Assembly (NCBI GenBank): GCA_031266805.1
Contig: JAISAH010000052.1
Span: forward strand, 1 to 64,000
Source of the DNA: Gracilibacteraceae bacterium
Lineage (GTDB): Bacteria > Bacillota > Desulfitobacteriia > Desulfitobacteriales > Syntrophobotulaceae
DNA: 64,000 nucleotides
Reading direction: 5' to 3'
This document shows, piece after piece, positions 1-64,000 of the stretch (its first letter is position 1; every line of letters begins with the position of its first letter). The position numbers were made by a program, and so were the translations under genes. The notes under the pieces were generated by a model. It saw only the letters and a list, made by a program, of their open reading frames with translations, did not search any database and was not told the origin of the DNA.

Positions 1-129
1 AAAGACGGCTATATGGTGGTAAGAACGAAAGGAAACGAAGCGTTTTACGGTTGTACGGGATATGACAACGCGACAAAGTCCGGCTGCCGCAACATGAGAC
101 CGATTTTCACCTCTCGCGGCTCGCGATGA
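1..129 (+). CDS. C-terminal end of a C4 zinc-finger protein (partial)
   Basis: The reading frame is open from the first base and ends in TGA after 42 codons. The fragment contains FYGCTGYDN followed by SGCR, two cysteines spaced like the second half of a topoisomerase-type C4 zinc ribbon. Such ribbons close type I topoisomerases and, in many Bacillota, UvrD-like helicases. The body of the protein lies outside the window, so the parent family cannot be decided. It runs in the same direction as the thioredoxin reductase gene, which has its own promoter. Confidence 0.6.
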   Translation, partial: KDGYMVVRTKGNEAFYGCTGYDNATKSGCRNMRPIFTSRGSR

Positions 130-143
130 GCCGGGCGTTTTGC

Positions 144-172
144 TTGACAGCGGATTGCGTCTATGATACCAT
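144..172 (+). promoter_or_regulatory. Predicted promoter of trxB
   Basis: A TTGACA -35 box is followed after 17 bp by TACCAT. The start codon lies about 60 bp downstream and is preceded by GGAG. The -35 is perfect and the -10 is weak. Confidence 0.5.
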
Positions 173-234
173 GATACTCATACAAAACACAGGAATATTT
201 TAGCTGTTTCCGAAATAATCGGCGGAGACTTATT

Positions 235-1155
235 ATGATTTATGATACAGTAATTATCGGCGCCGGGCCGGCCGGCCTGACCGCGGCGATATACGCCGCG
301 CGCGGCGATTTGCGGACTTTGGTGCTGGAAGCGGTCTCGCCGGGCGGTCAGGCGGCGCTGACGGAACAAATTGATAACTATCCCGGATTCCCCGGCGGCA
401 TAAGCGGCTATGACCTGACGCAGAATTTTTATCGGCAGGCTGAGGAAATGGGAGCGCAGTTCCTGATGGAAACGGTGCGCGGCCTGGAAACGGAAGGACC
501 GGTCAAACGCGTTCGCACGGACACGGGGAACATTGAGGCGAAAACCGTTTTGATCGCCACAGGCGCCAGACAGCGCAAACTGGGGATCCGGGGCGAGGAT
601 GATTTCATCGGCCGGGGCGTCTCCTACTGCGCCTCCTGTGACGGGGCTTTTTTCAAAAAGAAGCGCGTCGCCGTCGTCGGCGGAGGGAACGCCGCGGTGG
701 AAGAAGCGCTTTATCTGACGCGCTTTGCCCGACAGGTCACGGTCGTCCACCGGCGAAACGAGTTTCGCGCTGACCCGATCGCGCTGACCAAGGCCCGCGC
801 CGCGGCCAATCTGGATTTTCTGACGCCGTGGACGGTTGAGGAGATAGTGGGCGGGGAGCGGGCGGAAGGACTGAATCTCAGGCGGGTCACGACCGGAGAG
901 CGCCGGACGCTGGATGTGGACGGGGTTTTCATCTATGTCGGCGTCGAGCCGCGGCTTGATTTTCCGGCGCCGGGTCTGGCGCTGACGCCCGCAGGTTATA
1001 TCGTGACGGACGGATTCATGCGCGCGAGCGTCGCCGGGATCTTTGCCGCGGGGGACGTGCGCGATACGCCGTTTCGCCAGGTGGCGACGGCGGTCGGGGA
1101 CGGCGCGCTGGCGGCCAGGGAAATCGAGCGCCTGCTCGGCTCGGCCGCCGGCTGA
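235..1155 (+). CDS. trxB: Thioredoxin reductase (NADPH)
   Basis: Flavoprotein that passes electrons from NADPH to thioredoxin in the cytosol. The 306-residue length is normal for the low-molecular-weight class. Residues 9-14 (GAGPAG) form the FAD-binding loop, [12 protein letters not shown] at about 147-158 is the NADPH-binding Rossmann motif, and C132-A-S-C135 is the redox-active disulfide (CATC in most family members). AAGDVRD near residue 270 is the conserved FAD-contacting C-terminal motif. GGAG lies 7 bp before the ATG. The rhomboid gene follows after 13 bp, so the two are probably co-transcribed. Confidence 0.95.
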
Positions 1156-1168
1156 AAGAACGGATGCC

Positions 1169-1792
1169 ATGCAAACCGATGATATACGCAAACATTTTAT
1201 AACTTATGGACTGATCGCCGCCTGCGCCGTCATGTTTATTCTGCTGTCCCTCTCCGGCGGCTCGACCAGCGCGCGGACCCTCGTCCGTTTCGGGGCGAAC
1301 GTGACGACGCTCGTGCAGGAAGGCGAATATTGGCGTTTTTTCACCAGTATGTTTCTGCATATCGGCATAATGCATCTTTTGTTCAACGCTTACGCCCTGC
1401 TGGCTTTGGGGCGGCAGGCGGAATATCTGTTCGGGCACGGCCGCTTTCTGGCGATCTATATCGGCGCCGGGCTGGGCGGTTCTTGGCTGAGTTTTTTTCT
1501 GCACCGGCATGAAACCATGGTGGCGGCCGGCGCTTCCGGCGCCGTGTTCGGCGTTCTGGGCGCCTTGCTCGCTTACGGCTGGCGTGACCGCGCTTTCTGG
1601 CGCGCCGGGATCGCGCAGAATTTCCTGGTAATAATTGTTATAAACTTCGCCTTCGGCATGATGCCGGGGGCGCATATTGATAACAGCGCCCATTTAGGCG
1701 GATTGCTTACCGGCATCCTGCTTGGGGCCGTCCTGCGCCGCCGCCGGCCTTCCCGCCTGGTTTTCCCCTCTGAGAGCGGGGAAGACGGATGA
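1169..1792 (+). CDS. Rhomboid family intramembrane serine protease
   Basis: Polytopic membrane protease that cleaves substrates within or next to transmembrane helices. Signatures are N73 in HLLFN, the nucleophile S123 in GASGAVFG and the catalytic H175 in AHLGG, all on predicted helices. The frame is open further upstream, but that sequence overlaps trxB and does not resemble a rhomboid N-terminus; the ATG giving MQTDDIRKHF yields a normal 207-residue core rhomboid. Its last codons overlap the following PBP gene by 4 bp (ATGA), which suggests translational coupling. Substrate unknown. Confidence 0.9.
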   Translation: MQTDDIRKHFITYGLIAACAVMFILLSLSGGSTSARTLVRFGANVTTLVQEGEYWRFFTSMFLHIGIMHLLFNAYALLALGRQAEYLFGHGRFLAIYIGAGLGGSWLSFFLHRHETMVAAGASGAVFGVLGALLAYGWRDRAFWRAGIAQNFLVIIVINFAFGMMPGAHIDNSAHLGGLLTGILLGAVLRRRRPSRLVFPSESGEDG

Positions 1793-3819
1793 GCGGCGGT
1801 CAAGGCAAGGAACGCAGCAAGCCCTCCCGCGCGCGGGAGCGTTTTGTCCATTGTTTGATCGCTCTGATATTCGCCTTGGTCGTCGGCCGCCTGTTTTACC
1901 TGCAGGTGATCGACGGCAAAAACATCAGGCAGCGGGCGGAGGAACTGCGCCGGATGTCCCAGATAGCCATAGTCGGGCGCGGCGCGGTCGTGGACGCTCA
2001 GAACAATATTTTAGCCAAAAGCATCCGCTCCTATGACGTGTTTGCCGACCCGGAGTTTATGCGCAACTATTTGAACGGGGATTTCAATGACCGCGGTCTG
2101 ACCGTGGAAGGTCTGGCGCGCGCTCTGGCCTCTATTTTGGACGCCGATGAGACGGCGCTGCTCGCCAAATTGAATTCCGACGGGAAATACGTCTTGCTGG
2201 CCAGGCAAATGCCTACGGAAATCAGCGATAAACTGAGCCATGCGGACAAAACTTTGCTGGGTATGCGGATTGAGGACAAAGAAAACGAAGTGTTCAACCT
2301 CCTGAATATCGGCGTCGGAGTGACGGATTCTTATAAAAGGCATTATCCGATGGGCGGTCTCGGCGCGGGAGTCGTGGGTTTTGTCCAAGACGACGGCAAC
2401 GGCGCGGCGGGAGTGGAGGCCTATTATAACGGGATTTTGAACGGGCGGGCCGGGCCGGACAGCGATTTGCCGCCTGTAAATGGCAGCTATTCGATCCGCC
2501 TGACCTTGGACGCGACGATCCAGCATTTGCTGGAAAAAGAACTCGACGCGGCGCTGGCGGAGTGCAATCCCACCAGAGCCTGCGTGGCGGCGCTCGACCC
2601 CATGAGCGGCAAGATTCTGGGCATGGCCTCCCGGCCGACGTTCGACCCGGCGGAATTTGCCGGCACGGATCCGGAAAATTATCGCAATCTCCCGACCAAC
2701 ATGACATATGAGCCCGGTTCTACCTTCAAAATCATCACGGCCTCTATGGCGATCGAGGAGCAGCTCGTGGCGAGAGACCGCCTGTTCTCTGATCCGGGTT
2801 TTTTGACCGTCGGGCCGGACACCATCAGAAACTGGGACTCCGCCATCACCGCCCACGGCGACATAACGCTGGCCAGGGCTATGATGGATTCCTCGAACGT
2901 CGTTTTCGGCCAGGTCGGTATGCTAATCGGCCGAGAATTGTTTAACCTGTATCTCCGGGGTTTCGGTTTCGGCGAACAGACCGGCGTGGATCTGGGCGGC
3001 GAAGAACAGGGGATGCTGGTAAAATATGACAATATCCGTAATATCGAGATGGCGACGATGGCTTTTGGGCAGGCTAATCTGGTGACGCCGCTGCAACTGC
3101 TTTCCGCGGCTTGCGCCGTGGCCAACGGCGGCTATCTTTATCAGCCCTATATCTTGGACGCGGTGCTGGACGGCGAAGGCCGGGTACTGCGGCGGACGGA
3201 GCCGGAAATCAAGCGGCAGGTGATTTCTGCCGCGACGGCTCAGGAGGTCACGGGCATACTGGAGCAGGTGGTAGAAAACGGCACCGGCAGCCGGGTGAAA
3301 ATACCCGGGATCCGCGTGGCGGGCAAGACCGGCACCGCCCAGAAAGTAGACCCGCTCACCGGTCAGTACCTGGATTCGGATTTTGTCGTGTCTTTTATCG
3401 CTTTCGCCCCGATAGAAAACCCCCGGATCGCGGTGCTGTTCGTCATTGATACGCCCAAAGGCGTAAAACCGCAGGGCGGCACATTGGCTGGCCCGCGGGT
3501 GAAAAACATCCTAGAGGGGGCGCTGCAGTATTACGGCATCCCGGTGGACGGAGGGACGCCGGACGATTTGAGCGAATGGCGCAGCGCCGAAGTCAGAGAG
3601 ACCGCGCCCGCCGAGACGGAGCCTTTGGCGCCTCCCGGTGAAGGGGAAGTGGCGGTCCCCTCCCTTATCGGGCTCACGATGAAACAGGTCGGGGAAGCGC
3701 TGGCCGTAGCGGAGCTGCGCTATCAGTTCCGGGGCAGCGGTCTGGCGGTGGAACAATTTCCAGCCGCGGGAACGGTCGTCAACCGCGGCGACACGGTGGA
3801 AGTGGCCTTCGGACAATAA
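1789..3819 (+). CDS. Class B penicillin-binding protein with PASTA domain (PBP2/SpoVD-like)
   Basis: Peptidoglycan transpeptidase that cross-links the cell wall. An N-terminal membrane anchor (about 19-40) precedes a dimerisation domain and the transpeptidase domain, which shows S311-T-F-K314 (acylated serine), S368-S-N370 and K513-T-G-T516. One PASTA domain ends the protein (about 625-676). This order matches FtsI, SpoVD and PBP2x of Gram-positive bacteria; a single PASTA domain favours the SpoVD/FtsI side, but division and sporulation roles cannot be separated from sequence alone. It is not in a dcw cluster, which argues against the main FtsI. Start overlaps the rhomboid stop. Confidence 0.9.
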   Translation: MSGGQGKERSKPSRARERFVHCLIALIFALVVGRLFYLQVIDGKNIRQRAEELRRMSQIAIVGRGAVVDAQNNILAKSIRSYDVFADPEFMRNYLNGDFNDRGLTVEGLARALASILDADETALLAKLNSDGKYVLLARQMPTEISDKLSHADKTLLGMRIEDKENEVFNLLNIGVGVTDSYKRHYPMGGLGAGVVGFVQDDGNGAAGVEAYYNGILNGRAGPDSDLPPVNGSYSIRLTLDATIQHLLEKELDAALAECNPTRACVAALDPMSGKILGMASRPTFDPAEFAGTDPENYRNLPTNMTYEPGSTFKIITASMAIEEQLVARDRLFSDPGFLTVGPDTIRNWDSAITAHGDITLARAMMDSSNVVFGQVGMLIGRELFNLYLRGFGFGEQTGVDLGGEEQGMLVKYDNIRNIEMATMAFGQANLVTPLQLLSAACAVANGGYLYQPYILDAVLDGEGRVLRRTEPEIKRQVISAATAQEVTGILEQVVENGTGSRVKIPGIRVAGKTGTAQKVDPLTGQYLDSDFVVSFIAFAPIENPRIAVLFVIDTPKGVKPQGGTLAGPRVKNILEGALQYYGIPVDGGTPDDLSEWRSAEVRETAPAETEPLAPPGEGEVAVPSLIGLTMKQVGEALAVAELRYQFRGSGLAVEQFPAAGTVVNRGDTVEVAFGQ

Positions 3820-3838
3820 AAGGACTCCAGGAGTCATA

Positions 3839-4381
3839 ATGCAGATAAACCGCGGTATGCTCAAAGGGGAAAAAACACGAATCCGCCCGCTGGAGGAAGC
3901 CGATCTGGAGCGGCTCTATCTCTGGTACAGCGATCCGGATTTTGCCTTGGCCGTGAGCGGCGGCTGGCCGCCGGCTTCATTTTTGCGCCGCGAGGAGATC
4001 GCGGCCCGTTTTTATGAGGACGACCCGAACCGGTACGCCATAGTGAACACCGGGGATGAACTTATCGGCACGATCGGTTTTGACCAGGTGAATCCGCCGG
4101 CTCGCTCCGTCCGCCTGTTTTTAGGGCTGGGGAGTCCGGAGATCTGGGGGCTGGGGTTTGGGGCGGACGCGCTGGGCGCTTTTTGCCGTTATCTTTTTGA
4201 GCAGTGCAATTTTCGCCGTCTCACCGCGGAAACCTGGGACGGGAACACCAGAGCGGCGGCCTGTTATCGCCGCGCCGGCTTCGTTTTAGAAGGAACGCTG
4301 CGGGAGGCTTATTATGTCGAGGGCCGCTACAGGCACGGATTGATTTTTGCGCTACTGAAAAAAGATTTCTATTCTCAATAA
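3839..4381 (+). CDS. GNAT family N-acetyltransferase (RimJ/RimL-like)
   Basis: Acetyl-CoA-dependent transferase of 180 residues. It has the RimJ/RimL layout: N-terminal RIRPLEEADLERL, a central acetyl-CoA-binding loop around GLGFGADALGAF, and the C-terminal LTAETWDGNTRAAACYRRAG followed by FVLEGTLREAYYVEGRYRHG. The acceptor (protein N-terminus, aminoglycoside or other amine) is not predictable. CAGGAG sits 8 bp before the ATG, and the gene starts 19 bp after the PBP stop, so it likely closes the operon. Confidence 0.85.
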   Translation: MQINRGMLKGEKTRIRPLEEADLERLYLWYSDPDFALAVSGGWPPASFLRREEIAARFYEDDPNRYAIVNTGDELIGTIGFDQVNPPARSVRLFLGLGSPEIWGLGFGADALGAFCRYLFEQCNFRRLTAETWDGNTRAAACYRRAGFVLEGTLREAYYVEGRYRHGLIFALLKKDFYSQ

Positions 4382-4386
4382 CTCAA

Positions 4387-4980
4387 TTACTCAACATTCA
4401 TTATATCCCCTGTTTTCAAAAAATATTCTATAAAATCATATGTAAAAGAGTCTATTTCCAAATTTTTTGTCTCTTTTTTAAGATCCTCCAAAGAATAACT
4501 TAAATCCTCCAACAAAAGATTTATATCTAAAAGATCCCTCATTCTAATAAACCTTCCACCTTCCAAATAAGACATAAGTTCTGTGTCAACTGCAACAACT
4601 TTCATTCTCAAAAGAGTTTTTAACGAAGGTATATGCAAAACAACAACAGAAAACTTGACGTTTCTCTCGAATTCCAACTTACCTACAATATATTCCAAAT
4701 CCTCAATACTACTTCCGTCTAAAATAACATCATTATTAATCCAATCTTTTTCAAAGCCAAATTCATTACCAACATCATCCATAATTCTTTTAACTTCTTT
4801 ATTGAAATTACCACCTATATAATCTATATCTGTATAATCATTTACATTCTTACGCACACCCTGTAACAACAGGGCAAATCCCCCAACCACATATAAATCT
4901 ATTGGCTCCGTCTCTGCTAAAGATAAACGTCTGTCAAATTCTTGCAACGCTTTAAAAACACGGCTGCCATTAATCTCCAA
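4387..4980 (-). CDS. Nucleotidyltransferase-like protein (DUF6036-like)
   Basis: 197 residues. YVVGGFALLLQG at about 29-40 followed by TDIDYIG resembles the G-G ... D-x-D core of minimal nucleotidyltransferases, as in DUF6036 and AbiEii-like proteins. Several such proteins act in toxin-antitoxin or abortive-infection pairs; that role here is inference. Start is a TTG immediately after the stop of the upstream 83-residue gene, with GGAGGGG about 10 bp before it, so the two are co-translated. The gene is strikingly AT-rich with many AAA/ATA/TTA codons against GC-rich neighbours, a sign of horizontal transfer. Confidence 0.7.
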   Translation of the reverse strand: MEINGSRVFKALQEFDRRLSLAETEPIDLYVVGGFALLLQGVRKNVNDYTDIDYIGGNFNKEVKRIMDDVGNEFGFEKDWINNDVILDGSSIEDLEYIVGKLEFERNVKFSVVVLHIPSLKTLLRMKVVAVDTELMSYLEGGRFIRMRDLLDINLLLEDLSYSLEDLKKETKNLEIDSFTYDFIEYFLKTGDIMNVE

Positions 4981-4981
4981 A

Positions 4982-5233
4982 TCATACCCCTCCTTTATAA
5001 TATCTCTGAATTTTATCTAACCATTCTTTCTTCTCTCCGACAAACATATCCTTATTTTTTCTTAAAAAGATTCTAAGACACCGCTTTTCTATCACATAAA
5101 GCTTCTCAAACCATATGATAAATGTATGAAAATTGTCTGCTTTTAACATATTAGGCAATATTCTAAGAAAATCTCCATATCGAACAAGCAACTCACTTGT
5201 ATAATCACTTCTTCTAGGAGCATTATAACTCAC
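4982..5233 (-). CDS. Small AT-rich protein paired with the nucleotidyltransferase
   Basis: 83 residues, not recognised. The product is basic and helical-looking, with a central aromatic segment (FHTFIIWFEKLYVIEKR) and no signal peptide or obvious membrane helix. The GTG start has GGGAGGG 6 bp upstream. The stop abuts the TTG start of the nucleotidyltransferase-like gene, a tight two-gene unit. Base composition is as AT-rich as its partner, so the pair moved together. A TATAAT overlaps the start codon region and is probably coincidental. Confidence 0.6.
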   Translation of the reverse strand: MSYNAPRRSDYTSELLVRYGDFLRILPNMLKADNFHTFIIWFEKLYVIEKRCLRIFLRKNKDMFVGEKKEWLDKIQRYYKGGV

Positions 5234-5281
5234 TCAAAACCCTCCCAAGGCGAACGTCCTTGTCGGGCGGAGACGCAATGT

Positions 5282-5419
5282 TTACGCCATGATCCCCGCA
5301 TATCGCTCCGCGTTTAACGTGTCCATCATAAACGCGTAAGGCGAAATGCCGCCGGACTGGATCATCGCGAACACGCGGGGACTCGCGCCGGATACCAGCA
5401 CAACTCCTTTTTCGTTCTC
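5282..5419 (-). pseudogene. C-terminal remnant of a DUF2828-like (TROVE/VWA-type) protein
   Basis: Read on the minus strand this stretch gives NEKGVVLVSGASPRVF, then SPYAFMMDTLNAERYAGIMA and a stop. This matches my recollection of the closing motif of DUF2828 proteins (GVaLVSGfS..., a proline-tyrosine-x-x-M helix, then ERY). Only about 46 codons are present: an in-frame TAA lies 21 bases upstream of this stretch, and no start or upstream domain is visible. It lies directly upstream of the two AT-rich genes, as if an operon had lost most of its first gene. The family assignment is from memory and not certain. Confidence 0.5.
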
Positions 5420-5428
5420 GCAAATACG

Positions 5429-5631
5429 AGGCGCGTACCCTTACGGGTAAGATTACGTGTCAGGTAATTTTTTGATTTGCTGTACGCGCCTCTCTTGATT
5501 GTTTGTTGTTCGCGCCTTTTGATTTTCGCTTTGCCACTTATACAAAGCGCGCTTTTTTGGCGGGCTTTCGCCCATGCGGCGGGCGTCGCCGCCCTTCCGC
5601 ACCCATACCTGTTTGTTGCTGTGCGCGCTTT
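5429..5631 (-). ncRNA. Candidate structured RNA with GNRA-capped hairpins
   Basis: On the minus strand, AAAGCGCGC and GCGCGCTTT (9 bp, perfect) enclose GGGCG-GCGA-CGCCC, itself flanked by TGCGG/CCGCA, and GGGC-GAAA-GCCC. Both loops are GNRA only on this strand. A second domain is closed by AGGCGCGTAC/GTACGCGCCT (10 bp, perfect) and holds a TTAC/GTAA stem. Between and in front of the domains the phrase GCGCG-n-ACA-(G/A)-CAAA recurs three times. Nothing in it reads as protein. It lies immediately upstream of the DUF2828-like remnant. It could also be a dispersed palindromic repeat. Confidence 0.45.
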
Positions 5632-5677
5632 ACGAAAATGATTATACACCGGTTTTCCCGGAACATCAATAACGAAG

Positions 5678-5706
5678 TTGACATAAATTGCGTTGTATAA
5701 TAATAT
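5678..5706 (+). promoter_or_regulatory. Promoter placing the transcript start at the AI-2E permease ATG
   Basis: TTGACA, 17-bp spacer, then TAATAT inside TATAATAATAT. The ATG of the next gene begins 7 bp after the -10, where transcription should start. No convincing Shine-Dalgarno sequence lies between. Confidence 0.65.
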
Positions 5707-5712
5707 AGGCGT

Positions 5713-6822
5713 ATGGAAGAAAACAGACCGCCGGAAGACCGGACGTCGCCGTCCTTTGATTCAAAAGCCAGAGTCATATCCATCGTGGTTCTGTCGCTTG
5801 TACTCGTGACCATATGGTATATGCTCACGTTTGTGCTGTTGACCTTTATCTGCGCTTTTATATCCCATCGTCTCCTGCGCTTCATCAACAAACGCGGGGG
5901 CCGCTTCATCGCTGAAAAGATACCCGACGGAGTGATCCTGCTCGTGCTGTATATGGCGTTTATCGCGGCGCTCACGATGGTGAGCATTCGCTTCGCGCCC
6001 ATATTGGCGTCGCAGGTCACGGCCATAGCGGATATATTCCGCAATTTCGATATAGAAAACTTCCGAAATTCGTTTGACCCCCGTATATTTGATATATTAT
6101 CGAGTCTGGATCTGGATGTATATGTCGGTGAGATCGGGAACACGCTGCTCTCGTGGGTGACGTGGTTCGGCGGTTTCAGCGTCAACTTCCTTCTGTCTTT
6201 GCTGTTGAGCTTCCTGCTCCTGCTGGAAAAGGATAAACTGAAAAAATTCGGCGATACATTGAAGGACAGCCGCATATCGTTTCTTTATGAGTATTTCCTG
6301 AACTTCGGCGGCAATTTCGCCCGCTCCTTCGCCAAGGTCATGGACGTCCAGGTGATGATCGCGTTCATAAACTGCGTCTTGTCCGTCATCGCCCTGAGTA
6401 TCATGGGCTTTCCGCAGGTGTTCGGTCTCGGGCTCATGATATTCACGCTTGGCCTGATACCCGTCGCGGGCGTCATCATATCCCTTATTCCCCTGGTAAT
6501 AGTGGCTTTCAACGTGGGCGGCTTCGCCAAGGTTCTGGCCGTGCTTATAATGATCCTCGTCATACACGCGATCGAGGCTTATATCCTGAATCCCCAGCTC
6601 ATGTCGAGCAAAACGGCTCTGCCCATGAGCCTAGTATTCATAATATTGCTTGTAGGGGAGCATTACATGAACGTGTGGGGCCTTTTGATAGGCGTGCCGC
6701 TGTTCATCTTTCTCTTGAATGTTTTTGAAGTGGACTATACAAAGGCCTTCAAACCTGAAAAATCAATTTTCGCTGCTTTCAGCCGCGGCCGTTTCGGCAG
6801 GAAAACCAAAGGCAAAGACTGA
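5713..6822 (+). CDS. AI-2E family transporter (YhhT/PerM-type membrane protein)
   Basis: 369 residues with seven to eight hydrophobic segments and the family layout: paired N-terminal helices, a soluble region at about 110-140 (NFDIENFRNSFDPRIFDILS), then clustered helices including IALSIMGFPQVFGLGLMIF and GLIPVAGVIISLIPL. The family is named for an autoinducer-2 exporter, but members also act as Na+/H+ antiporters and general exporters, so the substrate is unknown. The C-terminus is basic (GRFGRKTKGKD). The gene converges on IMP dehydrogenase with only 9 bp between stops. The predicted mRNA is essentially leaderless. Confidence 0.85.
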   Translation: MEENRPPEDRTSPSFDSKARVISIVVLSLVLVTIWYMLTFVLLTFICAFISHRLLRFINKRGGRFIAEKIPDGVILLVLYMAFIAALTMVSIRFAPILASQVTAIADIFRNFDIENFRNSFDPRIFDILSSLDLDVYVGEIGNTLLSWVTWFGGFSVNFLLSLLLSFLLLLEKDKLKKFGDTLKDSRISFLYEYFLNFGGNFARSFAKVMDVQVMIAFINCVLSVIALSIMGFPQVFGLGLMIFTLGLIPVAGVIISLIPLVIVAFNVGGFAKVLAVLIMILVIHAIEAYILNPQLMSSKTALPMSLVFIILLVGEHYMNVWGLLIGVPLFIFLLNVFEVDYTKAFKPEKSIFAAFSRGRFGRKTKGKD

Positions 6823-6831
6823 CGATTTCCC

Positions 6832-8340
6832 TTACTTCACGACCGTTATATTGGTATCTTTTAAAATAACGTCATGCGCTCCGCCCTCTACGATGCTGGT
6901 GGCGGAAACGAGGGTGATTTTCGCTTTTTCCTGCAGCTCCGGGATCGTCAGGGCGCCGCAGTTGCACATCGTGTGCCGGACCTTGTTCAAAGTGAGGGCC
7001 ACGTTGTCTTTCAGGCTGCCGGCGTAAGGAACGTAGGAATCCACGCCCTCCTCAAAGAGCAGACTGTCCCCGCCGCCCATATCGTAGCGCTGCCAGTTGC
7101 GCGCCCGGTTGGAGCCCTCGCCCCAATACTCCTTTACATAGCTGCCGTTGATGTTCAGCTTGTTCGTCGGGCTTTCGTCAAAACGGGAAAAATAACGGCC
7201 GAGCATGACAAAATCCGCTCCCATCGCCAGCGCCAGCGTGATATGGTAATCGTACACGATGCCCCCGTCGGAACAGATGGGGATATATACGCCCGTGCGG
7301 GCAAAATACTCGTTCCGGGCCGCGGCCACGTCGATGATCGCCGTCGCCTGCCCGCGCCCGATGCCTTTTTGCTCGCGCGTTATGCAGATGGAGCCGCCGC
7401 CGATGCCTATTTTGACAAAATCCGCTCCCGCCTCCGCCAAAAACAAAAATCCTTCCCGGTCCACGACGTTGCCGGCGCCGATTTTCAGAGAGTCGCCGTA
7501 CTCGCGGCGCGCAAATTCCAGCGTGCGCTTCTGCCATTCCGTGAATCCCTCGGACGAGTCTATGCAGAGCACGTCCGCGCCGGCCCGCGCCAGCGCCGGA
7601 ATTCTTTCCATATAATCGCGCGTGTTGACGCCCGCGCCCACTACATAGCGCTTGCTCGCGTCCAGCATCTCGTAGGGGTTTTCCTTATGCGAATCATAGT
7701 CCTTGCGGAAAACAAAATAGACGAGACGCCCGTCCTCGTCGACGACCGGCAGCGTATTGAGTTTATGCTCCCAGATGATGTCGTTGGCCTCGCTGAGAGA
7801 GCAGCCGTTTTTGGCGCAAATCATGTTTTCCCGCGGCGTCATAAACTCGCGGACCGGCGTGTCGAGCGGAGTGCGGCTCAGGCGGTAATCGCGGCTGGTC
7901 ACGATGCCGACGAGCTTGCCGGCCGCGGCGCCGTCGTCCGTGACCGCGACCGTGGAATGTCCGGTTTTTTCCAGCAGGGCGAGGATATCCGCCAAGGTCT
8001 GATCCGGTTTGACATTGGAATCGCTCCTGACAAATCCGGCTTTATAGTTTTTCACCCGCGAGACCATCGCGACCTCGTCCTCCACCGGTTGCGACGAGTA
8101 GATAAAAGAAACGCCGCCCTCCCGCGCCAGAGCGATCGCCATACTGTCGTCGGATACAGCCTGCATGATAGCCGAGGTCAGGGGAATGTTCATCGTGAGC
8201 GCCGCTCGTTCGTTTTTGGAAAATTTTACCAATGGCGTCAGAAAACTGACGTTGTCCGGCTGGCACTCGGCAGAGGTAAATCCGGGCAAGAGCAGATACT
8301 CACTGAACGTGCGCGAGGGTTCTTTGACATAATGAGCCAT
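6832..8340 (-). CDS. guaB: IMP dehydrogenase
   Basis: Oxidises IMP to XMP with NAD+, the committed step to GMP. 502 residues. Two CBS domains lie at about 100-215, inserted in the TIM barrel. The catalytic loop [15 protein letters not shown] carries C319, and GRGQAT plus the flap residues follow. [12 protein letters not shown] is the NAD/IMP-binding strand (the family usually has D-x-AHG here; SSEG marks a divergent subfamily). AAGGAAGG lies just before the ATG. The lipoprotein gene ends 61 bp upstream in the same direction, with a simple repeat in the gap. Confidence 0.92.
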
Positions 8341-8372
8341 AGTGACCTTCCTTTCCGCGGCTGTCTGAATTT

Positions 8373-8403
8373 TTAACTCTCAACTCTCCACTCTCCACTC
8401 CTC
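8373..8403. repeat. Short GAGTGGAGAGTT-type simple repeat
   Basis: The gap between the lipoprotein stop and guaB reads AACTCTCAACTCTCCACTC with partial re-iterations. The same degenerate unit, in reverse complement, is repeated over about 95 bp near 28.1 kb, so it is a dispersed simple repeat of this genome. Confidence 0.6.
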
Positions 8404-9415
8404 ATGGCGGGCCATCCTTTACCGAAAATTCTTCCATCAAATCATACCAATAGTCCAGCCTGTCCGGGGAGCAGTTCACGCAAATATTGACGACGCGCTC
8501 CGGCCACACCGCGAATTGATACGCCTGACCGCGCGGTTTTCCGGCCGGGCTCAGCACGGTTTCCGCCAGCAGGATCACCCACGGGTTCTCTCTGCCGCTC
8601 AGCCGCCTGCTTTGCGTATCTGAACGGGACACGCGGTCCACGAATTCCTGCAATGTTTCACTGTTTTCGTTGCTGTCGACCCAAAAACCAAGAAGGGCGT
8701 CCTCCCGGCGCGAGGTGAATTCCATGCGCTCGGTAACCGGATTGAGACGTCCGTCCAAAGAGAATTCGCTCGGATAGCTGAACGTGAGATTATTTTCCCG
8801 GTCAAAATACCGGTTAAACTCGCCCGTGCCGCTCAAGCCGCCTGAATCCCCGGGATCCCCCGGATCGCCCGGATTCCCGGCATCGCCCGCGCCGCTCACA
8901 TAATAGACGCTGCCCATGTAGGGCGCGTCGACCGGAAATATTTCCCCGGCGCCGGGAGCGATCAGCGGGTTGCCGCCCAGCATCGTGAAGTAAACGTCAC
9001 AGTCGGCAAAGTTGGCGCGCAAACTGCGGTAGAGGCTGTCCAGCATGAACCAGTTCATGGAAGCGGCGTCCGCAAAATGAAAATCATCTTTTTGGGTCAG
9101 GCCGCCCAAGCCGCCAAGTAACGTGGAACCGTTGCCCCAGTCCACCCTGATGGCGCCGGGACTTACGTCGGCGGTGAAAGAAAAATCAAGGCCGGTCAGA
9201 CCGGTCAGCTCGCCGGCCAGCAGCGCGGGCGTCAGATCCCCGTTATACCTGATTTCATACCGGCTGACGGCGCCGCCAGTTTCCCCGCCGGGATCGCCGG
9301 CGGAAAAATCAGTGTAGATATAAGCCGTTTGGGGCGCGGGGGCCCGGCCGCCGCAGGCGGGCAATACGACCGCCAGACAAAGCCCGATGATAAGAGCCGG
9401 GAGCAATTTCCGCAT
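8402..9415 (-). CDS. Predicted lipoprotein of unknown function
   Basis: The start giving MRKLLPALIIGLCLAVVLPACGG is chosen because it opens a signal peptide ending in the lipobox LPAC, with AGGA upstream; the frame is open 16 codons further. The mature part is about 320 residues. A Gly/Asp-Pro linker (GDAGNPGDPGDPGDSGG, about 185-205) separates an N-terminal part from a C-terminal part reading YFDRENNLTFSYPSEF ... AYQFAVWPERVVNICVNCSP, which resembles surface lipoprotein domains of unknown role. Probably anchored to the outer face of the membrane. No function assigned. Confidence 0.75.
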   Translation of the reverse strand: MRKLLPALIIGLCLAVVLPACGGRAPAPQTAYIYTDFSAGDPGGETGGAVSRYEIRYNGDLTPALLAGELTGLTGLDFSFTADVSPGAIRVDWGNGSTLLGGLGGLTQKDDFHFADAASMNWFMLDSLYRSLRANFADCDVYFTMLGGNPLIAPGAGEIFPVDAPYMGSVYYVSGAGDAGNPGDPGDPGDSGGLSGTGEFNRYFDRENNLTFSYPSEFSLDGRLNPVTERMEFTSRREDALLGFWVDSNENSETLQEFVDRVSRSDTQSRRLSGRENPWVILLAETVLSPAGKPRGQAYQFAVWPERVVNICVNCSPDRLDYWYDLMEEFSVKDGPP

Positions 9416-9498
9416 AGTCGTTTCACGATCCTTTCTATGGGACACCTCTAAAAGCTTAGACACCTGATGATAGCATATGGATCCGGCACTGTCTACCT

Positions 9499-11265
9499 CT
9501 ACCCCGCCCGGTCAAAATGAGCGCGCACGGCCTGGGCGACGCGCGGGGGCAAACCGGCGTCGCGCAGCGCTTCCTCCGTCGCCGCCGCCACGCCGTCCGC
9601 CGAGCCGAATTTTGTCAGCAGCATCCGCCGCCTGGCCACGCCGACGCCGGGAATTTCATCCAGCTGCGAGAGGGTCATTTGGCGCAGTCTTTGGCGCCGA
9701 TGGTAGGCGATGGCGAAGCGGTGGACTTCCTCCTGCATATATTCCAAAAAACGGAAAACAGCGCGATGACTGTCGTCAAGCGGCACTTCGCGGCCGGCGG
9801 CGTTCATGAGGGCGTGGGTGCGATGGCGGTCATTTTTGACGAGTCCGGCCACCGGCAAATCAATTTCCAAAAGGCGGAGAGCGGACAGAGCGGCGCCGAT
9901 CTGCCCGCGGCCGCCGTCCACCAGAACGAGATCGGGAAATTGGCCGCCCTCGCGTTTTAAGCGGCTGTAGCGGCGGGAGATCACCTCGCGCATACAGGCG
10001 GTGTCGTCCTGATTTTTCTGGGCATCAAGCCGGAACTTACGGTAAGCGGCGCGATTGGGCTGGGCGCCGGTGAATTGCACCATGCCGCCGACCATATTCG
10101 TCCCGGCGAGATTGGATATATCGAAAACCTCGATCGTTTGGGCAGCGGGAATAGCCAGCAGTTCCGCCAGTTCCGCCAGCACGCCGGCGCGTTCGGCCGC
10201 CTTTTTTCCTTCCAGCTGGATTTTCTCGTTCAGCGCCGTCTCGGCGTTCGTCTGGGCCAGGCGCACCAGATCGGCCGTTTTCCCCCGCCGGGGAACCGTG
10301 AGCGGCAGTATCTCCAGCACGGGAGACGGCTCGGCCAGAGGCGGGATGCAGATTTCCGGCGGCATGGCGCTGTTATCGCCGTAATACTGCATTAAAAACG
10401 AGATGAAAGCCTCTTCCGGCAGTTCGTAAAAAGGCGTGAGAAAACTGCCGCGATGGATCAGGCCGCCGTGGCGGTAAAAAAGGATCTGCACGCAGAGCAG
10501 CGCGTCGTTATGGGCCCAGGCGACGACGTCCCGGTCGCGCTCATCACCTAACAGAGCGCTTTGTTTTTCGCGCAAATGCCGCAGTTCGCCGATCAGATCC
10601 CGGTATTCGGCCGCCTGCTCAAAGCGCAGGTCCGCCGAGGCCTGGTTCATTTTTTCCTTCAGCCAGCGGAGGATCTCCTGCTGCTCGCCTTTGAGAAACA
10701 GGGCGGCTTTGGCGATGATATCCCGATATTCCGTTTCCGGGACGGCGCGCACGCAAGGGGCCAGACACTGCCCGATATGGTTGTAAAGGCAGGCTTTGTC
10801 CGGCAAAGTCTTGCACTTGCGCAGGGGCAACAGGCGGTTTAGCAGACGCGCCGCTTCCCGGGCGGCCGTCACGTTGGGGTAAGGGCCGTAATAGCGCCCG
10901 GCCTTTTGTTTAGGCGTGCGCGACACGAGGATGCGCGGATGTTTTTCCGCGGTTATGAGCAAATAAGGGTAGGACTTGTCGTCTTTCAGCATGATATTGT
11001 AGGGAGGCGAGTGTTCTTTGATCAGGTTGGCCTCAAGAATGAAGGCCTCCATTTCCGAGGAAGTCACGACATACTCAAAATCAGCGATACGCGCCACCAA
11101 AGCTTGCGTTTTCGCGTCATGCGAGCCGGTGAAATAGGAGCGCACACGGTTTTTCAGCGTTTTAGCCTTGCCGATGTACAGTATCTCTCCGGCGGCGTTT
11201 TTCATCAGATACACTCCGGGCCGGGCCGGCAGCAGCTGTAATTTCTCGCTGACCATGGTTTCCAT
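9499..11265 (-). CDS. uvrC: Excinuclease ABC subunit C
   Basis: Makes both incisions in nucleotide excision repair with UvrAB. 588 residues. The N-terminal GIY-YIG nuclease (PGVYLMKNAAGEILYIGKAK) performs the 3' cut. A UvrB-interaction region (FEQAAEYRDLIGELRHLREK, about 205-225) follows, then the RNase H-like domain (VFDISNLAGTNMVGGMVQF) for the 5' cut, and C-terminal helix-hairpin-helix motifs (LDEIPGVGVARRRMLLTKF). The chosen ATG (METMVSEKLQLL) has GGAGG 10 bp upstream; the frame extends 39 codons further without resembling the family. Confidence 0.95.
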   Translation of the reverse strand: METMVSEKLQLLPARPGVYLMKNAAGEILYIGKAKTLKNRVRSYFTGSHDAKTQALVARIADFEYVVTSSEMEAFILEANLIKEHSPPYNIMLKDDKSYPYLLITAEKHPRILVSRTPKQKAGRYYGPYPNVTAAREAARLLNRLLPLRKCKTLPDKACLYNHIGQCLAPCVRAVPETEYRDIIAKAALFLKGEQQEILRWLKEKMNQASADLRFEQAAEYRDLIGELRHLREKQSALLGDERDRDVVAWAHNDALLCVQILFYRHGGLIHRGSFLTPFYELPEEAFISFLMQYYGDNSAMPPEICIPPLAEPSPVLEILPLTVPRRGKTADLVRLAQTNAETALNEKIQLEGKKAAERAGVLAELAELLAIPAAQTIEVFDISNLAGTNMVGGMVQFTGAQPNRAAYRKFRLDAQKNQDDTACMREVISRRYSRLKREGGQFPDLVLVDGGRGQIGAALSALRLLEIDLPVAGLVKNDRHRTHALMNAAGREVPLDDSHRAVFRFLEYMQEEVHRFAIAYHRRQRLRQMTLSQLDEIPGVGVARRRMLLTKFGSADGVAAATEEALRDAGLPPRVAQAVRAHFDRAG

Positions 11266-11287
11266 ATTTTGTGATCCTCCTCCGCCC

Positions 11288-12397
11288 TCAACCGCTCCGG
11301 GGCATGGAAGCCGGTTCAGGCGCGCGCAGCGGAGCGCCGGTGAACAGTGATTTGTCCAAAACGCCCCGCAAAGTCTGACCAAAAGTGTAAAGCCAAAGCA
11401 AAGCGAGCAGCGCGGTCAGAAAAATCGCCCAGCCGGCCGTGAGCGGCCCTCCGTACCAGGCGGCAATCTTTTGACTGGCGACGGTATAAGCGGCCAGCGG
11501 AAAGATGAAAGCCCACCAGGCGAGGGAAAAAGGGATGCCGCCCCGGCGCAGCCGATGCAGACAGATGATGGTGATGATACCGATTATCCAAAAACCGAAC
11601 CCCCATATGGTGAGCGAGATGAAATACAGCAGGGGCGCGGCGGTGAAAAAACCCAGGGCCTCCGCGTTTTCGCCCATATCGACGATGGCGTTGACAGCCA
11701 GTCCGGCGCCGCCGAGAAAAATACCGAACGTCGGGGTCGCGGTGGCCGGGGGCAGAGCGTATTGAGCAAGACGGGCGAAAATGACGGAACTGAGAAAAAT
11801 AAAAAGGAAAAAGCCGATTCCGAAAAAGATCGCGTTCAGGATAAAAATCGGCGCGGCGTGTCCGGGATGGCGCGTGACGGCCAAAGTGAGCAGGGGATTG
11901 CCTAAGAGCAGCAAGGCCATATTGGCTACCGGGGCCATGATCCAGGAAAAATTCATCGCGGCGGGGTCGGGCGGGTCTTCGGCGCGCATGAGACGGAAAC
12001 TGGTGTAAAACGTAAAAGCCGTGACGATAAAACAGGCGACAAGCCAAAGGGCGAGCATGAGCGGGTAAACGCAGGCGGGCGGCAGCCAGCGGCTCCAGAT
12101 AGCGGAGATATTCGTGCCGACGATGGCGGTGCCGACGCCGGCCATGACAAAAAAATTCACAGTGACCGGATGATGCAAATCGCGCCGCACATAGCCGAAA
12201 TAGCGCAGCCAGCGTACCAACCAAGGGCCGGCGAGCAGGATGTATATACCGGCGGTCAGACCGGCGAGAAAAATACCGGCGCCGGCGGCGGGAGCGAAAT
12301 CTAAGCGCCAGTTGTAAAATATATTGGCTAAACCGCCCGTACCCATGACGACCGCGAACCAACCGGGCGCCAGATGCTTTATCGGGTGATATTCCAC
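11288..12397 (-). CDS. SLAC1/TehA-family transporter (C4-dicarboxylate/tellurite-type)
   Basis: 369 residues with about ten hydrophobic helices, starting HLAPGWFAVVMGTGGLANI, the typical first helix of the TDT family (MAE1 malate carrier, TehA, SLAC1 anion channel). The conserved pore region WFAVVMGTG is present. Transport of an anion such as malate, or tellurite resistance, is family-level inference. It lies downstream of the TetR gene on the same strand but has its own strong promoter. Confidence 0.85.
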   Translation of the reverse strand: MEYHPIKHLAPGWFAVVMGTGGLANIFYNWRLDFAPAAGAGIFLAGLTAGIYILLAGPWLVRWLRYFGYVRRDLHHPVTVNFFVMAGVGTAIVGTNISAIWSRWLPPACVYPLMLALWLVACFIVTAFTFYTSFRLMRAEDPPDPAAMNFSWIMAPVANMALLLLGNPLLTLAVTRHPGHAAPIFILNAIFFGIGFFLFIFLSSVIFARLAQYALPPATATPTFGIFLGGAGLAVNAIVDMGENAEALGFFTAAPLLYFISLTIWGFGFWIIGIITIICLHRLRRGGIPFSLAWWAFIFPLAAYTVASQKIAAWYGGPLTAGWAIFLTALLALLWLYTFGQTLRGVLDKSLFTGAPLRAPEPASMPRSG

Positions 12398-12446
12398 TGG
12401 GAAGTCTCCTGATGTCCAGTGATTGATTACAGTTATTTACACTTTT

Positions 12447-12475
12447 ATTATATAGCGTATTTGTAAAAAAATCAA
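12447..12475 (-). promoter_or_regulatory. Promoter of the SLAC1/TehA-like gene
   Basis: On the minus strand TTGATT, 17-bp spacer, TATAAT. It lies in the short gap after the TetR stop codon. Confidence 0.6.
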
Positions 12476-12480
12476 GATTT

Positions 12481-13095
12481 TTATGCGCCGGAGGACAGAT
12501 CCTTCCGGTCGCCGCCGGTGATCCCGCGCAGGAAAAGCTTTACCATCCCCATTTTATACTCGCTGGATTCCGTCATGTATTCAGGCTGCTGCAATATGGT
12601 CATAGACATCATTAAAAAAGCCAGGATCGCTTCTGTTGGAATATTTTTGTCAATGGCGCCTTCTCTTTTTCCCATCTCGATAAATTTATAATATAGCTCC
12701 GAGGTCCTTTCTGTTACCGTTTCTTGGAAAATCCGGCGAAGGATTTTATCGTCCAAGGCTTTTTCATTAAAATGCGATAAGGCGATCTGATGGACCATGT
12801 CGCTCTTGCTCCGCATGATGAGTTCCAGTTTTTCGGGAAAAGGAATATTCTGGTCCAATATCTGTCCGTACTTGCCGATTTCAGCTTCGACGCAGGCAAT
12901 AAAAGCTTCTTTGGCCAACGCGTTTTTATCACCGAAATAATTGTAGATCGATACCTGAGAAACTTTAGCGCGCTCCGCGATTTCGCTGATACTGACGTCC
13001 AGTATCCCGCGCCGGGTAAACAATTCGCGCGCCGCCTCTATGACCGCCGCTTTTTTAGCGGCTGTTCTTTTTTCGTACCCATTCATTTCCATCAC
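12481..13095 (-). CDS. TetR/AcrR family transcriptional regulator
   Basis: 204 residues. The N-terminal helix-turn-helix reads AARELFTRRGILDVSISEIAERAKVSQVSIYNYFGDKNAL, the canonical TetR fold with the YNYF motif; the C-terminal 140 residues form the ligand/dimer domain. The divergent intergenic space holds a perfect 14-bp palindrome over this gene's own -35, so autorepression and control of the neighbouring hydrolase are likely. The ligand is unknown. Confidence 0.9.
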   Translation of the reverse strand: MMEMNGYEKRTAAKKAAVIEAARELFTRRGILDVSISEIAERAKVSQVSIYNYFGDKNALAKEAFIACVEAEIGKYGQILDQNIPFPEKLELIMRSKSDMVHQIALSHFNEKALDDKILRRIFQETVTERTSELYYKFIEMGKREGAIDKNIPTEAILAFLMMSMTILQQPEYMTESSEYKMGMVKLFLRGITGGDRKDLSSGA

Positions 13096-13104
13096 CCGTC
13101 ATTT

Positions 13105-13133
13105 ATTATAGCGAATAATTTGTAATATTACAA
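13105..13133 (-). promoter_or_regulatory. Promoter of the tetR-like gene
   Basis: On the minus strand TTGTAA, 17-bp spacer, TATAAT. The -35 is the outer half of the palindromic operator. Confidence 0.6.
13120..13133. promoter_or_regulatory. Palindromic operator TTGTAATATTACAA
   Basis: Perfect 14-bp inverted repeat midway between the divergent TetR-type regulator and the hydrolase. It overlaps the regulator's -35 and ends 18 bp before the hydrolase -35. Its position makes it the probable binding site of the regulator. Confidence 0.6.
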
Positions 13134-13151
13134 CTAAAAATTCAAAACCTA

Positions 13152-13179
13152 TTGACAAGGCGCGCCGACCGTATATAAT
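13152..13179 (+). promoter_or_regulatory. Promoter of the alpha/beta hydrolase gene
   Basis: TTGACA and TATAAT, both perfect, separated by 16 bp. AGGAGGAG precedes the ATG downstream. Confidence 0.65.
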
Positions 13180-13221
13180 GAAATATGAGGATCAATATTT
13201 CAAAACTTAGGAGGAGCGGGT

Positions 13222-14301
13222 ATGAGAGTCGATTTCAGCGATAAAACAGTCGGCGGCTTCAACTATGAGCTTGTAAGGGGGCTGTCCGTCCAGCAAGCCG
13301 GGGCCGCGGAATTGGGCGAGTGCATGGAAACTATGGAACGCATAACAGCCAACGATTTTGGCAGTTGGGTCGCCGAGTGGGAAAAAACGGCGGCCCGCGT
13401 TTTGGATCACGCCCGGCAATTGGCAAAAGATGACAGGCCGGGCGCGCGGGAGGCGTTTATGCGCGCAAGCAACTATTTTCGCATGGCCTGTTTTTATGCC
13501 GCTCACACTGATCCGCGCCACAAAGATCTGTGGAGCAGGAGCCGGGACTGTTTTCACTGTATGGCTGCTCTTGCGGAGTATCCGATCGAGAAGGTCGGCG
13601 TCAAGTTTGAGGGCGCCGTGCTGCCGGGTTATTTTATGCCGGCAGGCCGGGAAAACCGTCCGACGCTTATCGCCATCGGCGGCTTCGATTCCACCAAGGA
13701 AGAACTGTACTGCTGGATTGGTTCGGCTGCCCGCGAATACGGCTGGAATTGCCTGGTTTTTGAGGGTCCGGGGCAATGGGGCGCTCTTATGGATAATCCG
13801 GGACTTGTTTTCCGGCCCGATTATGAAAAACCTGTTGGCGCCGCCGTAGATTATTTGATGACGCGCGGCGATATCGACAAGGAGAAAATCGCCGTCATCG
13901 GGTATTCGATGGGCGGGTACCTGTGCGTCAGAGGGGCGCTTGATCCGCGGACGGGAAAACCCATGTTGTTCCTGTTCAGCGAGGACGATATCATTGACGC
14001 CGCCGCTCCCGACAAAATCATCGCCGCCGGATTGCTCGACTATATCCAATCGCTGGACTGTCCGCGCTATGTTCGTTTGTTTACCAAGGAGGAAGGGGCG
14101 TCGGGCCATTGCCAGATGGGGGGACTCACATACGCGCGGACGGCGGTTTTCGGCTGGCTGGAACACGCGCTGTGCGGCGGTAAAATTGAAAACCGCGGCG
14201 CCGGGTGTTCGGATTTATTTGTCGAACTTTTTGGAAAATACGGCGGCGCGGAAGGCGCGGTCAAAGCCCAAGCGCTCGTCAATGAAGTCACTTTCATTTG
14301 A
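13222..14301 (+). CDS. Alpha/beta hydrolase (FrsA/DAP2-like esterase)
   Basis: 359 residues. An all-helical N-terminal part (1-120) precedes the hydrolase core: GGFDSTKEE (oxyanion region), FEGPGQWG, the nucleophile elbow G227-Y-S229-M-G, and a C-terminal EEGASGHCQMG carrying the likely catalytic His. Relatives have some 70 residues between the serine elbow and the acid-bearing strand; here only about 26 separate GYSMGG from FSEDD, so part of the core may be deleted. It is divergent from a TetR regulator with an operator between. Substrate unknown. Confidence 0.8.
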   Translation: MRVDFSDKTVGGFNYELVRGLSVQQAGAAELGECMETMERITANDFGSWVAEWEKTAARVLDHARQLAKDDRPGAREAFMRASNYFRMACFYAAHTDPRHKDLWSRSRDCFHCMAALAEYPIEKVGVKFEGAVLPGYFMPAGRENRPTLIAIGGFDSTKEELYCWIGSAAREYGWNCLVFEGPGQWGALMDNPGLVFRPDYEKPVGAAVDYLMTRGDIDKEKIAVIGYSMGGYLCVRGALDPRTGKPMLFLFSEDDIIDAAAPDKIIAAGLLDYIQSLDCPRYVRLFTKEEGASGHCQMGGLTYARTAVFGWLEHALCGGKIENRGAGCSDLFVELFGKYGGAEGAVKAQALVNEVTFI

Positions 14302-14307
14302 AAATAT

Positions 14308-14874
14308 TCAAAAATCGAACGCCTCGCATAATTTTGGCAATAGATTTTTTAAATCATCTTCATTTTCTTCATCCCATTCGATGTCTATGTCTTTCGCGTA
14401 TTCGATTTCTGAAACCATCTCTTTTTTTAGTTCATCCGCTAAAGGATACTTTTCCAATTCGGCATAGAAAAGGTCATACTTTCTATCTTTCGCGCCCGTC
14501 TTTTTAAAATACGCGTCCGCAGCCACCCCGAGCATATCCTCATACTCGACCTCTTCTTCCGTCGCTTCCACTTCCGCCAACGAGTCCGGGTCCTTCAAGG
14601 CGCCCAGGAATACCTCTTTCCCTTGCGCTGTAAGCCATCCCCGGAAATAGTCAAATCCGTCGTCGCTGCAGCCGCCGTTGATAACATACGCGGCGGCCCA
14701 TAGCTTATTTTTGTATGAAAGCCTTTGGTATTCCGCAAAAATGCCTTGCCATAAAAGAATTTCCCCGGCTTCCAATTTGACCAGACGGTAAATCAACGGT
14801 TCATACATATCCTCCCAGCCGTCATTTTCTTCACGGGCGGAATCAATTATTTCCCAAAATGCCCCGATGTCCAC
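14308..14874 (-). CDS. DUF4240 domain protein
   Basis: 188 residues. The N-terminus MDIGAFWEIIDSAREE followed by WQGIFAEYQRLSYKN and INGGCSDDGFDYFRGWLTAQG is the DUF4240 signature, an acidic cytosolic domain of unknown function found widely in bacteria. No membrane segment or signal. The start is 12 bp after the stop of the upstream epimerase-like gene, so they are probably one transcript. Confidence 0.85.
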   Translation of the reverse strand: MDIGAFWEIIDSAREENDGWEDMYEPLIYRLVKLEAGEILLWQGIFAEYQRLSYKNKLWAAAYVINGGCSDDGFDYFRGWLTAQGKEVFLGALKDPDSLAEVEATEEEVEYEDMLGVAADAYFKKTGAKDRKYDLFYAELEKYPLADELKKEMVSEIEYAKDIDIEWDEENEDDLKNLLPKLCEAFDF

Positions 14875-14886
14875 TTTAAGCCCTCC

Positions 14887-15948
14887 TTACCTCTCCCGCC
14901 AATCGTCGATCATTCTTTTATACATATCCGCCAGCCCGTACCGGGGTCGCCAGCCCAATCCCCTCAGTTTGTCCGCGTTGAGCCTATAATTCGCGTCCGG
15001 CGCGTAACCGCGTTTCGCGATGTCCTCCGACGTCTCGGCTACGACTTTGACCCCGCCGCCGGCCTCCCGCGCCACCAGTTCCGCCATTTCCCGGATCGTC
15101 GCGCTCGCCTCGCTGTTGGCGATATTGTACGTTTCGCCGTTTTGCCCTTTCAAAAGAAGCGTCAGGAGCCCGGAAACCGTATCGGCGGTGTAACAGTAGT
15201 TTCCGCGGGAGCGGCCCGCGGTATGCAATATGATATTTTCGCCTTTCATCGCGTTGCGTCCGAACTGCGCGAACACACGCCCGTCGTCCAGCGGCGTTCC
15301 TGCGCCAAAAGTTTGCGCCAGCCGCGCGATTTTCACCGGCAGTCCGTACTGCGCGGCATAAGCGGCGCACAGGCTCTCGCACATACGCTTGCTTTCGGGA
15401 TAGCAGCTCCTGGGGTTTGACAGATCCAGCCGGCCAAGATCCGGCTCCCGGACTTCCGGCAGGTCGGTTTGGCCGTAGACTTCCATAGAGGACAGGAACA
15501 CAATGCTTCTGCAGCGCCGCTCTGCGGCCAGTCTGAGGATGTTCCCCGTTCCGGCAATGGCTGTGGTGATCACGTCGACCGGTCTGGCCGCCATATCCGC
15601 GGATCGGGTGATCGCCGCGCCATGGAAGACATAGTCCAAAACAGGCGGGAGCGTTTCCGTAGGCAAAGGCTCGCGAATATCGCCCCGGATGAACTCAGCG
15701 CCAAACTCCCTGCGGAGGGCCGCGCCTTTGGCGGCGTTTCGTCCGTGCCCGCAGACGCGGAGATTAAGTCCATACCTTTTGCCAGCGGATGATAAAGCGC
15801 GTATCAGCGCGCCGCCGACAAGACCGGTAGCGCCCGTGACAAGGATGGTCGATCCGGCTGTTTCCCGCCAGAGGATAGCGGAATCCTCTGAAAGTATTTG
15901 CTCTATATCCTCCGCCACCAGAGGGCTTTGTGAAAACAAACCATCCAT
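14887..15948 (-). CDS. NAD-dependent epimerase/dehydratase (extended SDR)
   Basis: 353 residues. TILVTGATGLVGGAL is the N-terminal NAD-binding glycine motif, FLSSMEVYG carries the catalytic Ser, and Y-P-E-S-K in RSCYPESKRMCE is the YxxxK pair. The extended SDR ending (LRGLGWRPRYGLADMYKRMIDDW) is typical of UDP/dTDP-sugar epimerases and dehydratases. Substrate cannot be told, and no sugar cluster adjoins it; DUF4240 lies directly downstream. The N-terminal 30 residues before the Rossmann strand are longer than usual. Confidence 0.85.
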   Translation of the reverse strand: MDGLFSQSPLVAEDIEQILSEDSAILWRETAGSTILVTGATGLVGGALIRALSSAGKRYGLNLRVCGHGRNAAKGAALRREFGAEFIRGDIREPLPTETLPPVLDYVFHGAAITRSADMAARPVDVITTAIAGTGNILRLAAERRCRSIVFLSSMEVYGQTDLPEVREPDLGRLDLSNPRSCYPESKRMCESLCAAYAAQYGLPVKIARLAQTFGAGTPLDDGRVFAQFGRNAMKGENIILHTAGRSRGNYCYTADTVSGLLTLLLKGQNGETYNIANSEASATIREMAELVAREAGGGVKVVAETSEDIAKRGYAPDANYRLNADKLRGLGWRPRYGLADMYKRMIDDWRER

Positions 15949-16094
15949 TTAACTCTTTCCTGTCCCGGCAGTCCTCACCCCGCCGCCTATAGTTTATATC
16001 GAACATTGAGAACATAAATTAACGCCTCAAATCCCCAGCTTTACCACCCCAATTCAATCTGCCCAATTTTTTCCATACCCAATTTTATAAACGC

Positions 16095-16123
16095 TTGACA
16101 GCGGGAAAGATATATGCGACAAT
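16095..16123 (+). promoter_or_regulatory. Predicted promoter of tRNA-Thr
   Basis: TTGACA, 17 bp, GACAAT, about 55 bp upstream of the tRNA. Confidence 0.45.
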
Positions 16124-16179
16124 TAGTACGCCGTCACAGTCGGCAGCGTTCCCTTGGCAAAGAGATCAACCCCGAATAT

Positions 16180-16256
16180 GCTGCTATAGCTCAGTTGGTA
16201 TGAGCGCGTCCTTGGTAAGGACGAGGTCCCCGGTTCAAGCCCGGGTAGCAGCTCCA
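16180..16256 (+). tRNA. tRNA-Thr (anticodon GGT)
   Basis: Cloverleaf of 77 nt with encoded CCA. Acceptor GCTGCTA pairs with TAGCAGC. The anticodon arm CGTCC-TTGGTAA-GGACG gives anticodon GGT. The T arm is CCCGG-TTCAAGC-CCGGG. The remnants of a conjugative-type element start 110 bp downstream, so this tRNA may have been an old integration site, though no second copy of its 3' end is seen. Confidence 0.95.
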
Positions 16257-16268
16257 TTAAAACCTTCG

Positions 16269-16303
16269 AAAACCCGCATGGCGCAAGCCTTTGCGGGTTT
16301 TCT
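16269..16303 (+). terminator. Rho-independent terminator of tRNA-Thr
   Basis: AAAACCCGC pairs with GCGGGTTTT across a short GC-rich loop, followed by a T-rich stretch. Confidence 0.7.
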
Positions 16304-16371
16304 TGTTTTCATAGGAAAATTCCTGACAACCGAGAACAGGCAATGTCGCCCGCATAAAAAAGGAGGCAGCC

Positions 16372-16755
16372 ATGAGCGCAAATGAGTATGTCCAATTCGT
16401 TTTAGAAGTTAAAAAAGAAACCTCTATGATCCAATCGTTCGACGAGACCGCCGCGTATGAGGTGGCGCAGCTTCTCAGTGGGAGCTTTGTCTACCCGCTG
16501 TATGAAGCGGTATGGGTAAATTTCTTTGACCTCGGCACTGTCCCGCAGCATCTTGAAAGCCTATAATATGACAGCGGAAACCATTTCGGATTAGTTTACT
16601 TCATATTCATATTGGCAAACGCGGCTGACTTAATGGTTCCCGCGCAGTTTACCGAAATGAGCGCAAATGACACGCTCGTCCCTGCCCTCTCGGCCGCTTT
16701 CATTGAGGACTGGCTTGAATATGACGCCACCCATGAGGCGACAAAAATCACTTAA
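16372..16755 (+). pseudogene. Conserved accessory-element gene with an in-frame stop
   Basis: AAGGAGG precedes an ATG that opens MSANEYVQFVLEVKKE. After 64 codons a TAA interrupts the frame, which then continues without shift for 62 more sense codons (YDSGNHFGLVYFIF ... EYDATHEATKIT) to a second TAA. Composition and hydrophobic pattern continue across the stop, so this looks like one gene of about 127 codons broken by a nonsense mutation. I do not recognise the family; the neighbouring ParA suggests a conjugative-element origin. Confidence 0.55.
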
Positions 16756-16834
16756 AAATCGTCAAAGCACCCATTCGGAAAGTCAAAATCGCGTAAACCA
16801 AATACTTAGCCTCATGAAACACGGGGGCAAAACA

Positions 16835-16873
16835 CAAGAAGCCGCCGCTCTCAAAAAGAACGGCGGCTTCTTG
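16835..16873. terminator. Strong hairpin before the parA unit
   Basis: A 13-bp perfect stem (CAAGAAGCCGCCG with CGGCGGCTTCTTG) around an A-rich loop. No T run follows, so it may act as a terminator on either strand or as a processing signal. Confidence 0.5.
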
Positions 16874-16957
16874 CGTTATGGGGCTTTCAGCCCCATACAT
16901 AGCCGCCCTAAGCAATCCGGCCACAGGCGGCTGATTTTATGTGAAGGGAGATAAGCC

Positions 16958-17032
16958 ATGAACCACATCAGAACCGGGCGAAGGGAGGGAGCGTCATGGA
17001 CGGCGGCCATTGCCGTGTTTACGCGGTTGTAA
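16958..17032 (+). CDS. Possible 24-residue leader peptide overlapping parA
   Basis: An ATG with GGGAG 7 bp upstream opens MNHIRTGRREGASWTAAIAV and ends 37 bp inside parA in another frame. The good ribosome binding site and the overlap suggest a leader or coupling peptide; no homology is recognised. Confidence 0.3.
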   Translation: MNHIRTGRREGASWTAAIAVFTRL

Positions 17033-17937
17033 ACCAAAAGGGCGGCGTGGGCAAGAGCGTCACCAGCACCAACCTCGGCATCGGCCTTGCCCGCCACGGG
17101 CGCAAAGTCCTGATAGCCGACCTCGACAGCCAGGCCTCGCAAACCATCTCACTCGGCTGGCCGCGGCCGGACGAACTGACCTGCACCATAGCCACGCAGC
17201 TTGGGAAAATCATTGAGAACAAACCCATTGACCCGCTGAAGGGCATATTGCGTCACGCCGAGGGCGTAGATCTTCTGCCGTCGAGCATTGAGTTATCCGG
17301 TCTGGAAATGCGCATGGTAAACGCCTTTGAGCGTGAGCGGGCACTGCGCAGTCTTTTAGCGGAAATCAGGCCTGGCTATGACGCGATAATCCTTGACTGC
17401 CCGCCTACGCTGGGCATGATGACGGTCAACGCTCTGGCCGCCGCTGACCGCGTGATCGTCCCCGTCCAGCCGGAGTATCTCTCCGTTATCGGCATGACGC
17501 AGCTCTTCGATACCGTCGCGCTGATCAAGAAGCACATCAATCCCGGCCTGCAAATCAAAGGTGTGTTGATCACGCTGGCCAACATGCGGACGAATCTCGC
17601 GCGGAACACGCTGGCGATCATCAAAGAAGCCTACGGCGGGAGCGTCCGCATATTCGGGCAGCCGATACCTTACGCGACAAAAATCAAGGAAGCGAGCGTA
17701 GCGGGCAAAAGCGTGTTTGCTTACGAGCCGAATGGCAGCGCAGCCTTTGCCTATGAAAAACTTGTTCAGTCAAATCAAAATACTCTGCGACGAGACCGAG
17801 GAAACGGGGCTGTTTTGGCTGACCGGCTCACAGCGGTTCCATATGATGAAAAATGTCCGGGAAACGCTGGCGGGCAGGATCGGTATTTTGGAACTGTACA
17901 GTCTTTCGAAGAACGAAAAGGACGGCGTGTTTTTTGA
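16996..17937 (+). CDS. ParA family ATPase with a rearranged C-terminus
   Basis: Partition/segregation ATPase as found in conjugative elements. KGGVGKS (about 15-21) is the deviant Walker A, LIADLDSQASQT Walker A', and IILDCPPTLGMMTVNALAAA Walker B. GGGAGGGAG lies just before the ATG. The ParA match runs to FAYEKLV (about residue 257), where normal family members nearly end; after that the frame continues 55 codons out of frame through a DUF4143 ATPase gene. The join at about 17,760 is therefore a recombination scar that fused the last codons of parA to foreign DNA. The ATPase core is intact. Confidence 0.8.
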   Translation: MDGGHCRVYAVVNQKGGVGKSVTSTNLGIGLARHGRKVLIADLDSQASQTISLGWPRPDELTCTIATQLGKIIENKPIDPLKGILRHAEGVDLLPSSIELSGLEMRMVNAFERERALRSLLAEIRPGYDAIILDCPPTLGMMTVNALAAADRVIVPVQPEYLSVIGMTQLFDTVALIKKHINPGLQIKGVLITLANMRTNLARNTLAIIKEAYGGSVRIFGQPIPYATKIKEASVAGKSVFAYEPNGSAAFAYEKLVQSNQNTLRRDRGNGAVLADRLTAVPYDEKCPGNAGGQDRYFGTVQSFEERKGRRVF

Positions 17938-18736
17938 CGACGACTTGGATTTCAGCTTGCCGTGCCTGCAAGCGCGGCAGGCGCGAGCCGTCAGGAATGA
18001 TGTCGTCAGCGTGTTTGAGCATATATGGCGGGGCGGCATGCCGCAACTTATCGGCGCGGACCCCGAGCAGCGGCGGGAGTATTATAACGCCTACGCGACC
18101 ACCTATCTCATGCGTGACGCCGCGGAACTTGGCGGCGTTACCGACGCCCTGCGCTGGGGAAAATTCCTGACAGCCTGCGCCGCGCTTGTTTCGGAGCAAG
18201 TCAATTATAAAACTCTTGCGGACGCGGCGGAGATTTCGCAGCCTACCGCGAAAGAATGGCTCAGAGTGCTGGCGGGCATGGGAATTATCTATCTTCTGCC
18301 GCCTTACGCCAATAACGCTCTGAAACGCCTTGCCAAAACCCCCAAGCTGTATTTTTGCGATACGGGACTGGCCGCGCACCTTTCCCTGTGGCTGACGCGG
18401 GATACTCTGATGAACGGGGCGGCGAGCGGGCATTATTTTGAAAACTTCGCCGTCATTGAAATGCTGAAAAATTACTCATATTCGCCAAGCAACGCCAACC
18501 TGACTTATTACCGGGACGCTAACGCGAAAGAGATCGATATTTTCGTGGAACGGAACAATTTGATCCATCCGCTGGAAATAAAGAAATCGGCAAACCCCGA
18601 CGGCCGCGAAATCAGGAAATTCAGCGTTTTAGACAAAGCTGCCGCGCAGCGGGGGCCGGGCGGCGTCGTCTGTATGTGCGAGAAAGTCATACCGATCGAT
18701 TCAAAAAACTGCTTCATACCGTGCAGCTTGATTTAA
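17753..18736 (+). pseudogene. 5'-truncated DUF4143 AAA ATPase
   Basis: Starting at MKNLFSQIKILCDE the frame matches the middle of DUF4143 ATPases: LFWLTGSQRFHMMKNVRETLAGRIGILELYSLS (sensor region), then the DUF4143 domain (YYNAYATTYLMRDAAEL ... SGHYFENFAVIEMLKNY ... YYRDANAKEIDIFVE). The N-terminal Walker A and B portion (about 90-100 residues) is missing and replaced by the end of parA. A complete homologue of the same broad family sits near 30-31 kb. ATP hydrolysis should be lost; expression is possible because an ATG exists at the join. Confidence 0.7.
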
Positions 18737-19143
18737 CTGATTAAACAGCGCTTCCCATTCCTACATAGTCGAAAAATGTCGAATCGTGAATTTTTGAAAA
18801 AATGCAAAAACCTCTTGATTTCGACACGGATTTATGATAGTCTAAACGACAGGTAGTTGCTGTCAAAAGGTATACCTTTTGACAGTAGTTGCTATCGGGA
18901 AAACCGGACTGGGGAGTGGTGCTTATGCTCTGATACCGGTACTATTTGCCAGAGGGAAATCGTTCTGTCGCGGGGCAGAGGTTAGGGCCGGCCGATCTGG
19001 AACGGCGCCGGCAGTATGTCGCGGGGGAGGTGGATTGAAGGAAAAATTTGGCTTTTAGCTGATTTATCCGGCGATATCGATGATTTCCACAATCGTCCCT
19101 ATTGTATGTAAGGCAAACGTTTCCGGAAAGGAGAACTGAAATC
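18737..19143. other. 407-bp intergenic region before the lactate permease
   Basis: Holds a 26-bp perfect palindrome (listed separately) and about 250 bp of GC-rich sequence downstream of it with no convincing reading frame. One stretch reads PADLERRRQYVAGEVD before a stop but lacks a start. No riboswitch I recognise. The permease start is preceded by AAAGGAGA. Confidence 0.5.
18860..18885. promoter_or_regulatory. 26-bp perfect palindrome flanked by 8-bp direct repeats
   Basis: CTGTCAAAAGGTA followed by its exact reverse complement. TAGTTGCT overlaps its left end by two bases and recurs immediately after its right end. Without a T run it resembles an operator rather than a terminator. CAAAAGGTATA recurs in the promoter of the acyltransferase gene near 34.1 kb. 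Confidence 0.5.
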
Positions 19144-20892
19144 ATGGCTGACTCCGACTTCATTTTTATTCAAAACTATGACCCGCTGAATAATGTTCTT
19201 TTATCCACGTTCTTATCCGCGCTCCCCGTTCTCGTGCTGCTATATCTCCTGGCCATCCATCCGCACAAGGACAAAAACACCGGCAAGACCATTCTGGGCA
19301 TCTACGCCCCCTACGCGGCTATCGCCGCCGCCATCACCGCTTTTCTCGTCGCGCTCTTCATGTGTAGGATGCCGGCGTCTTCCGCTGTGATGGCTTTTGT
19401 TTACGGCGTTCTGTACGGTATTTTTTCCATCGGCTGGATCGTGTTCGGCGCTATCTTCTTATATAACACGACGGTCATCACCGGTAAATTCGAGATCCTC
19501 CGAGACTCTATCGCGGGCCTGACCCCGGACCGCCGCTTGCAGTCCCTGCTGATCGCCTTTTCCTTCGGCGCGTTCATTGAGGGCGCCTGCGGTTTCGGCA
19601 CGCCGGTGGCGGTGGCCGGCGCCATCATGTGCGGTCTCGGCTTCCGCCCCCTGACGGCGGCTGTTATCTGCCTGATCGCCAACACGGCTCCGGTGGCCTG
19701 GGGCGCCGTGGGAACGCCGATCATCACTTTGGCCGGCACAAGCGAGATTCCCGCGGAACTGCTGTCAAAGATGGCCGGTCACCAATTGCCGTTCTTTTCC
19801 GTTATCATCCCGATCTGGCTGGTCGCGACCCTCGTGTTCATGGATAAAGGCAAATTCGCCGACGTTATCGAGGTGCTGCCGGGCTGTATCGTCTGCGGTC
19901 TCTCCTTTGCCATCACGCAGTTCACGATGGCGGAGATGGGCAACGTCATGCTCGTGGACATCGGCGCGGGCATCGTCTCTCTGGTCGTCACGACTTTATT
20001 CTTCCGCGTCTGGCAGCCAAAGCACATCATGGGGCACGAGGATTTCGACGCCGCCAATATTCCCAAGCACAGCATGGGCGAGATCGTCATGTCCTGGATG
20101 CCTTGGGTATTCTTGGCTGTAGCGGTCGGCATCTGGGGCTGGCAGCCGGCGAAAACCTTCTTGGGCGGTCTGTTCAGCCCGGCTATTGAGTTCCCGTATC
20201 TGCACAATCTGACGTCCTACGACACCCCGTTGGTGACGGAGCACGCTCCGCTAGCCGCCCGCTGGGTGTTCAACTTCTTCTCGCTGGCCGGCACGGGCAT
20301 CCTCGTCGCCGCCATTCTCTCCGGCCTGATCATCCTCCGTCTCTCCCCCGCTCAATGGGGCGAAGCGCTGAAGATGACCCTCAACCGTATGAAAGTGCCG
20401 ATCACCGTCATCTGCACCGTGCTCGGACTGGGCTACCTGACCCGCTACGCCGGCACGGACGTCATCCTCGGCATCGCCTTTACGCGCACCGGCGTGATGT
20501 ATCCGTTCTTTGCCGCCATGCTGGGCTGGCTGGGCGTGTTCCTCACCGGTTCCGACTCGGCCTGCAACGCTATGTTCGGCCATCTGCAGCGCGTCACGGC
20601 CGAGCTGCTGCATTTGAACCCCGTGCTAATTGTGGCCACGAACTCGACAGGCGGCGTCATGGGCAAGATGATCGACCCGCAGTCCATTATCGTGGCCTCT
20701 ATCACTTGTTACAAGGATAAGGACGAGGGCATGGCCGCCATCGGACCGATCTTCCGCGCTGTCGTCGGCCACTCCGTCGTATTGGCCGCCCTGATGGGTA
20801 TTCTGGTCATGCTGGAAGCCTATGTCTTCACGGGACTGCAGGTCCATTTGCCGGAAGCCGCGGCTTTTGTGACAAGCTTATTGCCCATGTAA
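19144..20892 (+). CDS. lctP: L-lactate permease (LctP family)
   Basis: Proton-coupled lactate/glycolate uptake in the cytoplasmic membrane. 582 residues, about 13 helices. Family motifs include GACGFGTPVAVAGAIMCGLGF, ANTAPVAWGAVGTPI and, near the end, FLTGSDSACNAMFGHLQ followed by ATNSTGGVMGKMIDPQSI. AAAGGAGAACTG sits before the chosen ATG; the frame runs 14 codons further upstream. It stands alone, with no lactate dehydrogenase genes alongside. The palindrome 260 bp upstream may be its operator. Confidence 0.92.
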   Translation: MADSDFIFIQNYDPLNNVLLSTFLSALPVLVLLYLLAIHPHKDKNTGKTILGIYAPYAAIAAAITAFLVALFMCRMPASSAVMAFVYGVLYGIFSIGWIVFGAIFLYNTTVITGKFEILRDSIAGLTPDRRLQSLLIAFSFGAFIEGACGFGTPVAVAGAIMCGLGFRPLTAAVICLIANTAPVAWGAVGTPIITLAGTSEIPAELLSKMAGHQLPFFSVIIPIWLVATLVFMDKGKFADVIEVLPGCIVCGLSFAITQFTMAEMGNVMLVDIGAGIVSLVVTTLFFRVWQPKHIMGHEDFDAANIPKHSMGEIVMSWMPWVFLAVAVGIWGWQPAKTFLGGLFSPAIEFPYLHNLTSYDTPLVTEHAPLAARWVFNFFSLAGTGILVAAILSGLIILRLSPAQWGEALKMTLNRMKVPITVICTVLGLGYLTRYAGTDVILGIAFTRTGVMYPFFAAMLGWLGVFLTGSDSACNAMFGHLQRVTAELLHLNPVLIVATNSTGGVMGKMIDPQSIIVASITCYKDKDEGMAAIGPIFRAVVGHSVVLAALMGILVMLEAYVFTGLQVHLPEAAAFVTSLLPM

Positions 20893-21009
20893 TAACTGTT
20901 GCTGAACCGACTTATTAACTGAACCGGAACAGATTGATGCCGTTGTTTTTCCTCCTCAAACAGTTCCTGGAGGGAGCAGCGGCGTCAATCTTAGATAGAG
21001 GAGCGCCAT

Positions 21010-21441
21010 TTGGCCAAACGAAAACAAAAACCGGCTGGGCCGCCTCGTCCGCGGACATTCGCGGAGAGGGTCGCCGCGGAGAAGGAAAAACGGCAGAAGA
21101 AAAAAAGCGAAACAAACCCGGAACTTACTTTTGTGTTCCGTTTTGGCATGATTTTTATGGTCGTTTACGCCATCGCCTGGCCGGTTTCCGCCAAAATAGA
21201 ATTCCCTCTCACTTATTGTTTGTCGCTGGTCATGTATTTGCTGCTCGGTTGGCTGCTCTGGCGCAAACCGCGGCTGGTCATAAGCGTCATAATGCGGCGC
21301 GGCGGCGAGATGGATGAAGAAAGCCTGCATAAAATATCGCGCCGAATACAGTTTGCCGGTATTGTGCTGATCGTGTTTGGTCTGGTCCTCTCGGTCATGA
21401 CCGCCGGCAATCTCAGCGGTCTCTGGGGAACGGCTGAATGA
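21010..21441 (+). CDS. Small basic membrane protein of unknown function
   Basis: 143 residues from a TTG start with GAGGAG 7 bp upstream. The N-terminus is very basic and predicted cytosolic (MAKRKQKPAGPPRPRTFAERVAAEKEKRQKKK), followed by two hydrophobic segments (about 43-85) and a third near the C-terminus (FAGIVLIVFGLVLSVMTAG). Between them lies RRGGEMDEESLHKISRRIQ. No family recognised. It is 36 bp ahead of another small membrane protein gene on the same strand. Confidence 0.65.
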   Translation: MAKRKQKPAGPPRPRTFAERVAAEKEKRQKKKSETNPELTFVFRFGMIFMVVYAIAWPVSAKIEFPLTYCLSLVMYLLLGWLLWRKPRLVISVIMRRGGEMDEESLHKISRRIQFAGIVLIVFGLVLSVMTAGNLSGLWGTAE

Positions 21442-21477
21442 ACTCGGTTCTTTACGATGCCGGGAGGGGGCAAAAAT

Positions 21478-21819
21478 TTGAATATGAATTTTCGTGACAT
21501 CATCGGCTCGCTCTGGATTATCGTCGCTTTTATCCCCATTATTGGGTTTATTGGCTTTATATGGATAGGCATCAAGGCCAGGGAGCGTGAGTGGCTGAAA
21601 ATAGGGGTCATATATTCTTTGCTCTGCTTTTTACTGCCTTTTGGCACGGCGACGCTCAACCTCATCGGGGTCCTGCAGAGTTCGACGGTGACGGGAGCGT
21701 TTCTCGGCACGGCTATTGTGAGTACTCTCTGTTCCTATATTCACGCGCTGGCTTTGCGCCAGCCATATCTCGACAAAATGGCAGAAAGGAGAGGCGACGA
21801 CGATATCTTCGTCGGTTGA
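21478..21819 (+). CDS. Small membrane protein of unknown function
   Basis: 113 residues if translation starts at TTG, 7 bp after GGAGGGGG; an ATG two codons later is the alternative. Three hydrophobic segments: IIGSLWIIVAFIPIIGFIGFIWIG, WLKIGVIYSLLCFLLPFG and a third around VTGAFLGTAIVSTLCSYIHAL. The C-terminus is charged (DKMAERRGDDDIFVG). No family recognised. It converges on dxs with 2 bp between the stops. Confidence 0.6.
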   Translation: MNMNFRDIIGSLWIIVAFIPIIGFIGFIWIGIKAREREWLKIGVIYSLLCFLLPFGTATLNLIGVLQSSTVTGAFLGTAIVSTLCSYIHALALRQPYLDKMAERRGDDDIFVG

Positions 21820-21821
21820 GT

Positions 21822-23699
21822 TCACGCCGGCGCCTGAGCGCAGATATCCAGCGCGGCGCGCGTGATGCCGGCCGTGTCCAGTCCATTTTCCGCCAGCAAG
21901 GCGTCTATCGGCCCGTGGGTCACATAATCGCCGTAGCCGAGGCGTTTTACCCGCACCGCGCTCAGGCCGGCGTCCGCCAGTATTTCCAGGACGGCGCTCC
22001 CGACTCCGCCCGCCAGCATATGGTCTTCCACGGTGACGACGCGGCCGGTGCGCCGCGCTTCTCTCAGCACGGCTTCTTGGTCGGTGGGATTCAAAAACCG
22101 CAGATTCAGCACACCGGCGTCCACCCCGCGCCGAGCGAGTTCGTCCGCCGCTTCCATACAGCGGTAGACGAGCGGGCCAAACCCGATCAACACAACATCG
22201 GCCCCTTGGCGCATGAGTTCCGCTTTTCCCACCGGCAAAGGCATACTGTCGTCCTCCTGCTTGTCTCCCCGCCCCTTGCCGCGCGGATAGCGCAAAGCGG
22301 CGGGGTTCGGCAAGGTAAAGGCCGCGCGGAGCATATGCCGCAGTTCGTTTTCGTCCTTTGGCGCCATGATCGTCAGATTCGGGATGGCGCGGAACAAGGC
22401 GATGTCAAAAACCCCGTGATGCGTCGGCCCGTCCTCGCCGACCAGCCCGGCCCGGTCCACGGCAAAAACCACTTGGGCGTTTTGCAGACAAACATCATGC
22501 AAGACTTGGTCATAGGCCCTCTGGTAAAATGTGGAATACATGGAAACTACCGGTTTAAGTCCGGCTAAAGCCAGACCGGCCGCGAAAGTGACCGCATGCT
22601 GTTCGGCGATACCGACATCGAAAAAGCGCCGCGGATACATAAGCCCGAATTGATCAAGCCCCGTGCCGTTGCCCATCGCCGCGGTCACGGCGACGATGCT
22701 CTGGTCGTCCTGACCCAGGCGGCAGAGGGTTTCGCCAAAAACCTCGCTGTAAGTCGGGGAGCCGTTTTTTTTGCGCGGCTCTCCCGTCTCGCGGTCAAAA
22801 GGCCCGACGCCGTGGAAGACGTCCGGATCCCGCATGGCCGGCTCATAGCCCATCCCTTTGCGCGTCACCGCGTGGACTAGCACGGGGCCGGGCTGTTTTT
22901 TGGCCTGAGCGAAAACGTCCGTCAGAGCCGCTATATCATGGCCGTCGATCGGCCCGATATAGGTAAATCCCATTTCCTCGAACAGCATCCCAGGCAGGAG
23001 AAAGTATTTCAGGGTGTTTTTCGCTTTGCGCACCGCGTTGCTCATCGTCTCGCCGACCAGAGGCAGACCGCGCAGAAAAGCCTTGACATCGCTTTTGCCG
23101 CGCGTGTAGGCGGAGGCTGTGCGCAGGCGGTTCAGGTATTTGGACATGGCGCCGACGTGTTTGGATATGAACATCTCATTGTCGTTCAGAACGACGATGA
23201 GATTGGTTTTGGCCGCCCCGGCGTGGTTCAGCGCTTCATAGGCCATGCCGGCGCTCATGGAACCGTCGCCGATTACCGCCACGGCGTAACCGCCCTCTCT
23301 TTGGATATCCCGTGCCTTAGCAAATCCCAGCGCCGCGGAGATCGAGGTGCTGGAATGTCCGGCGCCAAAAGCGTCGCACGGACTTTCGTCCCGGCGGGGA
23401 AAACCGGCCAGACCGCCGGGCTGCCGCAGGGTGGCAAAACGCTCCCGTCTCCCGGTCAGCAGTTTCCAGGCATAAGCCTGATGTCCGACATCCCAGACGA
23501 TGCTGTCCGCCGGCGGCTCAAACTCGCGCAGCAGCGCGATGGTCAGTTCCACGACCCCCAGGCTGGAGGCGAGATGCCCCCCGTTTTCAGCCGTCACGCC
23601 GATGATTTCCTCGCGCAACTCGGCCGCCAGCGCCGCCAGATCCTCCTGCCTCAAAGCCCGGACGTCGCCGGGCGATGTAATCGCGTTAAGTATGATCAA
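21822..23699 (-). CDS. dxs: 1-deoxy-D-xylulose-5-phosphate synthase
   Basis: Thiamine-diphosphate enzyme that condenses pyruvate and glyceraldehyde-3-phosphate, the first step of the MEP isoprenoid pathway and a source of thiamine and pyridoxal precursors. 625 residues. GHSSTSISAALG and GDGSMSAGMAYEALNHAG (TPP/Mg binding) lie in the N-terminal third, GIAEQHAVTFAAGLA carries the catalytic Glu of the second domain, and a transketolase C-terminal domain follows. It is divergent from the zinc-ribbon gene and has its own promoter. Confidence 0.95.
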   Translation of the reverse strand: MIILNAITSPGDVRALRQEDLAALAAELREEIIGVTAENGGHLASSLGVVELTIALLREFEPPADSIVWDVGHQAYAWKLLTGRRERFATLRQPGGLAGFPRRDESPCDAFGAGHSSTSISAALGFAKARDIQREGGYAVAVIGDGSMSAGMAYEALNHAGAAKTNLIVVLNDNEMFISKHVGAMSKYLNRLRTASAYTRGKSDVKAFLRGLPLVGETMSNAVRKAKNTLKYFLLPGMLFEEMGFTYIGPIDGHDIAALTDVFAQAKKQPGPVLVHAVTRKGMGYEPAMRDPDVFHGVGPFDRETGEPRKKNGSPTYSEVFGETLCRLGQDDQSIVAVTAAMGNGTGLDQFGLMYPRRFFDVGIAEQHAVTFAAGLALAGLKPVVSMYSTFYQRAYDQVLHDVCLQNAQVVFAVDRAGLVGEDGPTHHGVFDIALFRAIPNLTIMAPKDENELRHMLRAAFTLPNPAALRYPRGKGRGDKQEDDSMPLPVGKAELMRQGADVVLIGFGPLVYRCMEAADELARRGVDAGVLNLRFLNPTDQEAVLREARRTGRVVTVEDHMLAGGVGSAVLEILADAGLSAVRVKRLGYGDYVTHGPIDALLAENGLDTAGITRAALDICAQAPA

Positions 23700-23737
23700 T
23701 AGCCCTCTTTCTTCACGTCAGTATTGTAATTCGCTCC

Positions 23738-23766
23738 AGTATAACCCGGTTCGGTCAAAAAATCAA
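23738..23766 (-). promoter_or_regulatory. Predicted promoter of dxs
   Basis: On the minus strand TTGATT, 17 bp, TATACT, 39 bp before the start codon. Confidence 0.5.
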
Positions 23767-23864
23767 GATACGCCGGCTCGGTGGTTGTGTTTATCACAAT
23801 AAGAAACGTCGGCATTTTTACTTCAAATTTCAATTATTAAATCAAAATTTTGCGGCAAAACCTC

Positions 23865-23893
23865 TTGCCAAATGAATGGCAATCGTGTATACT
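23865..23893 (+). promoter_or_regulatory. Predicted promoter of the zinc-ribbon gene
   Basis: TTGCCA, 17 bp, TATACT, leaving a transcribed leader of about 100 nt. Confidence 0.55.
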
Positions 23894-23935
23894 GAGTTTG
23901 CTCGTTAAATAATGGTGCATTGATAGTCTTCACTC

Positions 23936-23985
23936 CTGCCCAATTTCAGTGGGAAGTTAAGTTATCCCCACCGAACGGGCAATAA
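23936..23985 (+). promoter_or_regulatory. Candidate structured mRNA leader of the zinc-ribbon gene
   Basis: Two nested stems can form in the leader: outer TGCCC/GGGCA and inner GTGGG/CCCAC, with the AGTGGAGG ribosome binding site just downstream of the outer stem. It matches no riboswitch class I recognise. Confidence 0.3.
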
Positions 23986-24003
23986 AAAAGTGGAGGTTTT
24001 TCT

Positions 24004-24282
24004 ATGTTCACGGACAAAACTTTGACCTGTAGGGATTGCGGCAGTGAGTTTCTCTTTTCCGCCTCGGAGCAAGAGTTTTTCGCCGAAAAAGGATTTGAGA
24101 ACGAGCCTGGCCGCTGCCCGGCCTGCCGCGCGGCGCGCAAAGCGCAAAGCCGCGGGTCGCGTCAAATGTTTTCGGTGATCTGCTCTGACTGCGGCAAGGA
24201 AACCACCGTGCCCTTCGAGCCCAACGGCAGCAAACCGGTCTACTGTTCGGAATGCTTTCAGGCGCACAGACAGAGCTGGTAA
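24004..24282 (+). CDS. Zinc-ribbon protein (two CxxC pairs plus a C-terminal CxxC finger)
   Basis: 92 residues. LTCRDCGSEFLFSASEQEFF ... RCPACRAARK is the 'probable zinc-ribbon' domain common in Bacillota and other phyla. A second finger CSDCGKETTVPFEP ... VYCSECFQAHR follows, a pattern seen in small zinc-finger proteins linked to nucleic acids. Role unknown. GGAGG lies 8 bp before the ATG. It is a monocistronic gene with its own promoter, structured leader and terminator, which suggests high expression. Confidence 0.85.
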   Translation: MFTDKTLTCRDCGSEFLFSASEQEFFAEKGFENEPGRCPACRAARKAQSRGSRQMFSVICSDCGKETTVPFEPNGSKPVYCSECFQAHRQSW

Positions 24283-24291
24283 AAACCAACA

Positions 24292-24319
24292 AAAAGAGCG
24301 GCGATATCGCCGCTCTTTT
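24292..24319 (+). terminator. Terminator after the zinc-ribbon gene
   Basis: A 14-bp self-complementary stem (AAAAGAGCGGCGAT and its complement), followed by TTTG; works in both directions. Confidence 0.75.
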
Positions 24320-24433
24320 GTTTGCGCGGAATAAGGAACTGGCAGCACCTAAATCATCCTTAAAATGAGAATTATGTAATATACATACAATGGTCGCGGC
24401 AGGAAATTTTTTTAATAAAATCCCATAAAAAAC

Positions 24434-24461
24434 TTGACTAATTATCCTTGTGTGATATAAT
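24434..24461 (+). promoter_or_regulatory. Orphan consensus-like promoter antisense to tRNA-Ala
   Basis: TTGACT, 16 bp, TATAAT on the plus strand. The next plus-strand gene starts more than 430 bp later and has its own promoter; a transcript from here would run through the tRNA-Ala gene in antisense. Confidence 0.4.
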
Positions 24462-24569
24462 TATAAACAGGGAATATTTCTAAATAATACTGGAATACAT
24501 CCCTTTGAGGCCTGAAACCCTGACGCGCCGCCACACTGCGCTCACAGCAAACAGGCGGTAAAATAAAAA

Positions 24570-24644
24570 TGGTGGAGGTGAAGGGATTCGAACCCTCGAC
24601 TTCTTACATGCGAAGCAAGCGCTCTCCCACTGAGCTACACCCCC
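24570..24644 (-). tRNA. tRNA-Ala (anticodon CGC)
   Basis: 75 nt with encoded CCA. Acceptor GGGGGTG pairs with CACCTCC. The anticodon arm CTTGC-TTCGCAT-GTAAG gives CGC. The T arm is GAGGG-TTCGAAT-CCCTT. A TTGCCT/TATAAT promoter lies 57 bp upstream on the minus strand. Confidence 0.93.
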
Positions 24645-24700
24645 AGCCACGACAACTTTCCTCTGCCGTATACGGCGTGATGAAAGCCACACACCAAGAT

Positions 24701-24729
24701 ATTATACTATCCGCGCCTAAAAAAGGCAA
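24701..24729 (-). promoter_or_regulatory. Promoter of tRNA-Ala
   Basis: On the minus strand TTGCCT, 17 bp, TATAAT. Confidence 0.6.
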
Positions 24730-24802
24730 GGGAAAAAAGAAAAATTTATGGTGTGCGAAATCAAGGCGGGATTAAAAATCTGGTATCCTGATGCGGAAAC
24801 GC

Positions 24803-24831
24803 TTGTTAGCGAGGGACTGGTGTGTTAGAAT
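24803..24831 (+). promoter_or_regulatory. Predicted promoter of the DHH phosphoesterase gene
   Basis: TTGTTA, 17 bp, TAGAAT, 63 bp before the start codon. Confidence 0.45.
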
Positions 24832-24893
24832 AGCAGCTAGGCGCCGCCCGCGCGGAGTTATTGCCGAGTTCTGTTAAGAATGGGGGAATACCA

Positions 24894-25817
24894 ATGAAAC
24901 TTATCACAAGGTCAGACTTTGACGGCCTGGCATGTGCGGTTCTTTTAAAAGAAGCCGGCATCATCGACAGCTGGAAATTCGCGCATCCGAAAGATTTGCA
25001 GGACGGTCTCGTCGAAGTCACCAAAAACGACTGTCTGGCTAACGTACCTTATGTGGAGGGTTGCGGACTATGGTTCGACCATCACGCCAGCGAGGAAGAC
25101 CGCAGAGCCCACGCCGGTAAATACGAGGGCGACAGCAGACCCTCTCCAAGCGCCGCGCATATTATTTACGACTATTATGGCGGCCGCGAAAAATTCCCGC
25201 GCTATGACGATCTGTTAGCGGCGGTGGATAAAGTGGATTCGGCGGATCTAACCCGGGAGGAGATCCTCAGCCCGCAGGGATGGATTTTACTGGGTTTCAT
25301 CATGGATCCGCGCACGGGACTTGGCAGATTCCACGATTTCCAGGCCAGCAATTACCAGTTGATGGAAAAACTGATAGACTGGTGCCGGGAAAAGAGCATC
25401 GAGGAAATAATGGCCTTGCCTGATATCGTCGAACGAAGCAAAATGTACGCCAACCAGACGGAAAAATTTATCGACATGGTCAGGCGCCGCACCGTAACGG
25501 AGGAACAGGTCGTCGTCAGCGATCTGCGCGGACTGGAGACGATTTACGCCGGCAACCGCTTCCTGATCTACAGCCTCTATCCTGAGCAGAACATCTCCGT
25601 CTGGATCGTGAGCGGCCGCGACGGAAAAGGATGCTCAGCCGCGGTCGGGCACAGCGTGCTGAACCGCACCAGCCCAGTCAACGTCGGGAGACTTATGCTG
25701 AAATACGGCGGCGGCGGCCACCCGCAAGTCGGCACTTGCCAGTTCCCCGGCGAGACGATGGATGCGAAACTGCGGGAACTCATCGCGGAGATAAAGGTTC
25801 TGAACAAGCACGATTAA
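24894..25817 (+). CDS. DHH family phosphoesterase (exopolyphosphatase-like)
   Basis: 307 residues. SDFDGLACAVLLKE is the first DHH motif (D-x-D), LWFDHHAS the DHH triad, and the C-terminal DHHA1 domain ends VGRLMLKYGGGGHPQVGTCQF with its GGGH glycine loop. Relatives hydrolyse nanoRNA, cyclic dinucleotide products or phosphate esters; the true substrate cannot be told. The ATG giving MKLITRSDFDG is chosen because the family starts here; GGGGGA precedes it. Confidence 0.85.
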   Translation: MKLITRSDFDGLACAVLLKEAGIIDSWKFAHPKDLQDGLVEVTKNDCLANVPYVEGCGLWFDHHASEEDRRAHAGKYEGDSRPSPSAAHIIYDYYGGREKFPRYDDLLAAVDKVDSADLTREEILSPQGWILLGFIMDPRTGLGRFHDFQASNYQLMEKLIDWCREKSIEEIMALPDIVERSKMYANQTEKFIDMVRRRTVTEEQVVVSDLRGLETIYAGNRFLIYSLYPEQNISVWIVSGRDGKGCSAAVGHSVLNRTSPVNVGRLMLKYGGGGHPQVGTCQFPGETMDAKLRELIAEIKVLNKHD

Positions 25818-25977
25818 GGTTCCGTAACGCCCCGTAACCTGAAAGACGTCCTTAAAACTTAATTTTATTTCTCAAGTGGCGCTTTTAGTAAAGACGCCGC
25901 TAAGGAACTGTATGAAAATAAGCTGTAACTGTTTTTATTTTCGATAGTAGTCCCTGACGGTCATGTACGCCCATTCA

Positions 25978-27276
25978 TTAGGACGGCTGTCCTTGCCGCG
26001 TGTCGCTCCCGATGCCCGCCGGTTCATAAAACCGCGGGACGGAGAGACCGGAGGGCAGATAGTTCTGGGCGACCCAATGACCGGGGTAATCATGGGGGTA
26101 GAGATAGCCCTCCCCGCCTTCCCCGCCGCCCAGCCGGGCCTCGGCGGAATGAGGATCGCGCAGATGTTCCGGCACGCGGCCGGCGCCGTGTTCCCGCACA
26201 AAACTCCGGGCGGCCTTGATCGCCGTGACCACAGAATTGCTTTTGGGCGCGGTGGCTATGGCCAGTACGGCTTGAGCCATGGGGATCTGCGCCTCGGGCA
26301 GTCCGACCCACTCCAGAGCGCGGGCCGCCGCCTGGGCCTGCAGCATGACCGCCGGATCGGCCAGGCCGACGTCTTCCGAAGCGTGGATCAGGATGCGGCG
26401 CATGATAAAACGCGGATCCTCGCCCGCTTCCAGAAGTACGGCCAGCCAGTACAGGGCGGCGTCGGGATCTGAGCCGCGCATACTCTTGATAAAAGCGGAA
26501 ATGATATCGTAATGGTTGTCGCCTTGTTTATCATAACGAAAATAGGTTTCCTGAATGGACTCTTTCGCGTCGGCCAGAGTCACCCGCCGCCGCCCGCTTT
26601 GAGGAACGGCGGTCAGCACCGCCAGCTCCAGCGCGTTCATGGCCCGGCGCAGATCGCCGCGCGCGTGGTCTACCCAGTGACGGAGAGCGTCCTCGTCCAC
26701 ATCGGCTCCCCACTCTCCCAGACCGCGCTCCGGGTCGGCGAGAGCCGCTCGCAGACCGCTGAGGATGTCGTCGTCCCCTAAGGGTTCCAGGCGAAATAAG
26801 GTAGAACGGCTGAGCAGAGCGGCGTTCAGCTCAAAGTAGGGGTTTTCCGTGGTAGCGCCGACAAAAGAGACGACGCCCCGCTCTATTCCCGGCAGAAGAA
26901 CATCTTGCTGACTTTTATTGAAACGATGCACTTCATCACAGAAAACCAGTGTTTTTCGATTGTACAGATGCAGATCGCTGAGAGCGCGGTCGAAAATTTC
27001 CCTCAGTTCCTTGACACCGGCGGAAACAGCGTTGATCCGCACAAAGCTCGCGGCGGTGTGAGCGGCGATGACCTGAGCCAAAGAAGTTTTGCCGCTTCCG
27101 GGCGGCCCGTATAAAATTACGGATGTGATCCGGTCAGCCTCAATAGCGCGCCGCAGCGGCTTCCGCGGGCCAAGCACAGCGGACTGCCCCAGAAACTCGT
27201 CCAGTTTGCGCGGGCGCATCCGTTCAGCCAGCGGAGCGACTGACATGGGGTCAAATCCGGCGGAAAACAAATTCAT
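25978..27276 (-). CDS. rarA: Replication-associated recombination ATPase RarA/MgsA
   Basis: AAA+ clamp-loader-like protein acting at stalled forks. About 432 residues. LAERMRPRKLDEFLGQ opens the family, GPPGSGKTSLAQ is Walker A, LVFCDEVHRFNKSQQD Walker B, and ENPYFELNAALLSRS the sensor/arginine-finger region; the C-terminal tetramerisation domain ends with NYLPSGL. The ATG giving MNLFSAGFDP is preferred: it follows a promoter whose start site lies inside the longer open frame, with GGGGAG upstream. Confidence 0.92.
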   Translation of the reverse strand: MNLFSAGFDPMSVAPLAERMRPRKLDEFLGQSAVLGPRKPLRRAIEADRITSVILYGPPGSGKTSLAQVIAAHTAASFVRINAVSAGVKELREIFDRALSDLHLYNRKTLVFCDEVHRFNKSQQDVLLPGIERGVVSFVGATTENPYFELNAALLSRSTLFRLEPLGDDDILSGLRAALADPERGLGEWGADVDEDALRHWVDHARGDLRRAMNALELAVLTAVPQSGRRRVTLADAKESIQETYFRYDKQGDNHYDIISAFIKSMRGSDPDAALYWLAVLLEAGEDPRFIMRRILIHASEDVGLADPAVMLQAQAAARALEWVGLPEAQIPMAQAVLAIATAPKSNSVVTAIKAARSFVREHGAGRVPEHLRDPHSAEARLGGGEGGEGYLYPHDYPGHWVAQNYLPSGLSVPRFYEPAGIGSDTRQGQPS

Positions 27277-27310
27277 ATTGACAACACTCCCCAATATTTT
27301 CGCTATCGTT

Positions 27311-27339
27311 ACAGTAACATGAGAACCAATGCCCGTCAA
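27311..27339 (-). promoter_or_regulatory. Predicted promoter of rarA
   Basis: On the minus strand TTGACG, 17 bp, TACTGT, about 27 bp upstream of the start region. Confidence 0.45.
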
Positions 27340-27446
27340 GCGTAACGCGCCGTTCATTCCGGCAGCGCGGCGGCGAAGATCTGGGAATCAATATAGAAAC
27401 ATGTGTTTTATTCAAATTGAGAAAATCAAGAAAGAAGGATGCGAAA

Positions 27447-27872
27447 ATGAAATTTTCAACAAGAGGACGATATGGATTGCAAGTCATGGTCGATTTGGCC
27501 GAATTGTCCGCCGGCGGTCCGGTATCGCTGAGAAACATCGCCGAACGCAAACACATGTCTGAACATTACTTGGGGCAGGTGGTGCCTGATTTGCGCAAGG
27601 CCGGCCTAGTCCGGAGCATCCGCGGCACCAAAGGCGGATATGTCATCGCCCGGCCCGCGGCGCAAATCGTCATCGGCGAGATAATCCGGGCGATCGACGG
27701 CCCGGCGCCGCCCGTGGAATGCAACAGAACGGACAGCGCTCAATGCTGCCAGGATATGGCCTATTGCGCGACGCGGCACATATGGGGGCAAGTTTTGGAC
27801 GCGGTGAGCAACGTGATAGATAATGTGACGCTGCAGCAACTGCTGGATGAAAGCCGGGCGGCGCAAGTCTAA
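27447..27872 (+). CDS. Rrf2 family transcriptional regulator
   Basis: 141 residues. MKFSTRGRYGLQVMVDLAE is the family N-terminus, followed by a winged helix (SLRNIAERKHMSEHYLGQVVPDLRKAGLVRSIRGTKGGY). Cysteines occur in ECNRTDSAQCCQDMAYCAT, where IscR/NsrR-type members hold an Fe-S cluster; CymR-type members lack them. An iron-sulfur or cysteine-metabolism regulator is therefore likely. AAGGA precedes the ATG; the frame is open 10 codons upstream. A zinc-ribbon gene follows in the same direction. Confidence 0.88.
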   Translation: MKFSTRGRYGLQVMVDLAELSAGGPVSLRNIAERKHMSEHYLGQVVPDLRKAGLVRSIRGTKGGYVIARPAAQIVIGEIIRAIDGPAPPVECNRTDSAQCCQDMAYCATRHIWGQVLDAVSNVIDNVTLQQLLDESRAAQV

Positions 27873-27912
27873 CCGCAAACCGCCCGGCGTGTGTGTGGAC
27901 GGGGGTCAGAAA

Positions 27913-28143
27913 ATGATATGTGTAAATTGCGGCAGCCGCCTGGTCGGTAAAATAGGCGTGGATCAGTATTACTGCTGCGACTGCTGCGTCGAATTCAAGA
28001 GTGAATCCAATCATGTAGTGGTTTATAACCTGGAAGAAGATGGAACATTGGTTATGCGCCAAGACTACAGGACGAGTGGGGAGTGGAGAGTTGAGAGTGG
28101 AGAGAGGAGAGTTGGGAGCGGGGAGTTGAGAGTGGGAAGTTGA
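27913..28143 (+). CDS. Small zinc-ribbon protein with a repeat-derived tail
   Basis: 76 residues. MICVNCGSRLVGKIGVDQYYC followed by CDCC gives two CxxC pairs of a zinc ribbon; VEFKSESNHVVVYNLEEDGTL follows. From about residue 54 the sequence (EWRVESGERRVGSGELRVGS) is encoded by the GAGTGGAGAGTT simple repeat, so the natural C-terminus has probably been replaced or extended by it. It sits 40 bp downstream of the Rrf2 gene and is likely co-transcribed. Confidence 0.7.
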   Translation: MICVNCGSRLVGKIGVDQYYCCDCCVEFKSESNHVVVYNLEEDGTLVMRQDYRTSGEWRVESGERRVGSGELRVGS

Positions 28144-28166
28144 TTGAGTGGAGAGTGGAGAGTTAG
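28072..28166. repeat. GAGTGGAGAGTT simple-repeat tract
   Basis: About seven degenerate copies of a GAGTGGAGAGTT-like unit, running from inside the small zinc-ribbon gene into the following spacer. A short copy in the opposite orientation lies before guaB. Confidence 0.75.
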
Positions 28167-28206
28167 AATTGAACCGGACTGACGAGTAAACATTGTGAGA
28201 CGCCAA

Positions 28207-28244
28207 AAAGAAATCCCGGCTTCCGTCGTCGCCGGGATTTCTTT
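28207..28244. terminator. Bidirectional terminator between Rrf2 unit and aldehyde dehydrogenase
   Basis: AAAGAAATCCCGGC pairs perfectly with GCCGGGATTTCTTT around a 10-nt loop. It serves both converging transcripts. Confidence 0.8.
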
Positions 28245-28264
28245 GATTTGTCTGGGAAACGCGT

Positions 28265-29749
28265 TTATTCGGGATAGAAGCCCAGCGGTTCTTCCGCGAG
28301 ATTGATCATGATATTTTTCATCTGCGTATAATGCTCCAGGATCACCTTATGGGTCTCGCGGCCGATGCCAGAAGCTTTGTAGCCGCCAAAGGGCGCCCCG
28401 GCAGGGATGCTGTTGTAGGTGTTGACCCACATGCGCCCGGTTTCAATGGCGCGGCTCACTCTGATCGCCCGGTTGATGTCCCGGGTCCAGATCGCTCCGC
28501 CCAGCCCGTATTCGCTCTCGTTGGCCAGTTTTATCACTTCTTCCTCGGAGCGGAATTTGATGACCACCGCCACCGGGCCAAAAATTTCCTCCTGAGCGAT
28601 CTTCATATCGTTGGTCACATCCACGATCAAAGTCGGGCGCATGAAGCAGCCTTTTCCCAGATCGCCCTCTGTGACCCGCTCGCCGCCGCAAGCGACTTTG
28701 GCGCCTTCTTTCTTGCCGTCCTCGATGCGGGCCAAAATCTGCTGCAGATGAGCCTCATAAATCTGCGAACCCATTTGGGTGCCGCTTTCCCAGGGGAGAC
28801 CGACCTTGATCTTGTTAAAGGCCTTAATCGAGTCGGCCAGGAATTTGTCATAGATATCCTCATGGACGAAGACCCGTGAGCCGGCGCAGCAGACTTGCCC
28901 CTGATTGAACAGGATGCCGAGCTGCAAGCCGTCCAGCGCCAGATCCCACTGGCAGTCCGGGAAGAAAATATTGGCTGATTTTCCGCCCAGTTCCAGCGTG
29001 GAGGGGATCAGTTTGTCCGCCGCCGCCGCCGCCACGCTGCAGCCGATCTCGGTGGAGCCGGTAAAAGCGAGTTTGCGGAAACCTTTGTGATCCAGCATAT
29101 ACTGACCGGACTGCGAGCCTTTGCCGGTGACCACGTTGAATACGCCCGGCGGCAGCACGTCCTGAACCAGCCGGGCCAGTTCCAGCACGGACAGGGAGGT
29201 ATAACTCGAAGGTTTAAACACGGTGCAGCAGCCGGAGGCCAGAACCGGCGCCAGTTTCCACGCGGCCATCAGGAAGGGGAAGTTCCAGGGAACGATCTGC
29301 CCGACGACGCCGATCGGTTCGCGTAAAATGAGGGAAAGGGTGTTTTCGCCCAGCATGGCGGCGGAACCTTCCTCAGTCCGGATGGCGCCGGCGAAGTAAC
29401 GGAAATGATCGGCGGATTCAGGCACGTCGATAGCCATAGTTTCCCGGATCGGTTTGCCGTTGTCCACCGTTTCCACCAACGCCAGATGCTCCTTGTGCGC
29501 GTCGATGATGTCGGCGATCTTGAGCAAAATGGCGGAACGCTCCGCCGGGGAGACGGCTTTCCAGGCCGGCCAAGCTTTCCAGGCGGCGGCCACCGCCGCG
29601 TCCACGTCGTCTTTCGTCGCTTCGGCACAGGTCGCCAGACGCTCCCCATTAGCCGGGCAATACGACTCAAATGTCTTGCCATCCGAGGCGTCCCGCCATT
29701 TTCCGTCGATGAAAAGTTGATACTTGTCTAGCAGTGTCGGTTTGTTCAT
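28265..29749 (-). CDS. NAD(P)-dependent aldehyde dehydrogenase (betaine-aldehyde-dehydrogenase-like)
   Basis: 494 residues. Cofactor and active-site motifs are in order: PWNFPFLMAAWKLAPVLASG, FTGSTEIG, the general base Glu in TLELGGKSAN, the nucleophile Cys in NQGQVCCAGSRVF and the C-terminal PFGGYKASGIGRE. The sequence most resembles BADH/ALDH class enzymes; the aldehyde is unknown. AAAGGAGG lies 9 bp before the ATG. Expression is driven by a perfect consensus promoter with a palindrome just after its start site, so it is probably tightly repressed until induced. Confidence 0.92.
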   Translation of the reverse strand: MNKPTLLDKYQLFIDGKWRDASDGKTFESYCPANGERLATCAEATKDDVDAAVAAAWKAWPAWKAVSPAERSAILLKIADIIDAHKEHLALVETVDNGKPIRETMAIDVPESADHFRYFAGAIRTEEGSAAMLGENTLSLILREPIGVVGQIVPWNFPFLMAAWKLAPVLASGCCTVFKPSSYTSLSVLELARLVQDVLPPGVFNVVTGKGSQSGQYMLDHKGFRKLAFTGSTEIGCSVAAAAADKLIPSTLELGGKSANIFFPDCQWDLALDGLQLGILFNQGQVCCAGSRVFVHEDIYDKFLADSIKAFNKIKVGLPWESGTQMGSQIYEAHLQQILARIEDGKKEGAKVACGGERVTEGDLGKGCFMRPTLIVDVTNDMKIAQEEIFGPVAVVIKFRSEEEVIKLANESEYGLGGAIWTRDINRAIRVSRAIETGRMWVNTYNSIPAGAPFGGYKASGIGRETHKVILEHYTQMKNIMINLAEEPLGFYPE

Positions 29750-29779
29750 CTGTTGAGCCTCCTTTGAATGTTTATTCAG

Positions 29780-29791
29780 TTGACCGGTCAA
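29780..29791. promoter_or_regulatory. Palindromic operator TTGACCGGTCAA
   Basis: Perfect 12-bp inverted repeat located about 15-26 bp downstream of the -10 of the aldehyde dehydrogenase promoter, a roadblock position. Its form fits a TetR-type regulator, but no regulator gene adjoins it. Confidence 0.55.
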
Positions 29792-29805
29792 TTGTGAATA
29801 ATTTG

Positions 29806-29834
29806 ATTATACCGCGGCGCCTTGAGTTTGTCAA
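29806..29834 (-). promoter_or_regulatory. Perfect-consensus promoter of the aldehyde dehydrogenase gene
   Basis: On the minus strand TTGACA, 17 bp, TATAAT with no mismatch. Confidence 0.75.
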
Positions 29835-29880
29835 CGGTAACGAAATATTTTCGGGGTATTTTTTAGGTGATTGGTGGCGC

Positions 29881-31116
29881 TCAATCCCAAGCGGGAGCAA
29901 GCAGGAAATCCCGAATGTTTTTGTGTTTGATCCCTTCGCGGCTCATGTCAAACTCATCCAGCGATACTACATATTTAGGAAAATTATCCCGGACGGATTC
30001 GTATGCGCCGAACTCACGCCGGACTGTTTCTTCCGAGGCGAGCAGGTAGGAAACCTGAATGTAGAGTTTTTCGTTCTTTTGCTCGCCGACAAAGTCGATC
30101 TCCTTGGATCCCGCCTTTCCGACACTGACCTTATAGCCCCGTCGCAGCAGTTCCATGTAAACGATGTTCTCCAGTATGAGATGGACGTCTCTCATATTAC
30201 CGCCGTAAACAGCCTCGCGGATGCCATGGTCTGCTGCGTAGTATTTTTCATTGAGCGCGAGCAGCCGCTTGCCCCGCAGATCCTGCCTGCGGACCTGATA
30301 GAACAGGAAAGCGTCCATGCAGTAACTGATGTAGTTCATGACCGTTTCGGGCGCCGTCACGCGGTTTTCGTTCTTGAAATATTTGGAAATCGACGCCGCG
30401 GAAAACGTCGTGCCGACGCCGCCGAAAACATAAGCGATGATGCGCTCCAGCAGATCGACGTCACGAACCCTATGGCGTTTTACAATGTCTTTAAGGACGA
30501 CTGAATTAAACAAGTCCTGCAGATAAATCCGCGCCGGCGCGTCCGTGTAACGGAGATTGCCGAGATAAGGCATGCCGCCGAGAGTCAGATATCTGGCGAA
30601 CGCCTCCTGTTTTTGCGCCTGCGGAAATATAGAGGCGTACAGCTCTAAAAACTCCCCGAAGGAAAAAGGGTAGACGACAAACTCGACGTACCTCCCGGCC
30701 AGACGGGTCGCCAGCTCGCCCGAAAGCAGTCTGGCGTTAGAGCCGGTGATGTATATGTCGCAGTCGAACTCCACCCGGAAGGAATTGACGCATTTTTCCC
30801 ATGCCAAAACCTCTTGGATCTCATCAAAGAAAAGATACGCCTTCCCCTCGACGCGGGAAATCCGCTCCGCGACCTCTTGATGCAAGGCTTCGGCGGTGCA
30901 GAGCCGCGCGTTGTTCATATCCTCAAAATTGAGCCGGATAAACTGAGAGGCGGAAACTCCCCGCGCCATCAATTCCTCCTGTATCAGTTCCAGCATGACG
31001 GATTTGCCGCTGCGCCGGATGCCGGTCAAAACCTTAATAAGCTCATTACCAATAAACGGGCGGATGCGGCTCATATACGCTTCTCTTTTGATCGTGAAAA
31101 TGAACACTCCTTCCAT
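29881..31116 (-). CDS. AAA ATPase with DUF4143 domain
   Basis: 411 residues. LTGIRRSGKSVMLELI is Walker A, YLFFDEIQEVLAWEKCV Walker B, and ITGSNARLLSGELATRLAGRYVEFVVYPFSFGEFL the sensor region; the C-terminal DUF4143 domain reads ENIVYMELLRRGYKVSVGKAGSKEIDFVGE, a PD-(D/E)xK-like E-(I)D-F arrangement. Role unknown; such genes are common, mobile and often present in several copies. The start is uncertain: the upstream ATG has no clear ribosome binding site, and an ATG 14 codons later (MSRIRPFIGNEL) fits the family as well. Confidence 0.8.
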   Translation of the reverse strand: MEGVFIFTIKREAYMSRIRPFIGNELIKVLTGIRRSGKSVMLELIQEELMARGVSASQFIRLNFEDMNNARLCTAEALHQEVAERISRVEGKAYLFFDEIQEVLAWEKCVNSFRVEFDCDIYITGSNARLLSGELATRLAGRYVEFVVYPFSFGEFLELYASIFPQAQKQEAFARYLTLGGMPYLGNLRYTDAPARIYLQDLFNSVVLKDIVKRHRVRDVDLLERIIAYVFGGVGTTFSAASISKYFKNENRVTAPETVMNYISYCMDAFLFYQVRRQDLRGKRLLALNEKYYAADHGIREAVYGGNMRDVHLILENIVYMELLRRGYKVSVGKAGSKEIDFVGEQKNEKLYIQVSYLLASEETVRREFGAYESVRDNFPKYVVSLDEFDMSREGIKHKNIRDFLLAPAWD

Positions 31117-31272
31117 AACAGCAGCGCCATCATAGCATAGATATAACTGATTTGCAAGCGTATATCACAGGCGCATCAAGTTATATCTTAATTGTAGTTG
31201 CGATTCAGCCGTCTTCCGCCACTTACTGTACTCTTTGCTTACGCGCCGGATTGTTCCGTGTCTGTCATGATC

Positions 31273-32958
31273 TCATTCCTTGCTCTGCTCGTCGCCGTCA
31301 TTTTTCCCGCTCCGTCTTTTCATTATGACGACGACCACCGCGACCGCAAGAAGCAGGGCGATCACCGCGAAAATAATATAAATCGCCGCCGTTCTCGTAC
31401 TTTCGGCGGTTTCAAGCGGAGGAAGCTCATAGTAAACTTCGATCCGTCCGTCGAGGCCGATTTTCGCGCTGCCGGAATTGAGATACTCAGTTACCGCGTC
31501 CGCGACCGCTGAAATTCCGCGGTCATTCGTGAGCGGATCGGCCAAAAACGGCTCCTTGAGCATTGTGTATTCATCGCCGCCCGCCGCGTCGAAATCGTTC
31601 GTAACGACGGTGTATTCTTGGTCGGGGTCCAGCGGTTCGCCGCCGACCGATACAGAGACGACGCGTTCGCCAACAGGCTTTGCCGGGTCAAACGCAAAGG
31701 TCAGGCCGGCCACCTGCAAAAATCCGCCCCGCGGTTCCGGATAGCTCGAAACGCTGACCTCGAGCGCCTCTTTGACCACGGAGCCTTTGAGCTTAGTCTT
31801 GCAAAGATAGTTGGAAAATGGCAGGGCCGCGTTCACCTCGCCTACTGTAATATCCCCCTCGTCAAAGCCCGCGCGAATGGCGCCGCCGTTTTCCAAGGCG
31901 ATCTCCGCGTCCGCCGCCCATCGCATGGCGTCGGCGACGAGATTTCCCATCACCGTCTCTTTGGTGCGTTCGTTTACTCGCTCGACGAAAACCGCGGTAT
32001 CTGTACTCGACACGACCTCCGCGCCGGCCCTCGCGACGTTGTCCGCCCATTTATTGATCACCGCCGTAACGGACGGGTCCGGCGTCACGTTCCCCAGATC
32101 TTCCTTGGTGATCGATTTGTAGCCGGTGATTTCAAGGCTTGCGCCCACCTCGACCTGTCCGAAGGCCGTCATCTCAGCGCCCGTGGAAACAATCGGCGTA
32201 CCGTCTTGTATGATCTCCGCGAGAGCTGTGTGGCTGTGTCCGTCAACGATCAGGTCGATGCCGTCGACCTCGCGCAGCGCGTAGGCGGTCCCGTAATCCA
32301 CGCCGAGTGAGGAATTGTCGTCGGTGCCGAGATGCGTCAGCGCGATGATAAATTCGGCTCCTTCGTTGTGGAGCGCTTGGACCATATTTTCCGTATATGC
32401 GAGGATATCGTCCGCCGTGCCAAAATCCATGCCGAGCGCGCCGATGCTCGAAAACTTCGTATAGGGCGTTGTTACGCCAAAAACGCCGACCGTATAGCCG
32501 CCGGCGTTCAAAATCGCGCCGTGCTCCATACCGTCAACCTGCGATAGAAACGGAAAGCTTGCTTCCTCCGCAAGTTCAGCCAGACGGCCCGCTCCATAGT
32601 CAAACTCGTGGTTTCCGACGGTCATGGCGTCGTAGCCGGCGGCGTTCATGATGTCGACCGCCGCCTCGCCCTTGCCTTGGTTGACGAAATAAATCCCCTG
32701 GATCATATCGCCCGCGCTGAGGAGGATCGTCGGCGCGTCAAGCGAATCCCGATACGCCGCCAAGACGTCGTGGCCTATCGCGCCGTCGGTATCTTGATAA
32801 TATCCGTGAACGTCGTTCGTGTGCAGGATGACAAACGCTGTTTCGGAGCCGCTTTCCAGTGCCGGCGCGGCAAAAACGCCCACAGGCGACGTCGTTATTA
32901 CCAGCAGCACAAGCAAGGTCAAAAGCAATTTCTTCATGTTATTTTTCCGCCTTTCCAT
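31273..32958 (-). CDS. Membrane-anchored 5'-nucleotidase/2',3'-cyclic phosphodiesterase
   Basis: 561 residues. After a signal peptide, the metallophosphatase domain shows HTNDVHGYYQD (metal ligands), GNHEFDYG and DGHSHTAL; the C-terminal 5'-nucleotidase domain begins near 330 (RTKETVMGNLVADAMRWAADAEIALENGG). A transmembrane helix and a basic tail (IFAVIALLLAVAVVVVIMKRR) anchor it outside the cell, a Gram-positive arrangement. It salvages extracellular nucleotides. AAAGGAGG precedes the chosen ATG; an internal ATG (MKKLLLTLL) is possible. The acyltransferase gene ends 20 bp upstream, forming an operon. Confidence 0.88.
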   Translation of the reverse strand: MERRKNNMKKLLLTLLVLLVITTSPVGVFAAPALESGSETAFVILHTNDVHGYYQDTDGAIGHDVLAAYRDSLDAPTILLSAGDMIQGIYFVNQGKGEAAVDIMNAAGYDAMTVGNHEFDYGAGRLAELAEEASFPFLSQVDGMEHGAILNAGGYTVGVFGVTTPYTKFSSIGALGMDFGTADDILAYTENMVQALHNEGAEFIIALTHLGTDDNSSLGVDYGTAYALREVDGIDLIVDGHSHTALAEIIQDGTPIVSTGAEMTAFGQVEVGASLEITGYKSITKEDLGNVTPDPSVTAVINKWADNVARAGAEVVSSTDTAVFVERVNERTKETVMGNLVADAMRWAADAEIALENGGAIRAGFDEGDITVGEVNAALPFSNYLCKTKLKGSVVKEALEVSVSSYPEPRGGFLQVAGLTFAFDPAKPVGERVVSVSVGGEPLDPDQEYTVVTNDFDAAGGDEYTMLKEPFLADPLTNDRGISAVADAVTEYLNSGSAKIGLDGRIEVYYELPPLETAESTRTAAIYIIFAVIALLLAVAVVVVIMKRRSGKNDGDEQSKE

Positions 32959-32978
32959 TGAATTGATAGTTTCCTCCT

Positions 32979-34073
32979 TTATCTTGGCTTTGTCGACAAT
33001 TTCCTTGCCAAGTATTTTCTCAAGATGTTGAATACAGCGACAATGCACGCGGTGAGACAAAGGTTACAGGCAAAAGAGAGCAGCATGAGCGGCAGGGGTG
33101 AGGACAGCCCGGCTGCGGTAAGCATTCTGCATGTCAGGTAACTGCCCGGTATGTGGAAAAGGTAAAAGCGAAAGGCGTTATCCTCAAAGTACCGGTACGG
33201 CCTGAAACCGCGCAACCGGCCATGAAAGCGCGCCAAATACAGGCAGGCCTGAAAAGCGGTAAGCGCCCCCAGACAACAGGTCAACCAGTATATCGGCGTC
33301 GTCTGCGCTGCGAACAGGGCGGTAACGACAAAAAGGACAAAATTCAAGCCGAACAGCGTCAAAGGATGCCGCGCGAGCGTTTTACCGATGCCGTCCCGGT
33401 AACGGAAGAGCACGGTTCCAAGCCCGAACCATATGAGCGGTCCGCTTGTCTCCCATACGGCATACCAGGTCAATATACGCCCGTACTCGTTCACGAGCAG
33501 AGCCGCGACCAACGCAAGCGCCGGGACGAGCAGCCCGCCGAGACGATTCGCCAGCGGACTCAGCGCCGCGAAAAAGACGCTGACCCAAAAAAGGACAAGC
33601 AGAAACCAGAGGTGGTCCGTGAAAAGCCCCTCCAAACCGGCGCTGTAGGTCTGCGCCAAGGTATAGCCTTCCGGCCTGTTGTACGCGGGAATGTCAAAAA
33701 GAGTGTACAGAGGAACCATCCAGAAAACCGTGAGCAAAAACCACGGGACGAGAAGTCGCTTTGCCCTGTCCGCGATGTACGCGGGCGCGCCGCGGCGCCT
33801 TCTTTCCGCCGACAAGGCGGCAAGGGAGCCGGAAGCCAGCATGAACGAAGGAATAATGACGACTTCTCCCCAGAAGATGAAAAAATCGGCCGCCTCGGAA
33901 TGCCGCTCGGCGAAAAAACTCCAGAATCCATCGGGATCGGGCTCGGTGAACGGATACACGGCGTGAGAAAATATGACACCCAAAAGACAGAGGGTTTTCA
34001 GCAAGGCCATGTGACTTGCGAACGTGCTGTCCCTGAGCCCCGCCGAGGATATGTATTCTTTGTTTATGATCAT
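32979..34073 (-). CDS. Acyltransferase 3 family membrane protein
   Basis: 364 residues, about ten hydrophobic helices. The N-terminal helix LLKTLCLLGVIFSHAVYPF carries the conserved His of the family, and RAKRLLVPWFLLTVFW the conserved R. Members O-acetylate sugars, peptidoglycan or antibiotics; the acceptor here is unknown. Strong promoter upstream; the nucleotidase follows in the same operon. Confidence 0.85.
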   Translation of the reverse strand: MIINKEYISSAGLRDSTFASHMALLKTLCLLGVIFSHAVYPFTEPDPDGFWSFFAERHSEAADFFIFWGEVVIIPSFMLASGSLAALSAERRRRGAPAYIADRAKRLLVPWFLLTVFWMVPLYTLFDIPAYNRPEGYTLAQTYSAGLEGLFTDHLWFLLVLFWVSVFFAALSPLANRLGGLLVPALALVAALLVNEYGRILTWYAVWETSGPLIWFGLGTVLFRYRDGIGKTLARHPLTLFGLNFVLFVVTALFAAQTTPIYWLTCCLGALTAFQACLYLARFHGRLRGFRPYRYFEDNAFRFYLFHIPGSYLTCRMLTAAGLSSPLPLMLLSFACNLCLTACIVAVFNILRKYLARKLSTKPR

Positions 34074-34125
34074 GGCAAATTCATCCTCGCATTGTTTGTA
34101 TGAATTGCACCCGCGTTCTTCATAA

Positions 34126-34154
34126 ATTATACCTCAAAAGGTATAAAAAAGCAA
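34126..34154 (-). promoter_or_regulatory. Promoter of the acyltransferase-nucleotidase operon
   Basis: On the minus strand TTGCTT, 17 bp, TATAAT. A TTATACC/GGTATAA inverted repeat covers the -10 and part of the spacer and shares CAAAAGGTATA with the palindrome upstream of the lactate permease. Confidence 0.6.
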
Positions 34155-34214
34155 AGAGAAATTAGTCTTTGATTTTCGACCGGCGTCTACACTACAGACT
34201 GTAACGTCTACAGC

Positions 34215-35108
34215 CTACAATAGCTGCTGCAAGAATGATATTTCGCGCGGTGCGAAGTCGTTATTGGCGGCGCAGGCGATAAAAAAGGTGAACTCCTCGC
34301 TGCGCGGACGCAAGGGAATGAGATGGATATCGCCGTGGATTTTCTTGCTGCGCCGTATTTTATCCTCCATACCCAACCCAATGGCTGCGCCGCTCTTGAT
34401 CGTCTGCCAGAAGATGGCCGCGTTGTTCGTGGCCAGCACTATATTCGGCTCTCCGTAACGGCTGAGTATTCGCCGCACGCAAATATTACGGTGTATATAC
34501 TCAAAAATGACGATCGGATATTTCAGCACTTCGCCGAATGAGGTGGATTTTTGCCTGGCGATGGGCATCTCCAGATTGGTGACGACCGTGAGACGGTCCG
34601 GGGCCGCCTTGATGATCTCCAGACCGAGACGCCGGTATTCCTCCGCGCTGAACCGGTTGCTTTCGTCCATCATCAGACCGGCGCTGCGCGAGTCGTTTCG
34701 CAGTGAGTTGACGATCTCGTCATGCGAAGTCTCAAGAATTGTCACCTTCGTGCCCGGATTCCGGGCGAAAAAATCCGTCAGACGCACGGTCAAAAGTTCC
34801 GGACTGGGACTGGCCGGATGGTAAAAAGTGAAACTCTCATTCGCGCGGCGCGGCGCGGGATATTTCAGAGCGTCCAGCGCGCTGATTTTCTCAAGGGCTT
34901 CTTCCGCGATCCGGACAAAAATTTCGCCGTCCGCAGTCAGGCTTACGCCGCTGGTGGATCTGTGCAGAAGACATACGCCGTACTCTTTTTCCAGTTTGCG
35001 TATGGCGCTGCTGATATTCTGCGGCGTAACATAAGTGTTTCGCGCCGCTTTACTGATGGAATTGGTTTTACTGACTTCAACCAGATAAACAAGCTGTTCA
35101 ATCTGCAT
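34215..35108 (-). CDS. LysR family transcriptional regulator
   Basis: 297 residues. The N-terminal winged helix MQIEQLVYLVEVSKTNSISKAARNTYVTPQNISSAIRKLEKEYG is typical, and the effector domain starts near 90. No catabolic operon adjoins it on the divergent side: a 370-bp AT-rich gap and then the DUF3810 gene, in the same direction, lie upstream. Target unknown. Confidence 0.88.
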   Translation of the reverse strand: MQIEQLVYLVEVSKTNSISKAARNTYVTPQNISSAIRKLEKEYGVCLLHRSTSGVSLTADGEIFVRIAEEALEKISALDALKYPAPRRANESFTFYHPASPSPELLTVRLTDFFARNPGTKVTILETSHDEIVNSLRNDSRSAGLMMDESNRFSAEEYRRLGLEIIKAAPDRLTVVTNLEMPIARQKSTSFGEVLKYPIVIFEYIHRNICVRRILSRYGEPNIVLATNNAAIFWQTIKSGAAIGLGMEDKIRRSKKIHGDIHLIPLRPRSEEFTFFIACAANNDFAPREISFLQQLL

Positions 35109-35480
35109 GACAAAACTCCTTAGTCATTAGCCATATGCCTATGGTTATTCGCACGTCATTCCGGGCTTCTCCCGGAATCAAAGAATCATCGCAATCTCAT
35201 TCCAGCTGGTCCATAACCCGCTATGCTCTTGCACTAATTCTAATTTATTATTCTTGAATAATAATTCAATTTCGATCTGGGTATTCTCTAGCAATTAGTT
35301 GAATATAATAATAAATATTCAATTTTATTCATTTTTTCTCAGATTTTATTATGCGCATTTTTCAATAAAATAACAAATACCAGACAACTCCGTTTTATGT
35401 CGTCTTCTAAACCTTTAACCATTATATTATACTTTTAATATTTTGGCAAGTTAGAGACTGCATGAAATGTGGTTATCATT
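35109..35480. other. AT-rich intergenic region upstream of the LysR gene
   Basis: No reading frame of note. Contains one dispersed repeat (CGTCATTCCGGG type) and, around 35,230-35,400, a very AT-rich stretch with TAATAATAATT-like runs that could hold promoters, none of which I can pick with confidence. Confidence 0.5.
35154..35179. repeat. Dispersed repeat of the CGTCATTCC...GGAATC type
   Basis: CGTCATTCCGGG-CTT-CTCCCGGAATC can form a short hairpin (CCGGG/CCCGG). Related copies lie at the right edge of the window. Confidence 0.55.
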
Positions 35481-36569
35481 TTATTGTTCAGCTCTCCGCC
35501 AGGCCAGCAGCAAATCGACGACCTGCCCATAGCCGCGCACACCGTTTTCCTGGGCGTTGGCCCGCAGGTAAGCGTCGTTGGCCCTGGTTTGGATGTCCGC
35601 CGCCCGCCCGGCAAACCGCCGCCAATATTCGCCGGCCCGCCGGAAATCCGCCGCGGCCGCCGCCGGCAGCTCGGCGTAAAGAGCTCCGTATTCCTCCGGG
35701 CTGACCACGCCGCCCAAAGCGTTCAAGACATGGCTGAGAGCAAACATAGCGCCGCTGTAGCGAAAAGCCGCTTCCGGCGAGGCGCGGCAGGCCAGATAGC
35801 TGATAAAGCCTGCTTCGTCCTCGCGCATATAGCCGGATACATGCGCGAGTTCATGGCAGATGGCGCAGGGGATCTGGAAGTCCGGCATATCACTGTTGTA
35901 ATTCGCTTCCAGGGTAAAAGGGGAAAAAATACCGCTGATGCCCAGCCAGGACATCGCGGAGGAAAACAGGACCGGTTTGGGCGGCGGGTAATAGGAAATG
36001 AGGCTATAGCGGCGGCCGAGAGCCGCCATGGCCCGGCGGGCTTCATCCTCCGTTTCCCGGCCGGTCGCCCTCTCCTCCGCCGCCGGCTCCAAAGCCGCGA
36101 GAGCTTCGCCGGCCTCTGCTGCGAGTTCCCTGTAGAGAGCGCGCAATTCCTCCGGCGACGACTCCCGTATCTGGAGGGAGTATCGGGCGGCAAAAGTCTC
36201 CCGGCTGTAGTTGACGCCGCCCGTCAGCGTGAAGATCAGGAGCGCGGCGCTCAAAGCGGCGCAGACGCGAAAAAGCAAGCGGCCGGTCCCGCGCTCGGCC
36301 GCGGGGCCGGTCAGGGCAAGCAGAGTCCAGCCGGTCAGGAGCAGGGCGCCGGCGCCCAGCGCCAGCAATAAAAACTCAAACAGGGAAAACGGGAATAGAG
36401 CGCACAGGCGCCCTATCGTATAGGGAAAAACCGGGTAAATATGGCCGGCGTACCATTCGGCCCATGCCGGGCTGCTTCGCGCGGCGGCCAGCAGAGCGGC
36501 GCTCAGGGCGAGCGGGATAAAACAGACCGCCGCCCTCGGGCCGCGCCGGGCGCCGGGCCGCTGATTCAC
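35481..36569 (-). CDS. DUF3810 family membrane-bound zinc-metalloprotease-like protein
   Basis: 362 residues. Three hydrophobic segments lie in the first 120 residues, followed by a soluble domain whose [24 protein letters not shown] gives the HExxH zinc motif with downstream Glu, as in DUF3810. Peptidase activity is inferred only from the motif. The stop codon of glnS overlaps its start by 4 bp, so the pair is co-transcribed. Confidence 0.85.
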
Positions 36570-38254
36570 GTTTCCCGTGCCAGCTTGGCCCAGGTATCGC
36601 GCAAACCGATGATTCGGTTAAAAACCGGATGCTCAAAAGCGGTGTCCTTGCTGTCGGCGCAAAAATAACCGAGACGCAAAAACTGAAAGCGCTCGCCGGG
36701 CCGCGCGGCGGCCAGCGCCGGCTCGCCCAGACATTCTCGGCAAACAGTCAGCGAATCGGGATTGAGCCGCGGCTCCGCGCCGTCGCCTAGTTCCGCGCCA
36801 CCGCCGTCCTCCGCCGCGTCCAGCAGCAACGAGTCATACAGGCGCGTTTCCAGCCGGGCCGCCTCCCGCGCCGCCACCCAGTGCAAAGTGCCGCGCACCT
36901 TGCGCCCGGCGTTTTCGCCGCCGCTTTTGCTCAGCGGATCATATTGGCAGTGGACTTCGCTCACCCGGCCCTCGGCGTCTTTGACCAGATCCGTACAGGT
37001 GATGATATAAGCATGTTTCAGGCGCACTTCCCCGCCGGGTCGCAGGCGGAAAAATTTTTTGGGAGGATTTTCCATAAAATCATCCTGCTCAATGTAGATC
37101 TCCCGCCCAAACGGCAGGCGTCGGCTGCCCGCCACCGGATCATCCGGGTGGTTTTTCGCTTCCACATACTCGGTCCGCTCCGCCGGATAATTGTCGATAA
37201 CGACTTTCAGCGGGCGCAGCACCAGCATCCGCCGCTCGGCCCGCCGGTTCAGATCCTCGCGCGCGCAATAGTCGAGCAGCGCCGCGTCCACGACGCTGTT
37301 AGCCTTGGCTACGCCGATGCGCTCACAAAAATCCCGGATAGCCTCCGGCGGGTAACCGCGCCGCCTGAGACCGGAAAGCGTAGGCATCCGCGGGTCGTCC
37401 CAGCCGCTCACGACGCCGCTATCCACGAATTGGCGCAGCCGGCGCTTGCTCATGACCGTGCGCGTTATCTCCAACCGGGCAAATTCGTACTGGCGCGGCG
37501 GGTTTTCTGCGATCAGGTTATCCGTGAGCCAGTTGTACAGCGGGCGGTGATCCTCAAATTCCATCGTGCAGATGGAATGGGTGACCCCTTCTATGGCGTC
37601 CGACAGCGGGTGGGCGAAATCATACATCGGATAAATACACCAGACGTCGCCAGTGCGATGGTGCCGCCGGCGCATGATGCGGTAAAGCACAGGATCCCGC
37701 AGGTTGAGATTGGGAGAGGCCATGTCTATTCTGGCTCTCAGCACCATGGCCCCATCCGGGAATTCGCCTTCCCGCATACGGCGAAACAGATCCATGTTTT
37801 CCCCCGCGCTCCGCGTCCGGTAAGGGCTCTCCCGCCCCGGCTGCGACAATGTACCGCGATAGGCCCGCGTCTCCTCCGCCGTCAATTCGCACACATAGGC
37901 CAGCCCCTTTTCGATCAGGCGGCAGGCGAATTCGTAGAGACGAGGAAAATAGTCCGACGCGTAAAAAAGGCGGTCTTCCCAGTCAAAACCCAGCCAGCGG
38001 ACATCGGCGCGGATGGAATCTACATATTCGATATCCTCTTTTGACGGATTAGTGTCGTCAAAACGCAGATTGCATTTACCGCCGAACTCCAGAGCCGTCC
38101 CGAAATTCAGGCAGATCGACTTAGCGTGACCGATATGCAGATAACCGTTCGGTTCCGGCGGAAAACGCGTGCATACCCTCCCGCCGTTTTTATTTTCCTT
38201 CAGATCTTCGCGGATTATCGCGTGGATAAAATTCGCGGCTCGCGGCGTTTCTAT
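36566..38254 (-). CDS. glnS: Glutamine--tRNA ligase (start codon unclear)
   Basis: Charges tRNA-Gln; uncommon in Bacillota, most of which use the amidotransferase route. About 562 residues. [18 protein letters not shown] holds the HIGH motif, VMSKRRL the KMSKS-type loop, and the C-terminal anticodon-binding beta barrels are complete. The frame is open from a GTG, but that GTG lies within the -35 of a good promoter. Between the transcript start and the conserved [11 protein letters not shown] there is no ATG, GTG or TTG in frame. An ATA, 9 bp after GGGAG, is used here as the most plausible start. A sequence error or an unusual initiation codon is possible. Confidence 0.88.
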
Positions 38255-38290
38255 GGAGAACAGCTCCCATCTGTCTGATTTTAGGGATAG

Positions 38291-38319
38291 ATTATAGCAA
38301 AAAAACAGCGGCGGCACAA
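38291..38319 (-). promoter_or_regulatory. Promoter of glnS
   Basis: On the minus strand TTGTGC, 17 bp, TATAAT. Transcription would begin about 30 bp before GGGAG. Confidence 0.6.
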
Positions 38320-38335
38320 ACCATTATTGCCCAAA

Positions 38336-38358
38336 GGAGACAACTGTTTGTTGTCTCC
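38336..38358. promoter_or_regulatory. Inverted repeat between glnS and the M24 genes
   Basis: GGAGACAAC and GTTGTCTCC (9 bp, perfect) around TGTTT. No clear T run follows, so an operator for the M24 operon is as likely as a terminator. Confidence 0.45.
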
Positions 38359-38527
38359 CTCCTAACTTATTTTTGTTTTACACAGTCAAAAGAAGGTGCT
38401 ATCATCACAGTGTCGGATGAGAGCGGGATAATTTTTTTGCAAACACGAGTCGGGATCCGTTAAACAATAACGAATCTTTATGTTTCTGATTTTCGCGCGC
38501 GTGAAAAGAAGAGAGGTTAGTTAAAAA

Positions 38528-39712
38528 ATGATTAAAACGTATCATTTCGGTCAGCTCAAATCCGTCATCAGTGACGCGGAACTGGAGAGAAGATGGGCGG
38601 CGGTCCGCGAAGGCATGAAAAAAGCGGACATCGACTGCTTGCTGCTCTATGCGATGGACGCTTGGTGCGGCGGTGGTGTCAAATGGTTCACGGACTTTCC
38701 CTGCGAAAACAGCTACGGTCTGGTGCTTCTGTTTCCCAGAGAAGGAGACATGGCTGTTTACGGCCACGGCTATCAGGGAGGGACGGCTATCCCGCCGGAA
38801 ACCGCCCGCAATGTCAAAATAAATATGGGTTATCCGTTGGCGCCCAGTTTTGGTTTCACCGATTTTTTCATTCCGGAGCAATCGCTGCAATATCTGAAAA
38901 AACGCGGCTACCGGAAAATAGGTCTCTACCGCCGCACTCTCGTGCCTTACCATTATGTGAATTATTTGCGGGATCATTTGCCGGGCGCCGAATTCACCGA
39001 CGCCGACGATGTGATCGACGCGGTCAAAGCCGTGAAGTCCGAAGAAGAACTCACCGCGATGAAAGAATCCGTGCGCATCCACGACGTCGTCCACGCCGCT
39101 CTGCCTCTGTGGCTGCGGCCCGGCCGCCTAGAACGCGACGTGACGATGGACATCCGCAAAGCCGCTCTCGACATGGGCTGCGAGGAAATGAACATCATGA
39201 TCGGCTCCGGAAAGCAAAAGTCCTATCATGTCCCGATCTATCTGCAAAACGAAGTGATCCAGCCCGGTTCCAATGTGGAGATCGTCCTGGAATTCACCGG
39301 TACCGGCGGCTATTACGCCGAGCTGCAGCGCATGTGGTGCGTTGACTGCGAACCCGGCCCGGATCTGCTGCGGGCGATGAACGCCAGTTTTGAGCTGCAG
39401 GGCATACTGGCGGCGAACGCCAAACCGGGAGTGCCGGCCGCGCATATGCGCACTTTGCATCTGGAGTATCAGGAGCGGCACGGATTTGAAAAAGAAAACC
39501 GCCTTCAGGGGCACGGTCAAGGCGTGGATCTGGTGGAGCGGCCTTCCTTCGTTTATGGTGAAAACATGAAGTTCGCAGAGAATATGTTCATTTCCATTCA
39601 CCCGGCCTGCGGCGACCGTTTCGCCTATTGCAACGCCTGCGACAATTTCCTGGTCACAAAAGACGGCGCGGTTCGTCTCAGCAAAACGCCCCAGAAGATT
39701 TTCACTGTCTGA
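38528..39712 (+). CDS. M24-fold (creatinase/aminopeptidase P-like) protein, paralogue 1
   Basis: 394 residues with the creatinase N-terminal domain (1-170) and a pita-bread C-terminal domain. The usual five metal ligands D-D-H-E-E appear changed: E255 (LEFTG) and E265 (YYAELQRMW) stand at the two Asp sites, H329 is kept in GHGQGVDLVERP, H358 (SIHP) replaces the Glu of the EP motif, and C371 replaces the last Glu. It may be a metal-independent, creatinase-like hydrolase or lyase rather than a peptidase. An adjacent paralogue and a TRAP transporter suggest catabolism of an imported organic acid or amine. Confidence 0.8.
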   Translation: MIKTYHFGQLKSVISDAELERRWAAVREGMKKADIDCLLLYAMDAWCGGGVKWFTDFPCENSYGLVLLFPREGDMAVYGHGYQGGTAIPPETARNVKINMGYPLAPSFGFTDFFIPEQSLQYLKKRGYRKIGLYRRTLVPYHYVNYLRDHLPGAEFTDADDVIDAVKAVKSEEELTAMKESVRIHDVVHAALPLWLRPGRLERDVTMDIRKAALDMGCEEMNIMIGSGKQKSYHVPIYLQNEVIQPGSNVEIVLEFTGTGGYYAELQRMWCVDCEPGPDLLRAMNASFELQGILAANAKPGVPAAHMRTLHLEYQERHGFEKENRLQGHGQGVDLVERPSFVYGENMKFAENMFISIHPACGDRFAYCNACDNFLVTKDGAVRLSKTPQKIFTV

Positions 39713-39723
39713 GAGGAGAAACC

Positions 39724-40905
39724 ATGAAATATTACAAAATGGACCGGCATGTGAGCGCGGTCAGTGACGGAGAGCTGGAGCGCCGGTGGAAGGCGACGCG
39801 AGAATATATGGCGGCCAACGATATCGACTGTCTCATCCTATTCGGGTTTGAGCCGCGGCAGGGCGGCGTGATCCGCTATTATTGCGACTGGCCGGCGGAT
39901 TTCTGTCACTACGGGTCTTTTCTGCTCTTTCCTAAAGAAGGCGGCATGGCCCTCTTTGCCCACGGTCCTTTCCAAAACAACGCCATGCCCTACGGCGCCC
40001 GCGGCCTGGAGCTTAATTTCGGCGCTCCCTATACCTCAAACTGGCTGGCCTGTAAAGATTATTTTACCGAGCCGGCTCTGGCCTGGCTGAAAAAACGCGG
40101 TTATAAAAAGTTCGGTATTTATCATCCTAGCATGGCGCCTCTTTATTTTACCGACTGTATCATCGGCGGTCTGCCCGGCGCCGTTTTGCAAAACGCGGAC
40201 GAAGGCGTCGATCTGATCCGGGCCCGTAAATCACCGGAGGAACTGGAACTCCTGCGTCATGTCGTGAAGATGCATGATCTCGCTTATGCCGCCGTCCCCA
40301 TCTATCTGCGCCCGGGACGCCCGGAACGCGACGTCGCCGCCGATATCAAAAAAGCCTGCTGGGATCTGGGCGGCGAAGCCATGAATATCATGATCGGCTC
40401 CGGCCCGCAAAAAGCTCAGCATAAGTTTTTTGAGCTGCAAAACCGCGTGCTGCTGGAAGGGGACACGGTTGATCTGCTCATAGAAATTAACGGGCCTGGC
40501 AGCTATTGGGGCGAGCTTTCCCGCATGTGGGTCGTCGGAGGCGAGGCTTCCGCCGAGCTGGAAAAAGGCGTGGCGGATTCCGTCAGCATCCAGGCCCAGC
40601 TTGCCGCCATGGCCAAACCGGGGGTGAAAGCCGCGGATCTGCGCAAAGCCCTGCACAAATTTGAAGAAGCGAACGGCTATATTAAGGAAGGGCGGTTTTT
40701 CGGTCACGGTCAGGGTACGGATATGGTAGAGCGTCCGGCTTATCAGCCGGAGGAAACTATGATCCTAGAGGAAAACATGTTCCTCTCCATTCACCCGGGT
40801 CTGGAGACCGAGACTTGCTGGTCGTTCAACACCGACAATTATCTGGTCACGCCGGATGGCGCCGTGCGCCTGAATAAGACGGAGCAAGGGATTTTCAGGA
40901 TATAA
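39724..40905 (+). CDS. M24-fold (creatinase/aminopeptidase P-like) protein, paralogue 2
   Basis: 393 residues, similar to the preceding protein along its whole length (both share RPGR.ERDV, MNIMIGSG.QK, GHGQG.D.VERP and NMF.SIHP). The metal-ligand positions are changed in the same way: EING, GELSRMW, GHGQG, SIHP and NTDNYLVT. The two are 11 bp apart and may form a heterodimer. GAGGAG precedes the ATG; the longer open frame overlaps the first gene. It converges on the LysR gene, whose stop is 4 bp away. Confidence 0.8.
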   Translation: MKYYKMDRHVSAVSDGELERRWKATREYMAANDIDCLILFGFEPRQGGVIRYYCDWPADFCHYGSFLLFPKEGGMALFAHGPFQNNAMPYGARGLELNFGAPYTSNWLACKDYFTEPALAWLKKRGYKKFGIYHPSMAPLYFTDCIIGGLPGAVLQNADEGVDLIRARKSPEELELLRHVVKMHDLAYAAVPIYLRPGRPERDVAADIKKACWDLGGEAMNIMIGSGPQKAQHKFFELQNRVLLEGDTVDLLIEINGPGSYWGELSRMWVVGGEASAELEKGVADSVSIQAQLAAMAKPGVKAADLRKALHKFEEANGYIKEGRFFGHGQGTDMVERPAYQPEETMILEENMFLSIHPGLETETCWSFNTDNYLVTPDGAVRLNKTEQGIFRI

Positions 40906-40909
40906 AGAC

Positions 40910-41812
40910 TTATGTGTCCAAAGACGCGCGGCCGTAAGCAGTCAGGATATAGTTCATAAAAAGGCGGGCGACGCAGCCGAGTTTTTTGCTCCGCGGGTAG
41001 ACAAAACAGACATGCCACCTCAGGTTCGGGTCTTCGACGGGCGTCGCCCTGATTTCCGGGTAAAGGGTGATGTCGCTCAATGTGTGTTCGGCTGTGACGA
41101 ATATGCCGCGCCCGCGGAGCAGAAGCTTTTTCAGTAGGCTGACGTCGCTGCTGTTGAAAATGATCTGCGGTTCAAAACCGGCCTGCCGGCAGCTGTTGAC
41201 TATGATATGGTACAGGTAAGTATCTTTGCTGTGAGTGATGATCTGCTGATCCCGCAAATCAGCGATACGCACTTTGGGCTTGTTGACCAGAGCGTGGTCG
41301 CCGCGGGCGGAGATCACAATTTTTTCTTCCTTGACAGTCGTGATAGCCAAATGGGTGAGATCCTGCGGCCGTTCCATACAGGCAAACTCGACTTTTCCCT
41401 CCAGCACGCGCTGCTCCGCTAATTGGTCGGGATATGACTGGTACCACAGGCGGATATTGGGGTATCCTCCTTGAAAATCCAGCAGGATTTCCGGGGAAAG
41501 ACTGTGCAGCGCTCCATTGGTTATGGCGAAAGAGACGAGGCCGCGTTTTACGTGAAAATAGTCATAGACGTCAGTCTCAAAAGCCTTAAAATCACTCAGG
41601 ATCTTTTCCGCTCGCGATCGCAGGTATTCTCCCTCCGCCGTCAGCGACACCCCGTCATGCATACGGGCGAACAGGCTTACTTGCAACTCGCTTTCCAGGG
41701 ATTTCAAATTCTTGCTCAGCGCTTGCTGGGTGACGTACAGGTTTTTGGCGGTCTTTGTCAAGCTTCTGTAATTGCATATTTGCGCAAAATAATATAGCTG
41801 CTTGAAATCCAT
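40910..41812 (-). CDS. LysR family transcriptional regulator of the M24/TRAP locus
   Basis: 300 residues. Winged helix MDFKQLYYFAQICNYRSLTKTAKNLYVTQQALSKNLKSLESELQ; effector-binding domain from about 90. It is divergent from the TRAP transporter genes and convergent with the M24 pair, the usual place for a local activator. Inverted repeats containing TTTGTTG lie in front of both the TRAP operon and the M24 operon and are candidate sites. Confidence 0.88.
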   Translation of the reverse strand: MDFKQLYYFAQICNYRSLTKTAKNLYVTQQALSKNLKSLESELQVSLFARMHDGVSLTAEGEYLRSRAEKILSDFKAFETDVYDYFHVKRGLVSFAITNGALHSLSPEILLDFQGGYPNIRLWYQSYPDQLAEQRVLEGKVEFACMERPQDLTHLAITTVKEEKIVISARGDHALVNKPKVRIADLRDQQIITHSKDTYLYHIIVNSCRQAGFEPQIIFNSSDVSLLKKLLLRGRGIFVTAEHTLSDITLYPEIRATPVEDPNLRWHVCFVYPRSKKLGCVARLFMNYILTAYGRASLDT

Positions 41813-41936
41813 GATTACCTACCCTCCATTACCGGTCTGGTAGAGGACCCTGAGTGCGCTGACGGAGTGGTTTGAGGAATATCTGGCGCTATCATTATAT
41901 AACAAAAACGATAATAAAACAAGCGACTTACAATTT

Positions 41937-41956
41937 TTTGTTGTGGCCGCAACAAA
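41937..41956. promoter_or_regulatory. Inverted repeat in the LysR-dctP divergent region
   Basis: TTTGTTG and CAACAAA (7 bp) around TGGCCG, between the LysR start and dctP. A candidate regulator site; a TATAAT follows about 35 bp downstream on the plus strand. Confidence 0.45.
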
Positions 41957-42119
41957 TTTTTTCTGTTTTATGAATTGAGTATATTGTATTATAATGATTT
42001 TGCTTTCATCCGACAATGAAGGAAGTATTACTCTATTGCCTCCTCTCAGTTTTTGCCGCCTTTTTTGACTTTTTCGCGGTTATTTGTTGCTTGAATTAAC
42101 AAAAGAAAGGAAATGTGCT

Positions 42120-43181
42120 ATGTTCAGGAGAAGTTCTTTTTGGCTGGTTATCATTTCTGTATTTGTGATCATGCTCATGACTGCCTGCGGTTCCGGAAAT
42201 TCCGCCACCCCCGCCGGAACGGGAACGCCCGCCGCTTCAGGGGAATCTGCTGGAGCGGATCTCCCGCAGGTCACATGGAAATTGGCCTCGCAATCCGCCG
42301 ACAATGTTCTGTTCGCCAATATGCTGCGCGAAGTCGCGGCGGAAGTGTCCGAGCGCACGAACGGCGGGTTCAATTTGCAGGTCTACACGAACGCCTCCCT
42401 TGGATCCGACCGCGAAATCGCCGAAGGAGTGCAGGCCGGCATCATCGACTGCGGTCAAGTCACTCAGGCCGTACTCGCCAATTTCTGTCCTGCTCTGGGC
42501 GTCTCCGATCTGCCGTATCTAATTCCCGACTGGGAAAGCGCCAAGATTTTTCTGACGGATCCGCAGATTTATGAAATTCAAAAGAACGCCTTGGCGGACA
42601 ACGGCTTCCACTTCTTCGGCGCCGTCTGCTACGGGTTCCGGCAGTGTACCAACAACATCCGTCCGATCAATACGCTGGAGGATTTCGTCGGCATAAAATT
42701 CCGCGTCATGCAGAGCGACATTTATATCGCGACATTTAAAGCCTTAGGCGCCTATCCGGTGGGAATGGCCAAGGCCGAAGTGGTCACCGCTTTGCAGCAG
42801 CATACGATCGACGGTCAGGAAAATCCGATGGAGATCAATTTCAATGAAGGCATGGTCGACGTGCAAAAATACCTTTCCAAAACTTCCCATGTGAGCGCTT
42901 TCGCGGATTTCGTCTGCAATCCCGCCTCTTACGCCGCCTTGCCAGACGAATATAAAACCGTGCTGGAGGAAGTATTCGCGGAATACCTGCTGAAGACCAC
43001 CGAGGGTTATCAGCAGGAAGAGGATGAATACGCCCAAAAACTAGCGGACGCCGGTATGGAATACAATATCGTCAGCGAGGAAAACTTGGCGGAATTCCGC
43101 CGGGTCTGTCAGGAACAGGTTTGGCCGCAGTTCGCCGACCAGTTTGCCGACCAGATTGCCATAATCGAAACAATATTCTGA
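42120..43181 (+). CDS. dctP: TRAP transporter substrate-binding protein (DctP family)
   Basis: Extracytoplasmic solute receptor, here a lipoprotein. Signal peptide ends in the lipobox LMTAC, then a Ser/Thr/Ala/Gly linker. The DctP fold is shown by WKLASQSADNVLFANMLREVAAEVSERTNGGFNLQVY and, at about 190-210, IKFRVMQSDIYIATFKALGAYP, which holds the Arg that clamps the ligand carboxylate. 353 residues. GAAAGGAAA precedes the ATG. The ligand is probably a carboxylate linked to the M24 proteins. Confidence 0.92.
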   Translation: MFRRSSFWLVIISVFVIMLMTACGSGNSATPAGTGTPAASGESAGADLPQVTWKLASQSADNVLFANMLREVAAEVSERTNGGFNLQVYTNASLGSDREIAEGVQAGIIDCGQVTQAVLANFCPALGVSDLPYLIPDWESAKIFLTDPQIYEIQKNALADNGFHFFGAVCYGFRQCTNNIRPINTLEDFVGIKFRVMQSDIYIATFKALGAYPVGMAKAEVVTALQQHTIDGQENPMEINFNEGMVDVQKYLSKTSHVSAFADFVCNPASYAALPDEYKTVLEEVFAEYLLKTTEGYQQEEDEYAQKLADAGMEYNIVSEENLAEFRRVCQEQVWPQFADQFADQIAIIETIF

Positions 43182-43210
43182 ATATTATCCGAACGCTAAA
43201 AACCCCCTGT

Positions 43211-43232
43211 CCGGCGGCCGTCGGGCCGCCGG
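43211..43232 (+). terminator. Attenuating hairpin between dctP and dctQM
   Basis: CCGGCGGCC-GTCG-GGCCGCCGG, 9 bp perfect stem, followed by ATTTTC. Placed between receptor and permease genes, it can protect or partly terminate the mRNA so that receptor exceeds permease. Confidence 0.6.
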
Positions 43233-43256
43233 ATTTTCTAATTAAGGAGGGGTAAC

Positions 43257-43766
43257 TTGAAACAGTTACTGAAAATCAGCTCCGCGGTGGATAAAACGGC
43301 GGCTTTTCTGACGTTGCTCGCAATTATCGGTTATATCGGCGTCATGTTTTTACAGGTGCTTCTGCGCAATCTGGCCCCCCGCTTCGCGTTGCCCTGGGCG
43401 GACGGGGTCTGCCGTTATTGTTTCATCTGGGCGTCGTTTATGGGGGCGGCTCTGGCCGTCAAACACCGCCGGCATATCGCGATCACAATTGTGAGTGACA
43501 GCCTGAAAGGCCGGGCCGCCGTATGCAGCCGCCTGTTTAACGCCGCGGTTTTTCTTGCGCTGCTGATCCTCACATTCACTGTCGGAGTCAAAGGGGTCAT
43601 GCTCACAAGCGTCCAAAAATCCGATACTTTACCGATAGCCGCCGCTTGGATCTATGCCGCGATCCCCACTGGAGCCCTGTTCAGCATATTTCAGCTCATC
43701 GTCACCACGCTGGAGGATTTTCTCCGACCGCCGGAAAAACCTGCCCTGCAGGAGGATATCCTATGA
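43257..43766 (+). CDS. dctQ: TRAP transporter small permease (DctQ family)
   Basis: 169 residues, four hydrophobic helices. The DctQ signature is NLAPRFALPWADGVCRYCFIWASFMGAALAVKHRRHIAI, with the conserved W-A and HI motifs. Starts at TTG with AAGGAGGGG upstream. Overlaps dctM by 4 bp (ATGA), giving translational coupling within the permease. Confidence 0.9.
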   Translation: MKQLLKISSAVDKTAAFLTLLAIIGYIGVMFLQVLLRNLAPRFALPWADGVCRYCFIWASFMGAALAVKHRRHIAITIVSDSLKGRAAVCSRLFNAAVFLALLILTFTVGVKGVMLTSVQKSDTLPIAAAWIYAAIPTGALFSIFQLIVTTLEDFLRPPEKPALQEDIL

Positions 43767-45028
43767 CATTGATGATCATGTTTCTGATTCTGGCGGTCTG
43801 TCTTGTCGTCGGCATCCCCGTCGCGGTATCCATAGGCGTGTCGTCTCTTTCCTATCTCCTGATGGCGGATATCAACCTGTACGCGATGATCCAACGCATG
43901 TACGCCGGTCTGGATACGATGACGCTGATCGCCCTGCCGGGTTTTGTGTTGGCCGGCGACCTCATGGACCGGGGCGGTTTGGCCCGCCGGCTCGTGCGCT
44001 TCTGCGATATGGCGGTGAGCCGGATCGCCGGCGGTCTCAGCATTGTGACCATTCTCACCTGTATGGTGTTCGGCGCCATTTCCGGTTCCAATGTGGCGAC
44101 CACGGCGGCCGTCGGCGGCATCATGCTGCCCGAGATGGCAAAACGCAACTACGATAAAGCGTACGCGGCGGCAGTGGCGGCGACCGGCGGTATTCTCGGC
44201 GCGATCATCCCGCCAAGCCTCGGCATGGTCGTCTACGGTTCCACCACCGGCGTCTCGATCACCAATATGTTCAAAGCAGGCATACCGACCGGCATATTGA
44301 TGGGGTTTCTGGCCGGCTCGCTCTGTTATTATTTTGGCAAAAAAAACGGTTATATGGGCTCCGGTACGAAGTATACCCGCCAAGAAGCTCTAACCGTCAC
44401 CAAAGAAGCGATTTTGGCTTTCGGCGCGCCTGTCATCATCCTAGGCGGAATTTTTTCCGGAAAATTCACCCCCACGGAAGCCGCGATCATCTCCATTGTT
44501 TACGCGATTTTGATTGGCGCCTTTGTCTACAAGGAGCTGACGCCGCGCAACCTTTTGGAGACTTTGCGCAAAGGGGCGACCACCTCGGCCTGTATTCTGT
44601 ATATTATCGCCTACGCCACGCTTTTCGGCTGGATCATCGCCGCGGAGCAGGTGCCGGCCATGGCTTTCGCCGCCATCGAGGCTTTCACCACCAACAAATA
44701 TATCATCCTTATTCTGGTAAACGTCGTACTGCTGATTGCCGGCATGTTTATGGAAAGCAGCGCCATCATCATCATTACCGCGCCTCTTCTGGCCCCGCTG
44801 GCAGTCATGCTGGGCATCCATCCCGTCCACTTCGGCATCATGGTCATCATCAATATCAATATCGGCTGTCTGACACCGCCGTTTGGCGTCTGTTTATTCA
44901 CCGCCTCCATGATCAGCGACGTTCCGGTGCAGAAAATAGTGCCAAAACTCCTGCCGTTTATCCTCATCTATGTGATCGGACTCTTGCTTATCACCTTCAT
45001 CCCTCAGATCGCCTTGCTGCTTATTTAG
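43763..45028 (+). CDS. dctM: TRAP transporter large permease (DctM family)
   Basis: 421 residues, about twelve helices. Family motifs LPGFVLAGDLMDRGGLARRLVRF, GAISGSNVATTAAVGGIMLPEM, ATGGILGAIIPPSLGMVVYG and the C-terminal GCLTPPFGVCLFTAS are all present. It is the sodium-driven transport subunit. The ATG overlaps the dctQ stop and follows GGAGGAT; the longer open frame is not used. Hairpins follow the stop codon. Confidence 0.93.
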   Translation: MTLMIMFLILAVCLVVGIPVAVSIGVSSLSYLLMADINLYAMIQRMYAGLDTMTLIALPGFVLAGDLMDRGGLARRLVRFCDMAVSRIAGGLSIVTILTCMVFGAISGSNVATTAAVGGIMLPEMAKRNYDKAYAAAVAATGGILGAIIPPSLGMVVYGSTTGVSITNMFKAGIPTGILMGFLAGSLCYYFGKKNGYMGSGTKYTRQEALTVTKEAILAFGAPVIILGGIFSGKFTPTEAAIISIVYAILIGAFVYKELTPRNLLETLRKGATTSACILYIIAYATLFGWIIAAEQVPAMAFAAIEAFTTNKYIILILVNVVLLIAGMFMESSAIIIITAPLLAPLAVMLGIHPVHFGIMVIININIGCLTPPFGVCLFTASMISDVPVQKIVPKLLPFILIYVIGLLLITFIPQIALLLI

Positions 45029-45125
45029 GGACTGTTTGGAAATAAACAGTCCCTTAGAGCCGCCGCCGGAAAAATCGAAACAGAGAAAAGCCGGACCGCT
45101 TCGCTCACGGGCCGGCTTTTCTCTG
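45027..45125. terminator. Two consecutive hairpins after dctM
   Basis: The first is an 11-bp perfect stem (AGGGACTGTTT/AAACAGTCCCT) overlapping the dctM stop. The second is a 14-bp perfect stem (CAGAGAAAAGCCGG and its complement) flanked by A and T runs, a bidirectional terminator for dctM and the opposing small gene. Confidence 0.75.
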
Positions 45126-45146
45126 AGCGCTTATTTCTCCGTCTTC

Positions 45147-45479
45147 TTACGAGATCATAATTTGAAAAAAATTAGACACTGTTAATATAATATAGGCCGG
45201 CAACGCCCATAGCAAATACCAGCCCGCTCCGTAATATCCCCATAAATAGAACACGCAGGTACAACCAACGGTTGCTCTCATCTTCCCCGCTTCCGCGGTG
45301 GAAAATACGATCTTAAAGCCGATAAAGGAAATCACAATGGCTATTACATGAACAAATAAAATGTACGCGTTAAAATGATAATATTCCACAGCAGGTAAAT
45401 GGAAATAATCACCCAGAACATATCCAAGCGGGTAACAAGCAAAAGAAGCGACCTGTAATAAAAGACATTTCCAAATCAT
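45147..45479 (-). CDS. Small membrane protein of unknown function
   Basis: 110 residues from MIWKCLLLQVASFACYPLG, chosen over the longer open frame because a strong promoter lies inside that frame and AGGTAGG precedes this ATG. Three hydrophobic segments; a motif YHFNAYILFVHVIAIVISFIGF and an aromatic C-terminus. AT-rich compared with neighbours. No family recognised. Confidence 0.6.
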   Translation of the reverse strand: MIWKCLLLQVASFACYPLGYVLGDYFHLPAVEYYHFNAYILFVHVIAIVISFIGFKIVFSTAEAGKMRATVGCTCVFYLWGYYGAGWYLLWALPAYIILTVSNFFQIMIS

Positions 45480-45525
45480 ATCAAACCTACCTTGACTCGA
45501 GTGGTATAACAAGTTCTTTATTTGA

Positions 45526-45554
45526 ATAATAATATAAAGTTTCTGTTTTGTCAA
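45526..45554 (-). promoter_or_regulatory. Promoter of the small membrane protein gene
   Basis: On the minus strand TTGACA, 17 bp, TATTAT. Confidence 0.6.
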
Positions 45555-45581
45555 TGGAATTTTTTCGGAAACATCTCTCTC

Positions 45582-45610
45582 TTGTATCTGGTAGACGGGC
45601 ATGATAAAAT
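45582..45610 (+). promoter_or_regulatory. Predicted promoter of the response regulator operon
   Basis: TTGTAT, 17 bp, TAAAAT, 60 bp before the start codon. Confidence 0.45.
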
Positions 45611-45670
45611 AAAACATAAAAAGAGAGAGCCTCTAAAACCCACTCAGATGACGGACGGAGAATAGCGCGC

Positions 45671-46396
45671 ATGATGAATAGAGACGAATGGGGCGGTAAA
45701 CTTGGGATCCCGGGCCCTTCCCAGAATCCAAAAAAGCCCTGCAAAATCCTGCTTGTCGAGGACGACGCCATGATAGCGTCGGGTCTTGTTTACGCCCTTG
45801 AGCAGGAGGGCTATGCCGTCACGCGCGGCAGTTGCGTCCGCGAAGCGCGGGCGGCCATGATCAGCGAACGCTTCGACCTCTCCATACTTGATATGCAGCT
45901 GCCGGACGGCACGGGCTTCGATGTGCGTGAAGCTCTTGCCGGCACGGATACCGCGATTATCTTCCTAACCGTCGTAGACGATGAGGGCAGCGTCGTCCGC
46001 GCCTTGGAGGGCGGCGCGGACGACTATATCACCAAACCGTTCCGCTTGCGGGAACTGCTCGCGAGGGTAAAACGCACCCTCAACACGCAGACCGGCGAGC
46101 GGCATAACGCGATAGTCGCGCTCGGCGGCGTATCCGTCGACACAGCGGCGGGCAAAGCATACGCTGGTGAAACGACGCTCGACCTGACCGCCCTTGAATA
46201 CCGTCTGCTTCTAACTTTCGCCCAAAACAAAGGGCGGACTCTTTCCCGCGCGCAGATACTGGAACAGATCTGGGACGCGGCGGGTAACTTCGTAGAAGAT
46301 AACACGCTGACCGTCTACATCAAACGCTTGCGGGAAAAACTTGGGGACGCCGCGAATATAGAAACCGTGCGGGGTTTCGGCTACAGAATGGATTAA
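45671..46396 (+). CDS. OmpR-family response regulator (3' end rebuilt by the integrated element)
   Basis: 241 residues. The receiver domain starts at ILLVEDDAMIASGL, with phospho-acceptor Asp in LSILDMQLPDG and the Lys in YITKPFRLRELLARV; the winged-helix domain ends LTVYIKRLREKLGDAANIETVRG. The last residues (GFGYRMD) come from the element: the displaced native end, GLGYRVD, is found 11.3 kb downstream next to the histidine kinase. Its partner genes (kinase, ABC ATPase, permease) are therefore now separated from it. About 20 extra N-terminal residues may reflect a later true start. Confidence 0.9.
   Translation: MMNRDEWGGKLGIPGPSQNPKKPCKILLVEDDAMIASGLVYALEQEGYAVTRGSCVREARAAMISERFDLSILDMQLPDGTGFDVREALAGTDTAIIFLTVVDDEGSVVRALEGGADDYITKPFRLRELLARVKRTLNTQTGERHNAIVALGGVSVDTAAGKAYAGETTLDLTALEYRLLLTFAQNKGRTLSRAQILEQIWDAAGNFVEDNTLTVYIKRLREKLGDAANIETVRGFGYRMD
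46292..46374. repeat. Left attachment repeat (attL side)
   Basis: 83 bp identical to the right copy, encoding VEDNTLTVYIKRLREKLGD and onward in frame with the response regulator. Beyond the identical part similarity continues to about 46,428 with substitutions and an 18-nt deletion relative to the kinase start region. Confidence 0.85.
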
Positions 46397-46428
46397 AAAA
46401 AGCGAGATCATCAAGCGCATCGTGGACG

Positions 46429-46455
46429 TATTTGACGCATTTTTGACGCATCACG
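46429..46455. repeat. Left arm-type repeats (TTTGACGCAT)
   Basis: Two direct copies of a TTTGACGCAT-like unit. The same 27 bp, with one mismatch, recurs just after the integrase gene, as expected for integrase arm sites. Confidence 0.6.
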
Positions 46456-48165
46456 TTACAAAACTTCACGAATCGCCGCGAAAAAAAGAAGCTATTTTGG
46501 GGATCCGCTCTACCGCCAAAACTAAGCCTGACATAGCTTTGATTTTGGGGATCCGCTCAACTGCGTAGAAAAGGGTGTGACACAAACAGTCACCCCTTGA
46601 AGGGCGTCAGTAATATTTACACCCTTGCGGCCGCTCAATCGCGCATGAGGACCGCCGGGTATTACCAAGTTGGGAATACCTTCGCGACAAAGGGGGTGAC
46701 GCAAACGGTCACCCTTGAAGGGCGCTCAATCACATCAAGCCATGGCGTAGGTTTTACCTACCCAGGGGGCGCTCAATCGCGCGTAAGGGCCGGTATTATC
46801 GCCGGCAGGGTAATACAGTAGACCAAACCTACGGTAATCCCTACGGTAATCCCTACGGCAAATCCACGTAGTTAACTTAAGCCCTTTGCTTAAGCCTTTT
46901 GCAAGGCTCGCGTAATCGTGCGTGAGGTCGCTATATTGAGCCCCGGCCTCCCACACCATACATATATCCAATTTTCCCCTATCCCCCCACTACCTACCAT
47001 GGCATAAGGTGGAAATAAATCAGAGAGCCTCTCTAATTTAAAATACGAGAATATTCAGAACATATACCCATACATATATTCCCATTAGTCGTTGGCTGTT
47101 TGGCTTCCCGCTCCACGCTCCACCGCTCTATAGCCTGGAAGGTGGTCCGTGTTTCGCGGAGTACCTCCGATATCCCGCTCTACCGTGAAGTGGAAGGGTA
47201 TCCGTCTGTGTATACCCCTTCCCCCTTCAATGCGACTGAGTGACTAAGTCAAGCTTAGTCACCTTCATGGCCGCATCGATCGATCAATGCTTGTTGGCCG
47301 CTCACCGAAAGAGGGCCCTGAAAGAGCGCTCCTGAAAGAGCGCCCCTGAAAGATGGGGTGAGGTAAACTCATAACATCAATTTTTGAGCCGTTTTCCCTG
47401 CTGCAGACAGGGCGCAAAAACATCTATTTTATCGCCGGAAGGGTTTCCTATTACCGGCGAAACTTGTTCGCGGGGATGCCACACTATACACGCGCGCGTG
47501 ATCAAACCCATTTTTACCCATGACGATACTAAAGCGGTAATAAAGCGTTACTCAATCTCCCGTGAAAAGGTATTCCCAACTTAGGGACACCCCTTGAAGG
47601 AATGGACTACATGATATCCCGCTCTACTCCGTGAAGCGATGATACTAAGTATGTTCATGTAAAGCATCGTAATGATTTAAGGGCAATGCCTGGCGTCGGT
47701 AATACCGACATCATCTCCATAGGGGCATCTCCGCAAGATAATTTAAGGGTATTTACGGGGCTTGTTCCTTCAAGGGTTATACCATGTCTGGGGATCCGCT
47801 CAATTCAACCCGCTCAATTCAGGCATTCCGGGACACATGCCCTTATTTCGCGTTTTAAGGCTCCCCTGAGGGATGCAGTGCCTTAATATACGTTATCGCC
47901 CTGTTTCGTGTCACAGCGGCAGGCTATGGCGTTATTCGGGGGTCCCTCATTCAGGAGCGGTTATTCATTTGGGTATCCGCTCAACCACGACAAGGTCAGT
48001 GACCGTACTCAGATGACGCTCAACCCGCGACAAGATAGGGCGTCAGTATTATTGACGCCCTCTGCCGAACATAGGGCGTCGGCATTACCGACACCCCCTT
48101 GAAGGAATGGCTTGCGGTAACGAATCGTTACTCCATCCAAGGCTTATCCTTCAAGGCTGATTAGC
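46456..48165. other. 1.7-kb non-coding mosaic of short hairpins and diverged repeats
   Basis: No supported gene. Two diverged 120-bp units (starting about 46,573 and 46,693) share GGGTGAC/GTCACCC hairpins, CCCTTGAAGGGCG and GCTCAATCGCG. Other hairpins include GTAGGT-TTT-ACCTAC and GTGACTAAG-TCAAG-CTTAGTCAC (47,240-47,262). CCGCTCTAC/CCGCTCAA phrases recur more than ten times, here and around 51.6 kb. AAGTTGGGAATACCTT at 46,667 occurs inverted at 47,567. Stop codons in all frames and short ORFs argue against coding. Confidence 0.6.
47369..47460 (+). repeat. Copy 1 of a 92-bp structured repeat
   Basis: Begins TCATAACATCAATTTTTGA and contains CCCTG/CAGGG and TCGCCGG/CCGGCGA hairpins. A diverged copy lies at 50,454-50,544 upstream of a small gene. 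Confidence 0.65.
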
Positions 48166-48462
48166 TCATTCGTAATGTGTCCACATGCTAATCACTTTTA
48201 CAATGCCATCGTATGGCTTTCCGTTCGCGTCCTTTGCGTTTGTATCATTGGGCAGAACCTCATACACAAAACGGTGCTGCCGATTGATGCGGCGAGAATA
48301 CGCGCCTTTCAAGTCGCCTTTGAGCTTTTCAAAGTCTTGTGATTCCTCAAACGGGTTGTTGCGGATGGTTTTTATAACTTCAACGGTCTTGAGTTTTAGT
48401 CCGGTGCGCTCGACTTTTACAGCGTCTTTTTGGGCTTGCTTTGTAAGCCTTATATCATACAT
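48166..48462 (-). CDS. Toxin of a type II TA pair (YoeB/Txe-RelE-like)
   Basis: 98 residues from MYDIRLTKQAQKDAVKVERTGL, the usual start of Txe/YoeB-like mRNA interferases; the core LKGDLKGAYSRRINRQHRFVYEV carries the basic and aromatic residues of the active site and ends WTHYE. An insert (PNDTNAKDANGKPYDG) lengthens the loop before the last strand. Starts 8 bp inside the antitoxin gene, so translation is coupled. It probably stabilises the element. Confidence 0.85.
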   Translation of the reverse strand: MYDIRLTKQAQKDAVKVERTGLKLKTVEVIKTIRNNPFEESQDFEKLKGDLKGAYSRRINRQHRFVYEVLPNDTNAKDANGKPYDGIVKVISMWTHYE

Positions 48463-48679
48463 CCGGCCACACTTCCGACAGCGACGCGCAATCAACTAGC
48501 GGCGTATTCAATCCGGCCCTGATTTTATCAGACATACCGGGAATAGACGTTAAATAATCTGTGTCGTTATCATGCAGGCCCAAGCTGTACTTCTGGAACG
48601 ATATAAACTCAAGAACTTTTTCAAGCACGCCATCTGGCAGTGTATCAATTTGTGCCTTTGCGTAATCACGGTTAATCAT
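48455..48679 (-). CDS. Antitoxin of the type II TA pair
   Basis: 74 residues. MINRDYAKAQIDTLPDGVLEKVLEFISFQKYSLGL followed by SIPGMSDKIRAGLNTPLVDC and SLSEVWPDV matches small antitoxins found directly upstream of YoeB/Txe-type toxins. GGAGGG precedes the ATG. The gene overlaps the toxin and would be the DNA-binding and toxin-neutralising partner. Confidence 0.8.
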   Translation of the reverse strand: MINRDYAKAQIDTLPDGVLEKVLEFISFQKYSLGLHDNDTDYLTSIPGMSDKIRAGLNTPLVDCASLSEVWPDV

Positions 48680-48709
48680 TTACTTTGCCCTCCATTTGCG
48701 ACACACCCT

Positions 48710-48952
48710 TTAAAGCTGATCGTCGCGTATGTCCGACACGTCCAATGTGATTTTCTGCCCGTCAGACAAGATAAACGCCAGTTCGCAATCCAAGAACGCC
48801 GCGATCTTGATTAGATCCTCTGAGGAAAAGCTCCCCCGTGTGAACTTATTCGTCAAAGCTTGCGGCATGGCCAAACCCAGGTAACAAGCCAAATCCTTGT
48901 TTTTCCTGCCTTTAATGGCTAACAACCCCTTTATTTTCCCTGCCACACTCAC
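48710..48952 (-). CDS. Small XRE-like DNA-binding protein
   Basis: 80 residues from a GTG with AGGAGG 7 bp upstream; the longer open frame lacks a site. VAGKIKGLLAIKGRKNKDLACYLGLAMPQALTNKFTRGSFSSEDLIKIAAFLDCEL is a helix-turn-helix of the Cro/XRE type, followed by LAFILSDGQKITLDVSDIRDDQL. It is divergent from a perfect promoter 94 bp away that serves the plus-strand genes, so it may repress it. Confidence 0.75.
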   Translation of the reverse strand: MSVAGKIKGLLAIKGRKNKDLACYLGLAMPQALTNKFTRGSFSSEDLIKIAAFLDCELAFILSDGQKITLDVSDIRDDQL

Positions 48953-49045
48953 GCCATCACCTCCTTTGATATTACTGTAAACCAACAACACATATTTGTC
49001 AACCGAGAACGGGAAAAAATAAATCAAAAAAGGTTAAAAAACCTA

Positions 49046-49074
49046 TTGACAATCAAATCAATACGAGTTATAAT
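49046..49074 (+). promoter_or_regulatory. Perfect-consensus promoter of the left gene set
   Basis: TTGACA, 17 bp, TATAAT without mismatch. It drives the plus-strand genes from about 49.1 to 51.5 kb. Confidence 0.75.
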
Positions 49075-49109
49075 AACATCATAAAGAGTTTGAATCACAT
49101 AAAGGCGCG

Positions 49110-49319
49110 ATGCTAGAGACTAAGACAGACCAGCCGGCAACATCAGGAGACCGGCAAGATACGAGAACAATCGCGCCACCGCTCATTGACAACCGAATCA
49201 AGTTTCTTCCCGGAGTAGAACCCGGTATAGGCGTCGACTTGTCCGCCATGTCGGGAGATGCACAGAGAGCGAACGCAGCGACACACCGCGCGCATGAGAC
49301 CGGGATGAGTGAAAACTGA
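49110..49319 (+). CDS. Hypothetical 69-residue protein
   Basis: First reading frame after the perfect promoter. Polar, disordered-looking product (MLETKTDQPATSGDRQDTRT ... PGVEPGIGVDLSAMSGDAQRA). Only a weak AAGGCG precedes the ATG. It may not be translated. Confidence 0.3.
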   Translation: MLETKTDQPATSGDRQDTRTIAPPLIDNRIKFLPGVEPGIGVDLSAMSGDAQRANAATHRAHETGMSEN

Positions 49320-49362
49320 TACATAGCCCTTGAAGGCTTAAATAAAACTGGAGGTATGAATC

Positions 49363-49485
49363 ATGACAAACCATCAAACCATTGAAAGATTTCTTGCACG
49401 GGAAGGACGCTTAAGGCTTGCCGGGAAGCCCGTGACGCCTGGCTTATCCAAAACGAGAAGCGACACACAGTTCTTTTTTTCGTGA
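49363..49485 (+). CDS. Hypothetical 40-residue basic protein
   Basis: GGAGG lies 8 bp before an ATG opening MTNHQTIERFLAREGRLRLAGK; ends KTRSDTQFFFS. The good ribosome binding site and position 14 bp before the excisionase-like gene support it. Not recognised. Confidence 0.5.
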   Translation: MTNHQTIERFLAREGRLRLAGKPVTPGLSKTRSDTQFFFS

Positions 49486-49499
49486 AGGAGGGATGAACG

Positions 49500-49691
49500 A
49501 TGGTTACCGTGAAGCCCGAAATGCTCACCATCAGGCAAGCCGCTCTACGAGGGATCCTCCCGGAAAGGGCGCTTCGTAGGCTCGTTGCTTTGGGCAAGAT
49601 ACCCGTAGTTCACTCCGGGCGAACCATGTACCTGAATTACAATCGACTTCTTGAGGATCTCCGGAGCGGAGCGGGGAACGTGTGGTCATAG
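49500..49691 (+). CDS. Excisionase-like helix-turn-helix protein, copy 1
   Basis: 63 residues: LTIRQAALRGILPERALRRLVALGKIPVVHSGRTMYLNYNRLL is a MerR/Xis-type winged helix as in small excisionases and phage regulators. It is clearly paralogous to the protein encoded at 54.6-54.8 kb in the replication operon. AAGGAGGG precedes the ATG. Confidence 0.75.
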   Translation: MVTVKPEMLTIRQAALRGILPERALRRLVALGKIPVVHSGRTMYLNYNRLLEDLRSGAGNVWS

Positions 49692-49706
49692 AAAGGAGAT
49701 ACATCC

Positions 49707-50126
49707 ATGAAAAGCAAGGTTATGATTATCGCCAATACGCTTGTCATTAATGGCATTGGCAGGAGCGCTGCCATGATCAAGGCCTGGGCATTGGTCAAGC
49801 AGTCAGCCTTGGATGTGAAAGCCGCCGGCGTCACTCACGGGAACCGGCAAAAGGCCCTGGCGCGGCTCAAAGCTTATCCGGCGGCACAGGTCAGCATCAG
49901 ACTGGAGCGGGAACCAGGCAACGCCTTTGATCCTTATGCCGTCAAGGTTGTTGCCGCCGTGGAAGGGAAGGGGGAATATACCATCGGGTATCTGCCACGG
50001 GCGCTGGCGCTGGTAGTCGCGCCGCTGATGGACGCCGGTAAGGCGATAGCCGCCAGATTCCAGGCAGTAGTTGGCGGTCTGGACATGACGCAGTTCCACG
50101 GCCTGCGATTAGGCGTGGAGATCTAA
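49707..50126 (+). CDS. HIRAN domain protein
   Basis: 139 residues. AAGVTHGNRQKALARLKAYPAAQVSIRLEREPGNAFDPYAVKVV then YTIGYLPRALALVVAPLMDAG is the HIRAN fold (G-x-x-x ... REPxNxxDpxAI ... IGYlP), which binds 3' ends of single-stranded DNA and is found alone in phages and mobile elements. A DNA-processing role in replication or recombination is inferred. GAAAGGAGA precedes the ATG. Confidence 0.85.
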   Translation: MKSKVMIIANTLVINGIGRSAAMIKAWALVKQSALDVKAAGVTHGNRQKALARLKAYPAAQVSIRLEREPGNAFDPYAVKVVAAVEGKGEYTIGYLPRALALVVAPLMDAGKAIAARFQAVVGGLDMTQFHGLRLGVEI

Positions 50127-50169
50127 GGGGCGGAATGACACCGCCCCCCTTGCAAAAGGAGGTGAAAAA

Positions 50170-50451
50170 GTGACTTCCAGGATCGAGCAGGAAACCATTG
50201 TCTGCTTTAACGAAGCGGAATCATCGGCGGACATTGAGACGTTTAACGGCGTGCTTACACGGAAACTTGCAAGGCTATCCGAAACCCGGCCAGGCGAGGT
50301 TACGGAAATAACGGACGCCTTCCGGAAACGTGACGGAGCGGTGAGATACACTTTCCCCAAGAAATGGTTAAGGATTAATCCTTCGCGGCTGTTGTCCGAC
50401 GAAGAAAAAGAGCGCCGAAGAATGAACGCTCAAAACATGCACCGGAAATAA
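50170..50451 (+). CDS. Phage-type hypothetical protein (93 residues)
   Basis: GTG start with AAAGGAGG 6 bp upstream. TIVCFNEAESSADIETFNGVLTRKLARLSETRPGEV ... RYTFPKKWLRINPSR resembles a family common in Bacillota prophages and conjugative elements (FNEAE...; P-K-K-W-hydrophobic-x-I-x-P ending). Function unknown. Confidence 0.7.
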   Translation: MTSRIEQETIVCFNEAESSADIETFNGVLTRKLARLSETRPGEVTEITDAFRKRDGAVRYTFPKKWLRINPSRLLSDEEKERRRMNAQNMHRK

Positions 50452-50453
50452 AT

Positions 50454-50544
50454 TCATAACATCAATTTTTGACCCGTTTTCCCCTGTAAAGCATCAGGGC
50501 AAAATGATCTATCTTATCGCCCAAGGGGTTTTGTATTACCGGCA
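50454..50544 (+). repeat. Copy 2 of the 92-bp structured repeat
   Basis: Shares TCATAACATCAATTTTTGA with copy 1 and keeps CCCTG/CAGGG as a hairpin despite base changes between. It lies 65 bp upstream of the next start codon and may act as a leader structure. Confidence 0.65.
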
Positions 50545-50608
50545 ACAAATGAGTTTCATTTTCCGGGGAACTAAGCGGAGTTTTTTGACTGTGAAGGGAG
50601 TAAAGAAA

Positions 50609-50917
50609 ATGGATCCTTGGCTCGCGTTGGAAGAACCCATAACCACGGCAGGGGAAATTGCCCGATGCCTGAGACTGCTCAGCGCGTCGGAATTCGCTAA
50701 CGAAGACGAACAAGCCGCTTTCACTTTGATGGCTGACCGATTGAAGGAAGTGCATGACGAATTACACTCGCTCTTTGAAGGGCGTCCGCGTTCGCGGCCC
50801 CTTATGCAAACGCCCCTTATGCAAACTCGCGTCTTGACGAGTGCGGGAATTGTAACAGCCGCGGAGTTGTCCGAGTTGTCCGAGAAGAAGTCCGAGAAGG
50901 TGTCCGAGAAGAAATGA
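50609..50917 (+). CDS. Hypothetical acidic protein with repetitive tail
   Basis: 102 residues from MDPWLALEEPITTAGEIARC, with GGGAG upstream. The N-terminal 60 residues look helical (FANEDEQAAFTLMADRLKEVHDELHSLFEG). The tail is low-complexity, made of repeated L-S-E-K/K-S-E-K units (SELSEKKSEKVSEKK), encoded by TCCGAG repeats. Not recognised. Confidence 0.6.
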   Translation: MDPWLALEEPITTAGEIARCLRLLSASEFANEDEQAAFTLMADRLKEVHDELHSLFEGRPRSRPLMQTPLMQTRVLTSAGIVTAAELSELSEKKSEKVSEKK

Positions 50918-51088
50918 ACATGGGGCAAGGGGGTCGCGAATCGTGACCCCCTCTTTTGTTGCCCTCCCTCTTTTCTTTGCCGGCGAAAAGGTATAACATA
51001 GGCATACATAGGGCATACATACCCCCTAATAACGAATCGTTAGGGGGGTGGCGAATCACCACCACCTCACAGGCTATGGAGGGATCAC

Positions 51089-51508
51089 ATGACAAAAGAG
51101 CAACTACAAGAGTACGTCCATCTGGAAAAACTTATTGATCAAGGCTTTGCAGCACTCGCAGAACTTCGGAGCAGGGCCGAAAAAATGACCGGGGTTATAA
51201 CCGGTATGCCGGGAGCGGCGCCCATGCCTGATCACATCGGCGCTATTGTGGCCAAAATGGAGCACATAAAGCAGCGGATCGCGACTTACGTTGCCCGGCA
51301 GGAGGCCATAGAAAAAGCTGTTGAAACATTGCCGGAACGCGAACAACACTTGATTCGCGAGCGGTACCTTAGGGGCAAATCCTGGGATGATATAGCCAAG
51401 GCTATGCACTACAGCCATAAGCATTTGCATCGGCTCCACAGCGCCGCCCTGCAGATGTTGGCGGCCGTGGAGCCTGGGGACCCACTCAGCCCCGAAAAGA
51501 TGACGTAA
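51089..51508 (+). CDS. Sigma-70 region 4-like phage regulator (DUF1492-like)
   Basis: 139 residues. A long N-terminal helix (TKEQLQEYVHLEKLIDQGFAALAELRSRAEKM) is followed by a helix-turn-helix, VETLPEREQHLIRERYLRGKSWDDIAKAMHYSHKHLHRLHSAALQ, as in DUF1492/ArpU/RinA-type late regulators of Bacillota phages. It could control late or packaging genes of a helper or of the element. It is the last plus-strand gene of the left set, with GGAGG upstream. Confidence 0.8.
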   Translation: MTKEQLQEYVHLEKLIDQGFAALAELRSRAEKMTGVITGMPGAAPMPDHIGAIVAKMEHIKQRIATYVARQEAIEKAVETLPEREQHLIRERYLRGKSWDDIAKAMHYSHKHLHRLHSAALQMLAAVEPGDPLSPEKMT

Positions 51509-51638
51509 GTATTACTTACATCACCCTACGTCACCCTACTCCGCGTTTCACGGAGCGGGGGGGGCAATGCCGTGAAGGTGAATTTGCCTTCCCGCTCTAC
51601 TTGATATCCCGCTCTACTCCCGCCGTGAAATCAAAGGT

Positions 51639-51697
51639 ATAGTGACTTTATTGACTAAACAGGCAGTATCAGGGGATAAAGTCAATTTAGTCACTAT
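51639..51697. repeat. Long imperfect hairpin with 18-bp arms
   Basis: Arms of 18 bp with two mismatches (left arm ATAGTGACTTTATTGACT) around a 23-nt loop. The arm motif GTGACT...TTGACT resembles the smaller hairpin at 47,240 (GTGACTAAG-TCAAG-CTTAGTCAC). It lies in a 278-bp gap that also holds CCGCTCTAC phrases. Confidence 0.65.
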
Positions 51698-51745
51698 GAT
51701 TGTTCACCCGCTCCACGCCCTATGCTGGATATAGGCCGATATGTA

Positions 51746-51775
51746 AAACGCCCTGCGTGTGTTTCCAGGGCGTTT
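51746..51775. terminator. Terminator between the converging left and right gene sets
   Basis: AAACGCCCTG and CAGGGCGTTT (10 bp, perfect) around a 10-nt loop, with A/T-rich flanks on both sides. Confidence 0.75.
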
Positions 51776-51786
51776 CATAATCCCGA

Positions 51787-52113
51787 TCATGGCAGCCCAC
51801 AGATGTTCATAGCTTCACCCACGCTGTAAGCTATACCGGCCCGGCAGTGCATGGCGCGCATCTTGTCAATGAATTCCGTCTGTTTGGCTGATGCTTTGTT
51901 GGGCGCGACTTTACACTCCACGAAACAGGTCACGCCATCGGGGCGTATAAACAACACGTCGCTAAACCCTTCCGGCAGTCCCCGGAAATACTTGCCGCTG
52001 GGAAGACGGATAGAACCGCTGTTCGTTCTGTACACCGCTCCGTGTTTGCCAAGCTCTCTCATGACCTCGTAAAGCAGCTGACTTTCCGGGGTTCCCTTTT
52101 CATGATATCCCAT
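51787..52113 (-). CDS. VRR-NUC domain nuclease
   Basis: 108 residues, a stand-alone VRR-NUC (PD-(D/E)xK) protein as found in phages. Active-site pattern: E10 in TPESQLLYEVMREL, then FSDVLFIRPDGVTCFVECKVAPNKASAKQTEFI, giving D-x(n)-E-x-K. Small VRR-NUC proteins resolve branched DNA. It lies downstream of the iteron region with two small genes between; it overlaps the preceding gene by 14 bp. Confidence 0.88.
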   Translation of the reverse strand: MGYHEKGTPESQLLYEVMRELGKHGAVYRTNSGSIRLPSGKYFRGLPEGFSDVLFIRPDGVTCFVECKVAPNKASAKQTEFIDKMRAMHCRAGIAYSVGEAMNICGLP

Positions 52114-52246
52114 GCCTTACCCTCCTGTAATCGCCTATAGGCTGCAATGCGTGTTCCTTGAAGTACCTGATTATCGCCAGTTCGCGTTCTTCTGGCGTGA
52201 GATCCTTCCGCTGGAGATCCCGCTGGAAGCGTTCAAAAGCTGTCAC
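52100..52246 (-). CDS. Small paralogous protein B (48 residues)
   Basis: GTG start with AGGGAGG 9 bp upstream; VTAFERFQRDLQRKDLTPEERELAIIRYFKEHALQPIG. Its first 30 residues match the neighbouring 54-residue protein (TA-aromatic-ERF--DL-R--LTP--RE-A-I). Charged and helical. Function unknown. Confidence 0.6.
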   Translation of the reverse strand: MTAFERFQRDLQRKDLTPEERELAIIRYFKEHALQPIGDYRRVRHGIS

Positions 52247-52260
52247 AAATATGCACCTCC

Positions 52261-52425
52261 CTATATCCTGTGTCTTTGGCAATATTGCCTGATTTCGCGC
52301 TCATACTCCGCTGGCGTCAGTTGCCGACAATGCTGGATCACCGCTCGCTCCCGATCGGCCGGCGTCAGATTGCACCGCTCCAGATCCCCCTTAAAACGTT
52401 CATAAGCCGTCCATTTCGCCTTCAT
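52261..52425 (-). CDS. Small paralogous protein A (54 residues)
   Basis: ATG with GAAGGAAGG upstream. WTAYERFKGDLERCNLTPADRERAVIQHCRQLTPAEYEREIRQYC; the second half appears to repeat the LTP-x-x-(R/Y)-x-R motif. It is a tandem paralogue of the next gene downstream, 14 bp away. Not recognised. Confidence 0.6.
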   Translation of the reverse strand: MKAKWTAYERFKGDLERCNLTPADRERAVIQHCRQLTPAEYEREIRQYCQRHRI

Positions 52426-52658
52426 TTTAATCACCTTCCTTCTTGCTTGTTTCTTGGTAAACCTTGCATGTTGTGAAAATGTGCTTCGATTAAAACTCAA
52501 TATTGTATTTGCGCTCTTTTTATTTGGATTTCACGGAAATATTGCCTTGTCTTCCTTGGTGTAATCATTAATATCTCCGATAACGTTAAGGTAAATTGTA
52601 ATTGCGTACCTGCTCGTCTCTTTCCAAAAAAGTAATTTTCAGTGGTTAGTCCGGCAAA

Positions 52659-52812
52659 GGAAGAATGTCAAAATTCATGTTTTCTGTGAGGAAGAATGTC
52701 AAAATTCATTATTCTCCGAGACCCCCTATCCATGCGGCTTTCAGGGGTTTTTTCAAGGAAGAATGTCAAAATGTATGTGACGCGTGACTTTTGACATTCT
52801 TGACATTCTTCC
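52659..52812. repeat. Iteron cluster, putative replication origin of the element
   Basis: GGAAGAATGTCAAAATTCAT occurs at 52,659 and 52,690 exactly and at 52,757 with two changes. Two inverted copies of its core (TTTTGACATTCT and TTGACATTCTTCC) abut at 52,789-52,812. They lie directly downstream of the helicase gene. A hairpin (ACCCCC...AGGGGTTTTTT) sits between the second and third copies. The rest of this 420-bp gap is AT-rich. Confidence 0.7.
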
Positions 52813-52847
52813 TTTTTCATCGGCTTCATTTTCCCTAATAATTTCCA

Positions 52848-54029
52848 TCAATCTTCATCCGTGGGTTCGGCGGGAACCACTTCCTTCGAGAACAGATCAA
52901 TTACATTATTTGATTCTGATTTTGAAAGTTTTACTTCTGTGAACGGCTCATTGTTTAATTCTTCATCAATTTTCATATACCAAAACGGCCCAACTTTATA
53001 GCTCCTGACACCAGCCCTGGGCTTCGCGCGGTTGATTGCCTCCCACGAAATCCCCCTTTCCTTCGCAAGTGCTTTGACCTCATCTGACTTCACATCCCCA
53101 TCCGCCAGCACTTCAAGTAGAAAAGATTCCGCATCATTCCGCGCCGTTGCCGGCCTGCCGCGTTCTTTAGGGGCGACATCCCCCCGGACAAGATCGGAAG
53201 GCGTTACGGTCCCGTCCGATCCGGCCCACAGGAAGCCCCGCCCCGGAATCAAGTCGAACAGGCGGGCAGACGGCTTGATCGCCAAAAGGTTTGTTTTGGC
53301 CGGCAATACCGCACTGCGAAATGGAGCATCGCCCTCGCGAGCGATTTTGCCGACGGTCCACACCGACCGGAACAAACCGTTAATGCCGATAGATCCGCCG
53401 GCCCATCCGACACTGGGGGTGTTTCCAGAAGCGGCAGATTTGTTGATGTGTTGAATTACCAAAACGGCAGTATTGTACTTTTCCGCTAGCTCCTGTAAGT
53501 CTTTCAGCGCGTCTGTCGTTTCGTTAGCCCTCCACATGTCCACGCCAGCCCCGAGAAAATGCTGGAGCGTGTCAAAAACCGCCAAAGCAGGCCTGACTTT
53601 TTTAAACGCCGCCGCCACTCGCGAATCACTAAATGTGACACGGTTGGGCTTGATGAAGGTGATGTTGTCGAAGTCCTGCTCTTTCAAACCAAGCATCTCA
53701 AGCCGTGGTTTTATGGTGTACTCCAGGACATCATCAAAATCAGCATGAAGTACAGGCCCGCGCTCAACCTTTATCATCTGCCCATCATTCCCCGGAAACA
53801 CTCCACCGCTTGCCACGGCGGCAACCAACGCAAGAGAAAGCCAGGTTTTTCCGCTGTCCGGCAAGCCTTGGATGGAGTTGAGCGCGCCGCGAACCAAAAA
53901 GTTTTCGATCAACCATGGAACGGCACGGGAAATAACGTCGTTTGCCCCAATAAGGAACCCCGCTAGATCTTCCTGGGCCTTGCGCTCCTTCTTCTGACGG
54001 TCAACTTCCTTCATGAGATCATCATCCAC
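52848..54029 (-). CDS. RepA-like AAA/RecA-fold replicative helicase
   Basis: 393 residues. Walker A is GLPDSGKTWLSLALVAAV and Walker B-like LAVFDTLQHFLGAGVD, followed by VLVIQHINKSAASG, as in hexameric RepA/KaiC-type ATPases. Its C-terminal part (SDEVKALAKERGISWEAINRAKPRAGVRSYKVGPFWYMK) looks like a winged helix that could bind iterons. The GTG start, 10 bp after AAGGA, overlaps the primase stop by 8 bp, so both are translated together. Confidence 0.8.
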   Translation of the reverse strand: MDDDLMKEVDRQKKERKAQEDLAGFLIGANDVISRAVPWLIENFLVRGALNSIQGLPDSGKTWLSLALVAAVASGGVFPGNDGQMIKVERGPVLHADFDDVLEYTIKPRLEMLGLKEQDFDNITFIKPNRVTFSDSRVAAAFKKVRPALAVFDTLQHFLGAGVDMWRANETTDALKDLQELAEKYNTAVLVIQHINKSAASGNTPSVGWAGGSIGINGLFRSVWTVGKIAREGDAPFRSAVLPAKTNLLAIKPSARLFDLIPGRGFLWAGSDGTVTPSDLVRGDVAPKERGRPATARNDAESFLLEVLADGDVKSDEVKALAKERGISWEAINRAKPRAGVRSYKVGPFWYMKIDEELNNEPFTEVKLSKSESNNVIDLFSKEVVPAEPTDED

Positions 54030-54624
54030 ATCGCCCACCGTCCTTGAAATCAAGCACGGCCTCAACCCGCACCGCGTCACCAAACTGCCCGGACAGACAA
54101 TCCAAGAGGTATTCCGTGTACAACCGCCGATCGCTGTACCGGCACCAACCGTCAGTGACCCTGCCCCCCATATTCTCGGGAGACAACCGGATTTCGGCAT
54201 CTAAATACAGCCGGTGAGCGGCTGAGAGCCGATCCCGCAAACGATCCTCGGCGGCGAGAAAAGCCATTTTCCTCTCGCGTTGCCGCTCCCGCTCCCGCAT
54301 GGCGGCCGAATCGACAGTCCGCCGTGGAAGGTCAGCAATGCCGAGCTCGCCAGCGATCCACTTTGCGGCGTCGAGCGGGCCGACATTAAGCAGCCGGCCC
54401 GCAAGGTCCACAGCATCCCCTTTGAGACCGCAGCCCCAGCAAACCCATCGGGATTCACCAACGCAAAAGCTCGCGGTTTTTTCCGCGTGGAAGGGACATC
54501 TGGCCCAATATCGGGATCCTTTCTTTTCCAAGCTGACCCCCAAGCGCGCGGCCACTTCCGGGAGCCGTAACTCTCGGACAGCCGCAAACACGTCGAATCT
54601 CTGCGCTACCTGTGTTGATGCCAT
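54022..54624 (-). CDS. CHC2 zinc-finger primase-type protein
   Basis: 200 residues. RYWARCPFHAEKTASFCVGESRWVCWGCGLKGDAVDL is the CHC2 zinc finger (C-x2-H ... C-x2-C) that opens DnaG-type primases. There is no TOPRIM domain, so it is either a minimal primase subunit acting with the helicase or a DNA-binding loader. The remainder is helical and basic (MRERERQRERKMAFLAAEDRLRDRL). It overlaps both neighbours. Confidence 0.8.
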   Translation of the reverse strand: MASTQVAQRFDVFAAVRELRLPEVAARLGVSLEKKGSRYWARCPFHAEKTASFCVGESRWVCWGCGLKGDAVDLAGRLLNVGPLDAAKWIAGELGIADLPRRTVDSAAMRERERQRERKMAFLAAEDRLRDRLSAAHRLYLDAEIRLSPENMGGRVTDGWCRYSDRRLYTEYLLDCLSGQFGDAVRVEAVLDFKDGGRCG

Positions 54625-54848
54625 ATCGCGCCCACCCCGCTTTGGAGCTGTTCGAGAAGCAAATCATAGTTGATGTAAGCGGTCCGCCCAGACCGAACCG
54701 TCGGAATTTGACCTGTCGCAACGAACCGGCGCAACGCCCGTTCCGGCAGCACGCCACGTTTTGCCGCCTGGCGAATGCTGATCATCTCCGGCACCTCCGG
54801 CCGATTTTCCACTGTCATTTCCGGCCGTTTCTCAGACTGCGCTTGCAT
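54606..54848 (-). CDS. Excisionase-like helix-turn-helix protein, copy 2
   Basis: 80 residues from MQAQSEKRPEMTV with GGGGGG upstream. EMISIRQAAKRGVLPERALRRFVATGQIPTVRSGRTAYINYDLLLEQLQSG is a MerR/Xis-type fold, clearly paralogous to the 63-residue protein at 49.5 kb. It overlaps genes on both sides within the replication operon. Confidence 0.78.
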   Translation of the reverse strand: MQAQSEKRPEMTVENRPEVPEMISIRQAAKRGVLPERALRRFVATGQIPTVRSGRTAYINYDLLLEQLQSGVGAIWHQHR

Positions 54849-55041
54849 TGTCCTGCCCCCCTTCAGCCAAAAAAGCCGCGATGACGTTGTCCACGTCCAC
54901 AAGGCGTTTCCGACCGATCATAATGCAAGGCACACGCCCTTCAAGTACAGCCCGCCGTAAGGCATACCGGGTCAGGCTCGTTTCCGGGTCCCGCTCCCTG
55001 AGTTCATCAATCGCCGCGCCCAAAGTCCGTAATTTCGCCAT
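54832..55041 (-). CDS. Small DNA-binding (AlpA/Xis-like) protein, first gene of the replication operon
   Basis: 69 residues: LTRYALRRAVLEGRVPCIMIGRKRLVDVDNVIAAFLAEG is an excisionase-type winged helix. GAAAGGGTGG precedes the ATG, and a good promoter lies 34 bp upstream. The position, first gene divergent from the repressor, is that of an excisionase/activator in satellites. Confidence 0.75.
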   Translation of the reverse strand: MAKLRTLGAAIDELRERDPETSLTRYALRRAVLEGRVPCIMIGRKRLVDVDNVIAAFLAEGGQDNASAV

Positions 55042-55074
55042 GTTCAGCCACCCTTTCTAATGTTTATTTTTTTC

Positions 55075-55103
55075 AGTGTACCACACAAACGCCGGCCCGT
55101 CAA
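55075..55103 (-). promoter_or_regulatory. Promoter of the replication operon
   Basis: On the minus strand TTGACG, 17 bp, TACACT. Confidence 0.6.
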
Positions 55104-55162
55104 CATTAATCGCTGCTCGCCAACAAATAACAACAATGATTTAGGGATGCCAAAAAGGCCTA

Positions 55163-55191
55163 TTGCCAAACAACAATTGTCGTGGTATAAT
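55163..55191 (+). promoter_or_regulatory. Promoter of the repressor-integrase operon
   Basis: TTGCCA, 17 bp, TATAAT. The inverted repeat TTGTCGTG (55,177) / CACGACAA (55,203) brackets the -10 and start site, a probable repressor operator. Confidence 0.65.
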
Positions 55192-55226
55192 AACGATAAC
55201 AACACGACAAGGAGGAATAATGCTTA

Positions 55227-56018
55227 ATGGTAGTCAATGAAGAAAAGCCAGCCAAAGAAAAGCGGCTAACAATTTTCGGGAAGCGGCTCCACGAATTACG
55301 CGGTGATTTGTCGCAAGTTGAATTTGCAAAACACCTTGGAGTTACCGCCGCAACAATCGGTTATTACGAAAACTCGGAGAGATTGCCAGACGCCGAAACG
55401 CTTCGCAAGATCTGCATGGCTTGCGACTGTACATCCGATTACCTGATTGGCCTGTCGGGCGTAAGGAAGCCAGATATATCCGCGCAAGCGGCAAGCAACC
55501 GTTACGGATTGAGTGAAAAGGCGCTGGAGATCCTTGAACAGCTTAATGAACCGCTCGACATCGACAGCGCGGAACAGGAGCGGGTAATAGCCAAGCACAA
55601 AGCGCATGTAACAGCCTTTGAGCGAGTGGCAGGGCATATTTACGATATGATTAAAGACGGACTGCCGTCCGACGTGCAAGTGCTTCGCGACCTTCAAGCC
55701 TGCCCCGAGCCTACAGATGAAGAATTTGAGGCGCTCGAGGAGATAGAGCAGGACGAGATCTGCAAACAAGCCCTTACCGCATTAAATGAACTCCTGACCG
55801 TTTCCGCCGGGGACGATTGGCCATACGGCCTTCATGTGCTCGTTTCAACATACGATTATTGCCACCGCGAATATTCAGATGTGACGCAGGCCACACACGG
55901 CAAGGCAGGGCGGGTAACGTACCCGATCGAACCAGATGCGCAACGTAACCTCGAACTTTATAGCCTTAACGAAACACTAATGCATCTTCGCGACAAATTG
56001 ACCAAGAAGGAGGGATAA
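55227..56018 (+). CDS. XRE family repressor of the element
   Basis: 263 residues. LHELRGDLSQVEFAKHLGVTAATIGYYENSERLPDAETLRKICMACDCTSDYLIGLS is a classic Cro/CI helix-turn-helix. The C-terminal 180 residues are helical and acidic, without the LexA-like Ser-Lys protease dyad, so induction probably works by protein-protein contact rather than RecA-stimulated cleavage. AAGGAGG precedes the ATG. The integrase gene starts 3 bp after its stop, so the repressor limits its own and the integrase's expression. Confidence 0.85.
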   Translation: MVVNEEKPAKEKRLTIFGKRLHELRGDLSQVEFAKHLGVTAATIGYYENSERLPDAETLRKICMACDCTSDYLIGLSGVRKPDISAQAASNRYGLSEKALEILEQLNEPLDIDSAEQERVIAKHKAHVTAFERVAGHIYDMIKDGLPSDVQVLRDLQACPEPTDEEFEALEEIEQDEICKQALTALNELLTVSAGDDWPYGLHVLVSTYDYCHREYSDVTQATHGKAGRVTYPIEPDAQRNLELYSLNETLMHLRDKLTKKEG

Positions 56019-56020
56019 CC

Positions 56021-57394
56021 ATGGCCAGCATACGCAAGCGCGGCGAGACTTATCACATAGCCGTCAGCCTGGGAGTGGACGAAAACTTTAAACAAGTCCG
56101 GAAATACACGACGTTTGACCCGCCGCACGGTATGACGGTGAAGCAGGCCAAAAAAGCGGCCGATGAATACGCCCGTGAGTTTGAGCTTAAATGCAAGGGC
56201 CTGACCGCCTATGACGAAAACATGACGCTGACAGAGCTATGCGCCTGGTATTACGAGAACATTGCCCCAAATCGCATCAGAGAGCGCACACAGGAAAACA
56301 GCCGTTACAGGCTTGATTTATGGGTGCTGCCGAAACTCGGAAAAAAGAAACTCCGCGACCTGAAACCGGCAGTCCTCGCGGCTCACTTCGCGGAAATGCT
56401 GAAAAGCGGTGGGGCGCGGACTAGGTATCGCACACGCAGCGATTTCGACTTAAAGGCGGCGATTACCGCTAAAGGCCTGTCATACCGCGAACTGGAGCGG
56501 CAAGGCGTATGTAGCAGGGTAACGCGCATAGCGGGCGGCGGCGCAACTCAAGAGACCTGTCAGCGGATTTGCGATTACCTTGATATCCCGCTCAGTACAG
56601 CCTTTGAAGAACGGACAGAGCATAGGCCGCTTTCGGCGAACACGGTCAAATGCACGCAGACGAGTTTAAGCGCGGTATTCTCGGCAGCTGTCAAGGCTGA
56701 GATCATCACACAAAACCCGCTCGCCAACGTAGACCCTCCCACAGTGGGTGAGATCGATCAGCCCGTCCTCACGCCGGATCAGGCCCGTCTGGTTCGCTCA
56801 CGGCTCGAGGCTGTAGAACACATCAGCGTCGGGGCGCTTCTTATCACGGCACTCTATACAGGGGCGCGGACAGGAGAACTACGGGCCCTCAAGTGGAGCG
56901 ACGTAAACCTTGACGCCGGGTTCATAGACATCTGCAAGAGCGTTGACCACAAAGGCAGAGTGACCCAGCCGAAAACAAGGTCAAGCAAGCGCGTAAGGCC
57001 TATTGACCAGGCGTATCATGTTAAATTCCTGCGCCAGTACAGGGCGCGTCAGGCGGCTCAAATCCTCGCGGCCGGTTCTCGCTGGACAGACAACAAGCTT
57101 GTATTCCCCAACCTCACAGGCGGCTATTTGAGCGCCACCCTTGCCAATAAGATACTCAAAAGCGTCATACAGGACATGGACATACCGCAAACCCTTCATG
57201 CCCATTCTTTACGGCATAGCTTCGCGTCAATCGCCATCGACAGCGGGGCGAACGTCAAGACGGTGCAGGACGCATTAGGCCACAGCTCAAGCAGTATAAC
57301 GCTGGATATCTATGCTCACAGCTTCGCGGCCGCGCAGGCAAGAGCCACGGAAGCGGTAAGCCTGGCAATAACCGGCGGCGTGACCGCACTTTAG
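56021..57394 (+). CDS. int: Tyrosine site-specific integrase with an inserted helix-turn-helix
   Basis: 457 residues, longer than the usual 380. An N-terminal arm-binding domain (MASIRKRGETYHIAVSLG) and a SAM-like core-binding domain (MTLTELCAWYYENIAPNRI) are followed by about 70 extra residues (FDLKAAITAKGLSYRELERQG ... SRVTRIAGGGATQETCQRICDYLDIPLS) that look like a Cro/XRE domain inserted in the core-binding region. The catalytic domain keeps the Arg in ALYTGARTGELRALKW, H-x-x-R in HSLRHSF, His in LGHSS and the nucleophile Tyr in LDIYAHS. It should catalyse insertion into the response regulator gene. Confidence 0.93.
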   Translation: MASIRKRGETYHIAVSLGVDENFKQVRKYTTFDPPHGMTVKQAKKAADEYAREFELKCKGLTAYDENMTLTELCAWYYENIAPNRIRERTQENSRYRLDLWVLPKLGKKKLRDLKPAVLAAHFAEMLKSGGARTRYRTRSDFDLKAAITAKGLSYRELERQGVCSRVTRIAGGGATQETCQRICDYLDIPLSTAFEERTEHRPLSANTVKCTQTSLSAVFSAAVKAEIITQNPLANVDPPTVGEIDQPVLTPDQARLVRSRLEAVEHISVGALLITALYTGARTGELRALKWSDVNLDAGFIDICKSVDHKGRVTQPKTRSSKRVRPIDQAYHVKFLRQYRARQAAQILAAGSRWTDNKLVFPNLTGGYLSATLANKILKSVIQDMDIPQTLHAHSLRHSFASIAIDSGANVKTVQDALGHSSSSITLDIYAHSFAAAQARATEAVSLAITGGVTAL

Positions 57395-57410
57395 ATTAGA
57401 TACGCGCTAT

Positions 57411-57458
57411 TATTTGACGCATTATTGACGCATCACGCCCCAAAATGTGCGTCAAAAC
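57411..57458. repeat. Right arm-type repeats of the integrase
   Basis: Two direct TTTGACGCAT-like units matching the left-end copy, plus one inverted unit (GTGCGTCAAAA) 6 bp further on. Placed between int and the attachment repeat, as in lambda-type att arms. Confidence 0.6.
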
Positions 57459-57521
57459 CGTGTAACGTGGCGTAACCATCAAGAGCATAAAACGGCTTAA
57501 ATACAGGAGTTGAGGCATGTC

Positions 57522-57656
57522 ATGAAACGAGGTAAAATGCCGGAGTATTCAGTAGAAGATAACACGCTGACCGTCTACATCAAACGCTTGCGGGAAAAAC
57601 TTGGGGACGCCGCGAATATAGAAACCGTGCGGGGGCTTGGCTACCGTGTGGATTAA
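57522..57656 (+). CDS. 44-residue mini-cistron: element start fused to the displaced response regulator end
   Basis: An ATG in element DNA, with AGGAG 12 bp upstream, opens MKRGKMPEYS and continues in frame into VEDNTLTVYIKRLREKLGD and the native GLGYRVD end of the response regulator. Its stop overlaps the histidine kinase start, so it could preserve the translational coupling that the intact regulator gene gave to the kinase. The product itself is only the tail of a winged helix. Confidence 0.5.
   Translation: MKRGKMPEYSVEDNTLTVYIKRLREKLGDAANIETVRGLGYRVD
57552..57634. repeat. Right attachment repeat (attR side)
   Basis: 83 bp identical to the left copy; the sequence beyond it is the native junction of the response regulator and histidine kinase genes. 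Confidence 0.85.
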
Positions 57657-58470
57657 AAAAAGCGAGATCGTCAAGCTCTCCGCTGACATAAGGCGCATCG
57701 TGGACGGGCGTGACGTCGACCTGCGGGACAACCGCGAAGGAGTGTTTTCCATCCTTAAAAATGACGTACATACACTCGCCAGCCTGAAAAATGAGCAGGT
57801 CAACGCGCTCCGGCATGACCGCGACCGTCTGAAAGATACGCTGGCGGACATCTCCCACCAGTTGAAAAGCCCGCTGACCTCAATGCTTCTGATGGCGGAT
57901 CTGCTGGAAACCGCGCCGCCTGACAGGCAAGATGAGTTTATCGCCAATATCAGGACGGGGCTGACCCGCATGGAATGGCTCGCGTCCGCGCTTTTGAAGC
58001 TGGCGAAGCTTGACGCGGGCGCCGTGGCGTTTGCGCGTGAGTGGACGGACGCTTCCGAGTTGATCGCTCTGGCGCTTGAGCCGCTGCAAATCCTGCTTGA
58101 CGTTAAAAACCAGCGCGTCGCGGTCGCGGCAGGTGAAACGCGGATTTTCTGCGACAGGCGCTGGACGGCGGAAGCCCTGTCAAACGTCATAAAAAACGCG
58201 TCCGAGTATTCGCCTGACGGCGGCGAGATACGCATTGAATCGGGCGAGGATCCCATATGCGTCTGGATAGCCGTCGCCGACTGCGGCAAAGGATTATCCG
58301 CGTCTGAAACCGTCAGGCTTTTCCGGAGATTCGAAGGCTCGCGGAGCGAAAAAGGCTACGGGATCGGTCTGCCGCTGGCATTGGCCGTTATGCGCGCTCA
58401 AAGCGGCGACATACAGGCGGGCGGCGGCGAGAACGGCGGCGCGGTGTTTACGCTGAAATTTTACCGCTGA
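57646..58470 (+). CDS. Sensor histidine kinase without membrane segments
   Basis: 274 residues from a GTG (VWIKKSEIVKLSADIRRI); a TTG three codons earlier is also possible. Phospho-acceptor His in DTLADISHQLKSPLTSMLLM; N box NVIKNASEYSP, then WIAVADCGKGLS and GYGIGLPLALAVMRAQ of the ATP lid. No transmembrane or input domain is seen, as in kinases that sense through an associated ABC permease. It overlapped the response regulator gene before the element inserted; it is now 11 kb from it. Confidence 0.88.
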   Translation: MWIKKSEIVKLSADIRRIVDGRDVDLRDNREGVFSILKNDVHTLASLKNEQVNALRHDRDRLKDTLADISHQLKSPLTSMLLMADLLETAPPDRQDEFIANIRTGLTRMEWLASALLKLAKLDAGAVAFAREWTDASELIALALEPLQILLDVKNQRVAVAAGETRIFCDRRWTAEALSNVIKNASEYSPDGGEIRIESGEDPICVWIAVADCGKGLSASETVRLFRRFEGSRSEKGYGIGLPLALAVMRAQSGDIQAGGGENGGAVFTLKFYR

Positions 58471-58571
58471 TGACTAAACTGTCACTTTTCCCTGCGAAAT
58501 AGTCACCGAAAAGTCACTTGGGGCTGATATGATATGATAGCCATTATGAAATTTTTTAGGAGGTTGTCCCG

Positions 58572-59255
58572 ATGGCTATTCTTCAAGTCAATGACTTGGT
58601 TAAAACCTACGGCAAAGGCGACGCCGCCGTCACGGCGCTGGGCGGCGTAAATTTCAGCGTGGAAAAAGGTGAATTCGTCGCTATTGTCGGCGCGTCCGGC
58701 TCCGGCAAGTCCACGCTTATGCACCTTATCGGCGGCGTTGACCGTCCGACCTCCGGCAGCGTCATCGTGGACGGCGTCGAAATCTTCAAGCTGAATGAGA
58801 GTGAGCTGGCTATCTTCCGCCGCCGCAACATCGGCATCGTCTATCAGTTCTACAACCTCATTCCGACGCTGACCGCCGAGGAAAACATTATGCTCCCGCG
58901 TCTCTTGGACAATCGTAAACCGGATGAGGAAAAACTTCGCGCGATTCTTGAAACAATCGGACTTGCCGGCCGCGCCCGGCATCTGCCGAACGAACTCTCC
59001 GGCGGACAGCAGCAGCGCGTTTCCATCGGGCGGGCGCTTATCAACGACCCGGCGCTCATCCTCGCTGACGAGCCTACGGGTAACCTGGACAGCAAATCCG
59101 GCAGGGAGATCATCGATCTTTTGAAGCTTTCCAACAAGAGGTATAAGCAAACACTTATCATTATCACCCACGATGAGAGTATCGCCCTGCAAGCCGACCG
59201 GATCATCACTGTCGGCGACGGACAGATCCTGCGCGACGAGCGGGTCAGAAAATAA
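58572..59255 (+). CDS. ABC transporter ATP-binding protein (MacB/LolD-like)
   Basis: 227 residues. Walker A GASGSGKSTLMHL, Q-loop VYQFYNLIPTLTAEEN, signature LSGGQQQRVSIGRAL, Walker B LILADEPTGNLD and H-loop TLIIITHDESIA: the layout of the LolD/MacB/BceA class that powers FtsX-like permeases in peptide-antibiotic resistance or lipoprotein trafficking. AGGAGG lies before the ATG. The permease gene follows after 4 bp. Together with the upstream kinase and response regulator it forms a cell-envelope stress module. Confidence 0.93.
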   Translation: MAILQVNDLVKTYGKGDAAVTALGGVNFSVEKGEFVAIVGASGSGKSTLMHLIGGVDRPTSGSVIVDGVEIFKLNESELAIFRRRNIGIVYQFYNLIPTLTAEENIMLPRLLDNRKPDEEKLRAILETIGLAGRARHLPNELSGGQQQRVSIGRALINDPALILADEPTGNLDSKSGREIIDLLKLSNKRYKQTLIIITHDESIALQADRIITVGDGQILRDERVRK

Positions 59256-59259
59256 GCGA

Positions 59260-61419
59260 ATGAAACTGACGACAAGACTTGCGTGGACGCATATCAAAGG
59301 CAACCGCGTCCGCACGGTCTGGACGCTCGTCGGAGTGGCCGCCGCCGCGATGATGATCACCGCTGTATTCGGCTTTGCCGAGAGCGCGCGGGTCGGGATA
59401 TATAACCAGACAGTGCGGGAAAGCGGCGATTGGCACATTCAGTTCCAATGGATAAGCGAAGATGTCGCCGGCGCTGTCGCGGCAGACGAAGATGTCACAG
59501 ACGCGAAGATAATATCCGGATCAGACGCTTCCGGTACATTATGGTACGGTGTTCAATGCCGCCTCGCCCGTCCGACTCGGAATTATGAAAACCAGTTCGC
59601 GGCGATTGCCGAACGGCACGGCGTAGAATACGATTTGCATTTCTGCAGGCCCAACGAAGAAATCCTCGGTCTTGAGGGATATGGGGACGACCGCGTCGCC
59701 CGGCAGTTTTACGGTATCGCGGCGATACTCGCGGCAATCGTGATCGCCATGTCGGTGGTGGTCATATCGAACGCTTTTAAGGTGTCGGCGGGCGAGCGGG
59801 TACGGCAGTTCGGTTTGCTGAAAAGCGCCGGCGGGACAAGGCGGCATATCATGGAAATCGTACTGAAAGAGGGGTTTATCCTTTCCGCCGCCGGGATCCC
59901 GGTTGGTATCGCCGCCGGTCTGGGATTGGAAACCGCGGCGCTAACCAGCGCTAACGCGGCGATAACGGCGGTTTCGCAGTCAGTCGAAGGGAGCTTTAAG
60001 TTCGGGTTTACCGCCGCCCCGGTCGCCTTGACTGCCGCCGCGGTTTTTTCCTTTGCGGCGGTAGTGCTGTCAGCGTATTTTCCCGCGCGTAAAGCTGCGA
60101 AAATCCCCGCGATCGAAGCGGTTCGCCAGACGGGCGAAGTCCGGATCAGGGCGCGAACACTCCGGTCGTCAAAACTGATAAACAAGCTGTTCGGCTTTGA
60201 GGGGACACTGGCGGAAAAATCAATGAAACGCAGCAAGCGGGCCTACCGCGCCACAGTCGTCGCCCTCACGGTCAGCGTTATGCTTTTCATCGCCTGCGGG
60301 GAATTTTCATATTCATTTTTGCAAACGCTGGATACCGGGTTTTCAGACTTGGAAATAACCGCGCGCGCCACTTTTTTATCGTCAGACGAACCCTTGCCCT
60401 ATGAGCGGTTAATGACCCTGACGGCGCGGCTTGAGGAATATGACGCCGCCGTATATTTTCAGGGATACAGCAGAATAGAGAAACGAGATCCTGAGACCGT
60501 TATCCCCGAAGACATGATGACCGGCGAGTTCAAAAAACAATATGCCCGGTGGCACGCGGAGCCGGAAATTGAAAGCGTTGCGGTCGAGTACGTCGTCGCG
60601 GACAGCGCAACTTATAACGACCTTATTTCTCAAGCGGGAGCAGTCCCAGGCGAGGCGATCCTGCTGAACCGGGCCAGGACGAATTACAATAACGAAAGCT
60701 ACGAGTACACGCCATTCAACTTTAAGCAAACGACGCTGACGGTTCGCGATGAGAATGGCTATGAAAAGGAGATTTTCCTGGCGGGAGAAGCCCGTGATCT
60801 GCCAGAGCGCTTTCTCAACGGTTTTGGCGGTTTGCTCATACTCGTGCCGGAATTGGACGCCAGCCCCGTTTACTGGTATATTGACGCGGCGGATTCGGCG
60901 GGGTTCACAAAATATGCCAATGAATTGCTGACCGAAGAATTGCCGGACGCGTTCGTGATCGACACGGTTGACGTCGCCGCGCACACCGCTTCCCAGATGG
61001 CGATATTCCGATTTGTAACGGTATTTATTTATGCCTTTGTCGGACTTCTGGCCCTCATCGCCCTGACCAGCGTCGTCAGCGTTATCTCGGCGAATATGCG
61101 CTCCCGCTCCCGCGAGTTCGCCGTCCTGCGAAGCGCGGGGATGACGCGGGGCGGACTGCGGCGTATGCTGGATCTGGAATGTGTGATATACGCCGCGAAA
61201 TCGTTCGCCTATGGGCTTGTGGCTGGCTCGGCGGCCGCCGTCTGCATTTATAAGATTTTCTCGCGGGCGGAGCAGTTCGATTTTGTTTTCCCGTGGGCGG
61301 GCGCAGTCGTCAGCATCGCTCTTGTGTTCGCCGTCACGTTCGTCACTATGCGTGTGACAAGCGCAAGGCGCGGCGGCGAATCGCTGGTAGAGACGATACG
61401 GGCGCATGATGGGGTTTAG
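59260..61419 (+). CDS. ABC transporter permease with two FtsX domains
   Basis: 719 residues. MKLTTRLAWTHIKGNRVRTVWTLVGVAAAAMMITAV is a typical N-terminal helix, the first FtsX domain ends near VVLSAYFPARKAAKIPAIEAVRQ, a large extracytoplasmic region spans about 345-580, and the second FtsX domain has VFIYAFVGLLALIALTSVVSVISANM. It works as the mechanotransducer or pump of the MacB/BceB class. The C-terminus (SLVETIRAHDGV) resembles the SI-EAIR ending of the family. Confidence 0.9.
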   Translation: MKLTTRLAWTHIKGNRVRTVWTLVGVAAAAMMITAVFGFAESARVGIYNQTVRESGDWHIQFQWISEDVAGAVAADEDVTDAKIISGSDASGTLWYGVQCRLARPTRNYENQFAAIAERHGVEYDLHFCRPNEEILGLEGYGDDRVARQFYGIAAILAAIVIAMSVVVISNAFKVSAGERVRQFGLLKSAGGTRRHIMEIVLKEGFILSAAGIPVGIAAGLGLETAALTSANAAITAVSQSVEGSFKFGFTAAPVALTAAAVFSFAAVVLSAYFPARKAAKIPAIEAVRQTGEVRIRARTLRSSKLINKLFGFEGTLAEKSMKRSKRAYRATVVALTVSVMLFIACGEFSYSFLQTLDTGFSDLEITARATFLSSDEPLPYERLMTLTARLEEYDAAVYFQGYSRIEKRDPETVIPEDMMTGEFKKQYARWHAEPEIESVAVEYVVADSATYNDLISQAGAVPGEAILLNRARTNYNNESYEYTPFNFKQTTLTVRDENGYEKEIFLAGEARDLPERFLNGFGGLLILVPELDASPVYWYIDAADSAGFTKYANELLTEELPDAFVIDTVDVAAHTASQMAIFRFVTVFIYAFVGLLALIALTSVVSVISANMRSRSREFAVLRSAGMTRGGLRRMLDLECVIYAAKSFAYGLVAGSAAAVCIYKIFSRAEQFDFVFPWAGAVVSIALVFAVTFVTMRVTSARRGGESLVETIRAHDGV

Positions 61420-61491
61420 TTTTATTCGTTGTTTACCTCAACAAAATGATCGTCGATGTCAAACCCGCTGTTTTTGCAGGCAAGTTTTGCC

Positions 61492-62523
61492 TTATGTCTT
61501 GTTCGTGTTTTCCTTTTCCAAGAACCCGGCCGCCGAGCCGCAGCCGTAGCAGATGTGGAATAACGGGAATAAAAAGAGCAGCGCCAGAAAATACGCCGGG
61601 CGCGGAGGTTTCTCCACTGGCGGGACCCGGCGGGACGCTCCCCAGGCGAAGCCGAAATCTAGGAGAAAATACAGCGCCAGCTCCGCCGCCAGCGCCCAGA
61701 GGAAAAAAGGGCCGCGGATGAGAGCGGCGAGGGGCAGAGCGAGCAAGGAAAGGACAAAGGCCAGCGGGATGTAATGGCGCAGGCTCATCGCTCCCGGGCA
61801 GAGGAACGAGGTGATGATATTCCATTTGCCGTTGCCAAAAGCGTTGCGGGCGATCGCTCCTATGGACGAACGGCTGTAATATGTGAGTTTTATGGCGTTG
61901 GCCAGATATATCTTCCCGCCCTGACGGCGGATGCGGTAATTCAGCTCATAGTCCTGATTGCGCGTCAGTCTTTCGTCAAAAAAACCGTAGCGGTCAAAGG
62001 TCTCCCGGCGAAAAGCGCCAAAGGGCACCGTATCGACATAGCCGTCCGCCGCGCCGACGCGAAAAGAGGCGCCGCCCACGCCAAAACGCGACGAGAGCAT
62101 CAGGGCGATGGTCGTCCCCCAAAAGCCTTCCCCTTTGGTCTCCATCACGCCGCCGACATTGTCCGCGCCTGTTTTTTCCAAATATAGCAAACACTGGCTG
62201 ATATAGTCCGGCGCGTAGGAACTGTGGGCGTCCAGGCGCACGATATACCGGCCCCGCGCCGCCCGGATGCCGATGTTCATAGCTCTGGGAGCCGTGCGCC
62301 CCGGATTTTCCAGCAGACGGATATTGGGATGCTCGTTTTGCCAGCGCGCGGCCCTCTCCAAAGTGCCGTCGGCGGACATACCGTCAATCAGCAGCACTTC
62401 CAGCCGCTCCGCCGGAAAATCCTGCCCGAAAACGGATCTCAGGCAGTGGTCGATATGTTTTTCCTCGTCGCGCACCGGAATAATAACCGAAACTTCCGGC
62501 GGGGAAGCGGCCGGCGCTGTCAT
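61492..62523 (-). CDS. Family 2 glycosyltransferase
   Basis: 343 residues. EVSVIIPVRDEEKHIDHCLRSVFGQDFPAERLEVLLIDGMSADGT is the GT-A nucleotide-binding start; GRYIVRLDAHSSYAPDYI holds the D-x-(D/H) metal motif and RNQDYELNYRIRRQGGKIYL the catalytic ED-type region. Two or three C-terminal membrane helices follow (SLRHYIPLAFVLSLLALPLAALI). It probably transfers a sugar to a lipid-linked or surface glycan. It overlaps the O-antigen-ligase-like gene by 4 bp. Confidence 0.9.
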   Translation of the reverse strand: MTAPAASPPEVSVIIPVRDEEKHIDHCLRSVFGQDFPAERLEVLLIDGMSADGTLERAARWQNEHPNIRLLENPGRTAPRAMNIGIRAARGRYIVRLDAHSSYAPDYISQCLLYLEKTGADNVGGVMETKGEGFWGTTIALMLSSRFGVGGASFRVGAADGYVDTVPFGAFRRETFDRYGFFDERLTRNQDYELNYRIRRQGGKIYLANAIKLTYYSRSSIGAIARNAFGNGKWNIITSFLCPGAMSLRHYIPLAFVLSLLALPLAALIRGPFFLWALAAELALYFLLDFGFAWGASRRVPPVEKPPRPAYFLALLFLFPLFHICYGCGSAAGFLEKENTNKT

Positions 62524-63857
62524 GTATACGGATGCCTCGTTTCCATGTTTTTCAATACGACCAGAATCGCGGCGGTCAACCAGAGGATCGGATCCTCGAA
62601 CAAGCGCCCCTCCGCCTGCGAGCTGACAAAGACCGTCCCCAGCCAGAGAACGCAGCCCAGCCCGACATAGTAGGAGTTGCGGTAGTCGTTGAACATGCCC
62701 AGATAACTGCTGTGCCCCAGCGCGTAGAGACGAAAGACCGTCCAGCTCAGGGAGACGACGAGGAGGAGGACGAGGAGAAGGCCGGCGGAGCCAAGTTCGG
62801 CGGCGATGGTCAAAAGCGAGGTGTGCGAGAGGGTAGGGCCGTCGGAAAGCGTGCGGAAGGATGCGTAGTCGCTTAAAAACACGGTTTGGAAGGTGCCAAG
62901 ACCCGTGCCCAGCCCCGGATGATCCCGAAAAATAGCGGCGGCCGCCCGCCAGAGATAGACGCGCACAGGGTTCGTTTCATCCAAATTTTGGAAAAGCGCG
63001 GCGAAACGGGCGACTATGTCCGAGCGGGTGGCAAAAATGACGGCGCTGCCGATGACGCCAAAGATCAGGGTCCACAGGGGGGCCTTTTTTTCCGGAAAAA
63101 GGATGATGGCGGCCGCTGCGACCACGACCAGAGTGACGACCCCGCCGCGGGAGGAAGTGAGAATGAGTTGGAGGAGCAGGACCGGCAGGGCGGCGATATA
63201 AAATATTTCGCTCCGGCGGGTCTTGGCGTGGGCGCAGAGGAGAAAATCGGCCGCCACGGCCAGAACCAGATAGCGAGCAAAAATATTCGGATCCACAAAA
63301 GTATCGTTTATCCGCAGCACCGTTTCCCGGGCCAGATGCTCGGCCTGCCATATCTGCACGCCGGAACGCCATTCGTACCAGGTGAGCGGGGCCAGAGCCA
63401 GAGCCGTCCAGAAGGCGGCGCGGAAAGGAAGCAGGAGGGTGTTTTTTTTCGCGAGAACGGTGACGGCCAGGAACGCGGCGAACAGAACCAGAAGACGCGC
63501 GCTTTCCGCCATGGTGCGGGCCTTGTCCGCGGACCAGAGGACGCTGACGACCCCCAGGCCGATATAGGCGAGCAGCAGGGCGGTCAGGGGCTGGCGGAAA
63601 GCGTCCCGCAGTTTTTGCCGCGCGGCGGGGCGGAGGATGAGGCGCGGAATCGCGGCTAAAATCAAAGCGATACAAGTCAGTTTTGCCAGGGAAATTTCAC
63701 CGATCAGCCGCCCGGCCGGCCCCAGATCGGGATAGAAAAGAATGGAGATCTCCAAGGCGACGGCTAAGACCAAAGCGGCGCTCAGCCAGTCCGGCCGCCG
63801 CCAGGCCAGGGCGGCGAGTAAAACGACGGTCAGGGACAAGACGACTGCCTGCAGCAT
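62520..63857 (-). CDS. O-antigen ligase/polymerase-like membrane protein
   Basis: 445 residues, about eleven hydrophobic helices with one large outer loop. RDHPGLGTGLGTFQTVFLSDYASF then SHTSLLTIAAELGSAGLLLVLLLV carries the Wzy/WaaL signature (G-x-G-x-G-T-F and the HNxxL-like loop). It would ligate or polymerise glycans made with the overlapping glycosyltransferase. A surface polysaccharide, rather than LPS, is expected in a Gram-positive host. Confidence 0.85.
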   Translation of the reverse strand: MLQAVVLSLTVVLLAALAWRRPDWLSAALVLAVALEISILFYPDLGPAGRLIGEISLAKLTCIALILAAIPRLILRPAARQKLRDAFRQPLTALLLAYIGLGVVSVLWSADKARTMAESARLLVLFAAFLAVTVLAKKNTLLLPFRAAFWTALALAPLTWYEWRSGVQIWQAEHLARETVLRINDTFVDPNIFARYLVLAVAADFLLCAHAKTRRSEIFYIAALPVLLLQLILTSSRGGVVTLVVVAAAAIILFPEKKAPLWTLIFGVIGSAVIFATRSDIVARFAALFQNLDETNPVRVYLWRAAAAIFRDHPGLGTGLGTFQTVFLSDYASFRTLSDGPTLSHTSLLTIAAELGSAGLLLVLLLVVSLSWTVFRLYALGHSSYLGMFNDYRNSYYVGLGCVLWLGTVFVSSQAEGRLFEDPILWLTAAILVVLKNMETRHPYT

Positions 63858-63924
63858 GTTTTAACCTCCATACAGCTACAGCGGGTGCGCGGGTGCGGGC
63901 GTATGGTTACAGTTCAGAGCCTGC

Positions 63925-63988
63925 CGTCATTGCGAGCGAAGCGAAGCAATCCAGTGTCCTCCGTCATTCCTGCTTTATGCCGGAATCC
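63925..63988. repeat. Dispersed CGTCATT repeats
   Basis: CGTCATTGCGAGCGAAGCGA... ending in CAATCC, followed 10 bp later by CGTCATTCCTGC...GCCGGAATCC. The second is related to the copy at 35.15 kb. Non-coding, of the kind scattered through many bacterial genomes. Confidence 0.6.
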
Positions 63989-64000
63989 ATGTTCCAGTTC

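Follow-up and report, generated by a model that had tools for sequence, protein, structure and literature searches.

PICIs, phage satellites that are induced and packaged by a helper phage, measure about 11 kb and carry an integrase, a repressor and excisionase-like, primase and helicase-like genes together with an ArpU-like regulator. The PLE satellites of Vibrio cholerae contain a 2.7-kb non-coding region built from four repeat families, shown by experiment to contain the origin (PMC7145576), and transcribe, from between inverted repeats, an abundant non-coding RNA that has antisense homology to leaders (PMC7567579). Short repeats with one orientation are also known from mycobacteriophages: the 13-bp asymmetric stoperators of Cluster A lie mostly in one orientation throughout the genome and are bound by a known repressor (PMC6550527, PMC9283540), and the SAS/ESAS of Cluster K are one-directional 13-bp repeats in spacers, some of them paired with imperfect inverted repeats (PMC3203893). 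REPINs and REP palindromes, for their part, are extragenic, hairpin-forming sequences scattered across the host genome and associated with a transposase (PMC3116915).

The locus described here belongs to an integrated element that carries phage-type genes and spans about 11.3 kb, located within a 64-kb window (the whole stretch of DNA analysed) of a draft genome. The main features of the element, from left to right, are:

46292-46430, plus strand: attL, left copy of a 139-bp direct repeat, at the 3' end of a response-regulator gene
46429-46463 (plus strand) and 57411-57445: 35-bp repeat just inside each end, the copies 89% alike, with two TTGACGCAT
46464-48165, no strand: left arm, non-coding, repeat-built and hairpin-rich, about 1.7 kb
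48166-48973, minus strand: RelE/YoeB-like toxin, putative antitoxin and HTH gene, read towards the arm
49707-51508, plus strand: intact phage-type cassette with HIRAN, a phrog_1709 member, a small protein and an ArpU-like regulator
after the ArpU-like regulator, minus strand: gene for a VRR-nuclease-like protein
52640-52850, no strand: candidate origin, beside the AAA_25 gene in AT-rich DNA
52848-54624, minus strand: AAA_25 helicase-like protein and CHC2 zinc-finger primase-like protein
after the CHC2 primase-like gene, minus strand: genes for excisionase-like proteins
55227-57394, plus strand: XRE-type repressor and tyrosine integrase
57552-57690, plus strand: attR, right copy of the 139-bp direct repeat

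The two attachment repeats are 91% identical over 139 bp, with the first ~83 bp being identical. The element sits in the 3' end of the response-regulator gene, the reading frame of which is restored by the integration, and the response regulator is now split from its histidine-kinase partner, encoded beyond the right end of the element. The 35-bp repeats with TTGACGCAT are probably arm-type sites of the integrase, the left copy bordering the left arm. As in satellites, a tyrosine integrase is accompanied by flanking attachment repeats, and replication genes (CHC2, AAA_25) are present while no capsid, tail or terminase gene was recognised among the main ORFs; judged by its genes, the element resembles a phage satellite or a stripped-down phage. 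It is similar to PICIs in its size, in its integrase, repressor, excisionase-like, primase, helicase-like and ArpU-like genes and in the lack of recognised virion genes, but no capsid-remodelling or terminase gene was recognised. Searches of viral and genome contigs with the AAA_25 helicase-like protein and the integrase gave only distant relatives, at about 20-37% identity. The gene for the small protein preceding the ArpU-like gene has in-frame tandem repeats in its C-terminal part, of 15 bp (50797-50826) and 12 bp (50878-50913).

The left arm makes up 15% of the element and lies between its left end and the toxin gene, beside att. When ORFs of at least 80 aa were considered, 46397-48165 was the longest ORF-free stretch of the window, the runner-up being 512 bp long. 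Short ORFs of 60-78 aa are present in the arm; six-frame translations gave no PHROG match better than E = 0.14. The absence of a supported gene, as stated in the initial annotation, was therefore confirmed. No Rfam covariance model matched the arm up to E = 5. Promoter- and terminator-like sites were not in excess over shuffles, and folding stability was about equal on both strands.

The arm ranked first in repeat content among all tiles of the window. It contains 82 pairs of direct 10-mer repeats, compared to 1.6 expected (shuffle maximum 10), 22 inverted 10-mer repeats compared to 4.2 (maximum 16) and, at a net stem score of at least 7, nine hairpins compared to 1.75 +/- 1.3 (maximum 4). The baseline was given by dinucleotide shuffles, and coding controls of the same length showed no such excess. 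The direct repeats bear out the construction from repeated modules that had been proposed for this region; among these, CCCTTGAAGGGCG is found twice, CCTTGAAGG six times, CCGCTCTAC three times and GCTCAATCGCG twice with a third, diverged copy, and TACGGTAATCC forms a 12-bp tandem repeat of 2.6 copies (two perfect, one imperfect). The features located within the arm are:

46506-48024, plus strand: array of the motif CGCTC[AT]A[CT], with starts at 46506, 46554, 46632, 46723, 46770, 47124, 47176, 47620, 47797, 47811, 47978 and 48017
46570-46597: GGGTGAC/GTCACCC hairpin with a single bulge
46602-46624, plus strand: palindrome GGGCGTCAGTAATATTTACACCC, with more copies at 47691-47713, 48038-48060 and 48074-48096
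46667-46682 and 47567-47582: 16-bp exact inverted pair
46694-46714, plus strand: perfect hairpin GGGTGAC-GCAAACG-GTCACCC
47111-47290, plus strand: weak collinear likeness to the post-ArpU spacer at 51539-51725
47282-47476, plus strand: decayed copy of 50373-50569, consisting of the 3' end of gene 50170-50451 and the downstream spacer
47607-47630, plus strand: 24-nt module, 96% match to the post-ArpU spacer at 51597-51620
within the arm: dyads GGGCGTC and CCCTTGAAGGG

The GGGTGAC/GTCACCC hairpins of the initial annotation are present, although only one of the two is perfect, and the inverted pair that it reported is exact over its 16 bp. This pair extends to 26 nt at 85% (46657-46682 / 47567-47592) and encloses 884 nt.

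A strand bias not noticed earlier was detected for the motif CGCTC[AT]A[CT], with 12 copies on the plus strand of the arm and none on the minus strand. Its flanks vary (GGGGATC-, GATATCC-, GGG-), and two further copies, at 51593 and 51610, lie in the post-ArpU spacer. When pairs of the motif were sought across the family, two were found in the element and no other genome was clearly above the control. Duplication alone could have produced this one-directionality. As with stoperators, a short asymmetric sequence is repeated many times in a preferred orientation (12 : 0), but the copies are clustered in one arm, whereas stoperators are spread over the genome and bound by a repressor. The combination of one-directional short repeats and inverted repeats in phage spacers is shared with SAS/ESAS, although SAS are found at translation starts and the arm motifs are not. 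In form, then, the arm resembles the Cluster A and Cluster K systems as well as PLE, and the PLE non-coding region is its closest working analogue: to the repeat-rich non-coding stretch of about 2-3 kb typical of PLE corresponds one of 1.7 kb, also repeat-built and with inverted repeats in a small integrated element. The difference is that the likely origin of the element lies elsewhere and that a decayed gene end makes up part of the arm.

Of all matches between the arm and other parts of the element, this gene end, overlooked in the initial annotation, gives the strongest (47282-47476 to 50373-50569, z = 17), with a core at 47321-47458 reaching E 8e-19. The source takes in the final ~75 coding bases of gene 50170-50451. 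In the copy, the spacer part was kept (80% over 95 bp), with the CCCTG...CAGGG stem retained and its loop changed, whereas the gene-end part has degenerated and 14-bp tandem repeats have replaced some of it. The likeness of 47111-47290 to the post-ArpU spacer scored 70.5, compared to 63 for the best of 200 shuffles, and the other resemblances of the arm were weak (z 3-4 among some 80 comparisons). From left to right, the pieces starting at 46913, 47321 and 47607 correspond to a block shared with a prophage, described below, to the gene end with its spacer and to the post-ArpU spacer; a post-ArpU-like piece also precedes the gene-end copy, so that the cassette order is imperfect.

The block at 46913 is related to a contig of another genome of the genus (G018:C175, here L048), the end of a prophage with an integrase (31% identity), an XRE repressor and a CHC2/DUF3987 primase-helicase, and with a terminase small subunit gene (terS, PF10668) at the end of the contig. 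The interval that separates the replication gene from terS holds, directly upstream of the latter, a repeat-built non-coding block of the prophage's own, with 95 direct repeats compared to 0.7 expected, adjoining a remnant of a HIRAN gene detected by tblastn. Positions 46913-46986 of the arm (plus strand) match L048:10643-10716 with 71% identity over 75 columns (E 8e-6 within this contig), and both have a CTAAG...CTTAGTCACC hairpin. One copy of palindrome GGGCGTCAGTAATATTTACACCC is found at L048:4164-4186, and a GGGCGTCAGTAAT palindrome lies near the integrase of the prophage. An ORF with an ArpU-like start (L048:10881-11078) overlaps the C-terminal HIRAN remnant just before the terminase small subunit.

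The modules of the arm are confined to the element and, in part, to this same-genus prophage, the one related element that the searches recovered. By blastn against its own genome, the arm matched only the element itself, with a few short outside matches at E above 1; outside the element CCCGCTCTAC was found apparently inside genes, at chance level, and in five genomes of the genus the palindrome GGGCGTCRGTAAT... (at most one mismatch) was detected only in this element and once in the G018 prophage. Host repeats found equally elsewhere, which by the initial annotation would have refuted its reading, were rejected on these searches and pattern counts, which show them to be element-specific. The host has a palindromic repeat of its own, different from those of the arm, since the palindrome AGGGACTGTTTGGAAATAAACAGTCCCT at 45026-45056 has a second copy on another contig (L015). 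Elsewhere in the window, a 7-bp unit, GAGTGGA, is repeated in tandem 12.6 times (28074-28163).

Blastn of the arm against phages, plasmids and 83 genomes of the class detected no relative, and no phage sharing it was found in the public collections searched. Pattern scans of viral contigs gave no match for AATCGTGCGTGAG... or GGGCGTCRGTAAT..., and the 11 matches of GTGACRCAAACRGTCAC were read as chance, the contigs having nothing else in common with the arm. CTAAGYCAARCTTAGTCACC matched two viral contigs, within apparent Bro-N-type antirepressor genes, and another gene of this type (L134) is matched by part of the L048 block. On these matches the modules might be antirepressor fragments or antisense sequences; against this, the Bro-N genes of the genus itself lack the sequence and tblastx gave no extended relationship. 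The non-coding CTAAG...CTTAGTCACC module (L048:10288-10360 and 10540-10576; window 47240-47275) also resembles a stretch of apparent Bro-N-type antirepressor genes in the viral contigs L118 and L119 and in the genome L134, a resemblance that may reflect chance, gene fragments or antisense.

Regarding replication, the best iteron array of the element lies outside the arm, at 52657-52815 (GC 0.37), where a 24-bp direct repeat (AAGGAAGAATGTCAAAATTCATGT) occurs three times (52657, 52688 and 52755) together with an inverted partial copy. From these iteron-like repeats in AT-rich DNA by the helicase gene, 52640-52850 is the probable replication origin. Because the array adjoins the helicase gene, an origin within the arm, as had been suggested, becomes less likely.

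In the explanation that we prefer, and which we regard as having an even chance of being right, the arm would be what remains, collapsed and without genes, of a second copy of the cassette still intact at 49.7-51.8 kb, its spacers having been kept and amplified with their putative cis-acting sites; the secure part of the relic is about 200 of the 1,700 bp and the remainder is extrapolation. The cassette genes would have been lost, whereas the spacers would have been retained, as carriers of cis-acting sites (the directional motif and the dyads), and multiplied by short local duplications; some phages similarly have asymmetric sites for regulator binding repeated in their spacers. Such sites might be recognised at the DNA level by a regulator, or else by a packaging protein belonging to the element or to a helper phage. 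The parts kept in the arm are possibly cis-acting DNA sites, and a role at the DNA level, or no role, is favoured over a structured RNA because folding is about equal on both strands, promoters and terminators are not in excess and no RNA family was recognised. A further reading, in which an array of 12 one-directional putative protein-binding motifs with interleaved dyads would have been kept on purpose, recruiting a phage protein such as a terminase or a late regulator, while the intervening genes were lost, seems quite unlikely to us.

Among the alternatives, the arm might be a functional control region of a phage satellite, acting as packaging start, as part of the replicon or as both, by analogy with the PLE region, part of which is needed for replication (PMC7145576). 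Its place next to att, in an element in which no virion genes were recognised, speaks for this, as does the related prophage block upstream of terS, but with a better origin candidate at 52640-52850, no terminase site or same-species helper prophage found and no phage with the arm in public collections, we consider it rather unlikely. The packaging function proposed in the initial annotation is a possible one, and its support is positional: the L048 block, of which 75 bp match the arm at 71%, lies directly upstream of the HIRAN remnant and terS. That the arm is a template for regulatory RNA, like the transcript between the PLE inverted repeats (PMC7567579) or the P4/P1 antisense RNAs, is decidedly unlikely, even though an inverted pair encloses several hundred nucleotides and the minus strand, if transcribed, would be ~80% complementary to 50449-50543 over 95 nt. 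Common descent explains this complementarity, and the lack of promoter or terminator excess, the about equal folding of both strands and the missing Rfam match weigh against such a template. In this scenario, the toxin-antitoxin operon would be transcribed leftwards into the arm, and the resulting RNA would be antisense to the leader that precedes the gene at 50609.

A neutral mosaic of small mobile palindromes of the REPIN/MITE kind is also distinctly improbable. The arm does share with REPINs extragenic palindromes that form hairpins, several palindrome families occupy spacers, one palindrome is shared with a second element and the order is variable. Nevertheless, these palindromes are element-specific, in families of 2-4 copies absent from the rest of the genome, where REPINs have many dispersed host copies, and the element showed no REP-associated transposase. 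Spread of palindromes, also raised in the initial annotation, leaves the best long match unexplained, as this is a gene end with its spacer and not a palindrome. Finally, it is extremely improbable that small genes were overlooked, as the ORFs of 60-78 aa that exist are without family match in any frame and the repeats cross all frames and strands.

Small phage-derived islands are expected to be compact, and an element with 15% of repeat-built spacer calls for an explanation. In this genus, another mobile element also carries a repeat-built spacer, upstream of its terminase gene. Should the arm be the relic of a cassette, spacers rather than genes would have been kept, and the directional motif would offer a concrete target.
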